NCBI GenBank assembly: GCA_016872835.1
Contig: VGYX01000001.1
Span: 124,001 to 188,000, forward strand
Reading direction: 5' to 3'
From: Planctomycetota bacterium
GTDB lineage: Bacteria > Planctomycetota > Phycisphaerae > Phycisphaerales > SM1A02
DNA length: 64,000 nucleotides
Position numbers and translations under genes: made by a program. This document shows positions 1 to 64,000 of the stretch, piece after piece (within the stretch, counting starts at the first letter, position 1; each line of letters opens with the position of its first letter). A model generated the notes under the pieces. That model was not told where the DNA came from. It saw only the letters and a program-made list of their open reading frames with translations, and did not search any database.

Positions 1-156
1 TCCCGATAGTCTTTTTCAGAATCACGTAGGGGGTCCACGAAACATCGCAGGATGGCCCCGCGAACACTTCCTAGCCTTCCCCGACCAGATTCCAAGACGC
101 CCACTCGGCGCCACGGCGCCTCACCCCGACTTCCAGATACGCAGGAGACACCCCCC

Positions 157-1383
157 ATGCCTCGCAAGGGCTTCACCATCATCGAGTTGCTCGTCGTCGT
201 GGCCGTGATCGGCCTTCTGGTGGCAATCCTGCTGCCGGCGATTGGACGTGCGCGCGAGTCCGCACAGTCCACCCAGAGCCAGTCGAACCTGCGAAACATC
301 GGGTCGGCCGCAGGGGTCTACGCGGTCGATTTCCAGGATCGCCAGTGGAGCCCGATCCCAGAGGAGTTCGGCAAACTGAATCCAATCAGTGACCCGGCTC
401 AATGGAACCGTTGGGCGACGTCGCGCTGCTCCGGCCAGCTTCGACTTGGCAAGACCGCTTCAGGCGATCAGGGGTTCTTCGTTCCTCTCGCCGCACCGCC
501 GCTCTGCCCGCCCGCGCAGGCTGGCGCCGATATCAAGAATCTGAATGCCTACTTCCCGTGCAGCTTCAGGAACAAAGACGGCAACTTCGGCTCGTTCCGA
601 TTGCTCAACGCGAGCAGCTTCAGCAAGTACGTCGGCGGCCGCTTCTACGACGACATCTTCTATGCGCCAAAGGACCTGCTGGTGCTGGACCAGATCGCGG
701 CGCTCAAGGCGCAGTATCCGAACGACGGTGACTTCTTCGGAACCGCCAAGTCGGTGATCCTCAGCAGCTACTGCTGGAGCCCCGCCGCCATGTGGTCGCC
801 GGATGTGCTTTCTTCCAAGACCGGATTCAATAACCCGATGGCGGCCCCGAGGACGGGAAGCGTCGCCGGTCTGTGGAGAACCCCGACCGCCAACCAAGCC
901 CGATTCTCGGAGCTGAAGACGCGTGTGATCGAGCACAGCTGGCTGCAGAACAAGCCCAGTGCCATGATCGAGATGACCAGCGGTAAGTGGAATCTGCGCG
1001 GTGTCGTCAACCCGGATCAGATCTTCAGGTTCAATGGCCGAGAGGCGTTCCAGACCACCAACGGCGGCGATTCCACCAACGGCATGAAGCAGCCTTGGTG
1101 GTTCAACGAGGCGTCCATGTCGCTTCCGAACTCGCTGTTCTTCGACGGTCACGTCGGACCGATCGGCGTGCTCGAAGCGGTCGAGGCCAACAAGCGCGTG
1201 AAGGCCAAGAACACCACGGGGCCGCAGGGTTTCAACGGCATCTTCGCCGAGGCGGGTGTCGGCGACCTTGGCCCCTCGCCCTACCAGTACGGCTGCTACG
1301 ACAACCAGGCCGCCGGCGGATGCTCCATGCACATCCTGACGGTCGACGGCATCGCTGGCCGCGACACGCTTGGCGCCCAGTGA
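157..1383 (+). CDS. Type II secretion/type IV pilin-like protein (DUF1559-like pseudopilin), copy 1
   Basis: The N-terminus is a class III prepilin signal: a short basic leader (MPRKG), then F-T-I-I-E-L-L with the Glu at +5 of the mature chain and a hydrophobic helix to about residue 27. A prepilin peptidase would cut after Gly5. The 408-residue protein then has a large soluble domain and, late, a SLFFDGHVGPIG segment like the H-X9-DG tail of planctomycete DUF1559 proteins. The ORF is open further upstream, but the ATG at 157 is chosen because AGGAG lies at 143-147 and the leader is then of normal length. It is paralogous to the next gene: both contain similar KFYDKVFY/RFYDDIFY blocks and both end in TVDGI-x-GRD. 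Such proteins are probably assembled or displayed at the envelope. The exact role is unknown. Confidence 0.85.
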   Translation: MPRKGFTIIELLVVVAVIGLLVAILLPAIGRARESAQSTQSQSNLRNIGSAAGVYAVDFQDRQWSPIPEEFGKLNPISDPAQWNRWATSRCSGQLRLGKTASGDQGFFVPLAAPPLCPPAQAGADIKNLNAYFPCSFRNKDGNFGSFRLLNASSFSKYVGGRFYDDIFYAPKDLLVLDQIAALKAQYPNDGDFFGTAKSVILSSYCWSPAAMWSPDVLSSKTGFNNPMAAPRTGSVAGLWRTPTANQARFSELKTRVIEHSWLQNKPSAMIEMTSGKWNLRGVVNPDQIFRFNGREAFQTTNGGDSTNGMKQPWWFNEASMSLPNSLFFDGHVGPIGVLEAVEANKRVKAKNTTGPQGFNGIFAEAGVGDLGPSPYQYGCYDNQAAGGCSMHILTVDGIAGRDTLGAQ

Positions 1384-1431
1384 CCGCAAACCCTCCACTT
1401 CCCCACGACAAGACTCTTGCGAGACCTGACA

Positions 1432-2715
1432 ATGCCTGATCGAACCCTCTCCGCTCAGACCTCCACCCTCCGCACCGGTCGCGGCTTCACCATCATCGAG
1501 CTCCTGGTGGTCGTCGCGATCATCGGCCTGCTCGTGGCGCTGCTGCTGCCGGCTATCGGCCGCGCGCGCGACTCGGCACTGACCTCGCAGAGCCTGGCCA
1601 ACATGCGCAACCTCGCGGCCGGCGCCGGCATGTACGCCGCCGCGTGGAACGAGCGTCAGCTGGCCGGTCTCCAGGACGACTTCGCTAAGTACACCACTCG
1701 AATCGGGCAGGGATCCTGTGCCGACTATCAGAGGGCGACCGGCACGTGCCCGCCGTCGCTTGTGTGGGGCTGGGGTGGATATGACCAGCAGGACGTTGCG
1801 CCCTGTCTGAACACGCGCACCAAGGGCATCTGGGCGAACTGGATCTGTGACGCACGAAGCGTCGGTGGCCCTGCGCAGTGGGGCTGGAACGCGCCGTTCA
1901 CCTTCGACGACTGGGTCGACGATCCGGGTCCGCAGTTCGGTGGCGGCATGTGGATCCAGACCAACTGCCGAAACTTCAACCAGTACGTCAGCGGCAAGTT
2001 CTACGACAAGGTCTTCTACTCGCCACGCGACAAGGTCTCTCTGGACCGCTCGCTGCGCGCCTTTGAAATCGGCGACGACTTCACCTATCTGTGCAGTGTG
2101 CCGACCGTTGCAGGCACCTTCGACGGGGTCGTGTGGAGCACCTACACTTTCAGCCCGGCGGGTCTCTCCTCCCCTGATGTCTTCTCATCCAAGAAAGGGT
2201 GCTTCAATTTTGGTGGGCCCCCAACCGCCGGCCTCTTCCGCACACCAAGTTTCTCGCAGGCGGCCTACCCCGAGCTGAAGACGATGCTCATGGAGCGTTG
2301 GTGGCTTCAGAACCGTGAAGGACCGGAGTTCAACCCCGGATTCTCGCAGAGGGCTCCGGCCAGAAGCCGTCTGGCTGGCGGCACGCCGTACATGTTCAAC
2401 CAGTGCATCAACTCGGCACCCTGCACCGTCTTCTACGACGGTCACACGGCGACCACCAGTCCCTCGAGCAGCATGACCGAGCACGCGACCGTGGCCACCG
2501 GCAACATCAGTGCTGGTCTGCAGGAACCGGGTCTGTTCGCCCAGAACACGCTCAACAAGCTGACCGGCCCATGGGCAGGCTGGGGTGGCTATTTCACGGG
2601 ACCAACCGGATCGTCGGGTGCCGAACAGTTCAACTACGACGAGGAAGTGAACACCAGCTACCACGTGTTCACGGTCGACGGCATCCTGGGCCGCGACTTC
2701 ATCACGGCCAAGTGA
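1432..2715 (+). CDS. Type II secretion/type IV pilin-like protein (DUF1559-like pseudopilin), copy 2
   Basis: This is a 427-residue paralogue of the gene 48 nt upstream, very probably in the same transcript. The prepilin motif GFTIIELLVVVAIIGLLVAL starts after a basic leader of about 20 residues that ends in GRG. The TTG at 1417 would add five residues, and ATG 1432 is preferred. The soluble domain contains several Cys residues absent from copy 1 (for example around the TNCRNF and CINSAPC segments). The late VFYDGH block and the terminal TVDGILGRD tail match copy 1. A strong hairpin terminator follows at 2738. Function is inferred only from the pilin-like anchor. Planctomycete genomes are known to carry many such proteins. 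Confidence 0.85.
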   Translation: MPDRTLSAQTSTLRTGRGFTIIELLVVVAIIGLLVALLLPAIGRARDSALTSQSLANMRNLAAGAGMYAAAWNERQLAGLQDDFAKYTTRIGQGSCADYQRATGTCPPSLVWGWGGYDQQDVAPCLNTRTKGIWANWICDARSVGGPAQWGWNAPFTFDDWVDDPGPQFGGGMWIQTNCRNFNQYVSGKFYDKVFYSPRDKVSLDRSLRAFEIGDDFTYLCSVPTVAGTFDGVVWSTYTFSPAGLSSPDVFSSKKGCFNFGGPPTAGLFRTPSFSQAAYPELKTMLMERWWLQNREGPEFNPGFSQRAPARSRLAGGTPYMFNQCINSAPCTVFYDGHTATTSPSSSMTEHATVATGNISAGLQEPGLFAQNTLNKLTGPWAGWGGYFTGPTGSSGAEQFNYDEEVNTSYHVFTVDGILGRDFITAK

Positions 2716-2737
2716 TCACGCGTCACGCCTGACACTC

Positions 2738-2775
2738 CGCGGCCCGCGCACCTCGCGCGGGCCGCGTTCGTTTTG
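2738..2775 (+). terminator. Rho-independent terminator after the pseudopilin pair
   Basis: There is a perfect 11-bp GC stem (2738-2748 with 2756-2766) and a 7-nt loop, followed by TTCGTTTTG. It closes the two-gene pseudopilin unit. Confidence 0.8.
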
Positions 2776-2830
2776 CCTCCACGCATGCAGCGGCAACGCA
2801 CCGCGCGACGATCCATGACAGGGCGTGTCA

Positions 2831-2872
2831 GCAAAGAGAAGGGGCCCGGCCTGAGCGTCCAGGCCGAGCCCC
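2831..2872 (-). terminator. Terminator of the groES-groEL transcript
   Basis: A 13-bp stem (2860-2872 with 2841-2853) pairs fully in minus-strand RNA with one U-G pair; the same position is a C-A mismatch on the plus strand. A pyrimidine-rich tail (TTCTCTTT) follows in the minus direction, just past the groL stop. Confidence 0.75.
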
Positions 2873-2899
2873 TGTCATGTCACGGATCGGATCGATGGA

Positions 2900-4549
<1,650 letters not shown>

Positions 4550-4594
4550 GTGTGTGTTCCTTGTGTTGGGGTTGGAATGCGGTGTGCGCGGCGA

Positions 4595-4885
4595 TCACTC
4601 GATCACGCCAAGGATGTCTTCCTCGGTCATGATCAGGTAGGTCTCGTCGCTGATCTTCACTTCGGTGCCTGCGTAGCTGCTGAAGAGGACGGTATCGCCC
4701 TTCTTCACGCTGAAGGACAGGCGCGCGCCGGTCTCCTTGTTCAGCGGACCGTTGCCGAGCGCGATCACCTTGCCCTGCTTGGGCTTGTCCTTGGCGCTCT
4801 CGGGCAGGTAGATGCCGCTGTCCGTCTTGGTCGCGGCCTCGTCACGCTTCACCAGGATCTTGTCTCCGAGCGGTCGAACCTTCAT
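4595..4885 (-). CDS. groS: 10 kDa co-chaperonin GroES
   Basis: The 96-residue co-chaperonin caps the GroEL ring. It starts [14 protein letters not shown]. The mobile loop lies at about residues 16-35 and contains the [13 protein letters not shown] segment that contacts GroEL. A strong Shine-Dalgarno (AAGGAG) precedes the ATG. It lies 45 nt before groL and 45 nt after the stop of a receiver-like gene on the same strand, so the three genes are probably co-transcribed from the region upstream of 5452. Confidence 0.97.
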
Positions 4886-4930
4886 GGCTGTCTCCTTGAT
4901 CTGAGAAATGAGAAGAAACGGAAGTGGAAG

Positions 4931-5452
4931 TCAGGTCACCGGGCCGTTCGGCCAGGTACCTGCGTAATGCCTCTGCAGGATGCGCCGCAGCGTGTCCAGC
5001 AGGGACTCGACGGGAAACGGTCGATCGAGGACCGCGAAGGCCCCCTCGGCCAGCATGGTGTGCAGTCCGCGCGTGGAATCACGGCGACTGGCCTGCGGCG
5101 GGCGCACCACGATCGTGGGCGGCGGGTTGTCCATGCGGCGAAGCAGTTGCAGGATGCGGCTACCGGCCTCGTCCGCTCCAAGCGTGTCGTCGCCCATCGG
5201 CACGCTGACATCCACCACCGCCACGTGGATGCGCTCGCGCCGGATCAGGTTCTGCGCCTCGGAGCCACTGCGGGCCTCGATGCAGTGCACGCCCATTGGC
5301 CGAAGAAGAGGTGGCAACTGACGTTCCAGCGCGTCATCGCGCCAGCCGCCGTAGCTGAGCAACAGGTTCAGGCGGGGAACCGACGTGCCGAATCCCCCAG
5401 CCGCAAAGGCGGCCTCGCCGGGAAATGGGTGGAGTCGGCGCATGAACAGCAT
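4931..5452 (-). CDS. Receiver-domain-like protein at the head of the groES-groEL operon
   Basis: This 173-residue protein resembles a stand-alone response-regulator receiver. Asp81 sits at the end of a hydrophobic strand (HVAVVDVSVP), where the phospho-acceptor normally is. A Thr/Val strand (PPTIVVRPP, about 112-119) and AFAVLDRPFP (139-148) follow. Two features are unlike active receivers: the acidic pair after strand 1 is missing (LLLSYGGWRDD), and the conserved Lys of the KP motif is Arg144. No DNA-binding domain follows. It may be a pseudo-receiver. It ends 45 nt before groS on the same strand and may regulate or accompany the stress operon. The function is inferred. A second ATG at 5443 is possible. 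Confidence 0.65.
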   Translation of the reverse strand: MLFMRRLHPFPGEAAFAAGGFGTSVPRLNLLLSYGGWRDDALERQLPPLLRPMGVHCIEARSGSEAQNLIRRERIHVAVVDVSVPMGDDTLGADEAGSRILQLLRRMDNPPPTIVVRPPQASRRDSTRGLHTMLAEGAFAVLDRPFPVESLLDTLRRILQRHYAGTWPNGPVT

Positions 5453-5775
5453 GAAGGCACTTCAGGAAGCAACCCGCGTACCAATCGGGACATATAGGTC
5501 TTATAACTATTTTTGAATGGTCTCGATGGGCTATTTGCTTTGATATTCGTCGATCGTGCTCTCTTCTGCTTCGATTTATCCTGCTTCTGTTCGTTCAATC
5601 AGCTGGATCACTCGTCTGGACCGATATGAATGGGGCTGATACACGCGAATCATGGTTTGAATCCACGGTCGCGCGCATCGTTCGGGACCGGTGGCCTCTG
5701 CCATTTCGACCGAGTTGCCGAGACCGGCGCCGGCATCCAACATCAGGGGCTCACCGACCTCTTCACGGAGCCACC
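5453..5775. promoter_or_regulatory. Divergent intergenic region between the receiver-groESL operon and asnS
   Basis: These 323 bases contain no convincing gene. The stretch from about 5485 to 5585 is clearly AT-richer than its surroundings. On the minus strand TATAAG and TATATG boxes occur near 5484-5506, with TTCAAA just upstream; they are weak candidates for the operon promoter. No CIRCE element and no recognisable heat-shock sigma site was found. The asnS side has CGGAG just before its ATG. Confidence 0.4.
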
Positions 5776-7188
<1,413 letters not shown>

Positions 7189-7196
7189 GCCGTGTG

Positions 7197-8003
7197 ATGA
7201 AAAGAATCAGTCATCTGCGCGTGCGGCCCGGCGAGAAGGTCGATCTGGAGTCGATCGATCCGGACTTCTGCGCCGATCTTGAGAAGGATGCTGCGCGCGC
7301 AGAGACGATCGTGGACATCGAGGCGCTTGGGCATCTGCAGCAGTTGCTCTACGCCGAGGACCGGCGCGCGATGCTCGTGGTGCTGCAGGGCATCGACACC
7401 GCCGGCAAGGATGGCGTGATCCGCAAGGTGATGACCGGCTTCAACCCGCAGGGCTGCGTGGTCACGCCGTTCAAGAAGCCCGCCGGCGAGGAGTTGCAGC
7501 ACGACTTCCTCTGGCGCGTGCATGCGGCTTGTCCGCGGCGCGGCGAGATCGGCGTGTTCAACCGCAGCCACTACGAGGACGTGCTTGTCGTGCGCGTGCA
7601 CGATCTGGTGCCGCGTAAGCGCATCGAGCATCGGTACGAGACGATCAATCATTTCGAGCGCCACCTCGTGGATGAAGGCACGCACGTCGTGAAGTTCTTC
7701 CTGTGGATCAGCCGCGACGAGCAGAAGCGACGTCTTCAGGAGCGCCTGGCGGATCCCGAGAAGAACTGGAAGTTCAGCGAGGCGGACCTGCAGGAGCGCG
7801 GCCGCTGGAAGGAATACATCGAGGCGTTCAACGTGGCGCTTGAGCGATGCAGCACCGACCACGCGCCGTGGTGGATCGTGCCGGCGAATCGCAAGTGGTT
7901 CCGCGACTGGATGATCGCGCGTGTCCTGCGGAACACGCTGGAAGGTTTCGACATGCAATGGCCAAAGCCAACCTTTGATCCCACACAAGTGAAGGTGGAC
8001 TGA
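7197..8003 (+). CDS. Polyphosphate kinase 2 family (polyphosphate:nucleotide phosphotransferase)
   Basis: PPK2 enzymes move phosphate between polyphosphate and nucleoside di- or monophosphates. The 268-residue protein is a single-domain PPK2. It has the Walker A-like GIDTAGKDG at 65-73, the lid and Walker B region around FNRSHYEDVLVVRV, and the conserved KFFLWISRDEQKRR and PWWIVPANRKWFRDW blocks. The ATG at 7197 is preferred over the adjacent GTG at 7194. The gene follows asnS by 8 nt, and its TGA overlaps the ATG of the next gene (TGATG). Whether it prefers ADP, GDP or AMP cannot be read from the sequence. Confidence 0.9.
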   Translation: MKRISHLRVRPGEKVDLESIDPDFCADLEKDAARAETIVDIEALGHLQQLLYAEDRRAMLVVLQGIDTAGKDGVIRKVMTGFNPQGCVVTPFKKPAGEELQHDFLWRVHAACPRRGEIGVFNRSHYEDVLVVRVHDLVPRKRIEHRYETINHFERHLVDEGTHVVKFFLWISRDEQKRRLQERLADPEKNWKFSEADLQERGRWKEYIEAFNVALERCSTDHAPWWIVPANRKWFRDWMIARVLRNTLEGFDMQWPKPTFDPTQVKVD

Positions 8004-8224
8004 TGCAGTGCAACATCGATCGTCGTGGTCGGACAGCGCGCATCGTGGTGGGCGCGATTGTCGAGCTGATCGGGCTCGGACTGTTCATGCTGTGGTATCT
8101 CGGTGGACCCGAGTGGGTGCTCTGGCCCGCGATCGGCTGCGTGCTCGGGGGGAATTTCGCCATGTTCGAGGGTGCGGTCGGCTGGTGCGCGGTTCGCGCC
8201 ATGGGATTTCGCACCCCTCTGTGA
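8003..8224 (+). CDS. Small DUF2892-like membrane protein
   Basis: This 73-residue protein has the DUF2892 (YgaP-like) layout. A short N-terminus with Asn and Arg (CNIDRRGRTAR) leads into two hydrophobic helices, about 14-35 and 41-58, separated by a Gly-Pro turn. The end is GWCAVRAMGFRTP, like the family's GxCPxYxxxGxxT tail. Its start overlaps the stop of the PPK2 gene by one base, so translation is coupled. The role is unknown, and the family is a small inner-membrane module. Confidence 0.65.
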   Translation: MQCNIDRRGRTARIVVGAIVELIGLGLFMLWYLGGPEWVLWPAIGCVLGGNFAMFEGAVGWCAVRAMGFRTPL

Positions 8225-8231
8225 CCGGGGC

Positions 8232-8237
8232 TAGACT
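8232..8237 (+). promoter_or_regulatory. -10 box of tRNA-Pro
   Basis: TAGACT lies 10 nt before the tRNA 5' end. It is the same TAnnnT box found in front of many protein starts in this window. TTCGCA at 8208-8213 (18-nt spacer) is a possible -35. Confidence 0.55.
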
Positions 8238-8247
8238 GGTCGTTCCA

Positions 8248-8322
8248 CGGGGCGTAGCTCAGCTTGGCTAGAGCGCCTGCTTTGGGTGCAGGAAGTCGTC
8301 GGTTCGAATCCGGCCGCCCCGA
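8248..8322 (+). tRNA. tRNA-Pro (anticodon TGG)
   Basis: The cloverleaf can be folded by hand. The 7-bp acceptor is CGGGGCG with CGCCCCG, and the D arm closes as GCTC with GAGC. The anticodon stem CCTGC/GCAGG holds loop TTTGGGT, giving anticodon TGG. The T arm is GTCGG-TTCGAAT-CCGGC. The discriminator is A, and CCA is not encoded. Confidence 0.97.
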
Positions 8323-8326
8323 CTCC

Positions 8327-8366
8327 ACATGCGGCACCGGAAGGTCTTGCCTTCCGTGCCGCATGT
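8327..8366 (+). terminator. Hairpin terminator after tRNA-Pro
   Basis: ACATGCGGCAC and GGAAGG on the left pair with CCTTCCGTGCCGCATGT on the right, with one bulged C and a 5-nt loop. The tail is only weakly T-rich (TCCGTTT). It separates the tRNA from nuoA. Confidence 0.65.
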
Positions 8367-8379
8367 TCCGTTTGGGCGT

Positions 8380-8385
8380 TATTCT
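8380..8385 (+). promoter_or_regulatory. -10 box TATTCT of nuoA
   Basis: TATTCT ends 8 nt before the nuoA ATG and no Shine-Dalgarno follows. This indicates a leaderless or nearly leaderless mRNA. Confidence 0.55.
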
Positions 8386-8393
8386 TCCTGCCC

Positions 8394-8789
8394 ATGCAAC
8401 TGCTTGCCGCCAGCGCCATCGATGCCTACCTGCCGATCGGCATCGTCTTCGTGATGGCGGTCATCTTCGCGATCGTGAACATCGTGGCCAGCCAGTTGCT
8501 TGGTCCCCGTGCCGACGGCGCCGTGAAGGGCACGCCCTACGAGAGCGGCATGGACCCGATCGGCAGCGCACGCAAGAAGTTCAACATCCGCTTCTATGTG
8601 CTGGCGATGACCTTCCTGGTCTTCGACGTCGAGATCATCTTCCTCTACCCGTGGGCGGTGACCTTCACGCAGCTCGAGCCACGCAGCCCCGAGGCCCTGC
8701 TGTTTCTGGGTCGCATCCTGTTCTTCATCGGAACAAGCGTCGTCGCGTACATCTACGCCTGGCGCAAGGGCGTCTTCCGCTGGGATTGA
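8394..8789 (+). CDS. nuoA: NADH-quinone oxidoreductase subunit A
   Basis: NuoA is a small membrane subunit of proton-pumping complex I. The 131-residue protein has three hydrophobic segments. It also has the family's conserved loop YESGMDPIGSARKKFNIRFY and the FDVEIIFLYPWA helix with its buried acidic residues. The ATG at 8394 is chosen over upstream starts because they would run back into the tRNA terminator, and because the TATTCT box sits 8 nt before it. No other nuo gene is adjacent. nuoH appears alone 27 kb away, so complex I genes are dispersed in this genome. Confidence 0.93.
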   Translation: MQLLAASAIDAYLPIGIVFVMAVIFAIVNIVASQLLGPRADGAVKGTPYESGMDPIGSARKKFNIRFYVLAMTFLVFDVEIIFLYPWAVTFTQLEPRSPEALLFLGRILFFIGTSVVAYIYAWRKGVFRWD

Positions 8790-8811
8790 CGCGTTCAGCC
8801 GTGGCAGTCGC

Positions 8812-9543
8812 ATGACCGCCCGCCCGGACACGCTGCATCGCGAACTTCGGGGCGTCGCACGACAACTTTCGCGCGATCTGCGGGCCGTTCAGCCAGGATC
8901 TGGTGTGTCGTGCGTCTACGACCCGCTTGACTACGCGTGGGAAGCGCACGCCTCGTATCTGGCGCTGGCCAAATCCAAACCCAAGGCGATGCTGCTCGGC
9001 ATGAATCCCGGCCCGTTCGGCATGGTGCAGACCGGCGTGCCGTTCGGCGAGGTGCAGGCGGCACGCGAGTTCCTCGGCATCGACGGCGGCGTGTGCGCGC
9101 CACGCTCGCAGCACCCGAAGCGGCCCGTACTCGGTTTTGCGTGCACCCGCAGCGAGGTGAGCGGTCGCCGGTTCTGGGGGCTGATGCGGCAGGAGTTCGG
9201 CACCGCCGCGCGATTCTTTCGTGCCGGCTTCGTGTGGAACTGGTGCCCGCTCGCCTTCATGGCACCGAGCGGTGCAAACGTCACACCCGACAAGTTGCCG
9301 GCGCGTGCGCGTGCCACGATCGAGGCCGCTTGCGATCGCGCGCTCCAGCAGGTCGTGGCGACGATCAGGCCGCACATGGTGATCGGCGTGGGTGCGTTCG
9401 CGAGCACCTGCGCCACACGCGCGCTTGGCGATCGCATTGCGGTACACACCGTGCTTCACCCAAGTCCAGCGAGCCCGGCGGCGAACCGCGGATGGGACAG
9501 GGTCGCGCGCGCGCAACTGCGTGCCTGCGGATTCCTCGCCTGA
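8812..9543 (+). CDS. SMUG-type uracil-DNA glycosylase
   Basis: This is predicted to remove uracil, and possibly oxidised pyrimidines, from DNA in base excision repair. The 243-residue protein carries the SMUG1 active-site signature GMNPGPFGMVQTGVPFGE at 63-80. The second motif, HPSPASPAANRGW, is at 216-228 and supplies the catalytic-pocket His. Conserved Arg/Phe segments (SGRRFWGL) lie between them. It follows nuoA by 22 nt and is convergent with the aldo/keto reductase, only 7 nt away. Bacterial SMUG-like enzymes are less common than Ung. Identification rests on the near-exact motif. Confidence 0.88.
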   Translation: MTARPDTLHRELRGVARQLSRDLRAVQPGSGVSCVYDPLDYAWEAHASYLALAKSKPKAMLLGMNPGPFGMVQTGVPFGEVQAAREFLGIDGGVCAPRSQHPKRPVLGFACTRSEVSGRRFWGLMRQEFGTAARFFRAGFVWNWCPLAFMAPSGANVTPDKLPARARATIEAACDRALQQVVATIRPHMVIGVGAFASTCATRALGDRIAVHTVLHPSPASPAANRGWDRVARAQLRACGFLA

Positions 9544-9550
9544 CGATCGA

Positions 9551-10654
9551 TCAGAAGCGCTCGGCGTCGGACTTCGGCGTGAGGTGCCAAAGGTCGCTCT
9601 TCACGCCGTTGATCGTGGCGCCGTTCTGGATGCCCGACCGCACGAAGTCCAGGAAGTCCCACGGGAAGGGGCGCTCGACCTTGCTCGCCTCGTCAAGACG
9701 ACGATGGTCGTCGGCCGTCAGCTTCACCGCGCAGCATCCGAGGTTGTCGTGCAGCTGGTTCAGGTGCCGTGCGCCGATGATCACGCTGGACACGCCTTGC
9801 TGGTCAAGCAGCCAGCGCAGCGCTACCTGCGCCACCGTACAGCCGTGCGCCGCCGCGATCTCGCGCAACAGGTCGATGAGCGCGTAACTGCGCTCATTCA
9901 GGTAGTTGCTCTCCTTCTTCACGCGCGTGCTGCCGTCAGCGGGCGGCGGCGTGTTCCGGTCGAATTTGCCGCTCAGCACGCCGCCACGCAGCGGACTCCA
10001 TGGCGTCACGCCAAGGCCGAGATCGCGTGCCATCGTCATCAGGTCGCTCTCGACCGTGCGCTGCAGAAGGCTGTACTCGATCTGCAGCGCGCACAGCGGC
10101 TCCCACCCCCGCATCAGCGCGGTGTACTGGCACTTGGTGACTACCCACGCCGGGTGATCGCTCAGGCCCAGGTAGCGAACCTTGCCCTGCTTCACCAGGA
10201 AGTCCGTCGCCGACATCATCTCCTCGACCGGCGTGTGACGATCCCAGAAGTGCGCCCACAGCAGATCGATGTGATCGGTCTGCAGCCGTCGCAGCGAATC
10301 CTCGACCGCGTGCAGGATCGCCTTGCGGCTGGCGCCACCGCCGTTGGGATCATTCGGCCACAGGTTGCCCATGAACTTCGTCGCGATCACCGCGCGGTGG
10401 CGCTTGCCCTTGCCGGCACCCTTCGTGAAGTAGTCGCCGAGAATCTTCTCGCTGTGACCCTTGGTGTAGATGTTCGCGGTGTCGATGAAGTTGCCGCCGG
10501 CGGCGAGGTAGGCGTCGAGCACGCCGAAACTTTCCTCCGGTCCAACGCCAATGCCCCACTCGGTGCCGAAGGTCATCGCGCCAAGGCAGAGCGGACTCAC
10601 GCGCAGGCCGCTGCGACCCAAGGTGACGAAATCCGTGAGCGTGTGGCCATGCAT
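9551..10654 (-). CDS. Aldo/keto reductase
   Basis: This NADPH-dependent oxidoreductase has a TIM-barrel fold and 367 residues. The N-terminal GRSGLRVSPLCLGAMTFG is typical of the AKR5/AKR11-like group. Catalytic Asp and Tyr are in GGNFIDTANIYTKGHSE, Lys in AVIATKF, and His in IDLLWAHFWD. The C-terminal NADP-binding SVIIGARHLNQLHDNL is present. It starts 18 nt after the M28 peptidase stop on the same strand and is probably co-transcribed. The substrate is unknown. Confidence 0.92.
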   Translation of the reverse strand: MHGHTLTDFVTLGRSGLRVSPLCLGAMTFGTEWGIGVGPEESFGVLDAYLAAGGNFIDTANIYTKGHSEKILGDYFTKGAGKGKRHRAVIATKFMGNLWPNDPNGGGASRKAILHAVEDSLRRLQTDHIDLLWAHFWDRHTPVEEMMSATDFLVKQGKVRYLGLSDHPAWVVTKCQYTALMRGWEPLCALQIEYSLLQRTVESDLMTMARDLGLGVTPWSPLRGGVLSGKFDRNTPPPADGSTRVKKESNYLNERSYALIDLLREIAAAHGCTVAQVALRWLLDQQGVSSVIIGARHLNQLHDNLGCCAVKLTADDHRRLDEASKVERPFPWDFLDFVRSGIQNGATINGVKSDLWHLTPKSDAERF

Positions 10655-10672
10655 GCGGGGAGCCTTCCCGTG

Positions 10673-12709
10673 TCAACCGGCCTTCGAGGCCTTCAGCGTG
10701 ACGTCGACCATCATTTCCTTGCCGTCGCGCAGGATCTTCAGCTTCACGACGTCCCCGGGTTCATGGTCGCGCAGCCGCTCCATCAGGGTGGGCGTGTCAT
10801 CCAGGGGCTTGTCATTCCACAGCAGGATCACGTCGCCGCGCTTCAGTCCCGCGTCCGAGGCGCTCGTGCCGGCACTCACGTCGTCGATCTCCAGGCCGGG
10901 CCCCTCGCGCTTGGTCATGTTGGGCTGCACGCCCAGACGCACCTTCGCATACCCACGCTCGGTGCCACCCTTGCCGTCGGTGCTCGTGAACTTCGGTCGC
11001 TCTGGCAGGGTCACCAGTGTGTGGGCGAGTTCCTCGGTGAGTCGAACGATCTTCGAGGCGCCCAGCGGATTCACGGTGTAGCCCTTGTCGGTCGGCTTGT
11101 GATAGTCGTCGTGATTGCCCGTGAACAGGAAGAGCACGGGAATGCCCGCGGCGTAGAAGCTCGCATGATCGCTCGGGGCCCGGCCACCCGGGTCGGCCTT
11201 CACCGTGAGACCACTGCGCTCGATCGCCGGACGGATGATCTCGTTGAATCGCTCGGCGGTGCCCGTCCCGCTCAAGGCGAGCTCGTCGCCACGTAGTCGG
11301 CCCACCATGTCCAGATTGATCATGGCCGCGATCTTGTCCGCCGGCATGATCGGGTTCTTCACGAATTCGCGGCTTCCATCCAGGCCCATCTCCTCAGCGG
11401 TGAACGCCAGGAAGATCACGCTGCGAAGATCCTCGGGCGCCTCCTTCGAGGCGTACCAATCACACATCGTGCGCGCGGTGCAGAGCACGGCCGCGGTGCC
11501 GCTGGCGTTGTCGTCGGCGCCAGGATGCAGCTTGCCGCGGTTCTGCGGATCGGCTCCGAAGAAGCCCATGCCCACATGGTCGTAGTGGCCTCCGATGATC
11601 AGCCACTCGTCCGCCAACTTGCCTCGACCCTTCAGCACGCCACCGATGTTGCGCGCGGGAATGCCGTCCTCGGACACGGCGACCTCGACGCGCACGGGCA
11701 TGTCGGCCTTCAGCGCCTCGCACGCCACCTTGCCCTCGTCGGCAAGGCGGCGCCAGTCCATCAGTCCGCGTCCCTGCGGATCGGCCCTGCGAAGCAGCGC
11801 GTCCGCTTCCTCGCCCGAGACCTGCACGATCGGGAAGTCGTAGCCGGGCCCGAACACGCTGCTCTCGGTGCGCTCGAGATCCTTCGCACCATCCTTGCTC
11901 TCCGGTGGATTCACCAGGATCAACGCGGCGGGCTTGCGGTCCGACAGCGCGTCGAGCTTGCCGCGCATCGCGCTGAACCCCGAAAATCGGCGATCGCTCC
12001 AGAGGCTCCGGCCATCCTTGTCGAGCGGCTCGTAGCGAAGGAACATCACCACCTTGCCGGTAAAGTCCTCCTTCTCGCCGAAGCTCGTGTAACCATCCTT
12101 GCCCTCCTCGATCGCGTAGCCCGCGAAGATCAAGGGCGCGTTCACGGCGCCGCTGCCGCTGGAACCGATCACCTCGAAGCCCTTGCCACGCTCCAGCACG
12201 CGGTCGCCGATGCCCATCGCGGCCTTCTCGACGACCGGCGCGCCACCATCAAGCTCGAAATCCTGAAACCAGCTGGTCGACTCGGAACCCGACGCGTCTT
12301 TCTTCTTGAACGCCGGATCCAGACCCGCCTGCTTCATCCAGAACTGCACGTACTCGCCGGCGATCTCGTTGCCGCGCGAACCGGGCACGCGACCCTCGAA
12401 GAACGGGTTCGAGAGCGTTTGCACATGCTGGTACCACTCGATCGCCACGGGGCCCATGGCGACAAGCGCCTTGCTCAGATCGGTCTGCGCCGGGTCCGAC
12501 GCGTCACCTGCGATCTGCTTGGGCGTGTAGGTGAAGGGATTGACCTTGCCGCCCTCGACCAGGGAGCCTGTGGGAGGTGTCGCGGGCGCTGCAGGCGGGG
12601 TCGAAGCGGTCTGCGCTGGGGCCTTGTCCGAGCCGTCCTGGAAGGCGGGCTCCGCCAGGCAGGCGACGGTCATGACAAGGGCGGCGTGGAGAGCAAGGTT
12701 GGGACGCAT
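10673..12709 (-). CDS. Exported M28-family zinc aminopeptidase with PA and PDZ domains
   Basis: The 678-residue protein starts with a signal peptide (about 1-20) and a Pro/Ala/Thr-rich linker. A PA-like insert lies around 185-310. The M28 peptidase domain follows, and its likely zinc ligands are visible: His375 (GGHYDHVG), Asp399 (HPGADDNASG), Glu439 and Glu440 (FTAEEMG), Asp467 (INLDMVG) and His515 (APSDHASF). A C-terminal PDZ domain covers about 585-675 (AGLKRGDVILLWNDKPL). The probable role is periplasmic or surface peptide degradation. GGAG stands 8 nt before the ATG. A TACAGT box further upstream gives this gene a normal leader, unlike divergent gcvP. The aldo/keto reductase follows 18 nt downstream. 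Confidence 0.92.
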   Translation of the reverse strand: MRPNLALHAALVMTVACLAEPAFQDGSDKAPAQTASTPPAAPATPPTGSLVEGGKVNPFTYTPKQIAGDASDPAQTDLSKALVAMGPVAIEWYQHVQTLSNPFFEGRVPGSRGNEIAGEYVQFWMKQAGLDPAFKKKDASGSESTSWFQDFELDGGAPVVEKAAMGIGDRVLERGKGFEVIGSSGSGAVNAPLIFAGYAIEEGKDGYTSFGEKEDFTGKVVMFLRYEPLDKDGRSLWSDRRFSGFSAMRGKLDALSDRKPAALILVNPPESKDGAKDLERTESSVFGPGYDFPIVQVSGEEADALLRRADPQGRGLMDWRRLADEGKVACEALKADMPVRVEVAVSEDGIPARNIGGVLKGRGKLADEWLIIGGHYDHVGMGFFGADPQNRGKLHPGADDNASGTAAVLCTARTMCDWYASKEAPEDLRSVIFLAFTAEEMGLDGSREFVKNPIMPADKIAAMINLDMVGRLRGDELALSGTGTAERFNEIIRPAIERSGLTVKADPGGRAPSDHASFYAAGIPVLFLFTGNHDDYHKPTDKGYTVNPLGASKIVRLTEELAHTLVTLPERPKFTSTDGKGGTERGYAKVRLGVQPNMTKREGPGLEIDDVSAGTSASDAGLKRGDVILLWNDKPLDDTPTLMERLRDHEPGDVVKLKILRDGKEMMVDVTLKASKAG

Positions 12710-12794
12710 GCAGTGCTCCGGTTTCAGGGGGCGAAGAGTCCACTGTATCCGGCGAAATCACGGTCGGTTGCGGAGAATTGAGCATCGACCCATC

Positions 12795-12800
12795 TATACT
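12795..12800 (+). promoter_or_regulatory. -10 box TATACT of gcvP
   Basis: TATACT ends 8 nt before the gcvP ATG and there is no Shine-Dalgarno between them. No convincing -35 at 16-18 nt is seen. Confidence 0.6.
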
Positions 12801-12808
12801 TGTGCCCC

Positions 12809-15730
12809 ATGTCCACGCTCGAGAAGTCACCCGTGATCACCACCGCCCATCCGCTCGATCCCCTGGATTCATTCGCGCGCAGGCACATCGGCCCGAGCGA
12901 TGCGGATGTGGTGGAAATGCTCGCCTTCCTTGGGTACGACAGCCTCGACTCCCTCAGCCGCGCCACCGTCCCGGCGTCGATCCTGAGCACGCAAGCCCTC
13001 ACGATCGAGGACCCCACGAACCGGGCCGGCTTCAAGGTGCGTGGCGAAGCCGAGTGCCTTGCGGCCATCCATGAACTCGCCTCGCGCAACCAGGTCTTCC
13101 GCAGCTACATCGGCATGGGCTATCACGACTGCCTCACGCCTGCGGTCATCCTGCGCAACGTGCTCGAGAATCCGGGTTGGTACACGCAGTACACCCCCTA
13201 TCAAGCCGAGGTCGCTCAGGGTCGTCTCGAGAGCCTGCTGAACTTCCAGACCATGTGCACCGAGCTCACCGGCATGGAAGTCGCCGGCGCGAGCCTGCTG
13301 GATGAGGGCACCGCGGCCGCCGAGGCGATGAGCCTGTGCCTCGGCGCCTGCGACGGTCGCAAGCACTTCTTCGTGGCGTCGGATTGCCATCCGCAGACCA
13401 TCGCCGTGGTCGAGACCCGCGCGAAGGGTCTCGGTGTGCAGCTGGTCGTGGGCGATCCAGCGAAGACCGACTTCGCGAGTGGCAACTTCTTTGGTGCGCT
13501 GCTGGCATATCCGGGCACCGATGGCCGCGTCATGGACTGGCGCTCGACGATCGAGGAGGTGAAGGCGACGGGCGCGCTCGCGGTGCTTGTGGCCGATCCG
13601 CTCTCGCTGACCATGCTCACGCCTCCTGGCGAACTCGGTGCCGACGTGGCCGTCGGATCCATGCAGCGATTCGGCGTGCCGATGGGCTTCGGTGGTCCGC
13701 ATGCCGCGTACTTCGCCACCAGGAACGCGCACGTGCGCCGCATGCCCGGTCGCCTGATCGGCGTGAGTCGCGACTCGCACGGTCGCCCCGCGCTGCGCCT
13801 CTCGATCCAGACGCGCGAACAGCACATCCGTCGCGACAAGGCGACCAGCAACATCTGCACCGCGCAGGCGCTGCTGGCCAACATCGCGGCGCTCTACGGC
13901 GTCTATCACGGGCCCGACGGCCTGCGCCGTATCGCCGAGCGCGTGCACCGAGCCGCGGGGACATTGGCGGCTGGACTTCGCACGATGGGTCACGAGATCG
14001 TGCATGGCGCGTTCTTCGACACCATCCGTGTTCGCGTGAAGGGAACGACGGCCGACAAGGTGCTGGAGGCCGCGCGCACGCGCCGCATGAATCTCCGCAG
14101 CTTCACGGACGGCTCGATCGGCGTCGCGCTGGACGAGACGGTGCTTCCGACCGATCTGCAGGATCTGCTTGACTGCTTCGCTGGATCGGGCAAGGCACCG
14201 GCGATCGCCTCGCTCAAGGCTGACGCGGTGATTCCAGCTTCCCTTCGACGCACCGGCACCTTCATGGCGCAGGATGTCTTCAATCGCTACCACAGCGAGA
14301 CGGAGCTGCTTCGCTACATCTTCGCCCTCCAGGGCAAGGATCTGAGTCTTGCGCACAGCATGATTCCGCTGGGCAGCTGCACCATGAAGCTGAACGCCAC
14401 CGCCGAGATGATCCCGGTCACGTGGCCCGAGTTCGGCCGCATGCATCCGTTCGCGCCGGCCGATCAATGGAAGGGCTACGCCGAACTCTTCCGCACGCTC
14501 GAGGCGTGGCTCTGCGACGTGACGGGCTTTGCCGGCGTGAGCCTGCAGCCCAACTCGGGAAGTCAGGGCGAATACGCGGGCCTGATGGTGATCCGAGCGT
14601 GGCACGAGAGCCGTGGCGAGGGCCATCGGACGGTCTGCCTGATCCCGGAGAGCGCGCACGGCACCAATCCCGCCAGCGCGATCGTGGCCGGCATGCGCGT
14701 GGTCGCCGTCGACTGCGATGATCAGGGCAACGTGGACCTCGCGGACATGACCCGCAAGGCCGAGGCGAACGCGAAGGAACTCGCCTGCTGCATGATCACG
14801 TATCCGAGCACCCACGGCGTGTTCGAGGATCACGTGAAGGAGATCTGCGCGGCGGTCCACCGCTTCGGTGGACAGGTCTACATGGACGGCGCGAACATGA
14901 ACGCGCAGGTCGGCCTGACCCGACCTGGCGAGATCGGCGCCGACGTGTGCCACCTGAACCTGCACAAGACCTTCTGCATTCCCCACGGCGGTGGCGGACC
15001 AGGCGTCGGCCCGATCGGCGTGGCGAAGCATCTCGTGCCCTTCCTGCCCAGCCACCCGGTGGTGAAGCCCGCCGGTGCGACCGGCCAGTCGATCGGACCG
15101 ATCAGCGCGGCGCCGTACGGAAGCGCGAGCATCCTTCCCATCAGTTGGGTCTACATCTCGCTCATGGGTGGCGATGGTCTTCGCAAGGCCACGCAGGTCG
15201 CGATCCTGTCCGCGAACTACATGGCGAAGCGGCTCGAGTCGCACTATGACGTGCTCTTCACCAACGCGAACGGGCGTTGCGCGCACGAGTTCATCATCGA
15301 TTGCCGTCCCTTCGACAAGTCCGCCGAGGTGAAGATCGACGACATCGCCAAGCGGCTGATGGACTTCGGCTTCCACGCCCCCACCATGAGCTGGCCCGTG
15401 CCCGGCACGCTCATGATCGAGCCGACCGAGAGCGAATCGAAGGAGGAGCTGGACCGCTTCTGCGAGGCGATGATCCAGATCCGCGAGGAGATCCGCGCGA
15501 TCGAGTCGGGCGCCATGGATCGCAAGGACAACCCGCTCAAGAATGCGCCGCACACCGCCGAGTCCGTGACCGCGGACGAGTGGAAGCACCCCTATCCGCG
15601 CCAGCAAGGTGCGTATCCGCTGCCGTGGGTCCGCAACCGCAAGTTCTGGCCATCCGTGGGGCGCGTGGACAACCCCTACGGCGACCGGAATCTCGTCTGC
15701 AGCTGCGAACCCCTGAGCGCGTACCGCTGA
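12809..15730 (+). CDS. gcvP: Glycine dehydrogenase (decarboxylating), P-protein
   Basis: The P-protein of the glycine cleavage system decarboxylates glycine on PLP and passes the aminomethyl group to lipoyl-GcvH. At 973 residues it is the fused single-chain form, with two PLP-fold halves. The N-terminal [17 protein letters not shown] and IGMGYHDC blocks are typical. The PLP lysine lies in [18 protein letters not shown] (Lys near residue 720). ATG 12809 is chosen over TTG 12800 because the TATACT box overlaps the TTG. gcvT, gcvH and lpd are not in the window. An exported isomerase-like gene starts 2 nt after the stop. Confidence 0.97.
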
Positions 15731-15732
15731 GC

Positions 15733-16584
<852 letters not shown>

Positions 16585-16616
16585 GTTGACGCGCCAACTT
16601 CGTCGCGCGCGGTGGC

Positions 16617-16622
16617 TATGCT
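16617..16622 (+). promoter_or_regulatory. -10 box TATGCT of the beta-CASP gene
   Basis: TATGCT ends 6 nt before a GTG start with no Shine-Dalgarno. A TTGACG further upstream is too far (25-nt spacer) to be its -35. Confidence 0.5.
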
Positions 16623-16628
16623 CGGCCC

Positions 16629-18080
16629 GTGCGTTCCAAGGCCACGATCACGCTCCTGGGTGCCGCTGGGGAGGTGACTGGGTCCTGCACCCTCCTTCAA
16701 ACCCCCCGCGGCCGGATCGTGATCGACTTCGGACTCTTTCAGGGAACGCCCGCACAGGAACGGCGCAACTTGGTCGTGCCGGAGATCGGTTGGTCCACCA
16801 TCGACGCCGTGATCGTGACGCACGCGCATGTCGACCACTGCGGCCGACTGGGCATGCTGCCGCGTCTGCATTGCGACGCGCCGATCCTGTGCACGCCGAT
16901 CACCGCCGACCTGCTTCCAAAGGTGCTGAAAAGCAGCGCGAATCTGCAGTCGATCCGCATGGAGGAGTTCCGCGAGGGAACGGCTCCGATCGCGCGGGTC
17001 GTGGATCCGCCGCCGCCACCATCGACCGAGCCTGCACGTGGCCATGTGGAGCCTCCGGTGCTCTACACCGCGCGCGAAGTCGAGCAGGTCGTGCATCAGA
17101 TCCGCGCGGTCGCGTACGAAACCTGGCATGAGGTGAGACCTGGTCTTCGAATTCGGCTGCATGACGCCTCGCACATCATCGGATCCGCCTCGGTCGAGGT
17201 GGCGTGGGATGACGAGACAGGTGTACGCAGTGTGATGTTCTCGGGTGACCTCGGTCCCGCCGCGAATCCTCTGCTGCGCTCCCGCCCTCCGTTGCCGCCG
17301 GTGGATGTCGTGGTGATGGAGAGCACGAATGGAGCCCGCGACATTCCACGCGTGACCGCGGGAACACAGGTGCTCAGCGACCTGCTGGCGCGTGTGTCCG
17401 CGCGCGGCGGAAGGTTGCTCGTGCCGACCTTCTCGCTTGGCCGTGCGCAGATCGTGCACTATCGACTCGCGGAACTCGCGCGCATGGATGCCCTGCACGG
17501 CATGCATGTGTACGTGGACACGCCGCTTGCCATCCGCGCCGCCGAACTGCATGGGCGACATCCGGAGTTGCTGTCGGAAATTCCCTCCGCGCTCGCTCGC
17601 AGGGGCGATGATCCGATGGAGTTCTCCGCACTGCACAAGGTCTTCAATCGACGCAACAGTCTGAAGCTCGCGGCGGGAACCTCGCCGGCGGTGATTCTTG
17701 CTGGAAGCGGATTTCTCGACGCGGGTCCGGTGCTGCATCACCTTGCATCACTCGTCAGCGAGGATCGCAATGCGATCCTGTTCGCAGGCCATCAACTTCC
17801 GGGATCACTCGGTCACGGCATGCTGCATGGCGCGCGCGCGATCGAACTGAAGGAAGGCATCTTCGAGGTGTGTGCCGAGCGCGTGCACCTGGAGGGATTC
17901 AGTGGTCACGCGGATCGTGGCGACCTGCTGGATTGGTTGTGCACGCGCGAGGGTGGATCGCCGCGCGTGCTGCTGAATCACGGTGAGCAGTCTTCGCGCG
18001 AAGTGTTGGGCGCCCGCATCCAGAGCGATCTGGGCCTGACCGTGGAGTCGCCGACTCCCCTGCTGCCGACGAAGGTCTGA
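16629..18080 (+). CDS. MBL-fold beta-CASP nuclease (RNA exonuclease/CPSF-73-like)
   Basis: The 483-residue protein is a metallo-beta-lactamase-fold nuclease. It has the HxHxDH zinc motif at 65-70 (THAHVDHCGRLG), further ligands in HDASHIIGSAS and MFSGDLG, and a beta-CASP region. The C-terminal VHLEGFSGHADRGDLLDWL carries the final His. Relatives act in RNA processing or decay. Residues about 122-145 form a Pro-rich insertion (PPPPPSTEP). The start is a GTG at 16629, supported by the TATGCT box 6 nt upstream. It is convergent with parB across a short hairpin region. Confidence 0.9.
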   Translation: MRSKATITLLGAAGEVTGSCTLLQTPRGRIVIDFGLFQGTPAQERRNLVVPEIGWSTIDAVIVTHAHVDHCGRLGMLPRLHCDAPILCTPITADLLPKVLKSSANLQSIRMEEFREGTAPIARVVDPPPPPSTEPARGHVEPPVLYTAREVEQVVHQIRAVAYETWHEVRPGLRIRLHDASHIIGSASVEVAWDDETGVRSVMFSGDLGPAANPLLRSRPPLPPVDVVVMESTNGARDIPRVTAGTQVLSDLLARVSARGGRLLVPTFSLGRAQIVHYRLAELARMDALHGMHVYVDTPLAIRAAELHGRHPELLSEIPSALARRGDDPMEFSALHKVFNRRNSLKLAAGTSPAVILAGSGFLDAGPVLHHLASLVSEDRNAILFAGHQLPGSLGHGMLHGARAIELKEGIFEVCAERVHLEGFSGHADRGDLLDWLCTREGGSPRVLLNHGEQSSREVLGARIQSDLGLTVESPTPLLPTKV

Positions 18081-18110
18081 CGGATCTCAAGACACCGGTC
18101 CACATCGTTC

Positions 18111-18130
18111 GAGTCCCTAAGTTAGGACTC
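18111..18130. terminator. Small hairpin between convergent beta-CASP gene and parB
   Basis: GAGTCC (18111-18116) pairs with GGACTC (18125-18130) across an 8-nt loop. It lies between two convergent genes and may terminate either. There is no strong T tract. Confidence 0.4.
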
Positions 18131-18166
18131 TGCACGCTTGTGCCGTGCGACTCTAGCGTCTGATAA

Positions 18167-19237
18167 CTATTCAAGATTGAGTTGGCTTGCCTTCACACCA
18201 AGCTTCGACACAAGGCCCTCAAACTGCTCAAGCGAGTAGAAGGCGATCTGGAGCTTGCCAGTATTGGGCTTGCGCCCAGTCTGGATCGCAACGTCCGTGC
18301 CGAGCAATTGGGTCAACTTGCGCTCCAAAGCTTCCACGTTTGCGCGCTTCCGAGATGCGGCTGTTCCACGTGGAACACTCGTAGCCACATCGTCGGCGAT
18401 TCGCTGCACCTCGCGCTCAAGCGCTCGAACCGACCACTCACCGCGAACGGTTGATTCGGCAAGGGTTGCGCGTGTCTTCAAGTTTGGAACCGACAGGAGA
18501 GCCTTCGCGTGACCCTGGGACAAAAGGCCCTTTCGGACCATTCCCGAGGTTGTCTCGTCGAGCTCCGCAAGTCGGAGCAGATTGGTCACGCTCGAACGAT
18601 CCAGGCCAACCTGTTCAGCCAAAGCCTCGTGCGTAAGCCGGAATTCACTTGCCAACTGCTTCAAAGAAAGCGCCCGATCCATCGGGTTCAAGTCGCTTCG
18701 ATGAATGTTCTCGATGAGGGCCCAGATACCTGCGTCCTGGTCGGTCGCGTTGGTCACGATTGCCGGGATCTTTCCCCAGCTCAATGTCTTGCAAGCCCGG
18801 AGACGCCGCTCGCCAGCGATCAGCTCAAACTGATCCTTTGCGCCAGAAATCGGTCGCACAACCACCGGCTGAAGCAGGCCAGCTGCGCGAATCGAGTCTG
18901 CCAATTCCTCGATCGCTTTGGAATCAAAGTCCCGACGGGGCTGCCGGGCATTGGGTCGAATCTGAGAGATTGGGATCTCTTGGATCCGCTTCCCAAGCGC
19001 CTCGGCGGCAACCGTTGCCACCAAAGACGCCTGCGCTTCGCGCGGCGAGACTTGTGCCGAGATGGCAACGGCTGCTCGAGCTGCCTGGGGCGCTGGTTGA
19101 ACCGCAACCGGATCAACCTCTGAAGGCGGGGTAGTTGGCGCTGCAACAGTGGCTTTCACCGGGATCAAACGACCAAGCCCGCGACCCAACTTGCTGATGG
19201 GTGCGGCCGACTTCTCTTTCTCTTGTGCTTCACTCAT
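18167..19237 (-). CDS. parB: Chromosome-partitioning protein ParB
   Basis: ParB binds parS near the origin, spreads as a CTP-loaded clamp and helps segregate the chromosome. The 356-residue protein starts with a basic Ala/Pro-rich arm containing LGRGLGRLIPV. The ParB/Srx domain follows, with IRPNARQPRRDF and the CTP-binding GERRLRACKTL, then a helix-turn-helix (THEALAEQVGLDRSSVTNLL) and a C-terminal dimer domain. The ATG at 19237 is chosen because AAGGAGG lies just upstream. It ends in TAG, rare here, and its DNA is less GC-rich than its neighbours. No parA is adjacent. One parS-like site lies inside the gene and one upstream. Confidence 0.95.
   Translation of the reverse strand: MSEAQEKEKSAAPISKLGRGLGRLIPVKATVAAPTTPPSEVDPVAVQPAPQAARAAVAISAQVSPREAQASLVATVAAEALGKRIQEIPISQIRPNARQPRRDFDSKAIEELADSIRAAGLLQPVVVRPISGAKDQFELIAGERRLRACKTLSWGKIPAIVTNATDQDAGIWALIENIHRSDLNPMDRALSLKQLASEFRLTHEALAEQVGLDRSSVTNLLRLAELDETTSGMVRKGLLSQGHAKALLSVPNLKTRATLAESTVRGEWSVRALEREVQRIADDVATSVPRGTAASRKRANVEALERKLTQLLGTDVAIQTGRKPNTGKLQIAFYSLEQFEGLVSKLGVKASQLNLE
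18362..18377. promoter_or_regulatory. parS centromere site (perfect)
   Basis: TGTTCCACGTGGAACA is a perfect 16-bp palindrome that matches the known bacterial parS type. It lies inside parB, where it encodes part of S-V-P-R-G-T. Confidence 0.88.
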
Positions 19238-19287
19238 GGGGCAGCCTCCTTGCTGTTTGGGGAATGTACCAACAGCCACAAGGGGCA

Positions 19288-19303
19288 TGTTCCACGTGGA
19301 ACC
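19288..19303. promoter_or_regulatory. parS-like site upstream of parB
   Basis: TGTTCCACGTGGAACC differs from the perfect palindrome at the last base only. It lies 51-66 nt upstream of the parB ATG, so ParB bound here could repress its own gene. Confidence 0.8.
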
Positions 19304-19394
19304 CAGCGCCTTGTATATATTCTCGGACTTTAATTATGTGAATCCAGAACCCGTCGGTGCTCTAATCCACGGCACCTCAAACCGGAGACCTCCT

Positions 19395-20033
19395 ATGCCC
19401 TGCAAGATCTGCATCGCCTCGTTCATTGTCGCTGCCCCGATCGCACTTCTCGCCGCGACCTCCACCCCAACTCCACAGAGCGCTCCTGCGGCTACCGCGG
19501 CACCCACCGCCTCCAATGCACGGACATGGAAAGTGGACGATGTGCACTCGATGGCCATGTTCCGCATACATCACATGGGGGCGGGCATGTTCTGGGGTCG
19601 GTTCGATGACGTCTCTGGCACGGTGACCACCAGCGGCAGCGGTCCGGATGCGATCGCGTTCGACATCTCCATCGATCCCGGAAGCGTGTCGAGCGGCAAC
19701 GATCAGCTCAACTCGCACCTGAAGAGCCCCGACTTCTTCAGCGTGAAGGAGTTCCCCTCGATGACCTTCAAGAGCAAGTCGTCCAAGCGTGGCGCCGACG
19801 GCATGTGGGACGTGTCGGGTGAACTGACGATGCATGGCGTGACCAAGACGATCAACGCGAAGGTGGAACTGACGGGTATGGCCAAGGGACCGAAGGGTGA
19901 TGCTGCAGGCTTTGAAGCGAGCTTCACAATCGATCGAACGCAGTTCGGCATGAATTACGGCACCGAGAAGGGCTCGATCGGCAAGGAAGTTCGCGTGATC
20001 GTCGGCATTGAGGCTGGCGCCGGGTCCGAGTGA
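19395..20033 (+). CDS. YceI-family periplasmic protein
   Basis: YceI proteins are lipocalin-like periplasmic barrels that bind long isoprenoid or lipid-like molecules. The 212-residue protein has a signal peptide (about 1-21) and an Ala/Pro/Thr-rich linker. The YceI domain starts at WKVDDVHSMAMFRIHHMG and includes DPGSVSSGNDQLNSHLKSPD, FPSMTFKS, GELTMHGVTKTI and IDRTQFGMNYG. The ATG at 19395 follows GGAG at 19383-19386. A TATATATT run at about 19312-19320 could be its -10. This is a well-supported family call. The ligand is unknown. Confidence 0.9.
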   Translation: MPCKICIASFIVAAPIALLAATSTPTPQSAPAATAAPTASNARTWKVDDVHSMAMFRIHHMGAGMFWGRFDDVSGTVTTSGSGPDAIAFDISIDPGSVSSGNDQLNSHLKSPDFFSVKEFPSMTFKSKSSKRGADGMWDVSGELTMHGVTKTINAKVELTGMAKGPKGDAAGFEASFTIDRTQFGMNYGTEKGSIGKEVRVIVGIEAGAGSE

Positions 20034-20048
20034 AATTGAGTCACGCGC

Positions 20049-20942
20049 GTGATCTCTCACCTCCTCCTGTACGGCGTGCTGCTACCGACAGGCGCCGGGC
20101 TTGCTTTGGTCTTTGCTGTCACACGCAGGCATGACCGTTGGATGGGCGTGGCATTGCTGCTGGCATTCGCGATGTCCGTCGCGGAGGCCGATCCAATCGT
20201 CATGCAACCTCAGCAGGGCCGATGGACGACCGTCGTTCTTTGTCTTGGACTCATGATCGGTGTCGCAGTTGCCCTGCATCAGATCGGTGCGACACGAACT
20301 GGTCGATGGATCATTGTTGCCGTTGCCGGTTGCACAGGATCGTTGGCGCTCACATTGCCGGAGTGGGGGGATGCCGATCGGCGTCTTGCACTTGCGGCGG
20401 CGCTGGGTGTGTCCGCCGCCTTGCTTCTGCCACCAGGCATGCATCGCGGTGGCTTCTCATTCTGGTGCTCGCAAAGCCTCGCCTTGGGTGGCGTCAGTCT
20501 GCTTGCCCTGACAAGCGGGTTCGCGAAGCTCGCGATTCCTGTCGGCGCGACAAGTGCGCTCTGTGGCTGGATCGGTGTGCTCGCGCTGTTCACCAAGCCT
20601 CATCGTTCCGTGCACGCCGGCATCTCCGGAAGCGTGGCGATCGCCGGCATCGCAGGTCTCGCATCGGCGACGGTATTCGCCTTTGACACAGGCACGGTTC
20701 CGACCTCAGCGTGCACGCTCGCGGCGATTGCACCGCTCGGGTGCTGGCTTGGTGAACTGCCTCCGTTTCGGACGTCGCGCGCCGCGTCCGGGCTTGCGCG
20801 AATCCTGGGGTGCGCCACCATTTGCGGTCTGGTCGCACTGATCGCATTGAAGGCTTCCGCGCACGACGAGGCTGACGCGTACGCTCTGACGCATGTCCAC
20901 GCACCGCCGTCCATCAAAGTCGTTTCGGCGTGGGTTCGCTGA
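20049..20942 (+). CDS. Polytopic membrane protein of unknown function
   Basis: The 297-residue protein starts with GTG 15 nt after the YceI gene. It is almost entirely hydrophobic, with about nine or ten predicted transmembrane segments separated by short basic loops (TRRHDRW, ATRTGRW, TKPHRS). No catalytic motif is recognised. Its last 50 nt overlap the start of the following lipoprotein gene in another frame. The YceI neighbour suggests an envelope context only. Confidence 0.65.
   Translation: MISHLLLYGVLLPTGAGLALVFAVTRRHDRWMGVALLLAFAMSVAEADPIVMQPQQGRWTTVVLCLGLMIGVAVALHQIGATRTGRWIIVAVAGCTGSLALTLPEWGDADRRLALAAALGVSAALLLPPGMHRGGFSFWCSQSLALGGVSLLALTSGFAKLAIPVGATSALCGWIGVLALFTKPHRSVHAGISGSVAIAGIAGLASATVFAFDTGTVPTSACTLAAIAPLGCWLGELPPFRTSRAASGLARILGCATICGLVALIALKASAHDEADAYALTHVHAPPSIKVVSAWVR
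20880..20885 (+). promoter_or_regulatory. -10 box TACGCT inside the upstream gene
   Basis: TACGCT ends 7 nt before the lipoprotein ATG and lies within the coding sequence of the preceding membrane protein. Confidence 0.45.
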
Positions 20943-21915
20943 GTTGCGCTTCGATCAATGTCTTGCGCTGCTCGTCACCGCATCGCTGACGGCGTGCTTT
21001 CCTCGACCGCTCGACATGCACGTGCAGGATGCGCAGACCGGTGCGCCAATCGAGGGCGTGGCACTTCACAAACACGCGATCTCGCTGCTGTCGCTGCTCC
21101 CATCACGGCAGGATCCCGTCCAGTCGCAGGCCGATGGTTCGGCGCGCGTGTGGGTTCCACCGCTCAACACGAACATCACGCTGCTGCGACCGGGCTATGA
21201 GCCGGCGAGCGTGGCCGTGTTCAAGAAGGAGTTCCCGGCCTCGATGCGGGGTGACTCCGACCGGCCTCGACTGCTCTTTGAGAACCTGAAGGATGGCGCC
21301 ATATTCGAGATGCGCATGAAGCCGTGCACGCGAACGCCGATGGAGGTGCGTGTGGTCGACTCGCAGACCGACCAGCCGGTGGAGGGAGCCGAAGTCCTGG
21401 CGCGAACCTTCCTGTACCTGCCTGCGCCAGGACTTGAGGAGGGCTGGGGCTTCCCCGACATGCAGTGCGTGCCGACGGCGGACAATGGCCTGTCCAAGAT
21501 CGAGCAGGTCTCCGGATTCCGCAACCGCATCACGGCACGCATGGCAGGGCGAGCCGACGCCAACGCGGACCTCTCCACGAAGGCGGAGGGGTCGGTCACG
21601 CTGCGATCGCGACGACTCAAATGGAAGCCCCTACGGTTCGAGATCCTTGACGAGAAGCAGGGCACCCCCGTGTCCGGTGCTTGGATCTCGCTTGAGGAGC
21701 CCCGCAACGGCCTGCCGCCTGACCCGAACGCGTTCGCCGCATGCACCGGACCGGACGGCCTCACGCCGCCCATCGAACTGCCCGATGTGGTGCCTCTGGT
21801 GGTGGAGGTGCGGTGTCCCGGTCATCGCGACCGGCGCGAGGCGCTCGACTGGAAGTCCGTCGGCGAAGGGGATATCCGGACCATCTGGATCCGCCGCAAG
21901 GGCTGGTTTGAATGA
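20893..21915 (+). CDS. Putative lipoprotein with carboxypeptidase-regulatory-like domains
   Basis: The 340-residue protein has a basic N-terminus (RRPSKSFRRG), a hydrophobic stretch and a lipobox-like SLTAC with Cys35. It is therefore probably lipid-anchored. The rest looks like repeated beta-sandwich units of the carboxypeptidase-regulatory type, each opening with a similar phrase: VQDAQTGAPIEGVAL, VVDSQTDQPVEGAEV and ILDEKQGTPVSGAWI. No enzyme motif is seen. It overlaps the preceding membrane-protein gene by 50 nt and has its own TACGCT box 7 nt before the ATG. Confidence 0.7.
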   Translation: MSTHRRPSKSFRRGFAELRFDQCLALLVTASLTACFPRPLDMHVQDAQTGAPIEGVALHKHAISLLSLLPSRQDPVQSQADGSARVWVPPLNTNITLLRPGYEPASVAVFKKEFPASMRGDSDRPRLLFENLKDGAIFEMRMKPCTRTPMEVRVVDSQTDQPVEGAEVLARTFLYLPAPGLEEGWGFPDMQCVPTADNGLSKIEQVSGFRNRITARMAGRADANADLSTKAEGSVTLRSRRLKWKPLRFEILDEKQGTPVSGAWISLEEPRNGLPPDPNAFAACTGPDGLTPPIELPDVVPLVVEVRCPGHRDRREALDWKSVGEGDIRTIWIRRKGWFE

Positions 21916-21966
21916 AGCGTGAATGAATCCTTTGGCGCGCCACAGGGTGGATATTCCTCCGCCCCC

Positions 21967-21995
21967 TTGGCTTGCAAGGTCCCGGTCCGTATTTT
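21967..21995 (+). promoter_or_regulatory. Complete promoter of apaG-asd (-35 TTGGCT, -10 TATTTT)
   Basis: TTGGCT at 21967-21972, a 17-nt spacer and TATTTT at 21990-21995 form a canonical pair. The -10 ends 7 nt before the apaG ATG. It is the clearest leaderless promoter in the window because both boxes are present. Confidence 0.65.
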
Positions 21996-22002
21996 GATTC
22001 CC

Positions 22003-22407
22003 ATGACGCAGGTCGCCCACAGCTGTCGCGGAAGCGCGTGCGAGACGCACGGCATTCTGGTGACCGTCGAGCCACGGTATCTGCCTTCGCACAGCGATCC
22101 AGCGACGGGTCGCTACCTGTTCAACTATCGAATCGAGATCATGAACAACGGCACCGAGCGCGTGCGCCTGCGGAGCCGCCGTTGGACGATCGTCGACGCG
22201 GATGGCGAGCGACATGAAGTGCAGGGCATGGGTGTCGTCGGCCACAACCCGGTGCTCGGGCCTGGCGAGAAGTTCGAGTACAGCAGCTTCGCCCCGCTCC
22301 AGACGCAATGGGGAACGATGGAAGGTGCCTACGTGATGCAACGCGAGGATGGCACCACCTTCGAGATCTCCGTGCAGCGCTTCTATCTGGTGGGTCCTCA
22401 CCAGTGA
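22003..22407 (+). CDS. apaG: ApaG/DUF525 domain protein
   Basis: The 134-residue protein is a single ApaG fold (fibronectin-like beta sandwich). The family blocks are visible: GILVTVEPRYLPSHSD, YLFNYRIEIMNNGTERVRL, RRWTIVDADG, GVVGHNPVLGPGEKFEYSS and GAYVMQREDGTTF. In other bacteria ApaG is linked to Co2+ resistance and nucleotide metabolism. The biochemical role is unsettled. ATG 22003 is chosen over 21919 because it fits the family N-terminus and a complete promoter ends 7 nt before it. Its stop overlaps the GTG start of asd, so the two are translationally coupled. Confidence 0.88.
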   Translation: MTQVAHSCRGSACETHGILVTVEPRYLPSHSDPATGRYLFNYRIEIMNNGTERVRLRSRRWTIVDADGERHEVQGMGVVGHNPVLGPGEKFEYSSFAPLQTQWGTMEGAYVMQREDGTTFEISVQRFYLVGPHQ

Positions 22408-23420
22408 CCGAAGGCTCCAGTCGCGGGCGAATCGTCGCGGTCATTGGCGCGACGGGAGCGGTTGGGCGCGAAGCACTTGAGCGACTGCATCGACGCGGGT
22501 TTCCGGTTCGTGAACTGCGTGCCATCGCAAGCCAACGTAGCGCGGGTGGAGTGCTTCCATTCGCGGATGGCGAGGTGACCGTGCGTACGCTCGATGATGA
22601 GTCGATCGAGGGCATCGAGGTGGCGATCCTCGCCGCGGATGCCGCGACAAGTCGCGCGTGGGCTCCAAAGCTCGTGGCCGCGGGCGCCTTCGTGGTGGAC
22701 AACTCGAGCGCCTTCCGCATGGATCCGACGGTGCCGCTCGTGGTGCCCGAGATCAACGGACACCTGCTGGATGCGAAGCCGAAGCTCGTGGCGAATCCGA
22801 ACTGCACCACGATCGTCTCGCTCATGGCCGCGGCGCCCCTGCACCAGCTCTTCGGGCTCGTGCGACTCACCGCGTGCAGCTACCAAGCCGTGAGTGGCGC
22901 GGGCTTGCCGGCGATGCAGGAACTTGAGGCGCAGGCGCGACAGTGGGCCGGTGGGCGGGCGATCGAGGCGAAGGTGTTCAAGCGACCCACGCTGTTCAAC
23001 GTCTTCCCGCACGACAGTGCGCTGCTGGAGGATGGCAGCAACGAGGAAGAGACGAAGTTGATGAAGGAGAGTCGGCGCATTCTTGGACTGCCCGACCTGC
23101 GCGTGAGCGTGACGTGTGCGCGCGTGCCGGTGCGTCGCTCGCACGCGGTCGCGTTGCACATGGAGTTCGAACGGCTGGTCGATGTGGTCAAGGCGCGTGC
23201 GGCGTTGGCGGCGATGCCGGGCGTGCGCGTGATCGACGAACGTGCAGGTTCGCCAGCCGATCCGCTGATGGCCGCCGAGGGTGATGATGTGCTGGTGTCA
23301 CGCGTGCGCGTGGATCACGGCGGACGCGAAGGCCATGCGCTGGCCGCGTGGGCTGTTGGGGATCAGTTGTTGAAGGGCGCGGCGCTGAACGCGATCCAGG
23401 TCGCCGAGCGACTTCTTTGA
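22404..23420 (+). CDS. asd: Aspartate-semialdehyde dehydrogenase
   Basis: This enzyme reduces aspartyl phosphate to aspartate semialdehyde for lysine, threonine, methionine and diaminopimelate synthesis. The 338-residue protein has the NADP loop GATGAVG at 15-21, the active-site Cys134 in ANPNCTTIVSL, the SYQAVSGAG block and a late RSHAVALHMEF with the catalytic His. The start is the GTG that overlaps the apaG stop (GTGA); upstream in-frame sequence belongs to apaG. It is convergent with trpC, 6 nt away. Confidence 0.95.
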   Translation: MTEGSSRGRIVAVIGATGAVGREALERLHRRGFPVRELRAIASQRSAGGVLPFADGEVTVRTLDDESIEGIEVAILAADAATSRAWAPKLVAAGAFVVDNSSAFRMDPTVPLVVPEINGHLLDAKPKLVANPNCTTIVSLMAAAPLHQLFGLVRLTACSYQAVSGAGLPAMQELEAQARQWAGGRAIEAKVFKRPTLFNVFPHDSALLEDGSNEEETKLMKESRRILGLPDLRVSVTCARVPVRRSHAVALHMEFERLVDVVKARAALAAMPGVRVIDERAGSPADPLMAAEGDDVLVSRVRVDHGGREGHALAAWAVGDQLLKGAALNAIQVAERLL

Positions 23421-23426
23421 CCCTCG

Positions 23427-24242
23427 CTATCGGTCGTTGAGGAGTTCGCGAAGCGCGGCGCCTGGATCAGGCTGCTTCATCAGATGCTCGCCCACCAGCG
23501 CGATGTGCACGCCGTGATCGCGCAACCTTCGCAGGTCCTCCGCGGTGCGGATGCCGCTCTCGCTCACCACGATCGATCGATCCTCGATCATGTCGACCAT
23601 TCGGAAGGTGTGCGCCAGGCTGGTGTTCATGGTGCGCAGATCCCGGTTGTTGATGCCAAGCAGCGCATATCCGGGATGTGGGAAGCCGATGTGCGGCTGG
23701 ACGCGATACAGGCTCTCCACATCGTGCACTTCCAGAAGCGTCGTCAGCCCCAACTCCACCGCGAGAATCTGGAAGTCCACGATCTCGCGCTCGGTCAGGC
23801 ACTCCGCAATCAGCAGGATCGCGTCCGCACCCGCCGCGCGGCTCTCCCAGATCTGCCAAGCATCCACGATGAAGTCCTTGCGTAGCACCGGCAGGGGAAT
23901 CGCATCGCGGATTCGCTTGATGAAGCCAAGCTCGCCACCAAAGTCCACCTCGTCCGTGAGGCAACTGATCGCCGCGGCGCCGGCCGCGTGATAGCGTCGG
24001 GCGATGTCGACCGGGTCGAAATCCGTGCGAATGAGTCCCGCCGATGGGCTCTTTCGCTTCACTTCGGCGATCACCCGACTTTGGCGTGGTGAGCCCTGCG
24101 CCACGACGGCCTGGAAGAAGTTGCGTGGCGCCGGCATGCGTGCCACGCGCGATTGCAACGATTCGAGCGACGTCTGCGCCTTGCCCTCGGCGACCTCACG
24201 CCTCTTTCTCGTCACGATCTTCTGCAGCGCGTCGGGTGCCAT
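23427..24242 (-). CDS. trpC: Indole-3-glycerol-phosphate synthase
   Basis: TrpC closes the indole ring in tryptophan synthesis. The 271-residue TIM barrel has the N-terminal IVTRKRREVAEGK, the catalytic AEVKRKSPSAGL (Lys62 or Lys64 region), SCLTDEVDFGG, PVLRKDFIVD, LLEVHD, GINNRDLRT and VVSESGI. The ATG at 24242 is chosen because the open frame beyond it has no family similarity. A TATAAC box lies 13 nt upstream. It ends in TAG, one of only two such stops in the window. It is not grouped with other trp genes, and trpD is 31 kb away. Confidence 0.95.
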   Translation of the reverse strand: MAPDALQKIVTRKRREVAEGKAQTSLESLQSRVARMPAPRNFFQAVVAQGSPRQSRVIAEVKRKSPSAGLIRTDFDPVDIARRYHAAGAAAISCLTDEVDFGGELGFIKRIRDAIPLPVLRKDFIVDAWQIWESRAAGADAILLIAECLTEREIVDFQILAVELGLTTLLEVHDVESLYRVQPHIGFPHPGYALLGINNRDLRTMNTSLAHTFRMVDMIEDRSIVVSESGIRTAEDLRRLRDHGVHIALVGEHLMKQPDPGAALRELLNDR

Positions 24243-24303
24243 GGCGGGGAATGCAGTTATAGCCGCCGAAACTTCCGATGCTGCAACAATACGAACGCCA
24301 CTG

Positions 24304-25137
24304 ATGCCGGAGCATCTGGCCCTGACCCTTCTTGCGGCATGGTCGCTCCTGGCTGCCGTCATCGCGGTCCAAAGGGGCTGGCTGCGAGGCGCCGGAAGCG
24401 TCCGTTGGCGGCTTGGACTCTACGAGGACCAGATTCTCATCGCATGCGGCGTGCTGCTTTCGGGACTTGTCGCCTCGGTGGTCGCGTCGATTCTTGGAGC
24501 GACAGCTGGCTCGACCGCGACGCCGGGCATCTCGCTTGCCGCGGTTCTCGCCTCAAGCGGCGTGACGCTTGGCGCATGGTGGCTGCTTCGGAACAACGCG
24601 CTCGGCGTCGAGAACAGATCGGTCGATGCACCGGCCAACTGTTCGATGGCGCGTGCCATCAGCGCGGGCTTGATCGGGCTTCTCCTTGCATGGCCGGTCG
24701 TCGCGCTGACCACGCGGCTCGGTGAATGGATTCAGGTCAGGTCCGGTGGCCCAGCCGTGCCCGAGATCGCGCATCAGACACTGGAGCAGCTTCGCGAACA
24801 CGCGCATGAGCCGCTCGCGTGGTTGCTCGCGCTCGCCGTGACGCTGCTGACCCCGTTGACCGAGGAGGTGCTTTGGCGTGGCGCGGTGCAACAAGCCTTC
24901 AAGTCAGCTGGCCTGCCTCGTCTCTTCGCGATGATCGCCGCCTCGGCGCTCTTCGCTTTGGTGCACTGGAACGTCGTGCCGGCCGACGCTCGAGCAGGCG
25001 CGTTGCCCGCGCTCTTCCTGCTCGGGCTCCTCTTCGGCTGGCTATTCGAGCGATGCGGAACCTTGATCGCGCCGTTCACCGCGCACGCGGCCTTCAACGC
25101 GGCCAATCTGATCCTCTTCTCTACACTTCCGGGATGA
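24304..25137 (+). CDS. CPBP-family intramembrane metalloprotease (CAAX-like)
   Basis: The 277-residue membrane protein has about six to seven hydrophobic segments. It carries the CPBP motifs EEVLWRGAVQQAF (Glu-Glu-x3-Arg), ALFALVHWNVV (His) and FTAHAAFNAAN (His, Asn). Such proteins are intramembrane endopeptidases or have related immunity or sorting roles. ATG 24304 is chosen because the sequence before it is antisense to trpC. The last codons contain the -10 box of trpS, and the stop overlaps the trpS ATG (ATGA). Confidence 0.85.
   Translation: MPEHLALTLLAAWSLLAAVIAVQRGWLRGAGSVRWRLGLYEDQILIACGVLLSGLVASVVASILGATAGSTATPGISLAAVLASSGVTLGAWWLLRNNALGVENRSVDAPANCSMARAISAGLIGLLLAWPVVALTTRLGEWIQVRSGGPAVPEIAHQTLEQLREHAHEPLAWLLALAVTLLTPLTEEVLWRGAVQQAFKSAGLPRLFAMIAASALFALVHWNVVPADARAGALPALFLLGLLFGWLFERCGTLIAPFTAHAAFNAANLILFSTLPG
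25122..25127 (+). promoter_or_regulatory. -10 box TACACT of trpS
   Basis: TACACT ends 6 nt before the trpS ATG, inside the 3' end of the CPBP protease gene. Confidence 0.5.
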
Positions 25138-26195
25138 GCTTGAAGCCGCGCATTCTCACAGGCGACACGCCCACAGGCCGGCTGCACCTTGGCCACTGGG
25201 TCGGAAGCGTGAAGCGGCGTGTGGAACTGCAGTCCTCGCATGACTGCTACTTCATCATCGCGAACTATCACGCGTTCACCACGCGTTCCGAAAGGAGCGC
25301 CGAGATCCGCGCCGACTGCCTCGAGATCGTGCGCGACTACCTCGCGATGGGCATCGATCCGGATCGCGCGACCGTCTTCCTGCAGAGCGAGATCCCTGCG
25401 ATCCACGAGCTCTGCTTCCTCTTCGCCATGCTGCTTCCCTTCAACCGCGTGATGCGAAATCCCACGCTGAAGGACGAGATCAAGGTGAAGGATCTCGGCG
25501 AAACCTACTCGTTCGGGTTCCCGCTCTACGCGGTCGGGCAGTGCGCGGACATCCTCACGTTCCGCCCGGTCGGCGTGCCGGTGGGCGAGGATCAGGTGCC
25601 GCATCTCGAGATGACACGCGAGGTCGCGCGGCGCTTCAACCAGATCTTCTGTGGCGTCGACGAGCACGCCGAAGACCACGATCACGCGAAACTCGGTGGC
25701 GTCTTCCCGGTGCCGCGTGCGGACGTCGGCAAGGTCGGTCGTCTCGTCGGCATCGACGGCAAGAACAAGATGAGCAAGAGCCTCGGCAACGCGATCTTCA
25801 TCAGCGACCCGGCGAAGGAGGTCGAGAAGAAGGTGATGAAGATCTTCACCGGCCGTCAGAGCCCGACCGAACCAGGCGACGTGAACAACGCGCTCTTTCA
25901 ATATGTGGAAGCGTTCATTCCCGACGCCGTGCGCGTGGCCGAGTTGAAGGACCGCTACGCACGCGGCGACAACCTCGGCGATGGTCACGTGAAGAAGGAA
26001 GTGGCCGCTGCGATCAACGAGTTGCTCGAGCCGATGCGCCAGCGTCGCGCGCAGTTCGAGGGGCGCGATGACCTGGTGCTTGACATCCTGCGCAAGGGCT
26101 GCGCACGGGCGAACGACACGGCGGAGGCCACGCTGGAGGCGGCCCGCAAAGCGGCGAATCTGCAGTTCTTCCAGCGGTCGGTGAGCTACCGCTGA
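25134..26195 (+). CDS. trpS: Tryptophanyl-tRNA synthetase
   Basis: This class I aminoacyl-tRNA synthetase charges tRNA-Trp. The 353-residue protein has the HIGH-type motif TGRLHLGHWVGS, the Trp pocket segments PFNRVMRNPT and YAVGQCADIL, the GEDQVPHLEMTREVARRFN block and the KMSKS loop (GKNKMSKSLGN). The ATG overlaps the stop of the preceding protease by 4 nt, and it also has its own TACACT box. The upstream open frame is a shadow of the protease gene. Confidence 0.96.
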   Translation: MSLKPRILTGDTPTGRLHLGHWVGSVKRRVELQSSHDCYFIIANYHAFTTRSERSAEIRADCLEIVRDYLAMGIDPDRATVFLQSEIPAIHELCFLFAMLLPFNRVMRNPTLKDEIKVKDLGETYSFGFPLYAVGQCADILTFRPVGVPVGEDQVPHLEMTREVARRFNQIFCGVDEHAEDHDHAKLGGVFPVPRADVGKVGRLVGIDGKNKMSKSLGNAIFISDPAKEVEKKVMKIFTGRQSPTEPGDVNNALFQYVEAFIPDAVRVAELKDRYARGDNLGDGHVKKEVAAAINELLEPMRQRRAQFEGRDDLVLDILRKGCARANDTAEATLEAARKAANLQFFQRSVSYR

Positions 26196-26335
26196 ACGGA
26201 GACCCTGATTTCTCCCTCGGAGCGCGGATCTGCGGCGCATCCGCTGGATCGAAATCCTGATCCTCTCTATCTTTGCACCCTTGGGACCCCGGCTGCCGAT
26301 GCACCCGTTGGTCCATGGATCCAGGCACTGACCCC

Positions 26336-26605
26336 ATGTCCGACTCCAACCACTGTCCCCACATCGACCGGGGCGATCACCGGTGCAGCCACCGCTTCAC
26401 GCTTTCAAGCGCGGAGCAGGTGTATTCGGTGTGCTGTGGCGGCCAGCATGGGTGCGCGACCTTCCATCGGCTGAACATGGAACTGGCCTACGGCACGCTT
26501 GACGCGCCGAAGCCGGCGGTTCGCCGCGTCGGAATGCCTGCGGCGACTCCGTTGACCGTGAGCGCCGATGCCCGAAGCAAGGCTGTACGAAACCTGGGCG
26601 CGTGA
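26336..26605 (+). CDS. Small Cys/His-rich protein overlapping the Xer gene
   Basis: The 89-residue protein has a compact N-terminal Cys/His cluster: CPHIDRGDHRC, then CSHRF, then YSVCCGGQHGCATFHRL. This resembles short planctomycete proteins with a C-P-H...R-C...C-x4-GC spacing and is probably a metal-binding fold. The C-terminal third is basic and low in structure. The ATG at 26336 is the only start that keeps the cluster at the N-terminus. Its 3' end overlaps the xer start by 38 nt in another frame, which supports co-transcription. No function can be assigned. Confidence 0.6.
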   Translation: MSDSNHCPHIDRGDHRCSHRFTLSSAEQVYSVCCGGQHGCATFHRLNMELAYGTLDAPKPAVRRVGMPAATPLTVSADARSKAVRNLGA

Positions 26606-27545
26606 CTTCCTCGCGTGGGCGCGGGTCGAGACCGGACTGAGTCCGGCCACGCTCGAGGCCTATGCGCGTGACCTGCGTCAGATGTCGGCGGATCTGGTCT
26701 CGCATGGGGCACGCAATCCTGCGAAGGTCTCCATGCAGCACCTCGCGGATCACCTGCAGCGGCTCCGACGCGAGCGCGGTCTTGAGCCAAGCACGATCAC
26801 CCGGCATCTCGCGACCATCCGGGTCTTCTTCCGATGGCTGCATGCCGAGCGTCGCGTGGAGCGCGATCCCGCGCGCCTGCTCGAACGTCCGCATCGCTGG
26901 AAGAAACTGCCGGGCACGCTGACGCCGGGCGAGATGCGAAAGCTGGTCGAGGCGCCAACCGCGGAGCATGGCGACCTCTGGATCCGCGATCGCGCGATGC
27001 TCGAGGTCATGTACGCCGCCGGCCTGCGCGCGAGCGAAGTTGGCACGCTGAAGATGAACGACTACAACGACACGCTTGCGAGCGTGGTGGTGCTCGGCAA
27101 GGGCAACAAGCAGCGCGTGGTGCCACTTGGCGATCCGGCGGTGAAGGCGGTGCGGAAATACCTGAAGGAATCCAGACCCGGCCTCGCTCGATTCGGTGAC
27201 GCGCGCGACAAGTTCCGGCTCTTCCTCTCGTTCAGCGGTCGCCCGATCGAGCGCGTCGCGGTGTGGCAAATCGTTCGCAAGTACTCGGCCGTGGCGGGTG
27301 TGCATGGTGTGCACCCGCACAAGCTTCGGCACAGCTTCGCGACGCACTTGCTCTCCGGGGGAGCGGACCTGCGCGTGGTGCAGGAGCTGCTCGGCCATTC
27401 CGACATCAACACCACGCAGGTCTACACGCATGTCGACCGCTCGCGCCTGCGTGAGGTGCTGCAGAAGCACCATCCTCGCGAGGGGGGCACCGTGCGCGTG
27501 GCGCACGTGAAGGTCGGCAAGCGGGCGAGACGGTCCGAACGCTGA
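26568..27545 (+). CDS. Tyrosine recombinase XerC/XerD type
   Basis: This is a site-specific recombinase, probably for chromosome dimer resolution at dif. The 325-residue protein has a SAM-like N-terminal core-binding domain (about 5-100) and the full catalytic set: Arg154 (GLRASEVG), Lys178 (LGKGNKQR), His251 and Arg254 (HPHKLRHSFATHLL), His277 (LLGHSDINTT) and Tyr286 (VYTHVD). It has the chromosomal Xer length plus a short basic tail. It overlaps the Cys-rich gene by 38 nt. XerC and XerD cannot be told apart here. Confidence 0.93.
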   Translation: MPEARLYETWARDFLAWARVETGLSPATLEAYARDLRQMSADLVSHGARNPAKVSMQHLADHLQRLRRERGLEPSTITRHLATIRVFFRWLHAERRVERDPARLLERPHRWKKLPGTLTPGEMRKLVEAPTAEHGDLWIRDRAMLEVMYAAGLRASEVGTLKMNDYNDTLASVVVLGKGNKQRVVPLGDPAVKAVRKYLKESRPGLARFGDARDKFRLFLSFSGRPIERVAVWQIVRKYSAVAGVHGVHPHKLRHSFATHLLSGGADLRVVQELLGHSDINTTQVYTHVDRSRLREVLQKHHPREGGTVRVAHVKVGKRARRSER

Positions 27546-27586
27546 GGCGCGGAAATGGGCCGAGGCGCACGGTGCACGCGTCTCGC

Positions 27587-27592
27587 TAGGCT
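27587..27592 (+). promoter_or_regulatory. -10 box TAGGCT of zwf
   Basis: TAGGCT ends 7 nt before the zwf ATG at 27600, with no Shine-Dalgarno. Confidence 0.5.
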
Positions 27593-27599
27593 TCGTGGC

Positions 27600-29108
27600 A
27601 TGCGAACCGGCGAACCCTGCGTGCTCGTGATCCTTGGCGCCAGCGGCGACCTTGCGCACCGCAAGCTCGTGCCGGCGATGTACGAGATGCATCGTGCGGG
27701 CATGCTGCATCCGGCGACCTGCATCCTGGGTGTGAGCCGCTCGAAGAAGACCGATGTGCAGTGGCGTGACGAGCTTGTGCCATGGGCCCAGAAGCAGGCG
27801 AAAGGTTTCGACGCCGAGGCATGGAAGACCTTCGCCCAGCGCATCTACTACGAACCGGGTGACGCGGCGACCGCGGAACCGTACAGTCGTATCGGTGCCC
27901 GCATCGAGAGCCTCGGCGCATGCCACCGCACCAAGGGCAACGTGCTCTTCTTCATGAGCGTGGCGCCGGAACTGTACGAACCCATCGTGGAGCAGATCGG
28001 CGCGGCGGGGCTGGTGACCGAGGGCCGCCGCTGGTGCAGCCTGAACCAGAGCGAACGCTCGTGGCAGCGCATCATCGTGGAGAAGCCCTTCGGCAACGAC
28101 GACGCCAGCGCCGCGAGCCTGAATCGCGCGCTCGGTCGCGTGTTCGACGAGGAAGCGATCTACCGCATCGATCACTACCTCGGCAAGGAAGTGGTGCAGA
28201 GTCTGCTCGCGTTCCGGTTCGCCAACGCGATCTTCGAGCCGGTGTGGAACCATCGCTACATCGACCATGTGCAGATCACGGCGGCCGAGACGGTGGGCGT
28301 GGGGCAGCGCATCAGCTTCTACGACCAGACCGGCGCGATCCGGGACATGATCCAGAGCCACCTCATGCAGGTGCTTGCCTTCGTGGCGATGGAGCCGCCG
28401 ACCGACTTCAGCGCCGACCATATCCGCGCCGAGAAAGTCAAGGTGATCGATGCGCTGCAACTGCCGGATCCTGCGCACATGGATCAATTCGCGGCGCTCG
28501 GGCAATACGGCAAGAGCGCCGACGAGGGGGCCTATCACGAATTGACCGGCGTGAAGCCTGACACCACCACGGAAACCTTCGCGGCGCTTCGCATGGAATT
28601 CGAGAACTGGCGCTGGGCGCGTGTGCCGTTCTACTTGCGCACAGGTAAGCGCATGGCGCGCAAGTGCACGCAGATCGTGGTGCAGTTCAAGCCGCCCGCG
28701 GCGAACCTCTTCCGCAAGTCGGTGCCAGGTCCGCTCAGCGGCAATCGCATGGTGATCGAGATCGCGCCAGGCGAACGCTTCAGTCTTCGCTTTGGCGCGA
28801 AGAAGCCAGGCGAGATGTGCATCTGCGACGTGGAGATGACCATGGACTACGCGAAGGCCTTCAAGGTGGATGCGGTCGAGGCCTATGGCCCACTCATGAT
28901 CGACGCGATGCGCGGCGATCAGAGCCTGTTCAAGCCGCGCGTGGAGGTGGAGGGCGCGTGGCACGCGGTGATGCCATTCCTTGACGGGCGCAGTGCCTCG
29001 TTGCGTGCGGACATCCATGCGAACTACGCGGCCGGTTCCTGGGGCCCCGCAAGCGCGGACGCGCTGCTGGCCCGCGATGGCCGCGCGTGGTTCAACCCTG
29101 GCGCGTGA
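27600..29108 (+). CDS. zwf: Glucose-6-phosphate 1-dehydrogenase
   Basis: G6PDH oxidises glucose 6-phosphate to 6-phosphogluconolactone with NADP and is the entry to the pentose phosphate pathway. The 502-residue protein has the coenzyme loop VILGASGDLAHRKL at the N-terminus, the active-site RIDHYLGKEVVQ and the EKPFG motif just before it. ATG 27600 is preferred over 27555 because the TAGGCT box sits 7 nt before it and the protein then starts close to the NADP strand. pgl, the next pathway enzyme, follows 19 nt later. Confidence 0.96.
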   Translation: MRTGEPCVLVILGASGDLAHRKLVPAMYEMHRAGMLHPATCILGVSRSKKTDVQWRDELVPWAQKQAKGFDAEAWKTFAQRIYYEPGDAATAEPYSRIGARIESLGACHRTKGNVLFFMSVAPELYEPIVEQIGAAGLVTEGRRWCSLNQSERSWQRIIVEKPFGNDDASAASLNRALGRVFDEEAIYRIDHYLGKEVVQSLLAFRFANAIFEPVWNHRYIDHVQITAAETVGVGQRISFYDQTGAIRDMIQSHLMQVLAFVAMEPPTDFSADHIRAEKVKVIDALQLPDPAHMDQFAALGQYGKSADEGAYHELTGVKPDTTTETFAALRMEFENWRWARVPFYLRTGKRMARKCTQIVVQFKPPAANLFRKSVPGPLSGNRMVIEIAPGERFSLRFGAKKPGEMCICDVEMTMDYAKAFKVDAVEAYGPLMIDAMRGDQSLFKPRVEVEGAWHAVMPFLDGRSASLRADIHANYAAGSWGPASADALLARDGRAWFNPGA

Positions 29109-29114
29109 TCGCGG

Positions 29115-29120
29115 TACCTT
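29115..29120 (+). promoter_or_regulatory. -10-like box TACCTT before pgl
   Basis: TACCTT ends 7 nt before the pgl ATG in the 19-nt gap after zwf. pgl may therefore have its own leaderless start as well as read-through. Confidence 0.4.
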
Positions 29121-29127
29121 CGCGCGC

Positions 29128-29916
29128 ATGAGCGACCTGCTTCCCGAGGATCCTGTGCTTGCACCGATCGTCACACCGCGCCTGCGCGGCCGCGTCGAGG
29201 CGCGCCATGACGCCGAGGAGGTGTTCGACGCGCTGGCGGCGGATCTCATGGCGCAGGCGGTGAACTGTGTCGGCAAGACCGGCGAGTTCCATCTGGCGCT
29301 CTCCGGCGGCAAGACGCCGTTTCCGTTCTACGAGAAGCTCATGGTCGATCCGCGCTATCGCGGCATGCCTTGGGGCCAGACGCATCTCTGGATGGTCGAT
29401 GAGCGCCGCATCGGCTTCGACGACGACCTGAACAACTACAAGCACATCCACGAGATCCTTGTGGAGCACTCGGGCATCAAGCCCGAACACGTTCATCCGA
29501 TGTCGGTGGAGGATTCAACGCCTGATGTGAGCTACGAGCGACTGCTGCGCGAGGTGCTCGGTGCTCGCGGGAAGGGACTGGAGCGACTCGACTTCGTGCT
29601 GCTTGGGATGGGGGACAATGGCCACACCGCGAGCCTGTTCCCGCACACGGAGGTGCTGAAGGTGCGCGACCGGCTGGTCGGCCTGTGCGAAGGTCCGACC
29701 GTGACGCCACCGCCACGCATCACGCTGACCTATCCGGCGATCAACGCGGCGCGCTTCGTCGCGGTGCTGGTGATGGGTGCCGCGAAGGGACCGATGCTCA
29801 AGCGCGTCGCCGCAGCGAAGGACGACTATCTGGAGCTTCCGATCCTCGGCATCGAGCCGATCGGCGGCGACCTGCGCTGGTACCTCGATCGTGCCGCTTG
29901 CAACGCCGCCCGATAA
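29128..29916 (+). CDS. pgl: 6-phosphogluconolactonase
   Basis: This enzyme hydrolyses 6-phosphogluconolactone, the product of the zwf enzyme encoded 19 nt upstream. The 262-residue SugI/DevB-type protein has LALSGGKTPFPFYEKL, the HLWMVDERRIGFDDDLNNYK block with conserved Asp/Glu/Arg, and LLGMGDNGHTASLFPHT with the catalytic His. It ends in TAA, one of only two in the window. A long hairpin starts 14 nt after the stop. Confidence 0.94.
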   Translation: MSDLLPEDPVLAPIVTPRLRGRVEARHDAEEVFDALAADLMAQAVNCVGKTGEFHLALSGGKTPFPFYEKLMVDPRYRGMPWGQTHLWMVDERRIGFDDDLNNYKHIHEILVEHSGIKPEHVHPMSVEDSTPDVSYERLLREVLGARGKGLERLDFVLLGMGDNGHTASLFPHTEVLKVRDRLVGLCEGPTVTPPPRITLTYPAINAARFVAVLVMGAAKGPMLKRVAAAKDDYLELPILGIEPIGGDLRWYLDRAACNAAR

Positions 29917-29930
29917 AGAGGGACGGCGAA

Positions 29931-30021
29931 CCACTCCTCCCGCGGCGTGACCCGCAAAGCGGTATCGCGAAGAGCGCTAAGCCGAGGCGGCCGCGTGCGG
30001 GTCATGCCGTGGGTGGAGTGG
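29931..30021 (+). ncRNA. Long imperfect inverted repeat, possible structured RNA or terminator
   Basis: Arms of 26 nt (29931-29956 and 29996-30021) pair with one U-U mismatch and two G-U pairs when read as plus-strand RNA. On the minus strand the two wobble positions become A-C mismatches, so the structure favours a plus transcript. The 39-nt interior can form its own small stems (GCGG with CCGC; CGC-GAAGA-GCG). No T tract follows. It could be a 3' end of the zwf-pgl mRNA, a small RNA, or an element between convergent genes. I recognise no known RNA family. Confidence 0.45.
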
Positions 30022-30077
30022 ATGCTCGACCGTTGCACCGCGAAACGAGTGGTGACCAATGACAACCTCCAACCCTG

Positions 30078-30503
30078 TTACGCGGATGTGCGGAGGAAGT
30101 CCTCGAGCAGTGCTGCAGCCGCCAGCGCGTCGCGCAGTTCCTTCTTCTCGCCATGCGTTCGACCCGTGCGTGCCATGCGCTGGTCGGCCTCGAAACTGGT
30201 GAGCCGCTCGTCCTGCAAGTGAACCGGCAGCCCCGTTCGCGCCCGCACCTCGGCCGCGAATTCACGCGCGTGTGCCACCGCCGGTCCCTCGCTTCCATCC
30301 ATATTGAGGGGCAAACCCATCACGATCGCGTCAGGCGCATGTGCACGCACGGCTTTCACGATCGCGTCCAGAAGCATCGGCCCCTTCGGCACATGCAGCA
30401 CCTCGACCGGCATGGCCATGCGCGTGAGTGAGTCTCCCAACGCCAGTCCAGTGCGCTTGCCGCCAACATCCACCGCGAGGAATCGCCGCGCACCCACCGT
30501 CAC
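30078..30503 (-). CDS. ruvX: Putative pre-16S rRNA nuclease / Holliday junction resolvase-like protein YqgF
   Basis: The 141-residue RNase H-fold protein belongs to the YqgF/RuvX family, linked to 16S rRNA 5' maturation. It has RFLAVDVGGKRTGLALGD with the first catalytic Asp, AIVMGLPLNMDGSEGP, PVHLQDERLTSFEA and the final Asp in ELRDALAAAALLEDFL. The start is taken as the GTG at 30503, which overlaps the stop of manC (GTGA). It ends in TAA. It is translationally coupled to manC, with ruvA further upstream. Confidence 0.9.
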   Translation of the reverse strand: MTVGARRFLAVDVGGKRTGLALGDSLTRMAMPVEVLHVPKGPMLLDAIVKAVRAHAPDAIVMGLPLNMDGSEGPAVAHAREFAAEVRARTGLPVHLQDERLTSFEADQRMARTGRTHGEKKELRDALAAAALLEDFLRTSA

Positions 30504-31579
30504 TGCACGTCGGGGGGCACGCGCCCCGCGATCTCCTTGACCTTCTCCGCCATGTCCGCTCGGCACACCAGCGTGGCCGTGGCCGTCCGCACCACGATGA
30601 CGTTCTCAAGACCCACCACACTGACCATGTGATTCGGATCGTCGCTCGCGACCACGACACCCCGCGCGTCCAGATGCTCCGTGCGCGCGTTCGCACGATT
30701 GCCCTGCGCATCCGCCGGCAGCGTCTCCGCCCATGTGGGCCAGCTGCCGACATCCTTCCAGTTCACGCTCATCGATACCTCCACGATGGTGCGACGCGCA
30801 TCGGCGCTCGCCGGCTCCATCAGACCGTAATCCACGCTGATTTTCGGAAGCGCCGGATACACCTCCGCCACGACCTTCGCCTGTTGCGGCGAACCCCAAG
30901 CCTGCGCGATGCGCTCGAGACCGGCGGCGTTCTCCGGTCTGAACCATCGAACCGCCTCCAGGCACTTGCCTGCGTGGAACACGAACATGCCGCTGTTCCA
31001 ACTGAATGCGCCGCTGGCCAGATACTGCTCCGCGCGCGCTCGATCGGGCTTCTCCACAAAGCGCTTGGCGCGGAAGCATCCATCGAAGCCGGCGATCGCC
31101 TCGCCCCGCTCCACGTAGCCGTAGCCCGTGGCGGCAAAGGTGGGGGTGATGCCGAATGTCACGAAGCGAGTCGGATCGGCCTCCACGAGACGAAACCCCT
31201 CCGCCAGACGCGCCGCGAATTCCTCCTGTGGCGTGATGAGGTGGTCGCTCGTGATCACCGCGAACACGGCATCCGGGTCGCGCTTGGCCAGCACCGCCGC
31301 CGCAAAGCCGACCGCGTTCAGCGTGTCGCGGCCGATCGGTTCACCCATCCAGTTCATGTCCTGCAGCGCCGGCACCGCTGCCATCACCTGCGCGCGTGAC
31401 GACTCGGCCGCGCACACCAGCAGCGATGACGCAGGCACCACGCCCTCGAGCCGCTCGCCCGCGATCTGCAGCAGGCTCTTGCCGTCGATGAAGGACAGTA
31501 GCTGCTTTGGCGCAGCCTTGCGGCTCATCGGCCAAAGCCGCGCGCCGCTGCCACCGGCCATGATCATGGCGTAGCGCAT
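30500..31579 (-). CDS. manC: Mannose-1-phosphate guanylyltransferase
   Basis: This enzyme makes GDP-mannose from mannose 1-phosphate and GTP for polysaccharide and glycan synthesis. The 359-residue protein is the nucleotidyltransferase domain only, without the PMI domain of long ManC forms. It has the start MIMAGGSGARLWPMSR, then the Lys-containing PKQLLSF, ITSDHLI, GYGYVERGE, FVEKPD and WNSGMFVF. A TACATT box ends 9 nt before the ATG on the minus strand. Its stop overlaps the ruvX start. Confidence 0.93.
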   Translation of the reverse strand: MRYAMIMAGGSGARLWPMSRKAAPKQLLSFIDGKSLLQIAGERLEGVVPASSLLVCAAESSRAQVMAAVPALQDMNWMGEPIGRDTLNAVGFAAAVLAKRDPDAVFAVITSDHLITPQEEFAARLAEGFRLVEADPTRFVTFGITPTFAATGYGYVERGEAIAGFDGCFRAKRFVEKPDRARAEQYLASGAFSWNSGMFVFHAGKCLEAVRWFRPENAAGLERIAQAWGSPQQAKVVAEVYPALPKISVDYGLMEPASADARRTIVEVSMSVNWKDVGSWPTWAETLPADAQGNRANARTEHLDARGVVVASDDPNHMVSVVGLENVIVVRTATATLVCRADMAEKVKEIAGRVPPDVQ

Positions 31580-31588
31580 GATGCGTGC

Positions 31589-31594
31589 AATGTA
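31589..31594 (-). promoter_or_regulatory. -10 box TACATT of manC
   Basis: Read on the minus strand, TACATT ends 9 nt before the manC ATG, in the 39-nt gap after ruvA. No Shine-Dalgarno is seen. Confidence 0.45.
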
Positions 31595-31618
31595 GTGCAG
31601 ATGAAACGCTGTGCCGCG

Positions 31619-32266
31619 TCAGACGGATCCGCGTAACCGCAGCGCCGCCGCCACCAGCACCTCGGCCGCGGCCTTCGCACCCTCCACCACCAGCGCCCGC
31701 TCGATCAGGCGCTCGGCCATCGGTCGCGCCTCGCCAAGCTGCACCAGCACGATCACGGCATCGCCCGCGGCGCCCGGCAGGTTCACCGGACCAGCGACGC
31801 CCACACCAGCCACCGGGTCCATGCCCCCACCCGCCATCGCTGTGAACCGCGCCACCTTGTCCTTCAGTTCCACCACGATCGTCTCGGCCATCTTCTTGCC
31901 GATCTCGGGCAGCGCGGTGAGTGCCTTCTCGTCGCGGCGGGCGATGGCCGCCGCCACCTCGGCGAAGGGACGCTGAAGCGCACGCAACGCCTTGCGCACG
32001 CCGATGCCCTTCACGGTGATGAACAGTTCGAAGAAGTCCCGGTCCTCGGCGCTGCGGAACCCGATGAGCCGCGGCCAGAAGCTGCTGCCCTGACCCTGGC
32101 CCTCGAGGTAGTGCAGCGTCACGAACCGCACGATCGCGCCGCGCTGGCCCGCGAGCGCAGGCACGTCGGCTGCGGGCACCAGTACGTCATAGGTGATCGC
32201 CCCAACCTCCACCTGTGCGGCGCCGTCCTCAGCCGAGATCAATTCGCCTTCGATGCTTGCGATCAC
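31619..32266 (-). CDS. ruvA: Holliday junction branch migration protein RuvA
   Basis: RuvA holds Holliday junctions for the RuvB motor. The 215-residue protein has an N-terminal OB fold ([23 protein letters not shown]), the [17 protein letters not shown] helix-hairpin-helix, a second HhH ([19 protein letters not shown]) and a C-terminal domain III after a Gly/Pro/Val-rich linker. It begins with GTG at 32266. The TAGATT box ends 6 nt upstream. It is divergent from carB. ruvB and ruvC are not in the window. Confidence 0.93.
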
Positions 32267-32272
32267 GGTCCG

Positions 32273-32278
32273 AATCTA
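32273..32278 (-). promoter_or_regulatory. -10 box TAGATT of ruvA
   Basis: On the minus strand TAGATT ends 6 nt before the GTG start of ruvA, indicating a leaderless mRNA. Confidence 0.5.
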
Positions 32279-32291
32279 CACCCTTCGCCGC

Positions 32292-32297
32292 TACACT
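32292..32297 (+). promoter_or_regulatory. -10-like box TACACT of carB
   Basis: TACACT lies 64 nt before the carB ATG, so carB would have an ordinary leader of roughly 55-60 nt, unlike its divergent neighbour ruvA. Confidence 0.35.
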
Positions 32298-32361
32298 CGG
32301 AGCGTTTGCGCCGAGCCGCTCGGTGCCGCCCGACCAACCCACGCCGAGGCCTCGAACTTCC

Positions 32362-35300
32362 ATGCCCCGACGCGACGACATCCACACGATCCTCATCATC
32401 GGCAGCGGTCCCATCGTGATCGGCCAGGGCTGCGAGTTCGACTACTCCGGCGTGCAGGCCTGCAAGGCATTGCGCGAGGAGGGCTACCGGGTGGTGCTGG
32501 TGAACTCGAACCCCGCCACGATCATGACTGATCCGGCGATGAGCGACCGGACCTACATCGAGCCGATCACGCCCGAAGCGGTCCGCAAGATCATCGAGAA
32601 GGAACGCGACCTCGGCACCCCCATCGACGCGCTGCTGCCCACGCTCGGCGGACAGACCGCGTTGAACTGCGCGTGCACGCTGCACGACACGGGCACGCTG
32701 AAGGAACTCGGCGTGAAGATGATCGGCGCCAACCGCGAGGCGATCCGCCGCGGCGAGGACCGCGAGGTGTTCCGCACCATCGTGGAGGGGCTGGGTCTTC
32801 GCCAGCCGAAGTCGCGCACCGTCACCACCGTCGAGCAGGCACGCGAGTTCGTGCAGGAGATCGGTCTGCCCGCGATCATCCGCCCGGCGTTCACCCTCGG
32901 CGGCACGGGCGGCGGCATCGCCTACAACATGGAGGAAGTCGAGGAGATCGCGCGACGCGGCATCGCCGCCAGCATGATCGGCCAGGTGCTGATCGACCAG
33001 AGCGTGCTGGGCTGGAAGGAGTACGAGCTCGAGGTCGTCCGCGACCGCAACGACAACTGCATCATCGTGTGCGGCATCGAGAACGTGGACGCCATGGGCG
33101 TGCACACCGGCGACAGCATCACGGTGGCGCCGATCATGACGCTCTCCGACAAGGAGTACCAGCGCATGCGCGACGCGGCCTTCGCGATCATGCGCGCGGT
33201 GGGCGTGGAGACCGGCGGCAGCAACGTGCAGTTCGCCATCAATCCGAAGGACGGCGAGATGGTGGTGGTGGAGATGAACCCGCGCGTCAGCCGCAGCAGC
33301 GCGCTGGCGAGCAAGGCCACCGGCTTCCCGATCGCGCGCATCGCCGCCAAGCTCGCCGTGGGCTACTCGCTCGACGAGCTTCACAACGACGTGGTCGGCT
33401 CCACCAGCGCCTGCTTCGAGCCCAGCATCGACTACGTGGTGGTGAAGCTTCCGCGCTGGACCTTCGAGAAGTTCCCCGAAGCCGATGAGCGACTGACCAC
33501 GCAGATGAAGTCGGTCGGCGAGGCGATGAGCATCGGCCGTACCTTCCAGGAGGCGCTGCAGAAGGCGATCCGAAGCATGGAGGTGAAGCGCTTCGGCCTT
33601 GGCCTTGATCGCAACGACCGCTGGCTCGCCGCGCGCCGCGATCCTGCCGCCACCCGCGAGGACGGCTCGCTGCAGTGGCCGATTCCCGAGGAGACCATCG
33701 CGCGCAAGCTCAGCGTGCCCTGTCAGGGCCGCCTGTACTACGTGCGCTACGCGATCCGCGCGGGATGGACCAACGATCGCATCCACCAGCTCAGCGGCTA
33801 CGACCCGTGGTTCATCGACCAGATCCGCGAGCTCGTGGAGTTCGAGGACGCGCTCTGCGGCTTCTCGAAGCTTGAGCAGGTGCCACGCGACACGCTCTTC
33901 CGCGCGAAGCAGAAGGGCTTCAGTGACGCGCAGCTCGCGAACCTCTATCTCGGCGCCATCACCAGCGAGAACATTTTGGCCGTACGCGCGCACCGCAAGA
34001 AGCTCGGCATCGAGCCGGTCTACAAGCTGGTCGACACCTGCGCGGCCGAGTTCGAGGCCGTCACACCCTACTTCTACAGCACCTACGAGTCGCCGCGCCT
34101 TGTCGACGGCACCCCTGTGCTCGACGACGAGATCCGCGTCACCGACACGAAGAAGATCGTGATCCTGGGTGGCGGACCCAATCGCATCGGTCAGGGCATC
34201 GAGTTCGACTACTGCTGCTGCCAGGCGGCCTTCGCCTGCGAGGACATGGGCCTCGAGAGCGTGATGATCAACTCGAACCCCGAGACGGTCAGCACCGACT
34301 TCGACACCAGCGACCTGCTCTTCTTCGAGCCGCTCACGCTCGAGGACGTGCTGAACGTGGTCGAGCGCCTGAATGGAGGCGGCATCGACGTGCCCGGTCG
34401 CAGCGGCAAGGTGGCCGGCGTGATCGCGCAGTTCGGCGGACAGACCCCGCTGAACCTGGCGCACGGCCTTGTGAGGGCGGGCGTGCCGCTGATCGGCACC
34501 GGCGTGGGCAGCATCGACGAGGCGGAGGACCGCGACCGCTTCAAGGCCATGATCGAGGAACTCGGCCTGCGCCAGCCCGACAGCGGCATCGCGCGCGGTC
34601 TGGAGCAGGCGGTCGAGATCGCCGACCGCATCGGCTACCCCGTGCTGGTCCGCCCCAGCTACGTGCTTGGCGGCCGTGGCATGGAGACCTGCTTCGACGC
34701 CGAGAGCCTGCGCCGCTACATGAGCAGCGCGGTGATCGCGAGCGAGCTTGCCGACGCGCCCGTGCTGATCGACAAGTTCCTGAACGACGCGATCGAGGTC
34801 GACGTGGACGTGATCGCCGACTTCGAGCCCGACGAGCGCAGTCGCACCAGCCTGCTGCCGCAGCGCAGCGCGAACGCCCGCGCCGTGATCTGCGGCGTGA
34901 TGGAGCACATCGAGGAGGCGGGCATCCACTCCGGCGACAGCACCTGCACCATTCCGCACTACTCGCTGCCCTCGGTGATCGTGCGCCGCATCAAGGACCA
35001 GGCGCTCGCGATGGCCAGACGCCTGCGCGTGCGCGGCCTGATGAACGTGCAGATGGCCGTGAAGGACGATCAGGTCTTCGTGATCGAGGTGAACCCGCGC
35101 GCCAGCCGAACCATGCCATTCGTCAGCAAGGCCAAAGGCGTGCCCTATGCGCGCCTGGCCGCCCGCGTGATGATGGGCGCCACGCTTGACGATCTTGGCG
35201 TGCAGGAAACGCAGGACCAGAGCTTCTTCGCCGTGAAGGAGAGCGTCTTCCCGTTCAGCAAGTTCCCTGGCGTCGACGTGATCCTGGGCCCCGAGATGCG

Positions 35301-35838
35301 CTCGACCGGCGAGGTCATGGGCGCGGACCGCAACCTTCCGATCGCTTTCGCGAAGGCGCAGATGGCGGCGGGCGTCTCGCTGCCCACTGAGGGCAGCGTG
35401 TTCCTGTCGCTACGCGAGGGCGACAAGCGTCACGCCGCCGACCTGACGCGCTCGCTCCAGCGCATCGGCTTCCAGGTCTTCACCACCAGCGGCACGCACG
35501 CGGAACTGGCGAAGCAGGGCATCCAGACCTCGCTGGTCGCGAAGATCAGTGAAGGCGTGCGGCCCAATGTGCTTGATCTGGTGCGCAACCGCCAGATCCA
35601 CCTGATCCTGAACACCGCCACGCGCAAGGGCGGCAACACCGACGAAGGCAGCATCCGTGCCCAGGCGGTGCGAAGCGGCATTCCCATCGTGACCACGGTG
35701 GCGGGTGCGCGCGCGGCCGTGCAGGCGATGGCGGCCCTGAAGGCGGGCCCCTGGCAGGTGTTCGCGATCCAGGATTACTTCCCGCACCTTGCGCGACCTG
35801 CGGCCCGCGCCGCCGCGCGTGAAGCGGTCGCGGTCTGA
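32362..35838 (+). CDS. carB: Carbamoyl-phosphate synthase large subunit
   Basis: This subunit makes carbamoyl phosphate for pyrimidine and arginine synthesis. The 1158-residue protein has two homologous ATP-grasp halves. The first opens [20 protein letters not shown] and the second [19 protein letters not shown]. Paired EMNPR/EVNPR metal-site motifs ([17 protein letters not shown] and [17 protein letters not shown]) are present. A C-terminal MGS-like regulatory domain follows ([19 protein letters not shown]). It is somewhat longer than E. coli CarB, with extra residues between the halves. carA is not adjacent. ATG 32362 is chosen because the upstream frame has no family similarity. Confidence 0.97.
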
Positions 35839-35923
35839 GGCGCCGAAGGTCGGTTCCGCTGACCGCCCACATGCCATGAGCCCATCCAACGGGCCAGTTT
35901 CGCCTCACGCCCGCACTCGCCCC

Positions 35924-35929
35924 TAGAAT
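35924..35929 (+). promoter_or_regulatory. -10 box TAGAAT of nuoH
   Basis: TAGAAT ends 10 nt before ATG 35940 and overlaps an alternative ATG at 35928. The promoter therefore decides for the downstream start. Confidence 0.5.
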
Positions 35930-35939
35930 GCCCGCCCTC

Positions 35940-37289
35940 ATGGGTCTCGAGAACCTCACCCAGTACCTGCCTTCGTGGGTCGCCCCCACGCCCGCCTTCT
36001 GCCAGATCGTCACCGGCATGCTGGTGATTCTGGTGATGCTGCACGTGATCCTGGGCGGATGCGCCTACGGCATCATGCTGGAGCGCAAGCTGAGCGCGTG
36101 GATGCAGGACCGCGTAGGCCCGAACCGCGTGGGCCCCGCCGGCCTGCTGCAGCCGATCGCCGATGGCCTGAAGTTCATCATGAAGGAGGAGTACACCCCG
36201 CGCGGCGCGGACAAGGTGCTCTTCATGATCGCGCCCACCCTCATCATGATCCCGGCCATGATCAGCTTCGCGATCGTGCCGTGGGGTGGCACGCTGGAAC
36301 TGTCGCAGCTTCCATTCGGTCTGGCCAAGATGCTCGGTGTCGAAGGCATCACAGTGCGTCTGGCTGGCGCCGTGGTGAACGTCGGCATGATCTATCTGCT
36401 TGCGGTGGCCAGCCTGGGCGTGTACGGCGTGGCGCTTGGCGGCTGGGCCAGCAACAGCAAGTTCAGCTTCCTTGGCGGCCTTCGCGCCAGCGCGCAGATG
36501 ATCAGCTACGAGATCCCGATGGGCCTGGCACTGCTGTGCGTGGTGCTCACCGCGGGCACGCTCGACCCCTATGCCATCATCGAGGCGCAGAGCCACGGCA
36601 ACGGCATGTGGAACCTGCTGCAGCATCCAGTCGCGGCGGTGCTCTTCTACACCTGCATGCTGGCTGAATCGAACCGCGCACCCTTCGATCTTGCCGAGGC
36701 CGAGAGCGAACTGGTGGGTGGCTATCACACCGAATACAGCAGCATGCGCTTCGCCATGTTCTTCCTCGCGGAGTACTTCCACATGATCACGGGGGCCGCG
36801 TTCTTCAGCGTGCTCTTCCTGGGCGGCTGGAGCCTGAATCCCTTCGGTGGTTCGCTGGACCTGCCCATGCAAGGCGGCCTGCCCATCGTGCTTGCGCAGG
36901 TCGGTGTGATGCTTGGCAAGGTCACCTTCATGGTCGCCTTCGCCATGGCGATCCGCTGGACGCTGCCGCGCTTCCGCTTCGACCAGCTCATGAAGCTCGC
37001 GTGGGAGGGCATGATTCCCACCGCGCTGGTCATGCTGCTGATCACCGCCGTGTTCACCTACCTGGGTTGGGCCAGTTCCATCTGGGCGGGCTCGCTCCTG
37101 TGCGTCGCGGTCATGTATCTGGTCGGCCCCATGCTGCCCCACCAGAAGAACCCGAATCATCGCATCGGCATGATCGGCAGTCGCTTCAGCCCGCTGGTCG
37201 AGGGCACCGGCTCGGTCAGCTCCCACCCGGTTGCGATGAGCGACGCGGCGATCCCGGATCGTCGTCAGGGCCTCCAGAGCATCCACTGA
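35940..37289 (+). CDS. nuoH: NADH-quinone oxidoreductase subunit H
   Basis: NuoH is the membrane subunit of complex I at the quinone site. The 449-residue protein has about eight or more transmembrane helices and the family signatures MLERKLSAWMQDRVGPNRVG, GLKFIMKEEYTP, FFYTCMLAESNRAPFDLAE-like loop (LAESNRAPFDLAEAESELV) and GYHTEYSSMRFAMFFLAEY. It is longer than the usual 330-350 residues. The extra length includes a hydrophobic segment near 360-395 and a hydrophilic tail. No other nuo genes flank it. nuoA is alone at 8.4 kb. Confidence 0.94.
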   Translation: MGLENLTQYLPSWVAPTPAFCQIVTGMLVILVMLHVILGGCAYGIMLERKLSAWMQDRVGPNRVGPAGLLQPIADGLKFIMKEEYTPRGADKVLFMIAPTLIMIPAMISFAIVPWGGTLELSQLPFGLAKMLGVEGITVRLAGAVVNVGMIYLLAVASLGVYGVALGGWASNSKFSFLGGLRASAQMISYEIPMGLALLCVVLTAGTLDPYAIIEAQSHGNGMWNLLQHPVAAVLFYTCMLAESNRAPFDLAEAESELVGGYHTEYSSMRFAMFFLAEYFHMITGAAFFSVLFLGGWSLNPFGGSLDLPMQGGLPIVLAQVGVMLGKVTFMVAFAMAIRWTLPRFRFDQLMKLAWEGMIPTALVMLLITAVFTYLGWASSIWAGSLLCVAVMYLVGPMLPHQKNPNHRIGMIGSRFSPLVEGTGSVSSHPVAMSDAAIPDRRQGLQSIH

Positions 37290-37297
37290 TCCCGCGC

Positions 37298-37555
37298 TCA
37301 GCGCGCCAGCCTGCGCATGCGGCCCACCCAGTGGCCGTAACGAAGCACCGCGCGCACACGCTCCATCCGGGGCGGCATGCGTGATGGATCGGTGCCGAAC
37401 GCCGTCTCCCGTCGCCAGTGCCAATAGCGCCCGCGCAGGCGGCCGCGCGTGACGATCGCGAGCCGCAGAAGCTGCCAGAGAGCATCCACGGTGTGAACAA
37501 TGGTGCGCACGAGCGCATCGTACGTGGCGACTCCGATTTGCCTTCCACGGTCCAT
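37298..37555 (-). CDS. Small basic protein, unknown
   Basis: The 85-residue ORF lies alone on the minus strand in the 423-nt gap between nuoH and radA. It is Arg/Trp-rich with an amphipathic N-terminal half (ALVRTIVHTVDALWQLLRLA). The basic C-terminal half is built around RGRYWHWRRETAFG and VLRYGHWVGRMRR. The composition looks coding rather than antisense, since no gene lies opposite. I do not recognise a named family. The Met start at 37555 is uncertain. Confidence 0.5.
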   Translation of the reverse strand: MDRGRQIGVATYDALVRTIVHTVDALWQLLRLAIVTRGRLRGRYWHWRRETAFGTDPSRMPPRMERVRAVLRYGHWVGRMRRLAR

Positions 37556-37610
37556 GCGTTAGAGTTGCGGTATCGCGAGGGCCCCGCGCCCAAGCCTCCG
37601 ACATCCAGTG

Positions 37611-37645
37611 CGGCATCGATCGACACTCCGACTCGATCGATGTCG
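37611..37645. repeat. Inverted repeat upstream of radA
   Basis: CATCGATCGA (37614-37623) and TCGATCGATG (37633-37642) are perfect 10-bp arms around a 9-nt loop. Three further flanking pairs (one G-T) bring the stem to 13 bp. It lies about 70 nt before radA in an otherwise empty region and may be an operator or the terminator of an unseen transcript. Confidence 0.6.
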
Positions 37646-37699
37646 CCGTCTGAATCGATGAAATTCAGCCTGTGTCCGGAGTGCGTCCACGCGCACAAC

Positions 37700-37705
37700 T
37701 AGACT
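37700..37705 (+). promoter_or_regulatory. -10 box TAGACT of radA
   Basis: TAGACT ends 7 nt before the radA ATG, with no Shine-Dalgarno. Confidence 0.5.
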
Positions 37706-37712
37706 GCATCGC

Positions 37713-39149
37713 ATGGCGAAGCAGCGCACGCAATTCCTTTGTGTTCAGTGCGGCGCGGTGCACCCGAAGTGGATGGGCAAGTGCCCGGATTGCGGCGCAT
37801 GGGACGCGCTGGAGCAGTTCCTTGAGGCCAAGGCCGCGCCAGGAAGCGTGAATCTGGGCACCGAAGCTGCCCCGGCCGTGGTTTCCGCTGAACCGCTGGG
37901 CCGGGTGCAGGCCGCCCAGGTGCCACGCCTACCCACGGGCGTACCCGAGTTTGACCGGGTTCTCGGGGGCGGATTCGTTCCCGGCAGCGCCGTGCTGCTT
38001 GGCGGCGATCCCGGCATCGGCAAGAGCACGCTGCTGCTGCAGGCGCTTGCGGAATTGGCGGATCGCGGCACCACCGTGCTCTACGCCAGCAGCGAGGAAA
38101 GCGCGCATCAGGTGCGACTGCGTGCCGAACGGCTTGCGGCCAAGGCCTCCGCTGGCCGCGAGGAGCGGCTCTGGATTCTGGCGGAGACGAATCTTGCAAG
38201 GTTGCTGGAGCAGGCTCGCAAGGTTCAGCCCGCCGTGCTGGTGGTCGACTCGATCCAGTTGGTGCATCGCAGCGATGTCGATGCCGTGCCGGGCAGCGCC
38301 AGCCAGTTGCGCCGCTGCGCACTTGATCTGGTCGCTTTCGCCAAGGGCAGCGACTGTGTGGTGGTGATCGTGGGTCATGTCACCAAGGACGGGCTGCTCG
38401 CGGGCCCGCGTCTCCTCGAGCATCTGGTCGACGTGGTGCTCAGCTTCGAGGGCGACCGCCACCACGCCCACCGCGGTGTGCGCGCCATCAAGAACCGCTT
38501 CGGAAGCACCTTCGAGGTCGGGCTGTTTGAAATGACGGGGGCCGGCCTCATGGCGGTGGATGAATCCACGCTGGCCTCGGATCCGGCGCTCGACCCCAGA
38601 CCAGGCTGTGTCGCCGTGCCGGCATTGGCTGGATCTCGCTGCCTGTTGGCGGAAGTGCAGGCCCTGACCGCCACCGGAATCCTGGGCGGCGCCAAGCGCA
38701 AGGCCAGCGGGCTGGACTCCAACCGCCTTGCCATGCTGCTGGCGGTGCTGGAACAGCACGCAGGGCTTCGTCTGGCGGATCAGGATGTCTACGCGGCAGC
38801 TGCCGGTGGCGTCCGACTGCTGGAACCCGGAACGGACCTTGCTGTTGCCCTGGCAGTCGCCGGGGCGCGAATGGGTCGCTTCGCGCCACCCGCGTTTGCA
38901 GCAATTGGTGAAATCAGCCTGAGCGGACAGATTCGGCCCTGCAGTCATATGGAGCAGCGGATCGCCGCAGCTGCCCGCCGCGGGGTCCGGTCCCTGTTGG
39001 TGCCCCAGGCGCAAGCGGATGCCCGGACAGCAAACCGGATTGAACTCATCCCGGTGGATCGAATCGGTCAGGCCATGGAATTTCTGTCCCCAGCGGGGCC
39101 CGCAAGGCCGCCAGCGAAGCAAAAAACGCTGAAACAATCTCCAAATTGA
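37713..39149 (+). CDS. radA: DNA repair protein RadA
   Basis: RadA is a RecA-like helicase that promotes branch migration in recombination. The 478-residue protein has the N-terminal C4 zinc finger (CVQCGAVHPKWMGKCPDCG), Walker A (GGDPGIGKSTLLLQ), the RadA-specific KNRFGST motif and a C-terminal Lon-like domain (GVRLLEPGTDLAVALAVAGA). The ATG at 37713 is supported by the TAGACT box 7 nt upstream. A near-perfect inverted repeat 30 nt after the stop separates it from the porin cluster. Confidence 0.96.
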   Translation: MAKQRTQFLCVQCGAVHPKWMGKCPDCGAWDALEQFLEAKAAPGSVNLGTEAAPAVVSAEPLGRVQAAQVPRLPTGVPEFDRVLGGGFVPGSAVLLGGDPGIGKSTLLLQALAELADRGTTVLYASSEESAHQVRLRAERLAAKASAGREERLWILAETNLARLLEQARKVQPAVLVVDSIQLVHRSDVDAVPGSASQLRRCALDLVAFAKGSDCVVVIVGHVTKDGLLAGPRLLEHLVDVVLSFEGDRHHAHRGVRAIKNRFGSTFEVGLFEMTGAGLMAVDESTLASDPALDPRPGCVAVPALAGSRCLLAEVQALTATGILGGAKRKASGLDSNRLAMLLAVLEQHAGLRLADQDVYAAAAGGVRLLEPGTDLAVALAVAGARMGRFAPPAFAAIGEISLSGQIRPCSHMEQRIAAAARRGVRSLLVPQAQADARTANRIELIPVDRIGQAMEFLSPAGPARPPAKQKTLKQSPN

Positions 39150-39178
39150 TCACAAGGCCATTTATGGCATGGGTTTGT

Positions 39179-39216
39179 GATTCAAAAAACCAACCCAAGA
39201 ACCCGGTTTTTGAATC
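39179..39216. terminator. Terminator-like inverted repeat after radA
   Basis: GATTCAAAAAACC (39179-39191) pairs with GGTTTTTGAATC (39205-39216), with one extra A. The arms are A/T-runs, so the hairpin could work in both directions. A further T6 run follows at about 39226. Confidence 0.6.
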
Positions 39217-39244
39217 AGAAATGCGGTTTTTTGTCCGGTGGCAG

Positions 39245-39271
39245 TTGCCAACCGGCCCATCTCGCTATCAT
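39245..39271 (+). promoter_or_regulatory. Possible promoter of the porin cluster
   Basis: TTGCCA (39245-39250) and TATCAT (39266-39271) are separated by 15 nt. If used, porin 1 has a leader of about 150 nt. The spacer is short, so this is tentative. Confidence 0.3.
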
Positions 39272-39426
39272 CTGCCCCTCAACCTCCCGGTCTCGAGGGA
39301 CCGATAGAGGGAACGCCCACCGGTCTCTGCCTGTCGGGGCAGCGACGCTGACGGTTGGGTGGATGACGCACGGCACGGACCAAGGGTCAAGGTCACGGCC
39401 GCAAGTTTCTAGATAGGAGCATTCAC

Positions 39427-41028
39427 ATGAGTCTGACGAAGTTTGTTGGTCTGCTCGCGGGCACTGCGCTGGCCGGTTCGGCCCTCGCGGCGTCTGTCGA
39501 TGGCGGCACCGATGCAATGAACGAGATCGCGAACCTCAAGAAGGAAATCGCCGAGCTCAAGGCTGCGAACGGTGACAAGTGGCTCACCGAGCAGCGCGAG
39601 ACCGAGATCCGCGCCGTGGTGCAGGACGTCCTCGCTGACGCGGACACCCGCAGCAGCCTGCAGGCCGCCCAGGCGACCAGCGGCTACAACAACGGCTTCT
39701 TCATCAGCAGCCCGGATGGCAACTTCAAGTTGCAGATCAACGGTCAGCTGCAGACCCGTTGGGCCTACAACTGGCTCAGTTCCCGTGACATGAACAACAG
39801 CACCGTCAGCACCACTGCCACGGGGGCCGCGACAGGATTTAATACCGCCGGCGTCTCGAAGGCTGCTTACGGCTTCGAAGTCCGTCGCGCCAAGCTCGAG
39901 TTCAGCGGTCACATCTCTGATCCGAGCTGGCAGTACGCCGTGACAATGGCTTACCAGCAGTTCTTCGGCACGAACACGAGTCCAGCCGCTCTACGCCACG
40001 CTGCTGGTGGTGGTGTCACCCAGGGTGACAGTTTCGCTGGTGGAATCGGCCTTGAGAACGCCTACATCAAGAAGGACCTCGGCAACGGGTTCAACGTGAT
40101 GGTCGGCCAGTTCAAGAGCCCGTTCCTCCGCGAGTGGCTCGTGAGCAGCAAGTATCAGCTCGCTGCCGAGCGTTCGCTCGTCAACACCCTGTTCAGCACC
40201 GGCTGGACGCAGGGCATCCAGTTGAACTGGAACAATGACATGCTGCGCGTGATGGCCAGCTACAACGACGGTGCCAACAACGCGAACCTCGGTTCCGCGT
40301 CTGGTACCAACGTTGGCAGCGACCCCGCGTTGTTCGGTGACAACAGCGGTGTCGGCTTCACACAGTGGGCCTTCACCGGCCGTGTCGAGGCGATGCTGAG
40401 CGGCAACTGGGCGCAGTTCGACAACCTCACCAGTTTCCGTGGTGAAGGCTCGGGCATCCTGGTTGGTGGCGGCATCAACTGGCAGCGTGGTGGTCAGCAG
40501 AGCAACCTGAACACCAATACCACGCCTGCGAATGGCAACGCAGACGGCGAGTTCTTCAGCTGGACGATCGATGCCACCTGGGATCTTGGTGGCGCCAACC
40601 TGTACGGCGCGTGGGTGATGAACACCTCCTACTCGCTGCCCGGTGGCGCCAGCGACATCAACAGCTACGGTATCCTGGTTCAGGGTGGCTACTTCATCAC
40701 CGACGCCATCGAGCTCTTCGTTCGCTGGGAGTGGATGAGCACCCAGCACACCAACGCCAACAATGCCACGCTGAACAACGTTGCGGTCGACAACATCAGT
40801 GACAACACGCCGAACAGCGCCTTTGTGAACAACATCGGCACCGTCGGCGCCAACTGGTACATCAGCAAGAACGTGAAGTGGACCACTGACTTCGGCGTCA
40901 GCTGGAACCCCGTCACGTTCCAGACTGGCCTCTTCGGCCAGAACATCGCCGGTGCGGATTACCGCACTGAAGGTGCGAACGGTGGCGGACAGATCGTGTT
41001 CCGCACCCAGCTGCAGCTCCTGTTCTGA
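39427..41028 (+). CDS. Outer-membrane porin, tandem copy 1
   Basis: The 533-residue protein has a signal peptide (cleavage near ALAGSALA-A). A short coiled coil (NEIANLKKEIAELKAAN) and a conserved helix (KWLTEQRETEIRAVVQDVL) follow, then a long beta-rich region. Gly/Asn-rich strands such as NGFFISSPDGNFKLQINGQL and GQFKSPFLREWLV resemble OprO/OprP-type porins. The last residues LQLLF form the C-terminal Phe signal recognised by the BAM machinery. A clear AGGAG lies 9 nt before the ATG. Three paralogues follow in the same direction. The substrate is not readable. OprO/P relatives carry phosphate or polyphosphate. Confidence 0.85.
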   Translation: MSLTKFVGLLAGTALAGSALAASVDGGTDAMNEIANLKKEIAELKAANGDKWLTEQRETEIRAVVQDVLADADTRSSLQAAQATSGYNNGFFISSPDGNFKLQINGQLQTRWAYNWLSSRDMNNSTVSTTATGAATGFNTAGVSKAAYGFEVRRAKLEFSGHISDPSWQYAVTMAYQQFFGTNTSPAALRHAAGGGVTQGDSFAGGIGLENAYIKKDLGNGFNVMVGQFKSPFLREWLVSSKYQLAAERSLVNTLFSTGWTQGIQLNWNNDMLRVMASYNDGANNANLGSASGTNVGSDPALFGDNSGVGFTQWAFTGRVEAMLSGNWAQFDNLTSFRGEGSGILVGGGINWQRGGQQSNLNTNTTPANGNADGEFFSWTIDATWDLGGANLYGAWVMNTSYSLPGGASDINSYGILVQGGYFITDAIELFVRWEWMSTQHTNANNATLNNVAVDNISDNTPNSAFVNNIGTVGANWYISKNVKWTTDFGVSWNPVTFQTGLFGQNIAGADYRTEGANGGGQIVFRTQLQLLF

Positions 41029-41089
41029 TCCTCGGATCAGGACTCGTCATCCGCTGACTGGCTGACACCAGTCGGCCTCACTCAGACTC

Positions 41090-41124
41090 AACCCCCCGGT
41101 CCCATGTGGGCCGGGGGGTTTTCC
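41090..41124 (+). terminator. Strong terminator after porin 1
   Basis: AACCCCCCGG (41090-41099) pairs with CCGGGGGGTT (41111-41120), with further inner pairing CCC/GGG, followed by TTTTCCTTTT. Confidence 0.85.
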
Positions 41125-41313
41125 TTTTCGGATCGTCGAGCATTCAACGTGAGACAGTCGCGAATCGACATCGCGCGCGGCGAAGGCGGCACCTCGCTGC
41201 AGGCATGTTGACAATCTGTCTGAATCGAAACCTGGTGGCGCTTGCCCCGGATCCTTCTGCTGCACGGTCACGCCGGTGGCCTTGTGGAGCAACCAAGAAA
41301 TCCCGGAGCCACC

Positions 41314-42966
41314 ATGCGCGTTCACATCGCTTCCGCCATCGCCGCCATTGCCGCCGCACCCCTTGCCTTCGCCGCCGACGCGACGCCACCGACGGCGTCT
41401 GCCGACGCGAACGCCCGTATCGCTGCCCTGGAGCAGGCGGTCTCCGACCTGATGAAGGAGAAGGGTGAGAGCTGGCTGACCCAGGAGCGCTCCAACGAGA
41501 TTCGCGCCGTCGTGCAGGATGTGCTGAACGACGCCGACACGCGCGCGAGCCTGCAGACCACCAACGCGACCAGCGGCTACAAGGACGGTTTCTTCATTGC
41601 CAGTCCTGATGGCAACTTCAAGCTGGTCATCAATGGCGAGAACCAACTGCGCTGGTCCTACAACTGGTTGAGTTCGCGGTCGATGAACAACAGTGAAAAT
41701 ACGATCGTCCCCCCATCCAGTCTGCCGAGCCCCACGGATGGAAGTTTCAATAATGACGGTGTCGCCAAGGCCGCCTATGGATTCGAACTGCGGCGCATGA
41801 AGCTTGGCTTCTCGGGGCATGTGATCGATCCGGGTTGGCGGTACAGCGTCACTCTGGCGTACCAGCAGTATTTCGGCTCGAACCTTGATCCGGTGGGTGC
41901 GTCAAATGGTTCAAACAGCACCAGCGGAACCCTGGCCGACGGTGGCGGTGTGACGGGTGGCGACAACTTTGGCAGCGGATTCAGCCTCGAGAATGGCTAC
42001 ATCGCACGCGACCTTGGCGCGGGATTCAGTCTGAAGTTTGGCCAGTTCAAGAGCCCGTTCCTGCGCGAATGGCTGGTATCAAGCCGCAGTCAGCTTGCCA
42101 TCGAGCGTTCGATCATGAACACCCTGTTCACCACCGGGTGGACCCAGGGCATTGAACTCGACTGGAACAATGATTTCCTGCGAGCGATGGTCAGCTACAA
42201 CGACGGCGCCAACGACGCGAACATTGGCTCTATCGCGGGCACTAGTGTATTGGGCGTTACTGGTAGCAATCTAGGCGTCGGATTCACACAATGGGCCTTC
42301 ACCGGTCGCGGTGAATGGAAGCCCTTCGGATCCTGGCAGCAGTTCAATGACTTCTCCAGCATGCGAGGCGAAGAGTCAGGCCTGCTGCTTGGTGCGGCCA
42401 TCAACTGGCAACGCGGTGGTCAGCAAGACGTCTCTTTGTCCTCGACCGATGTAACGCCGGGCTCCGGCAATGCTGACGCCATATTCTTGACTTGGACCGT
42501 CGATGCAACCTGGGAACTCGGTGGAAGTAACCTGTTTGCATCGTGGGCCATGAACACCGCCTACACGATTCCTTCTGGCAACGACCCGATCAATACCTAC
42601 GGCGCGATTGTTCAGGCGGGTCACTTCATCTCCAAGGACATCGAACTCTTCGCGCGGTGGGAATGGATGAGCACTGCTTCGACTCCGGACAACAGGCCCG
42701 AAAGCGTCAATACGCCCGATGGCGAGAACATCAACTACCTTAGCGCTTACAACTCCTTCGTGAACAACATTGGAACGGTCGGGTTCAACTGGTACCTGGG
42801 GGGCCGCAAACTGAAGTTCACCAGCGACGTCGGGGTGAGTTGGAATCCGTTGATCTTTCAGACGGGTCTCTTTGGCGACAACATCGCCGGCGCCGAGTAT
42901 CGACAGGAAGGCATTGGTGGTGGCGGACAGTTGGTGGCTCGAACCCAGTTGCAGCTGCTGTTCTGA
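41314..42966 (+). CDS. Outer-membrane porin, tandem copy 2
   Basis: The 550-residue protein is the closest paralogue of copy 1. It has a signal peptide ending near AFAA, a coiled coil (DANARIAALEQAVSDLMKE), the shared helix SWLTQERSNEIRAVVQDVL, then strands GFFIASPDGNFKLVINGE, FGQFKSPFLREWLVSS and INWQRGGQQ, and the C-terminal LQLLF. ATG 41314 follows GGAG. The upstream open frame from 41242 has no signal peptide. It has its own intergenic region of about 285 nt after the strong terminator of copy 1, so it may be regulated separately. Confidence 0.85.
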   Translation: MRVHIASAIAAIAAAPLAFAADATPPTASADANARIAALEQAVSDLMKEKGESWLTQERSNEIRAVVQDVLNDADTRASLQTTNATSGYKDGFFIASPDGNFKLVINGENQLRWSYNWLSSRSMNNSENTIVPPSSLPSPTDGSFNNDGVAKAAYGFELRRMKLGFSGHVIDPGWRYSVTLAYQQYFGSNLDPVGASNGSNSTSGTLADGGGVTGGDNFGSGFSLENGYIARDLGAGFSLKFGQFKSPFLREWLVSSRSQLAIERSIMNTLFTTGWTQGIELDWNNDFLRAMVSYNDGANDANIGSIAGTSVLGVTGSNLGVGFTQWAFTGRGEWKPFGSWQQFNDFSSMRGEESGLLLGAAINWQRGGQQDVSLSSTDVTPGSGNADAIFLTWTVDATWELGGSNLFASWAMNTAYTIPSGNDPINTYGAIVQAGHFISKDIELFARWEWMSTASTPDNRPESVNTPDGENINYLSAYNSFVNNIGTVGFNWYLGGRKLKFTSDVGVSWNPLIFQTGLFGDNIAGAEYRQEGIGGGGQLVARTQLQLLF

Positions 42967-43009
42967 CGTATCGGCCGCCTTCGGGCTTCACGCGAAGTGG
43001 CTGGGATCC

Positions 43010-43041
43010 CGCCCCACAAGCCCTCCAAGGCGGTCGGGGCG
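43010..43041 (+). terminator. Weak two-part hairpin after porin 2
   Basis: CGCCCC (43010-43015) pairs with GGGGCG (43036-43041), and an inner GCC/GGC stem closes a 6-nt loop. TCTTAATG follows. Possible terminator. Confidence 0.35.
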
Positions 43042-43116
43042 TCTTAATGTGTTCCAAACACAACGGCTGCACGCCGTGAACATGGTCTTCACACCATCCC
43101 TTGCGTGTTCAGGTTC

Positions 43117-43135
43117 GGTTCACGTTGTGTGAACC
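43117..43135. promoter_or_regulatory. Operator-like palindrome upstream of porin 3
   Basis: GGTTCAC (43117-43123) and GTGAACC (43129-43135) are perfect 7-bp arms around 5 nt, 24 nt before the porin 3 start. A related half-site TGTTC/GTTC lies just upstream. No equivalent is seen before the other porins. Confidence 0.4.
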
Positions 43136-43159
43136 AGACAGCCAACCAAGGAGGCCCGC

Positions 43160-44821
43160 ATGCATCCAGCCCTGCCAATCCTGACCGCGATTCTGGCTGC
43201 GCCGATCGATGACCGGATCGCGCAGATGGAGCGCGAGCTCGACATCCTGCGCCAGCAGAACGAGTCGCTGTCCGCGGGCTTGGACGAGATGCGCCGCATC
43301 AACAAGTCGCTGCAGTCCAGCGTGGACCAGTTGCAGGTGCAGCAAAACGACAAGTGGCTCAGTCAGGAGCGTGCGGCCGAGATCCAGAAGACGGTCGAGG
43401 GCGTGTTGAAGGACGCCGAGACTCGCACCAGCCTGAAGGAGGCGACCACGCTGACCGGCTACCACCCGGATCGCGGCTTCTTCATCGCCACGCCGGATGG
43501 GAACTTCAAGTTGAACCTCGGCGGACAGCTGCAATTTCGCTACGCGGCGAACTTCTACAGCAGCAACGATGTCAACATCCTGAACGCGAATCCGGGCGCA
43601 GGCGCGGTTCGCGGCACCGCCGCCAGTTCAACGCCTGGCGCGGGCGGCTACAAGAAGAACGCGTACGGCTTCGAGGTGCGCCGCATGAAGCTGGACTTCT
43701 TCGGGCATGTGGTGGATCCAAGTTGGCAGTACCGCGTCGTGCTGATCTATGTGCAGAACCAGAACGCGATCTCCACGCCTGGCGGCAACAACAACTCGGG
43801 CAGCGCCGGCAGCAGCACCATGGGCATGGAAGAGGCCATGGTGATCAAGGATCTCGGCGAGGGAATGACACTCTCGATCGGCCAGTTCAAGAGCCCGTTC
43901 CTGCGCGAGGAGATCACCAGCAGTCGTCGTCAACTTGCCGTGGAGCGGTCACTGGTTGACCAGATGTTCTCCACCAAGTTCACGCAGGGTGTGCAGTTCG
44001 GCTGGCGTGATGAGCAGGTGGTGCTCGAGGCGATGGTGAACGACGGTGGCAGCAACGCCAACACGGGTGCCGTGTCAGGCTTCAACAACGGAACCAACGC
44101 GCCAGTCGTGCCGATCGGAAACCAGAACAACGGTGTTGGTGCCGCGCAGTGGGCGGTCACCGCGCACGCGGGTTGGATGCCCTTCGGTGACTGGAAGGAG
44201 TTCAATGACCTGAACAGCTACGTGGGCAACAAGGATGGCCTGCTGCTCGAAGCCTAGGTGAACTGGCAGCGCGGTGGTGAGCAGGCGTCCAGCTTCACGG
44301 GCGCGAACAACATTCCGCTCAACGGCAACTCCGATGGTGAATTCCTGACATGGTCACTGGACGTGGCGTGGAACACCAGTGGCGCGAACATCTTCGCCTA
44401 CTGGGTCATGAACACCGCATATTCGATCCCGGCGTCGAACACCAACGACGGTCCGACCATCAACAGCTACGGCGCCGTGGTGCAGGGTGGTTGGTTCCTG
44501 ACCGATGCCGTGGAGCTGTATGGACGGTGGGAGTGGCTGAACACCGAGAATGTTGGCGTGAACGCGATCCCGAACAGCGCCACGAACGGGTCCGCCAATG
44601 TGTTCAACGCCGGTCGGACCAACGTCTACACGGTGGGATTCAACTGGTTCCTGGGTGGCAAGTACGTGAAGCTGACCACTGACATGAGTTGGTGCAGCGA
44701 TCCGCTGTGGTTCACCAACGGCATCTACGGGGCCGGCATCGCGGGCACGGACTTCCGGGTGGAGCCGGTGGGTGGCGGGGACCAGATCGTGTTCCGATCC
44801 CAGTTGCAACTTGTGTTCTGA
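43160..44821 (+). pseudogene. Outer-membrane porin, tandem copy 3, interrupted by in-frame TAG
   Basis: The reading frame encodes a complete porin of about 553 residues except for one TAG at 44255-44257, which splits it after residue 365. The first part has a short signal-like N-terminus, a longer coiled coil than its paralogues, the helix KWLSQERAAEIQKTVEGVL and GQFKSPFLREEI. The second part continues in the same frame with VNWQRGGEQ and ends LQLVF. Paralogues read GGGINWQRGG and GAAINWQRGG here, so the stop replaces one residue of a beta strand. AAGGAGG precedes the ATG. It may be a recent nonsense mutation, an assembly error or read-through. No other disruption exists. Confidence 0.8.
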
Positions 44822-44935
44822 CAGATGGATGCGCGGATCCAAGATCCTTGGATCCTGCTGAAGCCACGCTCGACGAAGTGCCGATTCACAACGGAGTCTT
44901 TCAGCCACCCGCGTGGTGGTAGGATTCCTGTGCCC

Positions 44936-46564
44936 ATGCATTGCAAGGCTTCCACAACCCCATGCCCGATCAGCGTTTGCGCTGTGTTGGCAGGTGTTTT
45001 GGGAGTTGTGTCCCCAAGTTTTACACAGGATTCCCCAGGCTCGACCTCGGGTGGCCCCACGCTTGAGGACTTGCTGCAGCGCATTGACTCACTGGAGCGC
45101 AAGAATCAGGCGCTGGAGACGCAGGTCACGGAACTGAAGGCCATCGAGGGCGAGAAGTGGCTCAGCCAGGAACGCGCGGACCAGATTCGCGGCATCGTGG
45201 CCGATGTGCTCGCTGACTCCGAGCAGCGCGCAAGCCTGCGTCAGGATGCGATGACCGCAGGATGGAACGATGGGTTCTTCCTCGCAAGCCCGGATGGGCG
45301 CTTCAAGCTCACGGTTGGCGGACTGATCCAGCCCAGGTTCATGTGGAGCCATGTGCGAGACAATCAGCTGCAGCCTGATGGTTACGTCACGCCGTACGAC
45401 ATTCCGGACCTGATTCAGGACCGGTATGGCTTCGACAGCAATTACAACGAGCTCGTCTTCAAGGGCCACATCTTCAGCCCGGCCGTCGAATACATGGTCC
45501 GGACGAATGTGGCGCTTGGATCTTCGCTCGCGCTCGGAAATGCACCCGACAGTTCGGGCTTGACCACGACCGGCCCGACGACGGGACAGCTCTACCTGCT
45601 CGACGCGTGGTCGCGCATCCACTTCAGCGACAACTGGAGCCTGCGGTTTGGACAGTATCGATCGCCCTATGCCCGTGAACAACTGGTCACCGAGGCGAAC
45701 CAGATGGCCGTCAACCGCTCGACGGTGGTTCGAAACTTCGGACTCTGGTACACGCAAGGCATCGAGTTCCAGTATCAGGGCGACGACTTCCGCTGGAATC
45801 TGTCCTTGGACGATGGCGGCTCCTCGTACGTCGCCGGAACCACGCTGCTGCTGGTTGGCGGAAATCCACTCGACGCACCGTGGTACACGCAGCAGGTGAG
45901 CTACAGCGTCACGACACGCATGGAGTGGAAGCCGTTTGGCGCGTGGAGTGATTTCACGACCATGACCAGCGCACCGGGCGAGCAACAGGGCATGTTGCTT
46001 GGGTTCGCGTATCACACACAGGCCACCCGGCCGAATCAGCAGGTCAACACGTCGACCACAGGACTGCCCGAGAATTACTGGGACGCCTGGACACTCGACA
46101 TGCAGTGGAACTTTGGCGGCGCCAGCCTGTTCGCGAGCGGGTTCTGGAACTACATCAACTCGCAGAACGCGTTCGGGTACACGTTCAACGCAACCACGAA
46201 CATCAACACCGTCAATGGCCCGGGTTACGTGAACGCCTATGGCGTCGTGGTCCAGCCATCGGTCTACTTCCTCCCGAAGTGGGAGTGGTACACCCGTTGG
46301 GAGTATGGCTACATCGACTTCAACGATTCGTCGAGCATCTCCGCGATTGGTGGCGCGTTGGCGAATGTGGCGGAGCAGGTTCCCTACAACGTGATCACCA
46401 CCGGCGTGAACTGGTACATCGACGGCCAGGACCTGAAGTGGACCTGGGACATCGGCTTCGGCATCAGCGATGTCGGCTATTCCTGGCAGAACCTGCCGGC
46501 GGGCTGGCGCATCAGCGCCACCGATCAGTTCGTGATGCGGACGCAGCTGCAGCTGGCGTTCTGA
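44936..46564 (+). CDS. Outer-membrane porin, tandem copy 4 (divergent)
   Basis: The 542-residue protein keeps the cluster's plan but is the most divergent copy. It has a signal peptide (about 1-30), a coiled coil (LEDLLQRIDSLERKNQALE), the shared helix KWLSQERADQIRGIVADVL, GFFLASPDGRFKLTVGG and a C-terminal LQLAF. Its pore segments differ from the other copies: FGQYRSPYAREQLVTEANQ replaces GQFKSPFLRE, and INWQRGG is absent. ATG 44936 is chosen, with GTG 44930 possible. It follows porin 3 by 114 nt, and purL begins 58 nt after it with its own promoter box. Confidence 0.8.
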   Translation: MHCKASTTPCPISVCAVLAGVLGVVSPSFTQDSPGSTSGGPTLEDLLQRIDSLERKNQALETQVTELKAIEGEKWLSQERADQIRGIVADVLADSEQRASLRQDAMTAGWNDGFFLASPDGRFKLTVGGLIQPRFMWSHVRDNQLQPDGYVTPYDIPDLIQDRYGFDSNYNELVFKGHIFSPAVEYMVRTNVALGSSLALGNAPDSSGLTTTGPTTGQLYLLDAWSRIHFSDNWSLRFGQYRSPYAREQLVTEANQMAVNRSTVVRNFGLWYTQGIEFQYQGDDFRWNLSLDDGGSSYVAGTTLLLVGGNPLDAPWYTQQVSYSVTTRMEWKPFGAWSDFTTMTSAPGEQQGMLLGFAYHTQATRPNQQVNTSTTGLPENYWDAWTLDMQWNFGGASLFASGFWNYINSQNAFGYTFNATTNINTVNGPGYVNAYGVVVQPSVYFLPKWEWYTRWEYGYIDFNDSSSISAIGGALANVAEQVPYNVITTGVNWYIDGQDLKWTWDIGFGISDVGYSWQNLPAGWRISATDQFVMRTQLQLAF

Positions 46565-46610
46565 ATTCGTGAAGAGTCCAATCCGTGGAAACTTGCCGAT
46601 TTTGGCCCGT

Positions 46611-46616
46611 TATCCT
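46611..46616 (+). promoter_or_regulatory. -10 box TATCCT of purL
   Basis: TATCCT ends 6 nt before the purL ATG at 46623, with no Shine-Dalgarno. It is identical to the box of the 51322 oxidoreductase gene and has the same spacing. Confidence 0.55.
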
Positions 46617-46622
46617 GCGGCC

Positions 46623-49580
46623 ATGTCGGTGGTTCACCGGATCGAGGTGCGAACGAAAGATGGCCTGCCCGACGCGCGTGGCGAGGCGCTGTTGCGTCGC
46701 GCAACAGTGGAGCCGGGATTGCCGCAGCCAAGTTCGGTTCGCAGCGCGCAGGTGTATCTGATCGAGGGCGCGCTGTCGGACTCGGATCTTCAGGGCATCG
46801 CGGACCGGCTTCTGGCGGATCCCGTCACGCAGGTCGCGACCATCGGCTTGCGCGCGTCGCAGGGTTTCGTGGTCGAGGTGCTTCCGCTTCCGGGCGTCGC
46901 GGACCCCGCCGCCGAGAGCGTGGAACTGGCCATTGAGAGGCTCGTGAACGGTCGTGTGCGCGTGCTGACGGGTGATCGATGGGACCTGGGGGGCGTGAAC
47001 CGAGCCGAGGCAGACGAGATTGGGCGGCGGCTGCTTGCGAATCCGGTCGTGCAGTCGATGCGCTCCGAGCCGTGGATGCCGGATCGCTTCCCGGAGGCTC
47101 GGGCACATGACGCCCAGACTCGCGACGTGCCGATCCGCGAACTGACGGACGCCCAACTCGAACGCTTGAGCCGCGAGGCGCACCTGTTCCTGAATCTCGA
47201 CGAGATGCGCGCGATCCAGTCGGAGTGGCGCAGGCGCGGCCGCGAGCCGCGCGAGATCGAGCTGGAGACCATCGCCCAGACCTGGAGCGAGCACTGCGTC
47301 CACAAGACGCTGAAGAGCCGTGTTCGATACACCGAAGCGGGGCTTGCGGCCGGCTCCCCGTCGCTGATCAGACATGCGAGTGCATACGCGGGCCACTCGA
47401 TCGACGGGTCGGCGCTGGTGATCGACAACTTGCTGAAGCGGACAGTGGCTGCGGCGACCCATCATCTGATGGAGCCTGGACGCCCGAACTCGATCGACTG
47501 GTGCCTGAGCGTGTTCGTGGACAATGCAGGGGTGATCGCGTTCGACGACACGCACGCGGTGTGCGTAAAGGTGGAAACGCACAACCATCCAAGCGCGATC
47601 GAGCCCTACGGTGGTGCGGCGACGGGCGCGGGTGGATGCATCCGCGACGTGATGGGCACTGGTCTGGCCGCCAAACCGATCGCGGCGACCGACGTGTTCT
47701 GCGTGGCGCCGCGCGACATGAAGGAGCCGAAGGGGTGCCTGCCACCAGGACGCATCCTTCGACAGGTCGTGCAGGGCGTGCGCGACTACGGCAACCGGAT
47801 GGGAATTCCCACGCTGAACGGCGCGGTGTGGTTCGATCCGCGCTACGTGGGCAATCCGTTGGTCTATTGCGGCGTCGTCGGCCTGATGCCACGCGATCTG
47901 ATCCGCGGTCAGGTGCATGAGGGCGACACGATCGTTGTGCTGGGTGGGCGTACGGGTCGTGACGGCATTCATGGCGCCACCTTCAGCAGCGCGGAACTCA
48001 CCGATTCGCACGCCGACGAGTTCAGTCATGCCGTGCAGATCGGCAACGCGATCACGCAGAAGCGGACGCTTGACGCGCTGCTGGTGGCACGCGATGTGCA
48101 AGGCGGCCCGCTCTTCCACGCGGTGACCGACTGTGGTGCGGGCGGCTTCTCCAGCGCGGTGGGTGAGATGGGTCGCTCGGTCGGTGCGACCGTGCATCTG
48201 GATCGAGCGCCTCTGAAGTACGCCGGACTGACACCCGTCGAGGTGTGGATCAGCGAGGCGCAGGAACGCATGGTGCTCGCGGTCCCGCAGAAGAATCTCT
48301 CCGCACTGCGGGCGATCACCGACGCGCATGGCGTGGAGATGTGCGAACTCGGAACCTTCGGCACACCCGAGCGTGACCTGATCCTGCTGTGGAAGGGCCA
48401 GGAAATGGGCCGGCTGTCGACTCATTTCCTGGAAGACGCGATCCCCATGCCCGAACGTGAGGCCGTGTGGGATCCCGCGTGGGCCGCCACGCAGGCACCG
48501 GCCACTCCCGAAACACCCGCGCCAGACGGCCTGCTTTCGACCCTGCGCGCACTGCTTGCACATCCGAACATCGCCAGCAAGGCGTGGATCATCCGCCAGT
48601 ACGACCACGAGGTGCAGGGGACCAGCGTGGTGAAGCCGCTGGTGGGTCGACATGGTGCTCCGGGCGACGCGGCGGTGATCCAGCCGGTGGTTGGTTCGAA
48701 TCGAGGCATCGCGATCGGCAACGGGCTTGCGACCGGCTTGGCTTCGGATCCGTACTGGATGGGCCTTGCGGCGATCGATGAGTGCGTTCGCAATCTGGTC
48801 TGTGTGGGCGCGGATCCAACACGCATCGCGATTCTGGACAACTTCTGCTGGCCCAGTTGCCGCGATCCAAGGAACATGGGAAGCCTGGTGCGTGCAGCCG
48901 AGGCGTGCCTGGATGGCGCGCTGGCCTATGGAACGCCCTTCATCAGCGGCAAGGATTCACTGAACAACCAGTTCACCACCGAGGATGGGCGCACGATCCA
49001 GATTCCACCGACCCTGCTGATTTCCGGCGTCGGCATCGTGCCCAACGTGGATCGCTGCGTGACGATGGACGCGAAGCGAGCAGGCAATGTGCTGCTGCTG
49101 GTGGGCCGGACGCATGGCCGCATGGGGGGCTCACACCGCCTCATGATCGGTGCGCTGGATGGATGCGACACCACGCTGCCGCAAGTCGATTTGAAGGAGG
49201 GTCCCATCGTGGCGCGTGCCGTGGCGGCCTGCATCCGCGAGGGGCTGGTATGCAGTGCACATGACTGCAGCGAGGGTGGTGTGCTGGTGGCCGCGGCCGA
49301 GATGGCGTTCGGTGGCGACCTTGGCGTGAAGATCGATCTGCAGGCCATGCCATGCGCGGGTCTAGTTTCGCCGCACGCACGCGCGTTCACCGAGGATCCA
49401 TCTCGCTATCTGCTTGAGGTCGCCGACTCGAACCTGACCCGGGTTCGTTCGATGCTTGGAAGCCTGCCCAATGCCGTTCTTGGACGATTTGACGATTCGG
49501 GCCAGGTTTCCGTGGCGGCCGAGAGCATGTCGATCCGGGAACTTCGCGACGCGTGGGCGAGCGGTGGGGAGGGCTGGTGA
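46623..49580 (+). CDS. purL: Phosphoribosylformylglycinamidine synthase PurL with PurS-like N-terminus
   Basis: FGAM synthase is the fourth step of purine synthesis. At 985 residues this lies between small PurL (about 740) and the large fused enzyme (about 1300). The first 180 residues look like PurS units (VYLIEGALSDSDLQGIADRL; VELAIERLVNGRVRVLTG). The PurL core then carries SEHCVHKTLK, VKVETHNHPSAIEPYGGAAT, GGRTGRDGIHGATFSS and DCSEGGVLVAAAEMA. The glutaminase domain is a separate purQ starting 1 nt after the stop. The start at 46623 is supported by the TATCCT box 6 nt upstream. Confidence 0.94.
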   Translation: MSVVHRIEVRTKDGLPDARGEALLRRATVEPGLPQPSSVRSAQVYLIEGALSDSDLQGIADRLLADPVTQVATIGLRASQGFVVEVLPLPGVADPAAESVELAIERLVNGRVRVLTGDRWDLGGVNRAEADEIGRRLLANPVVQSMRSEPWMPDRFPEARAHDAQTRDVPIRELTDAQLERLSREAHLFLNLDEMRAIQSEWRRRGREPREIELETIAQTWSEHCVHKTLKSRVRYTEAGLAAGSPSLIRHASAYAGHSIDGSALVIDNLLKRTVAAATHHLMEPGRPNSIDWCLSVFVDNAGVIAFDDTHAVCVKVETHNHPSAIEPYGGAATGAGGCIRDVMGTGLAAKPIAATDVFCVAPRDMKEPKGCLPPGRILRQVVQGVRDYGNRMGIPTLNGAVWFDPRYVGNPLVYCGVVGLMPRDLIRGQVHEGDTIVVLGGRTGRDGIHGATFSSAELTDSHADEFSHAVQIGNAITQKRTLDALLVARDVQGGPLFHAVTDCGAGGFSSAVGEMGRSVGATVHLDRAPLKYAGLTPVEVWISEAQERMVLAVPQKNLSALRAITDAHGVEMCELGTFGTPERDLILLWKGQEMGRLSTHFLEDAIPMPEREAVWDPAWAATQAPATPETPAPDGLLSTLRALLAHPNIASKAWIIRQYDHEVQGTSVVKPLVGRHGAPGDAAVIQPVVGSNRGIAIGNGLATGLASDPYWMGLAAIDECVRNLVCVGADPTRIAILDNFCWPSCRDPRNMGSLVRAAEACLDGALAYGTPFISGKDSLNNQFTTEDGRTIQIPPTLLISGVGIVPNVDRCVTMDAKRAGNVLLLVGRTHGRMGGSHRLMIGALDGCDTTLPQVDLKEGPIVARAVAACIREGLVCSAHDCSEGGVLVAAAEMAFGGDLGVKIDLQAMPCAGLVSPHARAFTEDPSRYLLEVADSNLTRVRSMLGSLPNAVLGRFDDSGQVSVAAESMSIRELRDAWASGGEGW

Positions 49581-49581
49581 G

Positions 49582-50409
49582 ATGAGCGTGAAGCCGCAAG
49601 CACTCGTGATCACCGCACCGGGCATCAACTGTGACGCGGAATTGGCGGCAGCCTTCGATGCGGCTGGTGCGCAGCCGGAATCAATCCTGATGGGCGCGCT
49701 CGAACGCGAGCCGTCTCGCATCGACGATTTCCAGCTGATCGGCCTGCCTGGCGGCTTCAGCTTTGGCGACGACGTGGCCGCGGGCCGGATCATGGCAGTC
49801 CTGATGCGCGAGCGGATCTATCCCGCGCTTGCGTCGGCCATCGAGCGCGGTGTGCCCATGATCTGCCCGTGCAACGGCTTCCAGATCGCCGTGCAGGCTG
49901 GCCTGCTGCCGGGGCCCGAGCGTGGCGTATGGCCGCACGAGCCCGCGACGCCATCCGTGGCGCTTTGCCAGAACCGTGCCGCACGGTTCCATGACGCCTG
50001 GACTCGCGTCACGATCCCGTCTGACACGCGGTGCGTATGGACACGAGGACTGCAGCTCGATCACGAGACCGGCCTGCTGCCAAGTGCGCACGGCGAGGGT
50101 CGATTCATCACCGATCCATCCACGCTGACGGCCTTGCAGACGAACGGACAGGTCGCAGTGCGCTACGCCGAAGGTGAGAACTTCAACGGCAGCATGGACG
50201 CCATCGCCGGGATCTGTGATCCATCGGGTCTGGTGTTCGGTCTGATGCCGCACCCGGAGCGATTCACGCGCTGGACCCAGCACCCGTGGTGGACACGGCT
50301 GGATCCCTCCCAGCGAACAGGTGAGCCGCTCGGACTTCGCATGTTCCGTCAGGCGGTTCGCATCGCGGCGGAACCGGCACATCGGCGATCGCACGTCACG
50401 AGTGCATGA
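49582..50409 (+). CDS. purQ: Phosphoribosylformylglycinamidine synthase glutaminase subunit PurQ
   Basis: PurQ supplies ammonia from glutamine to PurL. The 275-residue class I amidotransferase has APGINCDAELAAAFD, GLPGGFSFGDDVAAGRI, the nucleophile Cys97 in ICPCNGFQIAVQAG, and the His/Glu of MPHPERFT. It begins 1 nt after the purL stop, and its own stop overlaps the ATG of the next gene (ATGA), giving a tight purL-purQ-membrane protein operon. The C-terminal 20 residues are a basic, family-external tail. Confidence 0.95.
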   Translation: MSVKPQALVITAPGINCDAELAAAFDAAGAQPESILMGALEREPSRIDDFQLIGLPGGFSFGDDVAAGRIMAVLMRERIYPALASAIERGVPMICPCNGFQIAVQAGLLPGPERGVWPHEPATPSVALCQNRAARFHDAWTRVTIPSDTRCVWTRGLQLDHETGLLPSAHGEGRFITDPSTLTALQTNGQVAVRYAEGENFNGSMDAIAGICDPSGLVFGLMPHPERFTRWTQHPWWTRLDPSQRTGEPLGLRMFRQAVRIAAEPAHRRSHVTSA

Positions 50410-51296
50410 GCGGCAAGCGACCCATGCCAAGATGTGCCCGGTGCGGCTACATCCTGGCCGGGAGTCCGCTGCCCATGCGCTGCCCGGAATGCGGGCATCG
50501 TCGCGCCCTGCGTCAGCGATGGATCGAGAACGAACTGCATCGTGAGGGGCCTCGTGTCGTGCTGCCAGTGATGATGCGCTGTCTGGCCGCAGCGATCCTG
50601 CTGGTGTTTCCGTGGCTCCTTCGAGCGGTCCTGAGCGAATCGTTCATGGACGCATGCGGCTTGTCCTTCCGACCGAGCGCATTCTGGGTGGATGTTGCGC
50701 TGGGTCCGGCGGCGTTCGTCGCCTCGATACTGCTGACCCGACCGATCGGTGCGCAGGGCGCAGATGGATTTGGGCTGACGGCCTCATCACGGCTGCGACC
50801 ATGGATTTCGGTGCTGAACGTGCTGTGGTTGCCGTATTCGCTGTTGATGCTGATGGCGATCTTCGCCTCTCCAGCACCGCCCAATCCAACTGCGCCCTCG
50901 CCACAGGATGAGTGGATCGTGGCTGCCGGCGTGCTGGTGGTTCCGGCGCAGATCGCGTGGGTGCTGTCGCTGTTCCACATGGGCAACATCGCGGACTATC
51001 TGCGCGACGCCTTCCTGCGCCGGATCGCGACAACCTGGTGCTGGTTGTGGGGTGTCTTTGTCGTCGTTGCACTGCCTGTGGTGGCGACCAAGGCCTCACG
51101 CTCGCAGGCGCCGGATGCATGGAGCCAGGCCATGCAGATCGTGATCGCGATGTCCAATCTTGGGTTGGCGTGGGGATTCGTGATGGCCTCGCTGGTGTGG
51201 TGGAGCACCACCCACGCACTCACGCTCGCCTATGAGGAGCTGGAGCGCGAGGATCGTCGGGCGCGTCGGGAGCAGGAGCGGTATCCAACGCCCTGA
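50406..51296 (+). CDS. Zinc-ribbon membrane protein, unknown
   Basis: The 296-residue protein begins with a zinc ribbon (Cys10-x2-Cys13 and Cys26-x2-Cys29; CARCGYILAG...CPECG). About six transmembrane segments and a basic Glu/Arg-rich C-terminal tail follow. This ribbon-plus-membrane layout is common in Phycisphaerae-type genomes but has no assigned function. It is translationally coupled to purQ by a 4-nt overlap. The next gene has its own promoter box overlapping the intergenic gap. Confidence 0.7.
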   Translation: MSGKRPMPRCARCGYILAGSPLPMRCPECGHRRALRQRWIENELHREGPRVVLPVMMRCLAAAILLVFPWLLRAVLSESFMDACGLSFRPSAFWVDVALGPAAFVASILLTRPIGAQGADGFGLTASSRLRPWISVLNVLWLPYSLLMLMAIFASPAPPNPTAPSPQDEWIVAAGVLVVPAQIAWVLSLFHMGNIADYLRDAFLRRIATTWCWLWGVFVVVALPVVATKASRSQAPDAWSQAMQIVIAMSNLGLAWGFVMASLVWWSTTHALTLAYEELEREDRRARREQERYPTP

Positions 51297-51309
51297 CCAT
51301 CCGAACGAC

Positions 51310-51315
51310 TATCCT
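51310..51315 (+). promoter_or_regulatory. -10 box TATCCT of the Gfo/Idh gene
   Basis: TATCCT ends 6 nt before a GTG start, the same box and spacing as purL. Confidence 0.5.
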
Positions 51316-51321
51316 TGCGGC

Positions 51322-52356
51322 GTGAAAACCGCCTCTGGAACCCTTCGTTATGGCGTGATCGGCACGGGCCGGATGGGTCGCCACCATGTCCGCCTTGGCA
51401 CCCAGATTCAGGGTGTGGAACTCGTGGGGGTGGTGGACCGTGACGCCGACCGCCGCGCGGAGATGGTCGAGAAGTACGGCGGCGCTGGACATGCCGAGGT
51501 GGAGGCGCTGATCGAGGCCGGCGTGGACGTGGTGACGATCGCCACGCCGACGATCCACCATCGTGCGGCCGCCGAGAAGCTGCTGGCGCGTGGTGTGCAC
51601 TGCCTGATCGAGAAGCCGCTTGCGCCCAGCGTGGAGGAGGCTCGCGCCATCGCCGACGCCGCCGCACGAAGCGGCGCGTTGCTGCAGGTAGGCCATGTGG
51701 TTCGGTACGACCCCGTCATGGTGGCCATTCGAAAGCTCGGGCTTGGCATGCCGCGCTTCGTGGAGGTCGATCGCATCAGTCCCATGACCTTCCGGAGCGT
51801 GGATGTGGGTGTGGTGCTGGACATGATGATCCACGACATTGACGTGCTGCTGATGCTCATGGAACGGGAGCCGGAGCGCGTGGATGCCAGTGCGGTGAAC
51901 GTGCTTGGTGACAGCGAGGACGTTTGCAACGCACGGCTGACTTTCCCGCCGGGACCAGACGGACACCGATGCGTCGCGAACGTGACGGCAAGCCGGTTGG
52001 CCATGAAGACCGAACGCAAGATGCGCCTGATCTCTCCCGAGGCCTACGTGAGCGCCGACTTCCAGGAGCGCAAGGGCAACGTGGTCCGGCGCACCGTGAA
52101 CGACGCGCGCATGGCGCAGATCCGAGCCGACCTGAAGGCCGGCAAGGATCTGAGCAGCATGAACTGGATGGAGCTCGTTTCGCTGGAGCCGCTGGATGTG
52201 GGCGCCGGCGAGCCGCTTCGTCTGCAGATGGAGGACTTCGTCGACGCGATCCGCACCGGTCGCAAGCCGTTCGTGGACGCGGAGGCTGGTTTCGCCGCCG
52301 TCCGGACTGCGGAGCGCATCGTGGCCGCCGCGAAGGCCCTGAACGCTGGCGCGTGA
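51322..52356 (+). CDS. Gfo/Idh/MocA-family oxidoreductase
   Basis: This NAD(P)-dependent sugar or polyol oxidoreductase has 344 residues. The Rossmann motif RYGVIGTGRMGRHH is at the N-terminus, EKPL at 97-100 carries the typical catalytic Lys, and the MMIHDIDVLLML helix provides the conserved Asp/His. Members of this shape include UDP-N-acetylglucosamine 3-dehydrogenase-like enzymes, but the substrate cannot be told from sequence alone. The GTG start at 51322 is supported by the TATCCT box. The endonuclease IV fusion gene starts 1 nt after the stop. Confidence 0.88.
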   Translation: MKTASGTLRYGVIGTGRMGRHHVRLGTQIQGVELVGVVDRDADRRAEMVEKYGGAGHAEVEALIEAGVDVVTIATPTIHHRAAAEKLLARGVHCLIEKPLAPSVEEARAIADAAARSGALLQVGHVVRYDPVMVAIRKLGLGMPRFVEVDRISPMTFRSVDVGVVLDMMIHDIDVLLMLMEREPERVDASAVNVLGDSEDVCNARLTFPPGPDGHRCVANVTASRLAMKTERKMRLISPEAYVSADFQERKGNVVRRTVNDARMAQIRADLKAGKDLSSMNWMELVSLEPLDVGAGEPLRLQMEDFVDAIRTGRKPFVDAEAGFAAVRTAERIVAAAKALNAGA

Positions 52357-52357
52357 T

Positions 52358-54322
52358 ATGCCGCGAATTGGAAGCCATTGCAGTGCCGCAGGCGGACCTG
52401 CCCATGCCGTGCACGAGGCGATCGCGCTTGGACTGGATTGTGTGCAGGTGTTCACAGCCAACCAGCGACAGTGGAATCCGAAGAGCCTTGGTGCGGCGGA
52501 GATCCACGCGTGGTTCGAGGCGCTGAAGATTGCGGGTTGGTCGAATCCGGAAGATCACCGCATCGTCAGCCACAACAGCTATCTCGTGAATCTGGCGAAT
52601 CCGGACGCCACGGCTCGGAATCGAAGCCTTGCGTTGCAACGGCGTGAACTGGAGCGGTGCGAGCAGCTTGGCATCCGTCTGTGCGTGATGCATCCGGGGG
52701 CCCATCTTGGCGCAGCCCGAAAGCCAGGTGATCCGAACGCTCTGGGTGCTCAACCGACCTCCGACGAGCAGGAGGGCCTGCGAAGGATCGCGCGAAGCAT
52801 GGACACCCTGCACGCGGAGTTGCGTGGTATCAAGGTGATCACCTGTCTCGAGAACACCGTCGGCTCGGGCACGAATCTTGGCTATCGATTCAAGGACCTT
52901 GCGCGGATCCGCGACATGGTCCGCGAGCCCGAGCGCATCGCCTTCTGCATCGACACCTGTCACGCCGTCGCGGCAGGCCATCACATGGACACGCCTGCGT
53001 CCGCCAAGGCCACGGTGCATGACATGATCGCCGCACTTGGCGAGCATTCCATCAAGGTCTTCCACCTGAACGATTCGACCGGGGACTGTGGAAGCCGCAA
53101 GGATCGGCACGCGCACATCGGGGCGGGAACCTGTGGATCCAGCGCCTTTGCCGCGATCCTGCGCCGCCGCGCATGGGCTCGCACACCCATGATTCTGGAG
53201 ACTCCGAAGGAAGGCTCATGCAAGGGTCAGCCGTGGGATGTGGTGAACGCCGCGAAGCTTCGTGCAATCGCCCGCCCGGCGAAACGAGCCGCCCGATCGC
53301 TTGCGGGGATCGTGCTTGTGCTCGGCATGCTGCTGGTGCTGCCTGCGTGCAAGACGCGAACCCTTCAGGAGATTCGCGGCGAGACACCATCGCCGACGAT
53401 CACCGAGACGCTGCAGGCCGGCAAGCCCTCGGTGGAGGAAGCGGTGACGATCGAGAAGGCTCGCGCCAAGATCGATCGTGGCGACTACGAGGCCGCGCTG
53501 TCCATGTTCCAGGATGTGCTTCGCGAGAATCCCAAGCTTCCAGACGCGTGGGTCGGTGTGGGTGACGCGCATGCATCGCTGAAGGAGTGGACCGAGGCCG
53601 AGACCGCCTACGCGAACGCGACGACGCTGGACAACGGCAATTTCGAAGCGCACTTTGGCCGAGGCAAGGCGCAGCAGGTGCTGAACCGTCTGATTGACGC
53701 GATCCGCAGCTATCACCGAGCGTTGCTGATCCGCCCCGAGGATTTCGACGCCAACCTGAACATGGCGACGGCCTATCTGCAGCTGGATCAGCCGCAGAGT
53801 TCCATCACCTATGCCGAGAAGGCCGTGAAACTGAAGCCCGACTCCGGTACGGCGCGCATCAATCTTGGCGTGGCGTATGAGCGTGCAGGTCGAGCGGCGG
53901 ATGCGGTGGCGCAGTACGAGACCGCCGCGGAATTGATGGAGCCGACGCCTCAATTGCTGATCAATCTGTTGAACGCCTACGCGCAATCCAAGCGATATCG
54001 CGAGGCCGTGAACGCAGCCGGTCTGCTTGTGCGCATCGCGCCCACCGCCAACAGCTGGGAGCGTCTTGGTTGGGCCTGCTTTCGCCAAGGCGACTTCCCG
54101 CGGAGTCTTGAGAGCTATCGCGAGTCGGTACGAGTGGACCCGCAACATTGGCCCGGCTGGAACGGTGTGGGTGTGAACATGCTGAACAGTTGGCTGCAGG
54201 GGGGCCGCAAGGACTCCGCGCAGGCCGAGCAGGCCACGGCCGCATTCCGCAAGTCGCTGCAGATCAACCCTGAACAGGTGAAGGTGCAGAAGCTGCTGCA
54301 GACCTACAAGGTGGGTCCGTGA
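52358..54322 (+). CDS. Endonuclease IV fused in frame to a membrane-anchored TPR module
   Basis: One 654-codon frame covers two modules. Residues 1-305 are a complete endonuclease IV (Nfo), which cuts at abasic sites. All nine metal ligands are visible: His72, His112, Glu165, Asp199, His202, His236, Asp249, His251 and Glu281. A basic stretch (RPAKRAAR) and a hydrophobic segment (about 315-330) ending LVLPAC then form a signal-like or lipobox region. Residues about 365-650 are six or seven TPR-like repeats. Either the protein is a true fusion with a cytoplasmic nuclease and periplasmic TPR domain, or an internal GTG (53240 or 53243) starts a separate TPR lipoprotein. It sits between the oxidoreductase gene and trpD, with a 4-nt overlap at its end. 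Confidence 0.85.
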   Translation: MPRIGSHCSAAGGPAHAVHEAIALGLDCVQVFTANQRQWNPKSLGAAEIHAWFEALKIAGWSNPEDHRIVSHNSYLVNLANPDATARNRSLALQRRELERCEQLGIRLCVMHPGAHLGAARKPGDPNALGAQPTSDEQEGLRRIARSMDTLHAELRGIKVITCLENTVGSGTNLGYRFKDLARIRDMVREPERIAFCIDTCHAVAAGHHMDTPASAKATVHDMIAALGEHSIKVFHLNDSTGDCGSRKDRHAHIGAGTCGSSAFAAILRRRAWARTPMILETPKEGSCKGQPWDVVNAAKLRAIARPAKRAARSLAGIVLVLGMLLVLPACKTRTLQEIRGETPSPTITETLQAGKPSVEEAVTIEKARAKIDRGDYEAALSMFQDVLRENPKLPDAWVGVGDAHASLKEWTEAETAYANATTLDNGNFEAHFGRGKAQQVLNRLIDAIRSYHRALLIRPEDFDANLNMATAYLQLDQPQSSITYAEKAVKLKPDSGTARINLGVAYERAGRAADAVAQYETAAELMEPTPQLLINLLNAYAQSKRYREAVNAAGLLVRIAPTANSWERLGWACFRQGDFPRSLESYRESVRVDPQHWPGWNGVGVNMLNSWLQGGRKDSAQAEQATAAFRKSLQINPEQVKVQKLLQTYKVGP

Positions 54323-55365
54323 GTTCCCCCGACGGGATCATGCCGGGGCCATTCAGGGCCTCGCTGGACGTGCTGGAGGGGGCTGGAACGCTCTCCATGG
54401 AACAGGCGGAAGCCTCCATGGGGTGTGTCATGGAGGGCACGGTTCCCGACGAGGCACTCGCGCGGTGGCTTGGGGCCCTTGCCCTGCGCGTGCCAGAGTC
54501 GCGTGAATTGATTGGATTCGTGAAGGCCTTCCAGGGCCGCATGATCCGGATCCCAACCACGATTCCGCCCGAGCGGATCCTGGACACCTGCGGCACCGGC
54601 GGCGCACCGAAAGTGTTCAACGCAAGCACGCTCGCCGGACTTGTTGCAGCGGCAGGTGGCGCGCCCTGCGCCAAGCATGGCAATCGCTCCCGCACCGGAT
54701 TTGGAAGCGCCGAGACCATCGCGGCTATGGGTATTTCGATCGAGTCGACGCCGGAGCGACAGGCCCATGACCTGGAGAAGATTGGATTCTGCTTCTGCAT
54801 GGCGCCCCGACATCACCCAGGAGCGGCACATGCCGCCCCGATCCGGAAGGCTCTCGGAGGGCCGACCATCTTCAACGCGATCGGCCCACTGACGAATCCG
54901 GCAGGAGCGCTGCGCCAGGTGTTGGGTGTGTGGGACGAGCGTCTCATGCAGCCCGTCGCCCAGACACTTGCCGCCATGGGGGCATCGCACGCGATGGTGC
55001 TGCACAGTCGCGATGGCCTGGACGAGGCGAGTGTCTGTGCGCCGACTCGATACATCCGGGTGGATCGGGGATCGTTGGTGGAGGAGTCGGAGTTCGAGCC
55101 GTCCATGTTCGGAATCCCGAAGCACACCTTGGCTCCGGAACCTGCGAAGACGCTGGCAGATGCCGTGTCCATCGCGACGGCGCTGCTGGATGGCCGTGAT
55201 GTTGGCGCCCGACGCGACATGCTGGTGCTGAATGCGGCGATCGCGTTGGTCGTTTCTGGTCATCGGCTCTCGTGGCGCGATGCCGCGGCCCATGCGCGCG
55301 ACCTGCTGGACAGCCGGCGGGTGCTGGATCTGGTCAAGCGGATGACGAACGGGACAAAGAGCTGA
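54319..55365 (+). CDS. trpD: Anthranilate phosphoribosyltransferase
   Basis: TrpD joins anthranilate to PRPP in tryptophan synthesis. The 348-residue protein has the PRPP loop DTCGTGG (Cys91-Gly95 region), the KHGNRS motif at 119-124, RHHPGAAHAAPIRK and NAIGPLTNPAG. It starts with a GTG that overlaps the preceding stop (GTGA), so its translation depends on the endonuclease/TPR frame. trpC lies alone 31 kb away, so the pathway genes are scattered. Confidence 0.95.
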   Translation: MSSPDGIMPGPFRASLDVLEGAGTLSMEQAEASMGCVMEGTVPDEALARWLGALALRVPESRELIGFVKAFQGRMIRIPTTIPPERILDTCGTGGAPKVFNASTLAGLVAAAGGAPCAKHGNRSRTGFGSAETIAAMGISIESTPERQAHDLEKIGFCFCMAPRHHPGAAHAAPIRKALGGPTIFNAIGPLTNPAGALRQVLGVWDERLMQPVAQTLAAMGASHAMVLHSRDGLDEASVCAPTRYIRVDRGSLVEESEFEPSMFGIPKHTLAPEPAKTLADAVSIATALLDGRDVGARRDMLVLNAAIALVVSGHRLSWRDAAAHARDLLDSRRVLDLVKRMTNGTKS

Positions 55366-55416
55366 AAAACGGCATCAATTGTCAGTGATGGTTGGTCGGG
55401 GGCCCACCCTGTGGGC

Positions 55417-57900
55417 ATGTGGACCAGAGCGATTGGTTTGGGATGCGGATGCTGCGTATGGCTGGGGGTGCTGGCTGGATTGCAGCTTTCGGGGACACCG
55501 ATCCTTGATGCGATCGTCGACTGGGTCTTGATCGCGGTACTGGTGACGCCGATCGTGACCTGGGTTCCACGCCGCCGCACGGGCGCACAACGTCTCATCC
55601 TGTTGCTTTCACTGGGGCTCCTCGGATTCGCGCGTGCCGGTGTGCACATGTCGCGTGTGGATCCCCTGACGCTGCGCCATGGTCACGATGCACCTGAGAC
55701 GCTGGTTCGTGTTCGAGGTCTGCTTCGGGAACGACTGGTGCCGGTTGAAACCGGAGATCGCGATGTGATGGATCCGTGGATCCGTCCCCCATCCGACGTG
55801 CCGTGGAGGTCCGAACTGCAGATCCTGCAGGTGCATGACGGTGTGGGCTGGCACGATGGTCACGGCATCGTCGTGCTGTTGTTGGCGACCACGCCACAGG
55901 ATGTCGCCGTTGGCACCGAGCTTGAGGTTCTGGGTTGGATGCAGCCGATCGGTCGCGGCGTTCCTGGGAAGCCTTGCCGTGACACGCGACTGACTCGATG
56001 TGATGGCGTGAACGGCGTCCTTCAAAGCGATCTTGATCCGCTGGTGGTGCGTCAACCGGGTTGGTGGACGGCATCCCGGAACTCCCTGCACCGATGGCTT
56101 GACTCCAATCTCCTCGAATGTCTCGGGGCAGGATGCCGGGAAAGGCATCGGGCGCTCCTGATCGCCATGACCACTGGACGGACACTGCCGGGCCTTCATG
56201 CCTTCCGTGATCTCTTTCACCAGGCTGGTTTGAGTCACTTTCTGGCGATCAGTGGATTCAACGTGGCGATCCTGCTGATCACGGCACGTGTGCTGATGGA
56301 GGTGGTTGGGCTGCCGTGGTGGATGCGGGGCTGGTGCCTGGCGCTTCTTGCGATCATCTTCGTCATGGCGGTCGCGCCCGGGGTCTCGGTGGCGCGTGCA
56401 GGATTGTCTGGTGTATGTGCTGGAATTGCGCTTGGACTTCGCCGTGGCTGGAAACCAGAGTCGGTCCTTGGAACCTGCATGGTCCTCATGCTGCTGTGGG
56501 ATCCATGTCTGGCCGTGGATCTTGGGTTCCTGTTGAGCTTCGGGGCCGTGTTGGGTCTTGTCCGTGGAACAGGACCCATCCAGGAGCTGGTTCCGGACGT
56601 TGGAGGTCTCACTGTGCCACGATGGGTTCGCCGACTTGTGACATCCGTGTGGACCGCGATCGCTGCAGGACTGGGCGCCTGGCTGATGTCGATTCCGATC
56701 ACGCTCCATGCCGTTGGTGTCACGCATCCATGGTGTGCGTTCACAAGCACCCTGCTTGGTCCGTGTGCCGCCTTGATCACCGTGCTGGCATCGATGGGCG
56801 CCGTGTTGGGCTGGATTCCAGGCAGCGATTTCGTGTTTCAGCCTCCTCTTGAACTCCTTGTCGAGTGCATGCACTGGGGAGTCGCGACGAGTGCTGGAAT
56901 TCAGGGGTCGAGGTGGGACACCGGTTGTGTGTCGGGATGGTGGTGTCTTGTGGGCTTCTTGTCGCTGGCATGGTGGTGGAATCGACCCGCTCGATCGGTG
57001 CCAAGGGGGTGGGTGATTTCCGCCATGCTGGGGTGGCTCATGGTGGCACTCCTGCTGTTTCGGAATTCAGAAGCTGTGGCTGAACCAGCAGCGGATTCGC
57101 TTCGATGGACCTCCCTGTCTCTGGGAGGTGGCAACGCGCATGTGATTCAGCGTGGCCACATGGCCACCTTGATCGATGCGGGTTCCAGAACCTCTCGATC
57201 GACCGGATCCACAATCCTGGTGCCCGCCCTCCGATCGTTGGGCATTCGCGTGATCGACCGAATCGTGGTTCGACGCGCATCCATCGATCGATTCTCCGCC
57301 CTCCCAGAGGTGATCGAGCAATTTCCCGTTCGGTCGGTCTTGCTGTCGAGTGACTGGTTCCGACCATGGGGTTCGGACACACCTCAGTCCATGATGCTGA
57401 AGCGACTGGCCTTGTCGGAGATCCCCATCCATGATCTTGGTCTGATCGATGGCTGGACCGATGAAGCATGGACATGGTCGTGCGAACGGCGTCGCTTGTC
57501 ATCTCGTGTTGATGTCGGTCCACCCGTGCTGTCGCTTCGTGCGGATCGTGGGTGTCACTCGCCAACACTGGTCTTCATGTGGGGTTGTGACGAGTCCACG
57601 ATCCGGAATGCGCTTCAACGGCGGGCGATCCAGGATGTCGCCGCACTTGAATGGCCGCCCACGACGATGCTGGATCGGGTTGGTCAAGAAGCGTTGCCGG
57701 CCATCGATCCTGGTCACGTCATCCAGGTCGTGGGAGACGAGACACCGGCCCAATCACTGTTCCGACGACATGCAGGTTGGCGTCCGTGGGGTCTGCTGAA
57801 GATGGATGGGGCGCTGCAGTTCCGCCTCAACGACCCTGAGAGTTCGGCTGGTCTGTTCCGTTGGACGTGCTCAGGGTGGGTGCAGATCCGCCGTCATTGA
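55417..57900 (+). CDS. comEC: ComEC/Rec2-family DNA uptake channel protein
   Basis: ComEC moves single-stranded DNA across the inner membrane in natural transformation. The 827-residue protein has N-terminal membrane helices, an OB-like region, the competence domain with GLSHFLAISGFNVAIL near residue 270 (usually SGLHV), many transmembrane helices to about 560, and a C-terminal metallo-beta-lactamase-like domain. That domain seems degenerate: the expected His/Asp metal cluster is replaced by VVRRASIDRFSALPEV. ATG 55417 or GTG 55411 may start it. Its last 74 nt overlap the 3' end of the convergent gene. Confidence 0.88.
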   Translation: MWTRAIGLGCGCCVWLGVLAGLQLSGTPILDAIVDWVLIAVLVTPIVTWVPRRRTGAQRLILLLSLGLLGFARAGVHMSRVDPLTLRHGHDAPETLVRVRGLLRERLVPVETGDRDVMDPWIRPPSDVPWRSELQILQVHDGVGWHDGHGIVVLLLATTPQDVAVGTELEVLGWMQPIGRGVPGKPCRDTRLTRCDGVNGVLQSDLDPLVVRQPGWWTASRNSLHRWLDSNLLECLGAGCRERHRALLIAMTTGRTLPGLHAFRDLFHQAGLSHFLAISGFNVAILLITARVLMEVVGLPWWMRGWCLALLAIIFVMAVAPGVSVARAGLSGVCAGIALGLRRGWKPESVLGTCMVLMLLWDPCLAVDLGFLLSFGAVLGLVRGTGPIQELVPDVGGLTVPRWVRRLVTSVWTAIAAGLGAWLMSIPITLHAVGVTHPWCAFTSTLLGPCAALITVLASMGAVLGWIPGSDFVFQPPLELLVECMHWGVATSAGIQGSRWDTGCVSGWWCLVGFLSLAWWWNRPARSVPRGWVISAMLGWLMVALLLFRNSEAVAEPAADSLRWTSLSLGGGNAHVIQRGHMATLIDAGSRTSRSTGSTILVPALRSLGIRVIDRIVVRRASIDRFSALPEVIEQFPVRSVLLSSDWFRPWGSDTPQSMMLKRLALSEIPIHDLGLIDGWTDEAWTWSCERRRLSSRVDVGPPVLSLRADRGCHSPTLVFMWGCDESTIRNALQRRAIQDVAALEWPPTTMLDRVGQEALPAIDPGHVIQVVGDETPAQSLFRRHAGWRPWGLLKMDGALQFRLNDPESSAGLFRWTCSGWVQIRRH

Positions 57901-59011
57901 CCGGTGTGAGGAACGGTCGATTCATGCGCAAGGCGGCCCCGAAGGCGCCCTGAAGGGAATCCTCGATCCGGACGACCATTCGTCCAGTGTGGATCGTGGC
58001 GTGCAAGGGCATGCTCTCGGATGTCCTGGAGATCGGGAATCGAAGGATCTCGCGCTCACCATCCTGGATCACGACAACACACGCCGCCTTGCCGGAGAGT
58101 CCAAGTGGAACACCCAGGTCCGCGTCCACGATCCATTCGCCCGGTGGGAGAGATGCCTCGAAGACACCAGGACCATGCAGGTCGATCGATGCCAGATCAA
58201 GCGCATGCGATCCCGATGCAACGCGGCCTCGTGCTGGGGCGAGTCGTGGCGTGTCGGCCAGATCAGCGCTCTTCCATGGTTGTGACGCGAGCGCAATCAC
58301 GGCGGTGGGTGCGCTTCGTATCGCGATGACCTGTCCCCAATCCAGAGGCAGTCGTGACGGTGCTCCAGCGAGATGACACCCTTCAAGAACCACCTGCTCA
58401 CCAAGGCGCTTCCAATGATCCGCGTCGATCACGCTGCCATCACGAAGCCAGAATCGCCAGCCCTTCGCCGGCTCCGCCCGCGATGCAAGCCACACCGCCA
58501 CCACGCGGTCCAGATCGTGATCGATGACCTCGGTGGATGGCGCTCCCTCGGTGGTGATCGTTGCAAGACGGACCCCATGCGTGACATCGATGGACTGAAT
58601 GAACCCCTCCGCACGATCACCGTTGACGAAATGCACCTCATCCCGCGAGATCGGGCGCGTGGTGTCGGCCGAAAGGGGTCCGATCCGTGCCACGCGTTCC
58701 AGATCCACCCGCACCGCACCAAGCTTCGGATTCCGCCACCACAATTCCTGTCCGTTGGATTCGAATCCACCGACCAGCACCTGGCCGTCCTGAAGGATCA
58801 TCGCGCTGACGCCCCCCGGCGCCTGAAGGATGGAGGATCCGATCCAGATCCCTCGCCAATCGGGCCAGACGCTCTCCGAAAGTTCCGAAAGACCGGACTC
58901 CTTGACCTCGACGACCGAGCCATCACGTTGAATGGCGGTCGCGCCCTGCGCAAGAGCCGGTGCGCCGATGCCAAGCAGCGCGCATGCGACCGGGATCGTT
59001 CGTGCGCGCAT
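57827..59011 (-). CDS. Exported protein with NPCBM-like C-terminal domain, unknown
   Basis: The 394-residue protein has a signal peptide (RTIPVACALLGIGAPALA). Its body consists of beta-rich segments with repeated DGSV and DGQVLVGGF phrases (dosage of small beta units like LRDGSVIDAD). The C-terminal region from about 300 resembles an NPCBM/NEW2 carbohydrate-binding domain (DLHGPGVFEASLPPGEWIVDADLG; VVVIQDGEREILRF). It starts by a 1-nt TGATG overlap with the squalene-cyclase-like gene. Its 3' end overlaps comEC by 74 nt on the other strand. Function is unknown, with a surface or periplasmic location likely. Confidence 0.7.
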   Translation of the reverse strand: MRARTIPVACALLGIGAPALAQGATAIQRDGSVVEVKESGLSELSESVWPDWRGIWIGSSILQAPGGVSAMILQDGQVLVGGFESNGQELWWRNPKLGAVRVDLERVARIGPLSADTTRPISRDEVHFVNGDRAEGFIQSIDVTHGVRLATITTEGAPSTEVIDHDLDRVVAVWLASRAEPAKGWRFWLRDGSVIDADHWKRLGEQVVLEGCHLAGAPSRLPLDWGQVIAIRSAPTAVIALASQPWKSADLADTPRLAPARGRVASGSHALDLASIDLHGPGVFEASLPPGEWIVDADLGVPLGLSGKAACVVVIQDGEREILRFPISRTSESMPLHATIHTGRMVVRIEDSLQGAFGAALRMNRPFLTPVNDGGSAPTLSTSNGTDQPNSQGR

Positions 59012-60099
59012 CACTTCTGGAAGATCGGGAGGTAGCGGTTCGGCATCTGAAGCACGATCAGTCCCATGGCAGTGCTGTAGGCGGAGCCCCACTGGTAGTC
59101 GATCCATCCACCTTCGTCGCTCTGACGCTGCACCAGCTCGTCACGGATGCGCGGCCACCAGTTGCTCCAGCGATCACCACCCGCGAGATACATGCACTGC
59201 ACCGCGTAGTAGTGACCATAGAAGTAATGTGCCTCGGACATCGGCCCACCCCCGTCGGGAGCCGCCATCGCCAGCAGGTACTGCAGTCCGCGATCGATCG
59301 AATCATCGCTGTAGACGCCCGCGTAGAAAAGACTGGCCACGCCAGCCGCCGTGCGGGGCCAGGCGCTTGTACCCATGCTGCTCATGTAGCGGAACCCACC
59401 ATCCCCGTTCTGGCATCCTCGTACATAGGCGATGGCACGGTCGATCGTCTCGCGTGGCACCTTGATGCCGGCGTTGCGCGCGCTACGAAGACCCATCACT
59501 TCGCAGATCGTCACGCTCACATCGGCGTCATAGGGAACCGGGTTGTAGCGCCAGCCACCCTCCTCGTTCTGGCTGTTCACGATCAGGTCGACCGCCCGGA
59601 CAAGCGCGTCGCGAACCCGACCGTCCTCCGGGCTCATGCCGAAGATCTCACCAAGGAAGAGTGTCGCGAAACCATGGCCATACATCGGACCATGGCTGTT
59701 CTCGGTCGCCAACAGACCGGTTTCGGTGGCGTGATTCAGCACGAACTCAAGGGACTTGCGGACCACCTCACCGTAGGGTCCGCGGCCGGGCAGATTGCCG
59801 TCCGCCATGAAGGCGAGCCCGCACAGCGCCGTGATTCCGACATGCTTGGCGAAACGGCCGCGACCAAATGATCCATCATCATTCTGAAGGCTCGCAAGGA
59901 AGCGAAGGCCGCGCTGCACGGCCTCGATCGACTCGGCATTCATCTCGGTGGCGGCAGGGGCGTTCTGCGCGCTCGCGCCCCGATCCATGGGACGCTGCAC
60001 CTCGACCTCGCCGGCGAGAATGTTCTCTGGCGTGACGGGTGATGGGTCGACCGCCTGTCGCGCAAGCAAGGCCGCAAGCAGGCACGCATGCACCATCAT
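59011..60099 (-). CDS. Exported prenyltransferase/squalene-cyclase-repeat protein
   Basis: The 362-residue protein has a short N-terminal signal-like segment and an alpha/alpha-barrel of QW-type repeats: LQNDDGSFG, SQNEEGGWRY, CQNGDGGFRY and RQSDEGGW. Triterpene cyclases share these repeats, but the catalytic DxDD motif is not evident, so cyclase activity is doubtful. Such stand-alone repeat proteins are common in planctomycetes beside large coiled-coil proteins. The start overlaps the stop of the upstream coiled-coil gene by 4 nt, and its stop overlaps the next start by 1 nt. Confidence 0.8.
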   Translation of the reverse strand: MMVHACLLAALLARQAVDPSPVTPENILAGEVEVQRPMDRGASAQNAPAATEMNAESIEAVQRGLRFLASLQNDDGSFGRGRFAKHVGITALCGLAFMADGNLPGRGPYGEVVRKSLEFVLNHATETGLLATENSHGPMYGHGFATLFLGEIFGMSPEDGRVRDALVRAVDLIVNSQNEEGGWRYNPVPYDADVSVTICEVMGLRSARNAGIKVPRETIDRAIAYVRGCQNGDGGFRYMSSMGTSAWPRTAAGVASLFYAGVYSDDSIDRGLQYLLAMAAPDGGGPMSEAHYFYGHYYAVQCMYLAGGDRWSNWWPRIRDELVQRQSDEGGWIDYQWGSAYSTAMGLIVLQMPNRYLPIFQK

Positions 60100-63000
60100 G
60101 GCTCGCGCCTTTCCGCAAGGCGTCGGTAGTACGCCTCGGTGGCTTCCTGGTAGAGAGCGCTCACGCGGTCACGTCTGGCCTGTGACATGATCTCTCGAAT
60201 GCGCTGGGGAAGGGCGCCCCATTCGATCCGACCTTCCTCGAGCACGCCATCGATGGCCACCGGATCCTCGGGCGCGGGTGGCTCGGACGCGTCACCCGTC
60301 GGATCTCCACCCTGCCGGCGCTGGGCTTGACCGGCGCGAGCGGCCTGTTGGGCGCCCCCGTCCTGCCGGGCCTGTGCACCATCACGCTGCTCGGCTCCTG
60401 ATTGCCGAGACTGCTGTTGCTTCCGGGACGAGCCGCTGGATGCGCTGGAAGACTGTTGTTGTCGCTGGAACTTGGTCGCGGCGTCCAGCAATGCATCAAG
60501 ATTCGCGAGCGCTTCCGCCTGTGCGCGCTGCGTCTCGATCCCGATGTCCTTTCTTTGGCCGACAAGTTCATCCACCAACTCGATGCTCTCCTGTGCTGCG
60601 GTGGCGAGATCGTCCAAATCCTTCTTCTGGAGCGCCGAGTCGAGCTTTCGCTCGCGACGACGCGCCGCCGTGTCGGATTGCGATCCGGCCGGCGCGATGC
60701 CGAGCAGTTCGTCCAGTGTCTTGCCTGGTGTGTTCGCTGGCGGTGTTGATGGAGGCTCGTTGGATGGTGCTTGTCCCGTCGACTCACGCGTCTGCCAGAG
60801 GAATCCTGGGGTCACTGGTCTGTCAGACGTCGCATCGCTCTTGTCGTCCGTTGGGGCCGCGCGCTGCTGGCGCATGCGCTCAAACCACGACTCGCCAAGA
60901 CGCCGAATGTCGTCCTGCATCACGGCCAGATCCGCCAGTTCGGCATCGAGTGGTTGGCCCGTGGCGCGGGCCTCGTCAAGGATCCGCGTCTGCCGATTGA
61001 CCTGCGCCTGCATCTGACGAATCAACCGAAGTTCCGTGATCGGGGGAAGCTTGCCCTGCCCCTCGCCTCTGGGGCCACCTCCACCCGCACCACCTTCCTG
61101 TCCTTCATTCTTGCCGTCCGCGAAGGGATCGTCACCAGGCTCAGGATCCGCGAGGGCGAGGGACAATCCCTCGAGACCTTCGGCGATCAGGTCCATCCGG
61201 CGGATCTCCATCGCACCCGCCGTGGTCTGCGCAAGCGAGTCCCGGACGACGACCAGGTCGCGATCGATCCGGTCGATGGTCGCCTTGAACACCTCGGCAT
61301 CCTTCAGGATCTCCGACGCGCCGGGACCCGACTGCAGGGTGCGTTGAACATCTCCGACGACGGTGGACTGCTCGCGCTGGATCGCGGCTCCCTTCCGATC
61401 GATGCGGGCTCCTGGGGCTGGCAGCGCGTTGGCGACGGTCTCGCGCGATGCACGGATCCGCCCAGTGAGTCGCTGAAACTGTGCCGCGAGCTGCTGTCGT
61501 TCACGATCCGCCGAAGCCTGATCCTGCTTAGCCCGAGCCTCGGCCACCTTTTGCTGCGCCTCTCGCAGCAGTTCGATTCCGCGGGAAACGCCATCCCTCG
61601 CCTGCATGAACTCGGGTGTCGCCTGCGCAAGTGCAGCCGCCGAGGCGTCAAAGCGTTCCGATGCACGAACGACCGATCCCGCGATCGTGGCGAGAGATCG
61701 ATCGCCTTGACGCGCATCCTCTCCAGCCGCGGCAGTGTTCGTGGCGATGCGAAGCAACTCCTGCGATACGGCCTGTGTCTCTGGACCAGCGTCCGCGGCT
61801 GCCACATCGATCCGCGGAAGCGTGGCACTGGCCGCCTCGATGAGCGCTCGCAAGGTCTCCGCGAGACTGGCAAGGCGCCTTCGAAGCTCCTCTGTGCGCG
61901 CACGGCGATCCTGTCGAAGGGACTCACGCACCTTTTCGACAGCCTCGGCCGCCCGCTGCAGCGATTCGTCCGCCGCGACGGACTGGTTCCGATCGGTCCG
62001 TTCCGCGGCCTCGTCGAGTCGACGCGACGCCTGTCCCTGCTCACCCTCCTCCGCGGCCTGTCGCAGCGATCGAGCCTGCGCAGGATCCTGCCCACGCGCC
62101 TTCTCCGCCCGGTCGCGCAGGTCCTCGATCATCGCAGCTGCCTCGTCGGCGGCGGCGCGTTGGCGGTTGGCCTGCTCCTGCAGCGCTTGCCGCTGCTCTG
62201 GCGCAAGGTCTTCCTGTGGTTTGCCGGCCGTTCCTTGTGCAGCCTGTTGAAGTGATGCGCGAAGGCCCTGGATGGTCTCGGCAAGCCGCTCCGCTCGGCG
62301 CTGCATCGCGGCCGCGTCGTCATCGCGATCGAGCAGATCAACGGCATCGGCCAATCGCTGTGCAGCCTCTTCCTGACGCGCGCGCAGTTCGCGCTCCATG
62401 TCGGAATCCTGGCTCCGCGCGTCGCGGGAAAGTGCCTGTGCCAGTTCCGCCTGATCCCGCGCCTCGGAGACGGATCGACCAGCCTCCTGAAGCGTCTCGG
62501 TAAGCGGAATGTCGACGATTCCGTTGCGCTTCAGCCGCTCCAGAAGATCGCTGTTGGTGTCGCTCGCCTGCCGGATCCGCTCGGCGACACTGCCTTGTGC
62601 GCGAGTGCGGTTGGAGGCGTCCTTGTCCTGCATCAGATCACGCTGCGTGGATTCCAGTCGAGCCAGCGTCTCACGAAGACTTCCGACCTGTTGGCGTACC
62701 TGTCGCTCCAAAACCTCCTTGTCGACCACACGCAGTCGACGGGGTTCACTCGCGATGACTGCACGTGATCCCTGCGCATCCTGATGGATGTCCTGCGTCG
62801 TGCCGCGCAGCAGAAGGGTGTCGCCCGACTTGACCTGCATCGACCGGACATCCACGACGCGCTCGATGGATGCCTGGACATCAGCGACATCAGTCTGCTC
62901 CGCCTTGAGTTGCAGTGGCGACGGCTCACCGGATCGCTGCTGACGATCCAGGGTCCAACCGATCGACGCGAGCCGGATGTCGTCCTTGGCCATGATCCGG

Positions 63001-63947
63001 AATGGGACACGTGCACCGACTAAGATGATCTCGTCCGCCTCGGGATCGACCACCGAGACCGCTGGGGCGGAATCCTCGATCACCTGTGGATGCAGCCGGA
63101 GGGGCTCGGTCGCGCGAACACCCATCGCGTCCATCGGTTCGACCACGATCGAGACTCCGGGCCGAAGTGGTGCACGCACCAACCACGTCATCGGGCCTTG
63201 TGCCTCAACAAGCGCATCCTGAATCGGCGTGTTCGATGCATCGACCACCTGCACCATCGATGCCTTGGCGGGATCGAGTGCTGGAGCATCCAGCTGCAGC
63301 GTGATTCGCAGCGTGCTGTCGTCCAGGATCGGCCCGTTGTCCGGGACCGCGACGCCCCTCCACTCGGATCGGATGATCGGTCGAATCCCGGAGGCATATG
63401 AGGGTGGCGTGATCTCAAGCGAACCGGAGGCGATGGAGGGAGCGGTGACGATCCGGACATCGACAGGTTCCGTCTCGCCATCGGCAGCCAGTGCACAGAG
63501 GGTCATGCGATTCCCCTCCGCCTGAATCGGTCGCTCGAACGATCCATCAGCCTGACGGACCAGCTCGATCTCGCGCTCGTCGCGTAATCCGATGTCGGAC
63601 CAGGTGGTGCAACGCGCTCGCACGCGCAGATCGGGCGCATCGCCCCGAAGCACCTTCACGCGGAACGGAATCTGGGAGCCGCGTGCGACCGCGGGTTCAT
63701 CCCACGCATGCTCCAGCACGACACGTGGAAGCCACCGATCCATCGACCATGGTGTCAGGGTTCGACGCAGTCCGATCCATGAGCCTTGAGGCTCATGACG
63801 AATCCACCACACAGTCGCGAGCACCAGCAGGAGGGTGCCCATCATCCATGTGATGGCACCGGCGGATCGAAGGTGTCGCTCGATCCGAATCCGTTGAAGC
63901 GATGACCGGGTCCGCTCGACGACGTCGGCCTCGAGTGATCCGGGCAT
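60096..63947 (-). CDS. Very large coiled-coil membrane protein (DUF4175-like), start near window edge
   Basis: The frame gives at least 1283 residues. One transmembrane helix lies near residues 30-50 (WMMGTLLLVLATVWWI). Ig-like beta regions follow to about 400, then a long Gln/Glu/Ala/Arg-rich coiled coil (about 405-800). The later part includes a Gly/Glu-rich linker, a second helical region and a Gln/Ser/Ala-rich low-complexity tract. This is the plan of DUF4175-type envelope proteins. The frame stays open from 63947 to the window end at 64000, so the true start may lie outside. It heads, or belongs to, an operon with the two overlapping downstream genes. The function is unknown. Confidence 0.75.
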   Translation of the reverse strand: MPGSLEADVVERTRSSLQRIRIERHLRSAGAITWMMGTLLLVLATVWWIRHEPQGSWIGLRRTLTPWSMDRWLPRVVLEHAWDEPAVARGSQIPFRVKVLRGDAPDLRVRARCTTWSDIGLRDEREIELVRQADGSFERPIQAEGNRMTLCALAADGETEPVDVRIVTAPSIASGSLEITPPSYASGIRPIIRSEWRGVAVPDNGPILDDSTLRITLQLDAPALDPAKASMVQVVDASNTPIQDALVEAQGPMTWLVRAPLRPGVSIVVEPMDAMGVRATEPLRLHPQVIEDSAPAVSVVDPEADEIILVGARVPFRIMAKDDIRLASIGWTLDRQQRSGEPSPLQLKAEQTDVADVQASIERVVDVRSMQVKSGDTLLLRGTTQDIHQDAQGSRAVIASEPRRLRVVDKEVLERQVRQQVGSLRETLARLESTQRDLMQDKDASNRTRAQGSVAERIRQASDTNSDLLERLKRNGIVDIPLTETLQEAGRSVSEARDQAELAQALSRDARSQDSDMERELRARQEEAAQRLADAVDLLDRDDDAAAMQRRAERLAETIQGLRASLQQAAQGTAGKPQEDLAPEQRQALQEQANRQRAAADEAAAMIEDLRDRAEKARGQDPAQARSLRQAAEEGEQGQASRRLDEAAERTDRNQSVAADESLQRAAEAVEKVRESLRQDRRARTEELRRRLASLAETLRALIEAASATLPRIDVAAADAGPETQAVSQELLRIATNTAAAGEDARQGDRSLATIAGSVVRASERFDASAAALAQATPEFMQARDGVSRGIELLREAQQKVAEARAKQDQASADRERQQLAAQFQRLTGRIRASRETVANALPAPGARIDRKGAAIQREQSTVVGDVQRTLQSGPGASEILKDAEVFKATIDRIDRDLVVVRDSLAQTTAGAMEIRRMDLIAEGLEGLSLALADPEPGDDPFADGKNEGQEGGAGGGGPRGEGQGKLPPITELRLIRQMQAQVNRQTRILDEARATGQPLDAELADLAVMQDDIRRLGESWFERMRQQRAAPTDDKSDATSDRPVTPGFLWQTRESTGQAPSNEPPSTPPANTPGKTLDELLGIAPAGSQSDTAARRRERKLDSALQKKDLDDLATAAQESIELVDELVGQRKDIGIETQRAQAEALANLDALLDAATKFQRQQQSSSASSGSSRKQQQSRQSGAEQRDGAQARQDGGAQQAARAGQAQRRQGGDPTGDASEPPAPEDPVAIDGVLEEGRIEWGALPQRIREIMSQARRDRVSALYQEATEAYYRRLAERREP

Positions 63948-64000
63948 GGCACGGTGCTCGAAGTCAAGGGCGCTCGCGAGAGATCCGCGAAGACATGGCT

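Follow-up and report, generated by a model that had tools for sequence, protein, structure and literature searches.

Can a single bacterial gene specify both a cytoplasmic DNA-repair enzyme and an envelope lipoprotein and, if so, does its product stay in one piece? The question is raised by a gene in the window (the whole 64,000-nucleotide stretch of planctomycete DNA analysed here) in which endonuclease IV (nfo) continues in frame into a basic-hydrophobic segment and a TPR domain. We favour, at a probability of about 0.62, the reading that the gene encodes a polyprotein: one polypeptide would be made and then matured into two proteins by signal peptidase II, cutting before Cys331.

The fused frame and its two parts

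The frame (52358..54322, plus strand) opens with an ATG at 52358 and ends with a TGA at 54320-54322, its 654 codons containing no internal stop and specifying, in order, endonuclease IV, a signal with lipobox and TPR repeats (654 aa). The initial annotation had read nuclease, basic-hydrophobic segment and TPR region as one uninterrupted frame, and this is what 52358-54322 contains; the frame is kept in 49 of 49 readable loci from six genera. Its nuclease domain, residues 1-306 (52358..53275, plus strand), matches TIGR00587 (nfo) over residues 4-285 at 234.8 bits, above the curated cut-off of 129.65, and the Pfam model AP_endonuc_2 at 164.4 bits, and by Foldseek against solved structures this half is nearest to E. 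coli Nfo structures (4k1g, TMt 0.92). The residues that we take to be the nine metal ligands of E. coli Nfo correspond here to H72, H112, E165, D199, H202, H236, D249, H251 and E281, which together with the TIGR00587 score bears out the earlier claim of a complete endonuclease IV. All nine are also present in the 48 aligned fused rows, except that L094, with a match beginning only at residue 73, shows a gap at H72; one of the 67 split rows (L148) has Arg in place of H251. The fused protein holds the whole fold, the nine ligands and the C-terminal helix of endonuclease IV (Nfo, TIGR00587), but differs from it in lacking a stop at the end of the nuclease and running on into an export signal. Judged by score and ligands, the nuclease part is a true member of the endonuclease IV family, with a predicted AP-endonuclease activity.

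The linker between the nuclease and the TPR domain, RPAKRAARSLAGIVLVLGMLLVLPAC, begins with the n-region-like basic segment RPAKRAAR (residues 307-314; 53276..53299, plus strand), the length of which differs among relatives. There follow the hydrophobic core of the internal signal (residues 315-330; 53300..53347, plus strand), with a hydropathy of 3.42 over 11 residues, and the lipobox L328-P329-A330-C331 (53339..53350, plus strand), in which Cys331 (53348-53350) is the expected site of lipidation and cleavage. Basic residues, a hydrophobic core and a small residue followed by Cys, all expected of a bacterial lipoprotein, are found in the fused frame, but the signal is not at the N-terminus of the chain, its Cys being residue 331 of a continuous frame. 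A search of the window for other internal lipobox-like sites (six frames, stop to stop, at least 150 aa, one filter) returned only the known one.

The expected mature TPR lipoprotein comprises residues 331-654 (53348..54319, plus strand), with matches to Pfam TPR models at approximately residues 363-600. An AF2 model built from 19 aligned sequences had a mean pLDDT of 86.3 with both domains confident and a helix at residues 309-325; pLDDT was below 50 for residues 328-351 and mostly above 90 from residue 361 onward. The pTM of 0.50 we read as two halves without a fixed mutual arrangement in the model. Past residue 358 the model has eight helix pairs and one final single helix, so that the TPR domain proposed in the initial annotation stands, but its count of six or seven repeats does not. 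With the whole model as query, the top Foldseek matches were endonuclease IV and, for the TPR half, generic or consensus TPR superhelices. The PilW, Tgl and PrsT families, which count as lipoproteins partly by their names, likewise have a TPR superhelix after a lipobox, but the signal of the fused protein is internal rather than N-terminal. The TPR part belongs to none of the three, because its scores lie far below the family cut-offs (TIGR02521, 65.8 against 154; NF033762, 62 against 225; TIGR02917, 83.6 against 312.2), and among the equivalog models listed it passed no NCBIfam equivalog cut-off.

Gene neighbourhood

Upstream of the fused gene lies a gene for a Gfo/Idh/MocA-type oxidoreductase (51232..52356, plus strand; Pfam), with one base from its stop to the nfo ATG. 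Downstream, the listed GTG start of a TrpD-like gene (54319..55365, plus strand; Pfam Glycos_transf_3) overlaps the TGA of the fused gene, and a ComEC-like competence protein (55411-57900; Pfam Competence, 99.3 bits) is encoded two genes downstream. The gene order purL-like, purQ-like, oxidoreductase, nfo-TPR, TrpD-like, comEC-like, in which the purL-like and purQ-like labels are our assumption, recurs in the eight loci of the window's genus (g1) with long enough flanks (L054, L055, L057-L059 and L061-L063); only in g1 loci was a ComEC-like gene seen near the fused gene. L060 (RFYV01000065.1), a record titled Betaproteobacteria bacterium, also contains a g1-like fused gene flanked by these neighbours and is probably mislabelled or from a mixed bin. 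Elsewhere in the window two minus-strand frames overlap (57827-59107 and 59011-60099), one having no Pfam match at E <= 0.001 and one having a prenyltransferase / squalene-hopene cyclase-like domain.

Fused and split loci among relatives

A search of 181 genomes of the family gave a match at E <= 1e-40 in 166. We read 127 loci, the window included (126 from the family and one order-level outgroup), these being part of the matches among those listed; a duplicate, L112 (of L023), was taken out before counting. Both parts lay on one stretch and strand in 119 of the 127, and one part was missing in eight, three of which represent a single broken gene of genome G001 (L021 and L167 of these are an identical stretch). 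Nuclease and TPR form one frame with no stop between them in 49 of the 119 loci (48 genomes) and two genes in the other 70. The fused loci fall into genera g1 (12), g6 (3), g17 (4), g41 (17), g60 (12) and g62 (1) and are every readable case there; no genus was mixed, each being either fused or split in its readable loci. Two genes cut by contig ends, in G001 (g1) and G075 (g41), are open beyond the lipobox, to residues 393 and 400, respectively. Apparent stops in some g1 and g6 fused matches are the genes' own 3' stops, because the frame extends 888-900 bases past the TPR start. Three of the 16 g1 genomes gave no match at E <= 1e-40, and the family search likewise found no nfo in them. One g60 genome, G188, has two fused copies (L103 and L106) on different contigs, reflecting either a duplicate gene or a mixed bin.

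The split pair of other Phycisphaerales genera consists of the same proteins in the same order and on the same strand, with the lipobox retained, and differs from the fused gene in that a stop and a spacer separate the two parts and the lipoprotein usually has its own ATG. The initial annotation had proposed comparing orthologues for fused and split frames, and held that close relatives all showing two genes with a clear second start would speak against the fusion: the frame is fused throughout the readable g1 loci, and the split arrangement with its second start is found in other genera of the same family. The split state of those genera is most likely ancestral.

Origin and maintenance of the fusion

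A quick tree of 115 rows (48 fused and 67 split; four of the 119 loci were too short) was built with the junction excluded. The fused/split label requires four changes on it, at least three of them forced by starred branches, although the exact number of events is unsure, since the tree program flagged meetings of long branches, namely g18 with g60 and the two g2 rows. A single fused clade was rejected (AU p 1.7e-74 under a simple LG+G4 model, on the quick tree), from which we read that the fused state arose on more than one occasion, or arose and was afterwards lost (g18, g2).

Measured from the conserved Asn in the last helix of the nuclease to the Cys of the lipobox, the linkers of the 48 fused rows come in 19 lengths; on the tree these call for a minimum of 24 changes, every one by whole codons. 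In g60 (L100-L110 and L123) the last nuclease helix passes directly into the signal core, the distance from Asn to Cys being a constant 23 codons in all 12 loci. Of the 70 split loci, 19 have the TPR gene in frame 0 relative to nfo, 19 in frame 1 and 32 in frame 2, and in the split genus g56 the frames differ even among close relatives (1, 5 and 2 loci). Being in frame belongs to the definition of a fused locus, and so the force of the comparison lies in the six fused genera containing no out-of-frame locus. As read from these linkers, the fusion has since been maintained in frame through many insertions and deletions.

A neutral origin has to be weighed here, in which the fusion is a by-product of genome compaction and offers no functional advantage over two proteins. 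PMC6461901, on freshwater Planctomycetes, names ZH-13MAY13-plancto70, the genome of the g17 fused locus L067, where it treats Phycisphaerae of a family that it calls Nemodlikiaceae (CL500-3), and gives for this family a median genome size of 2.6 Mb, a median intergenic spacer of 43.5 nt and a coding density of 92.9%. We infer that the window and plancto70 belong to the Nemodlikiaceae lineage; the window's own genome measures 2.39 Mb in 46 contigs. Spacers as short as this median in a related lineage favour a neutral by-product, as do the window genes adjoining the fused gene, which overlap or abut it.

The TPR protein is moreover retained where nfo was not found. The family search for nfo, which detected it in 10 of 14 control genomes, did not find it in any of 22 genomes tested from g5, g8, g44, g57, g58 and g59, and the TPR protein was present in 18 of 18 searched genomes of these same genera. 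Read by eye, 17 of these 18 stand-alone loci have a start (ATG in 15, GTG in 2) together with a hydrophobic stretch and the Cys of a lipobox; the eighteenth, L183, has a match starting near the Cys and was unreadable. Since the stand-alone copies have their own start and lipobox, lipidation would be the normal fate of the TPR protein, which is likely a lipoprotein in its own right. Its presence where nfo was not found also implies that it does not depend on nfo and that joint work is not required. Against a purely neutral history, the frame has survived at least 24 changes of linker length, and the tree demands several fusions, or a fusion with later splits. We put this neutral account a little short of even odds; it bears on the reason for the fusion and is compatible with maturation of a polyprotein, and the odds of the two overlap.

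Proposed maturation at the internal lipobox

The polyprotein reading turns on the junction. A lipobox-type Cys follows the hydrophobic core in 49 of 49 fused and in all 68 of the split loci examined, counts made with a script that picked the best Cys per locus and is therefore biased towards finding one. The residue at -1 of this Cys in the 49 fused loci is Gly in 40, Ala in eight and Ser in one, and in one fused locus, L052, position -3 is Asp, contrary to a stricter -3 rule. Because the script selects the best-fitting Cys, a 19-row alignment of fused proteins served as an independent check of the lipobox: C331 is the sole invariant residue from A298 to P357.

We envisage the following course. 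Adjacent nfo and lipoprotein genes would have lost the stop codon and intergenic spacer between them in a compact genome. Ribosomes would initiate at 52358 and meet no stop before 54320; the endonuclease IV would fold in the cytoplasm as the N-terminal part of the chain, in effect a giant n-region of a lipoprotein signal, and the basic-hydrophobic segment, on emerging, would be taken into the Sec route, serving as an internal signal of the lipoprotein type with its N-terminal side inside and its C-terminal side outside. Lgt would lipidate Cys331 and LspA (signal peptidase II) would then cut before it. One product, residues 1-330, would be endonuclease IV carrying a hydrophobic tail, which would keep it on the cytoplasmic side of the inner membrane unless further trimming set it free, and the other a lipid-anchored TPR protein in the envelope. 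If the gene is translated as one chain, lipidation and cleavage of this kind are probable on the sequence pattern. The fuller picture, in which the cut by signal peptidase II yields tail-anchored endonuclease IV and TPR lipoprotein at a fixed 1:1 ratio and this state has been gained repeatedly, or gained and lost, in freshwater Phycisphaerales, we favour slightly.

The window's own genome encodes LspA. Lgt was not found there (the genome being 98.9% complete) by a search that found it in 10 of 15 other g1 genomes and from whose control list B. subtilis, which has Lgt, was missing; the lack of a match in the window's genome likely reflects an assembly gap or a search miss.

The main reading of the initial annotation was a nuclease tethered to the membrane with a periplasmic TPR domain, that is, an uncut bitopic inner-membrane protein that would tie DNA repair to the membrane. 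Its single chain agrees with the frame being continuous in all 49 readable loci of the six genera, the basic residues ahead of the hydrophobic helix would give the right topology for a cytoplasmic endonuclease IV and periplasmic TPR domain, and AF2 models both domains well whilst leaving their mutual orientation unfixed (pTM 0.50). A plain anchor, however, needs no fixed Cys and small residue, yet these are kept whilst the linker drifts, and the TPR protein is lipoprotein-like wherever it is a separate gene in the loci read. Since the linker has no invariant residue other than the lipobox Cys, a cut at C331 is more probable than a lasting tether; the single chain of that proposal is thus retained, but an uncut protein appears unlikely.

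One chain or an internal start

Cleavage presupposes that both parts are translated together. The alternative raised for this locus was initiation within the 3' end of nfo, giving a normal prolipoprotein alongside the read-through fusion, at one of two in-frame GTGs (53240..53245, plus strand; at 53240 and 53243). Both codons are indeed there, but only one of 11 other g1 loci, that of G012, shares both, and G013 has one; in G010 and G004, which are just as near, the two positions hold Arg-Glu codons. The GTGs, even with their recurrence in G012, thus make a doubtful start.

We searched more generally for a start codon followed by K or R at -32 to -13 from the Cys, with the expectation calculated from codon use in the nuclease, in the 49 fused loci and in 68 of the 70 split loci (two g16 loci with their parts more than 500 bases apart were omitted). 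These comparisons are descriptive, the rows being related and hence not independent trials: an ATG was found in 58 of 68 split loci against 10.5 expected and in 9 of 49 fused loci against 8.6 expected, and with GTG and TTG admitted the figures were 60 of 68 against 29.9 and 22 of 49 against 24.2, respectively. When the distal limit was moved to -25, -40 or -45, the fused loci had 7, 25 and 25 ATGs against 4.1, 13.4 and 16.0 expected, and at -25, -32, -40 and -45 the split loci had 53, 58, 65 and 65 of 68 against 6.8 to 15.4 expected. The fused excess comes from g17 and g60 and is small elsewhere: at the same four limits the counts were 7, 9, 14 (of 37 loci) and 14 against 2.8, 6.2, 9.8 and 11.8 without g60, and 3, 5, 21 and 21 against 3.8, 8.0, 12.5 and 14.9 without g17. 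In g17 an ATG stands at -25 or -19 in four of four loci, and in g60 11 of 12 loci have one at -40, within the nuclease motif and immediately ahead of the ligand Glu; two of the 12 g60 loci also have a TTG at -32 after an AAGGAGG stretch. In these two genera an internal start is possible, although the fused loci overall do not support one. The codons for the nuclease PKEG motif in g60 often give an AAGGAGG- or AAGGAAGG-like stretch.

Shine-Dalgarno-like matches of at least four bases precede 21% of 43 fused candidates in g1, g6, g41 and g62 and 17% of 12 in g17, which resembles the rate for start-type codons in frame within nfo (19% of 1615) and not that for split ATGs (45% of 83). In g60 the rate is 38% of 13 candidates, two of them TTGs, with such a match ahead of three of the 11 ATGs at -40 and of both TTGs at -32. 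No ATG, GTG or TTG followed by K or R occurs at -40 to -13 in 10 of 49 fused loci, against one of 68 split loci. Since fused ATGs at -32 to -13 are at chance level, unlike those of split loci, and the fused candidates have no one conserved place, internal initiation is weakly supported, and we consider it improbable. Ribosomes starting at nfo would meet no stop before the TPR end, so that the fused chain would in any case be made, and the one-chain translation that the initial annotation had offered as its other outcome is, with an open frame in all readable loci of the six genera, very probably what takes place.

A stop codon removed by assembly or sequencing error, a doubt raised by draft genomes and by named relatives that are for the most part metagenome assemblies (several of them carrying a Phycisphaerales or Planctomycetota label), is ruled out for practical purposes, because the translations of 18 relatives in named assemblies from different projects align across the junction without a stop and the identical open frame recurs in 49 loci of 48 genomes.

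Relation to known polyproteins and implications

The nearest parallel to a polyprotein of this kind is FbcH of Bradyrhizobium japonicum, in which cytochrome b and cytochrome c1 are made as one polyprotein that is cut at an internal signal peptide, a type I site. The locus described here likewise has one gene, one precursor and a frame free of stops, in which an export signal lies internally, between parts that are separate proteins elsewhere, the cleavage in our case being predicted. FbcH differs in joining two subunits of a membrane complex, whereas in our locus the part ahead of the site is a soluble DNA-repair enzyme and the site itself is of type II (a lipobox). We found no description of such a nuclease-lipoprotein fusion in the open-licence full-text literature, and excerpts of PMC10924467 and PMC12344293 describe no such case.

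If the polyprotein reading is correct, the locus would be a natural example of one bacterial chain giving rise, via signal peptidase II, to a cytoplasmic enzyme and a lipidated envelope protein, and signal peptidase II and Lgt would have to accept a substrate with a folded cytoplasmic domain of 300 residues. Genes of this type are at risk of misannotation in both directions, as a nuclease with an odd tail or as an N-terminally truncated lipoprotein. For the organism, an abasic-site nuclease would be placed at the membrane, and for its family the locus would offer a concrete path by which genome compaction turns gene neighbours into polyproteins, with the split relatives as controls.
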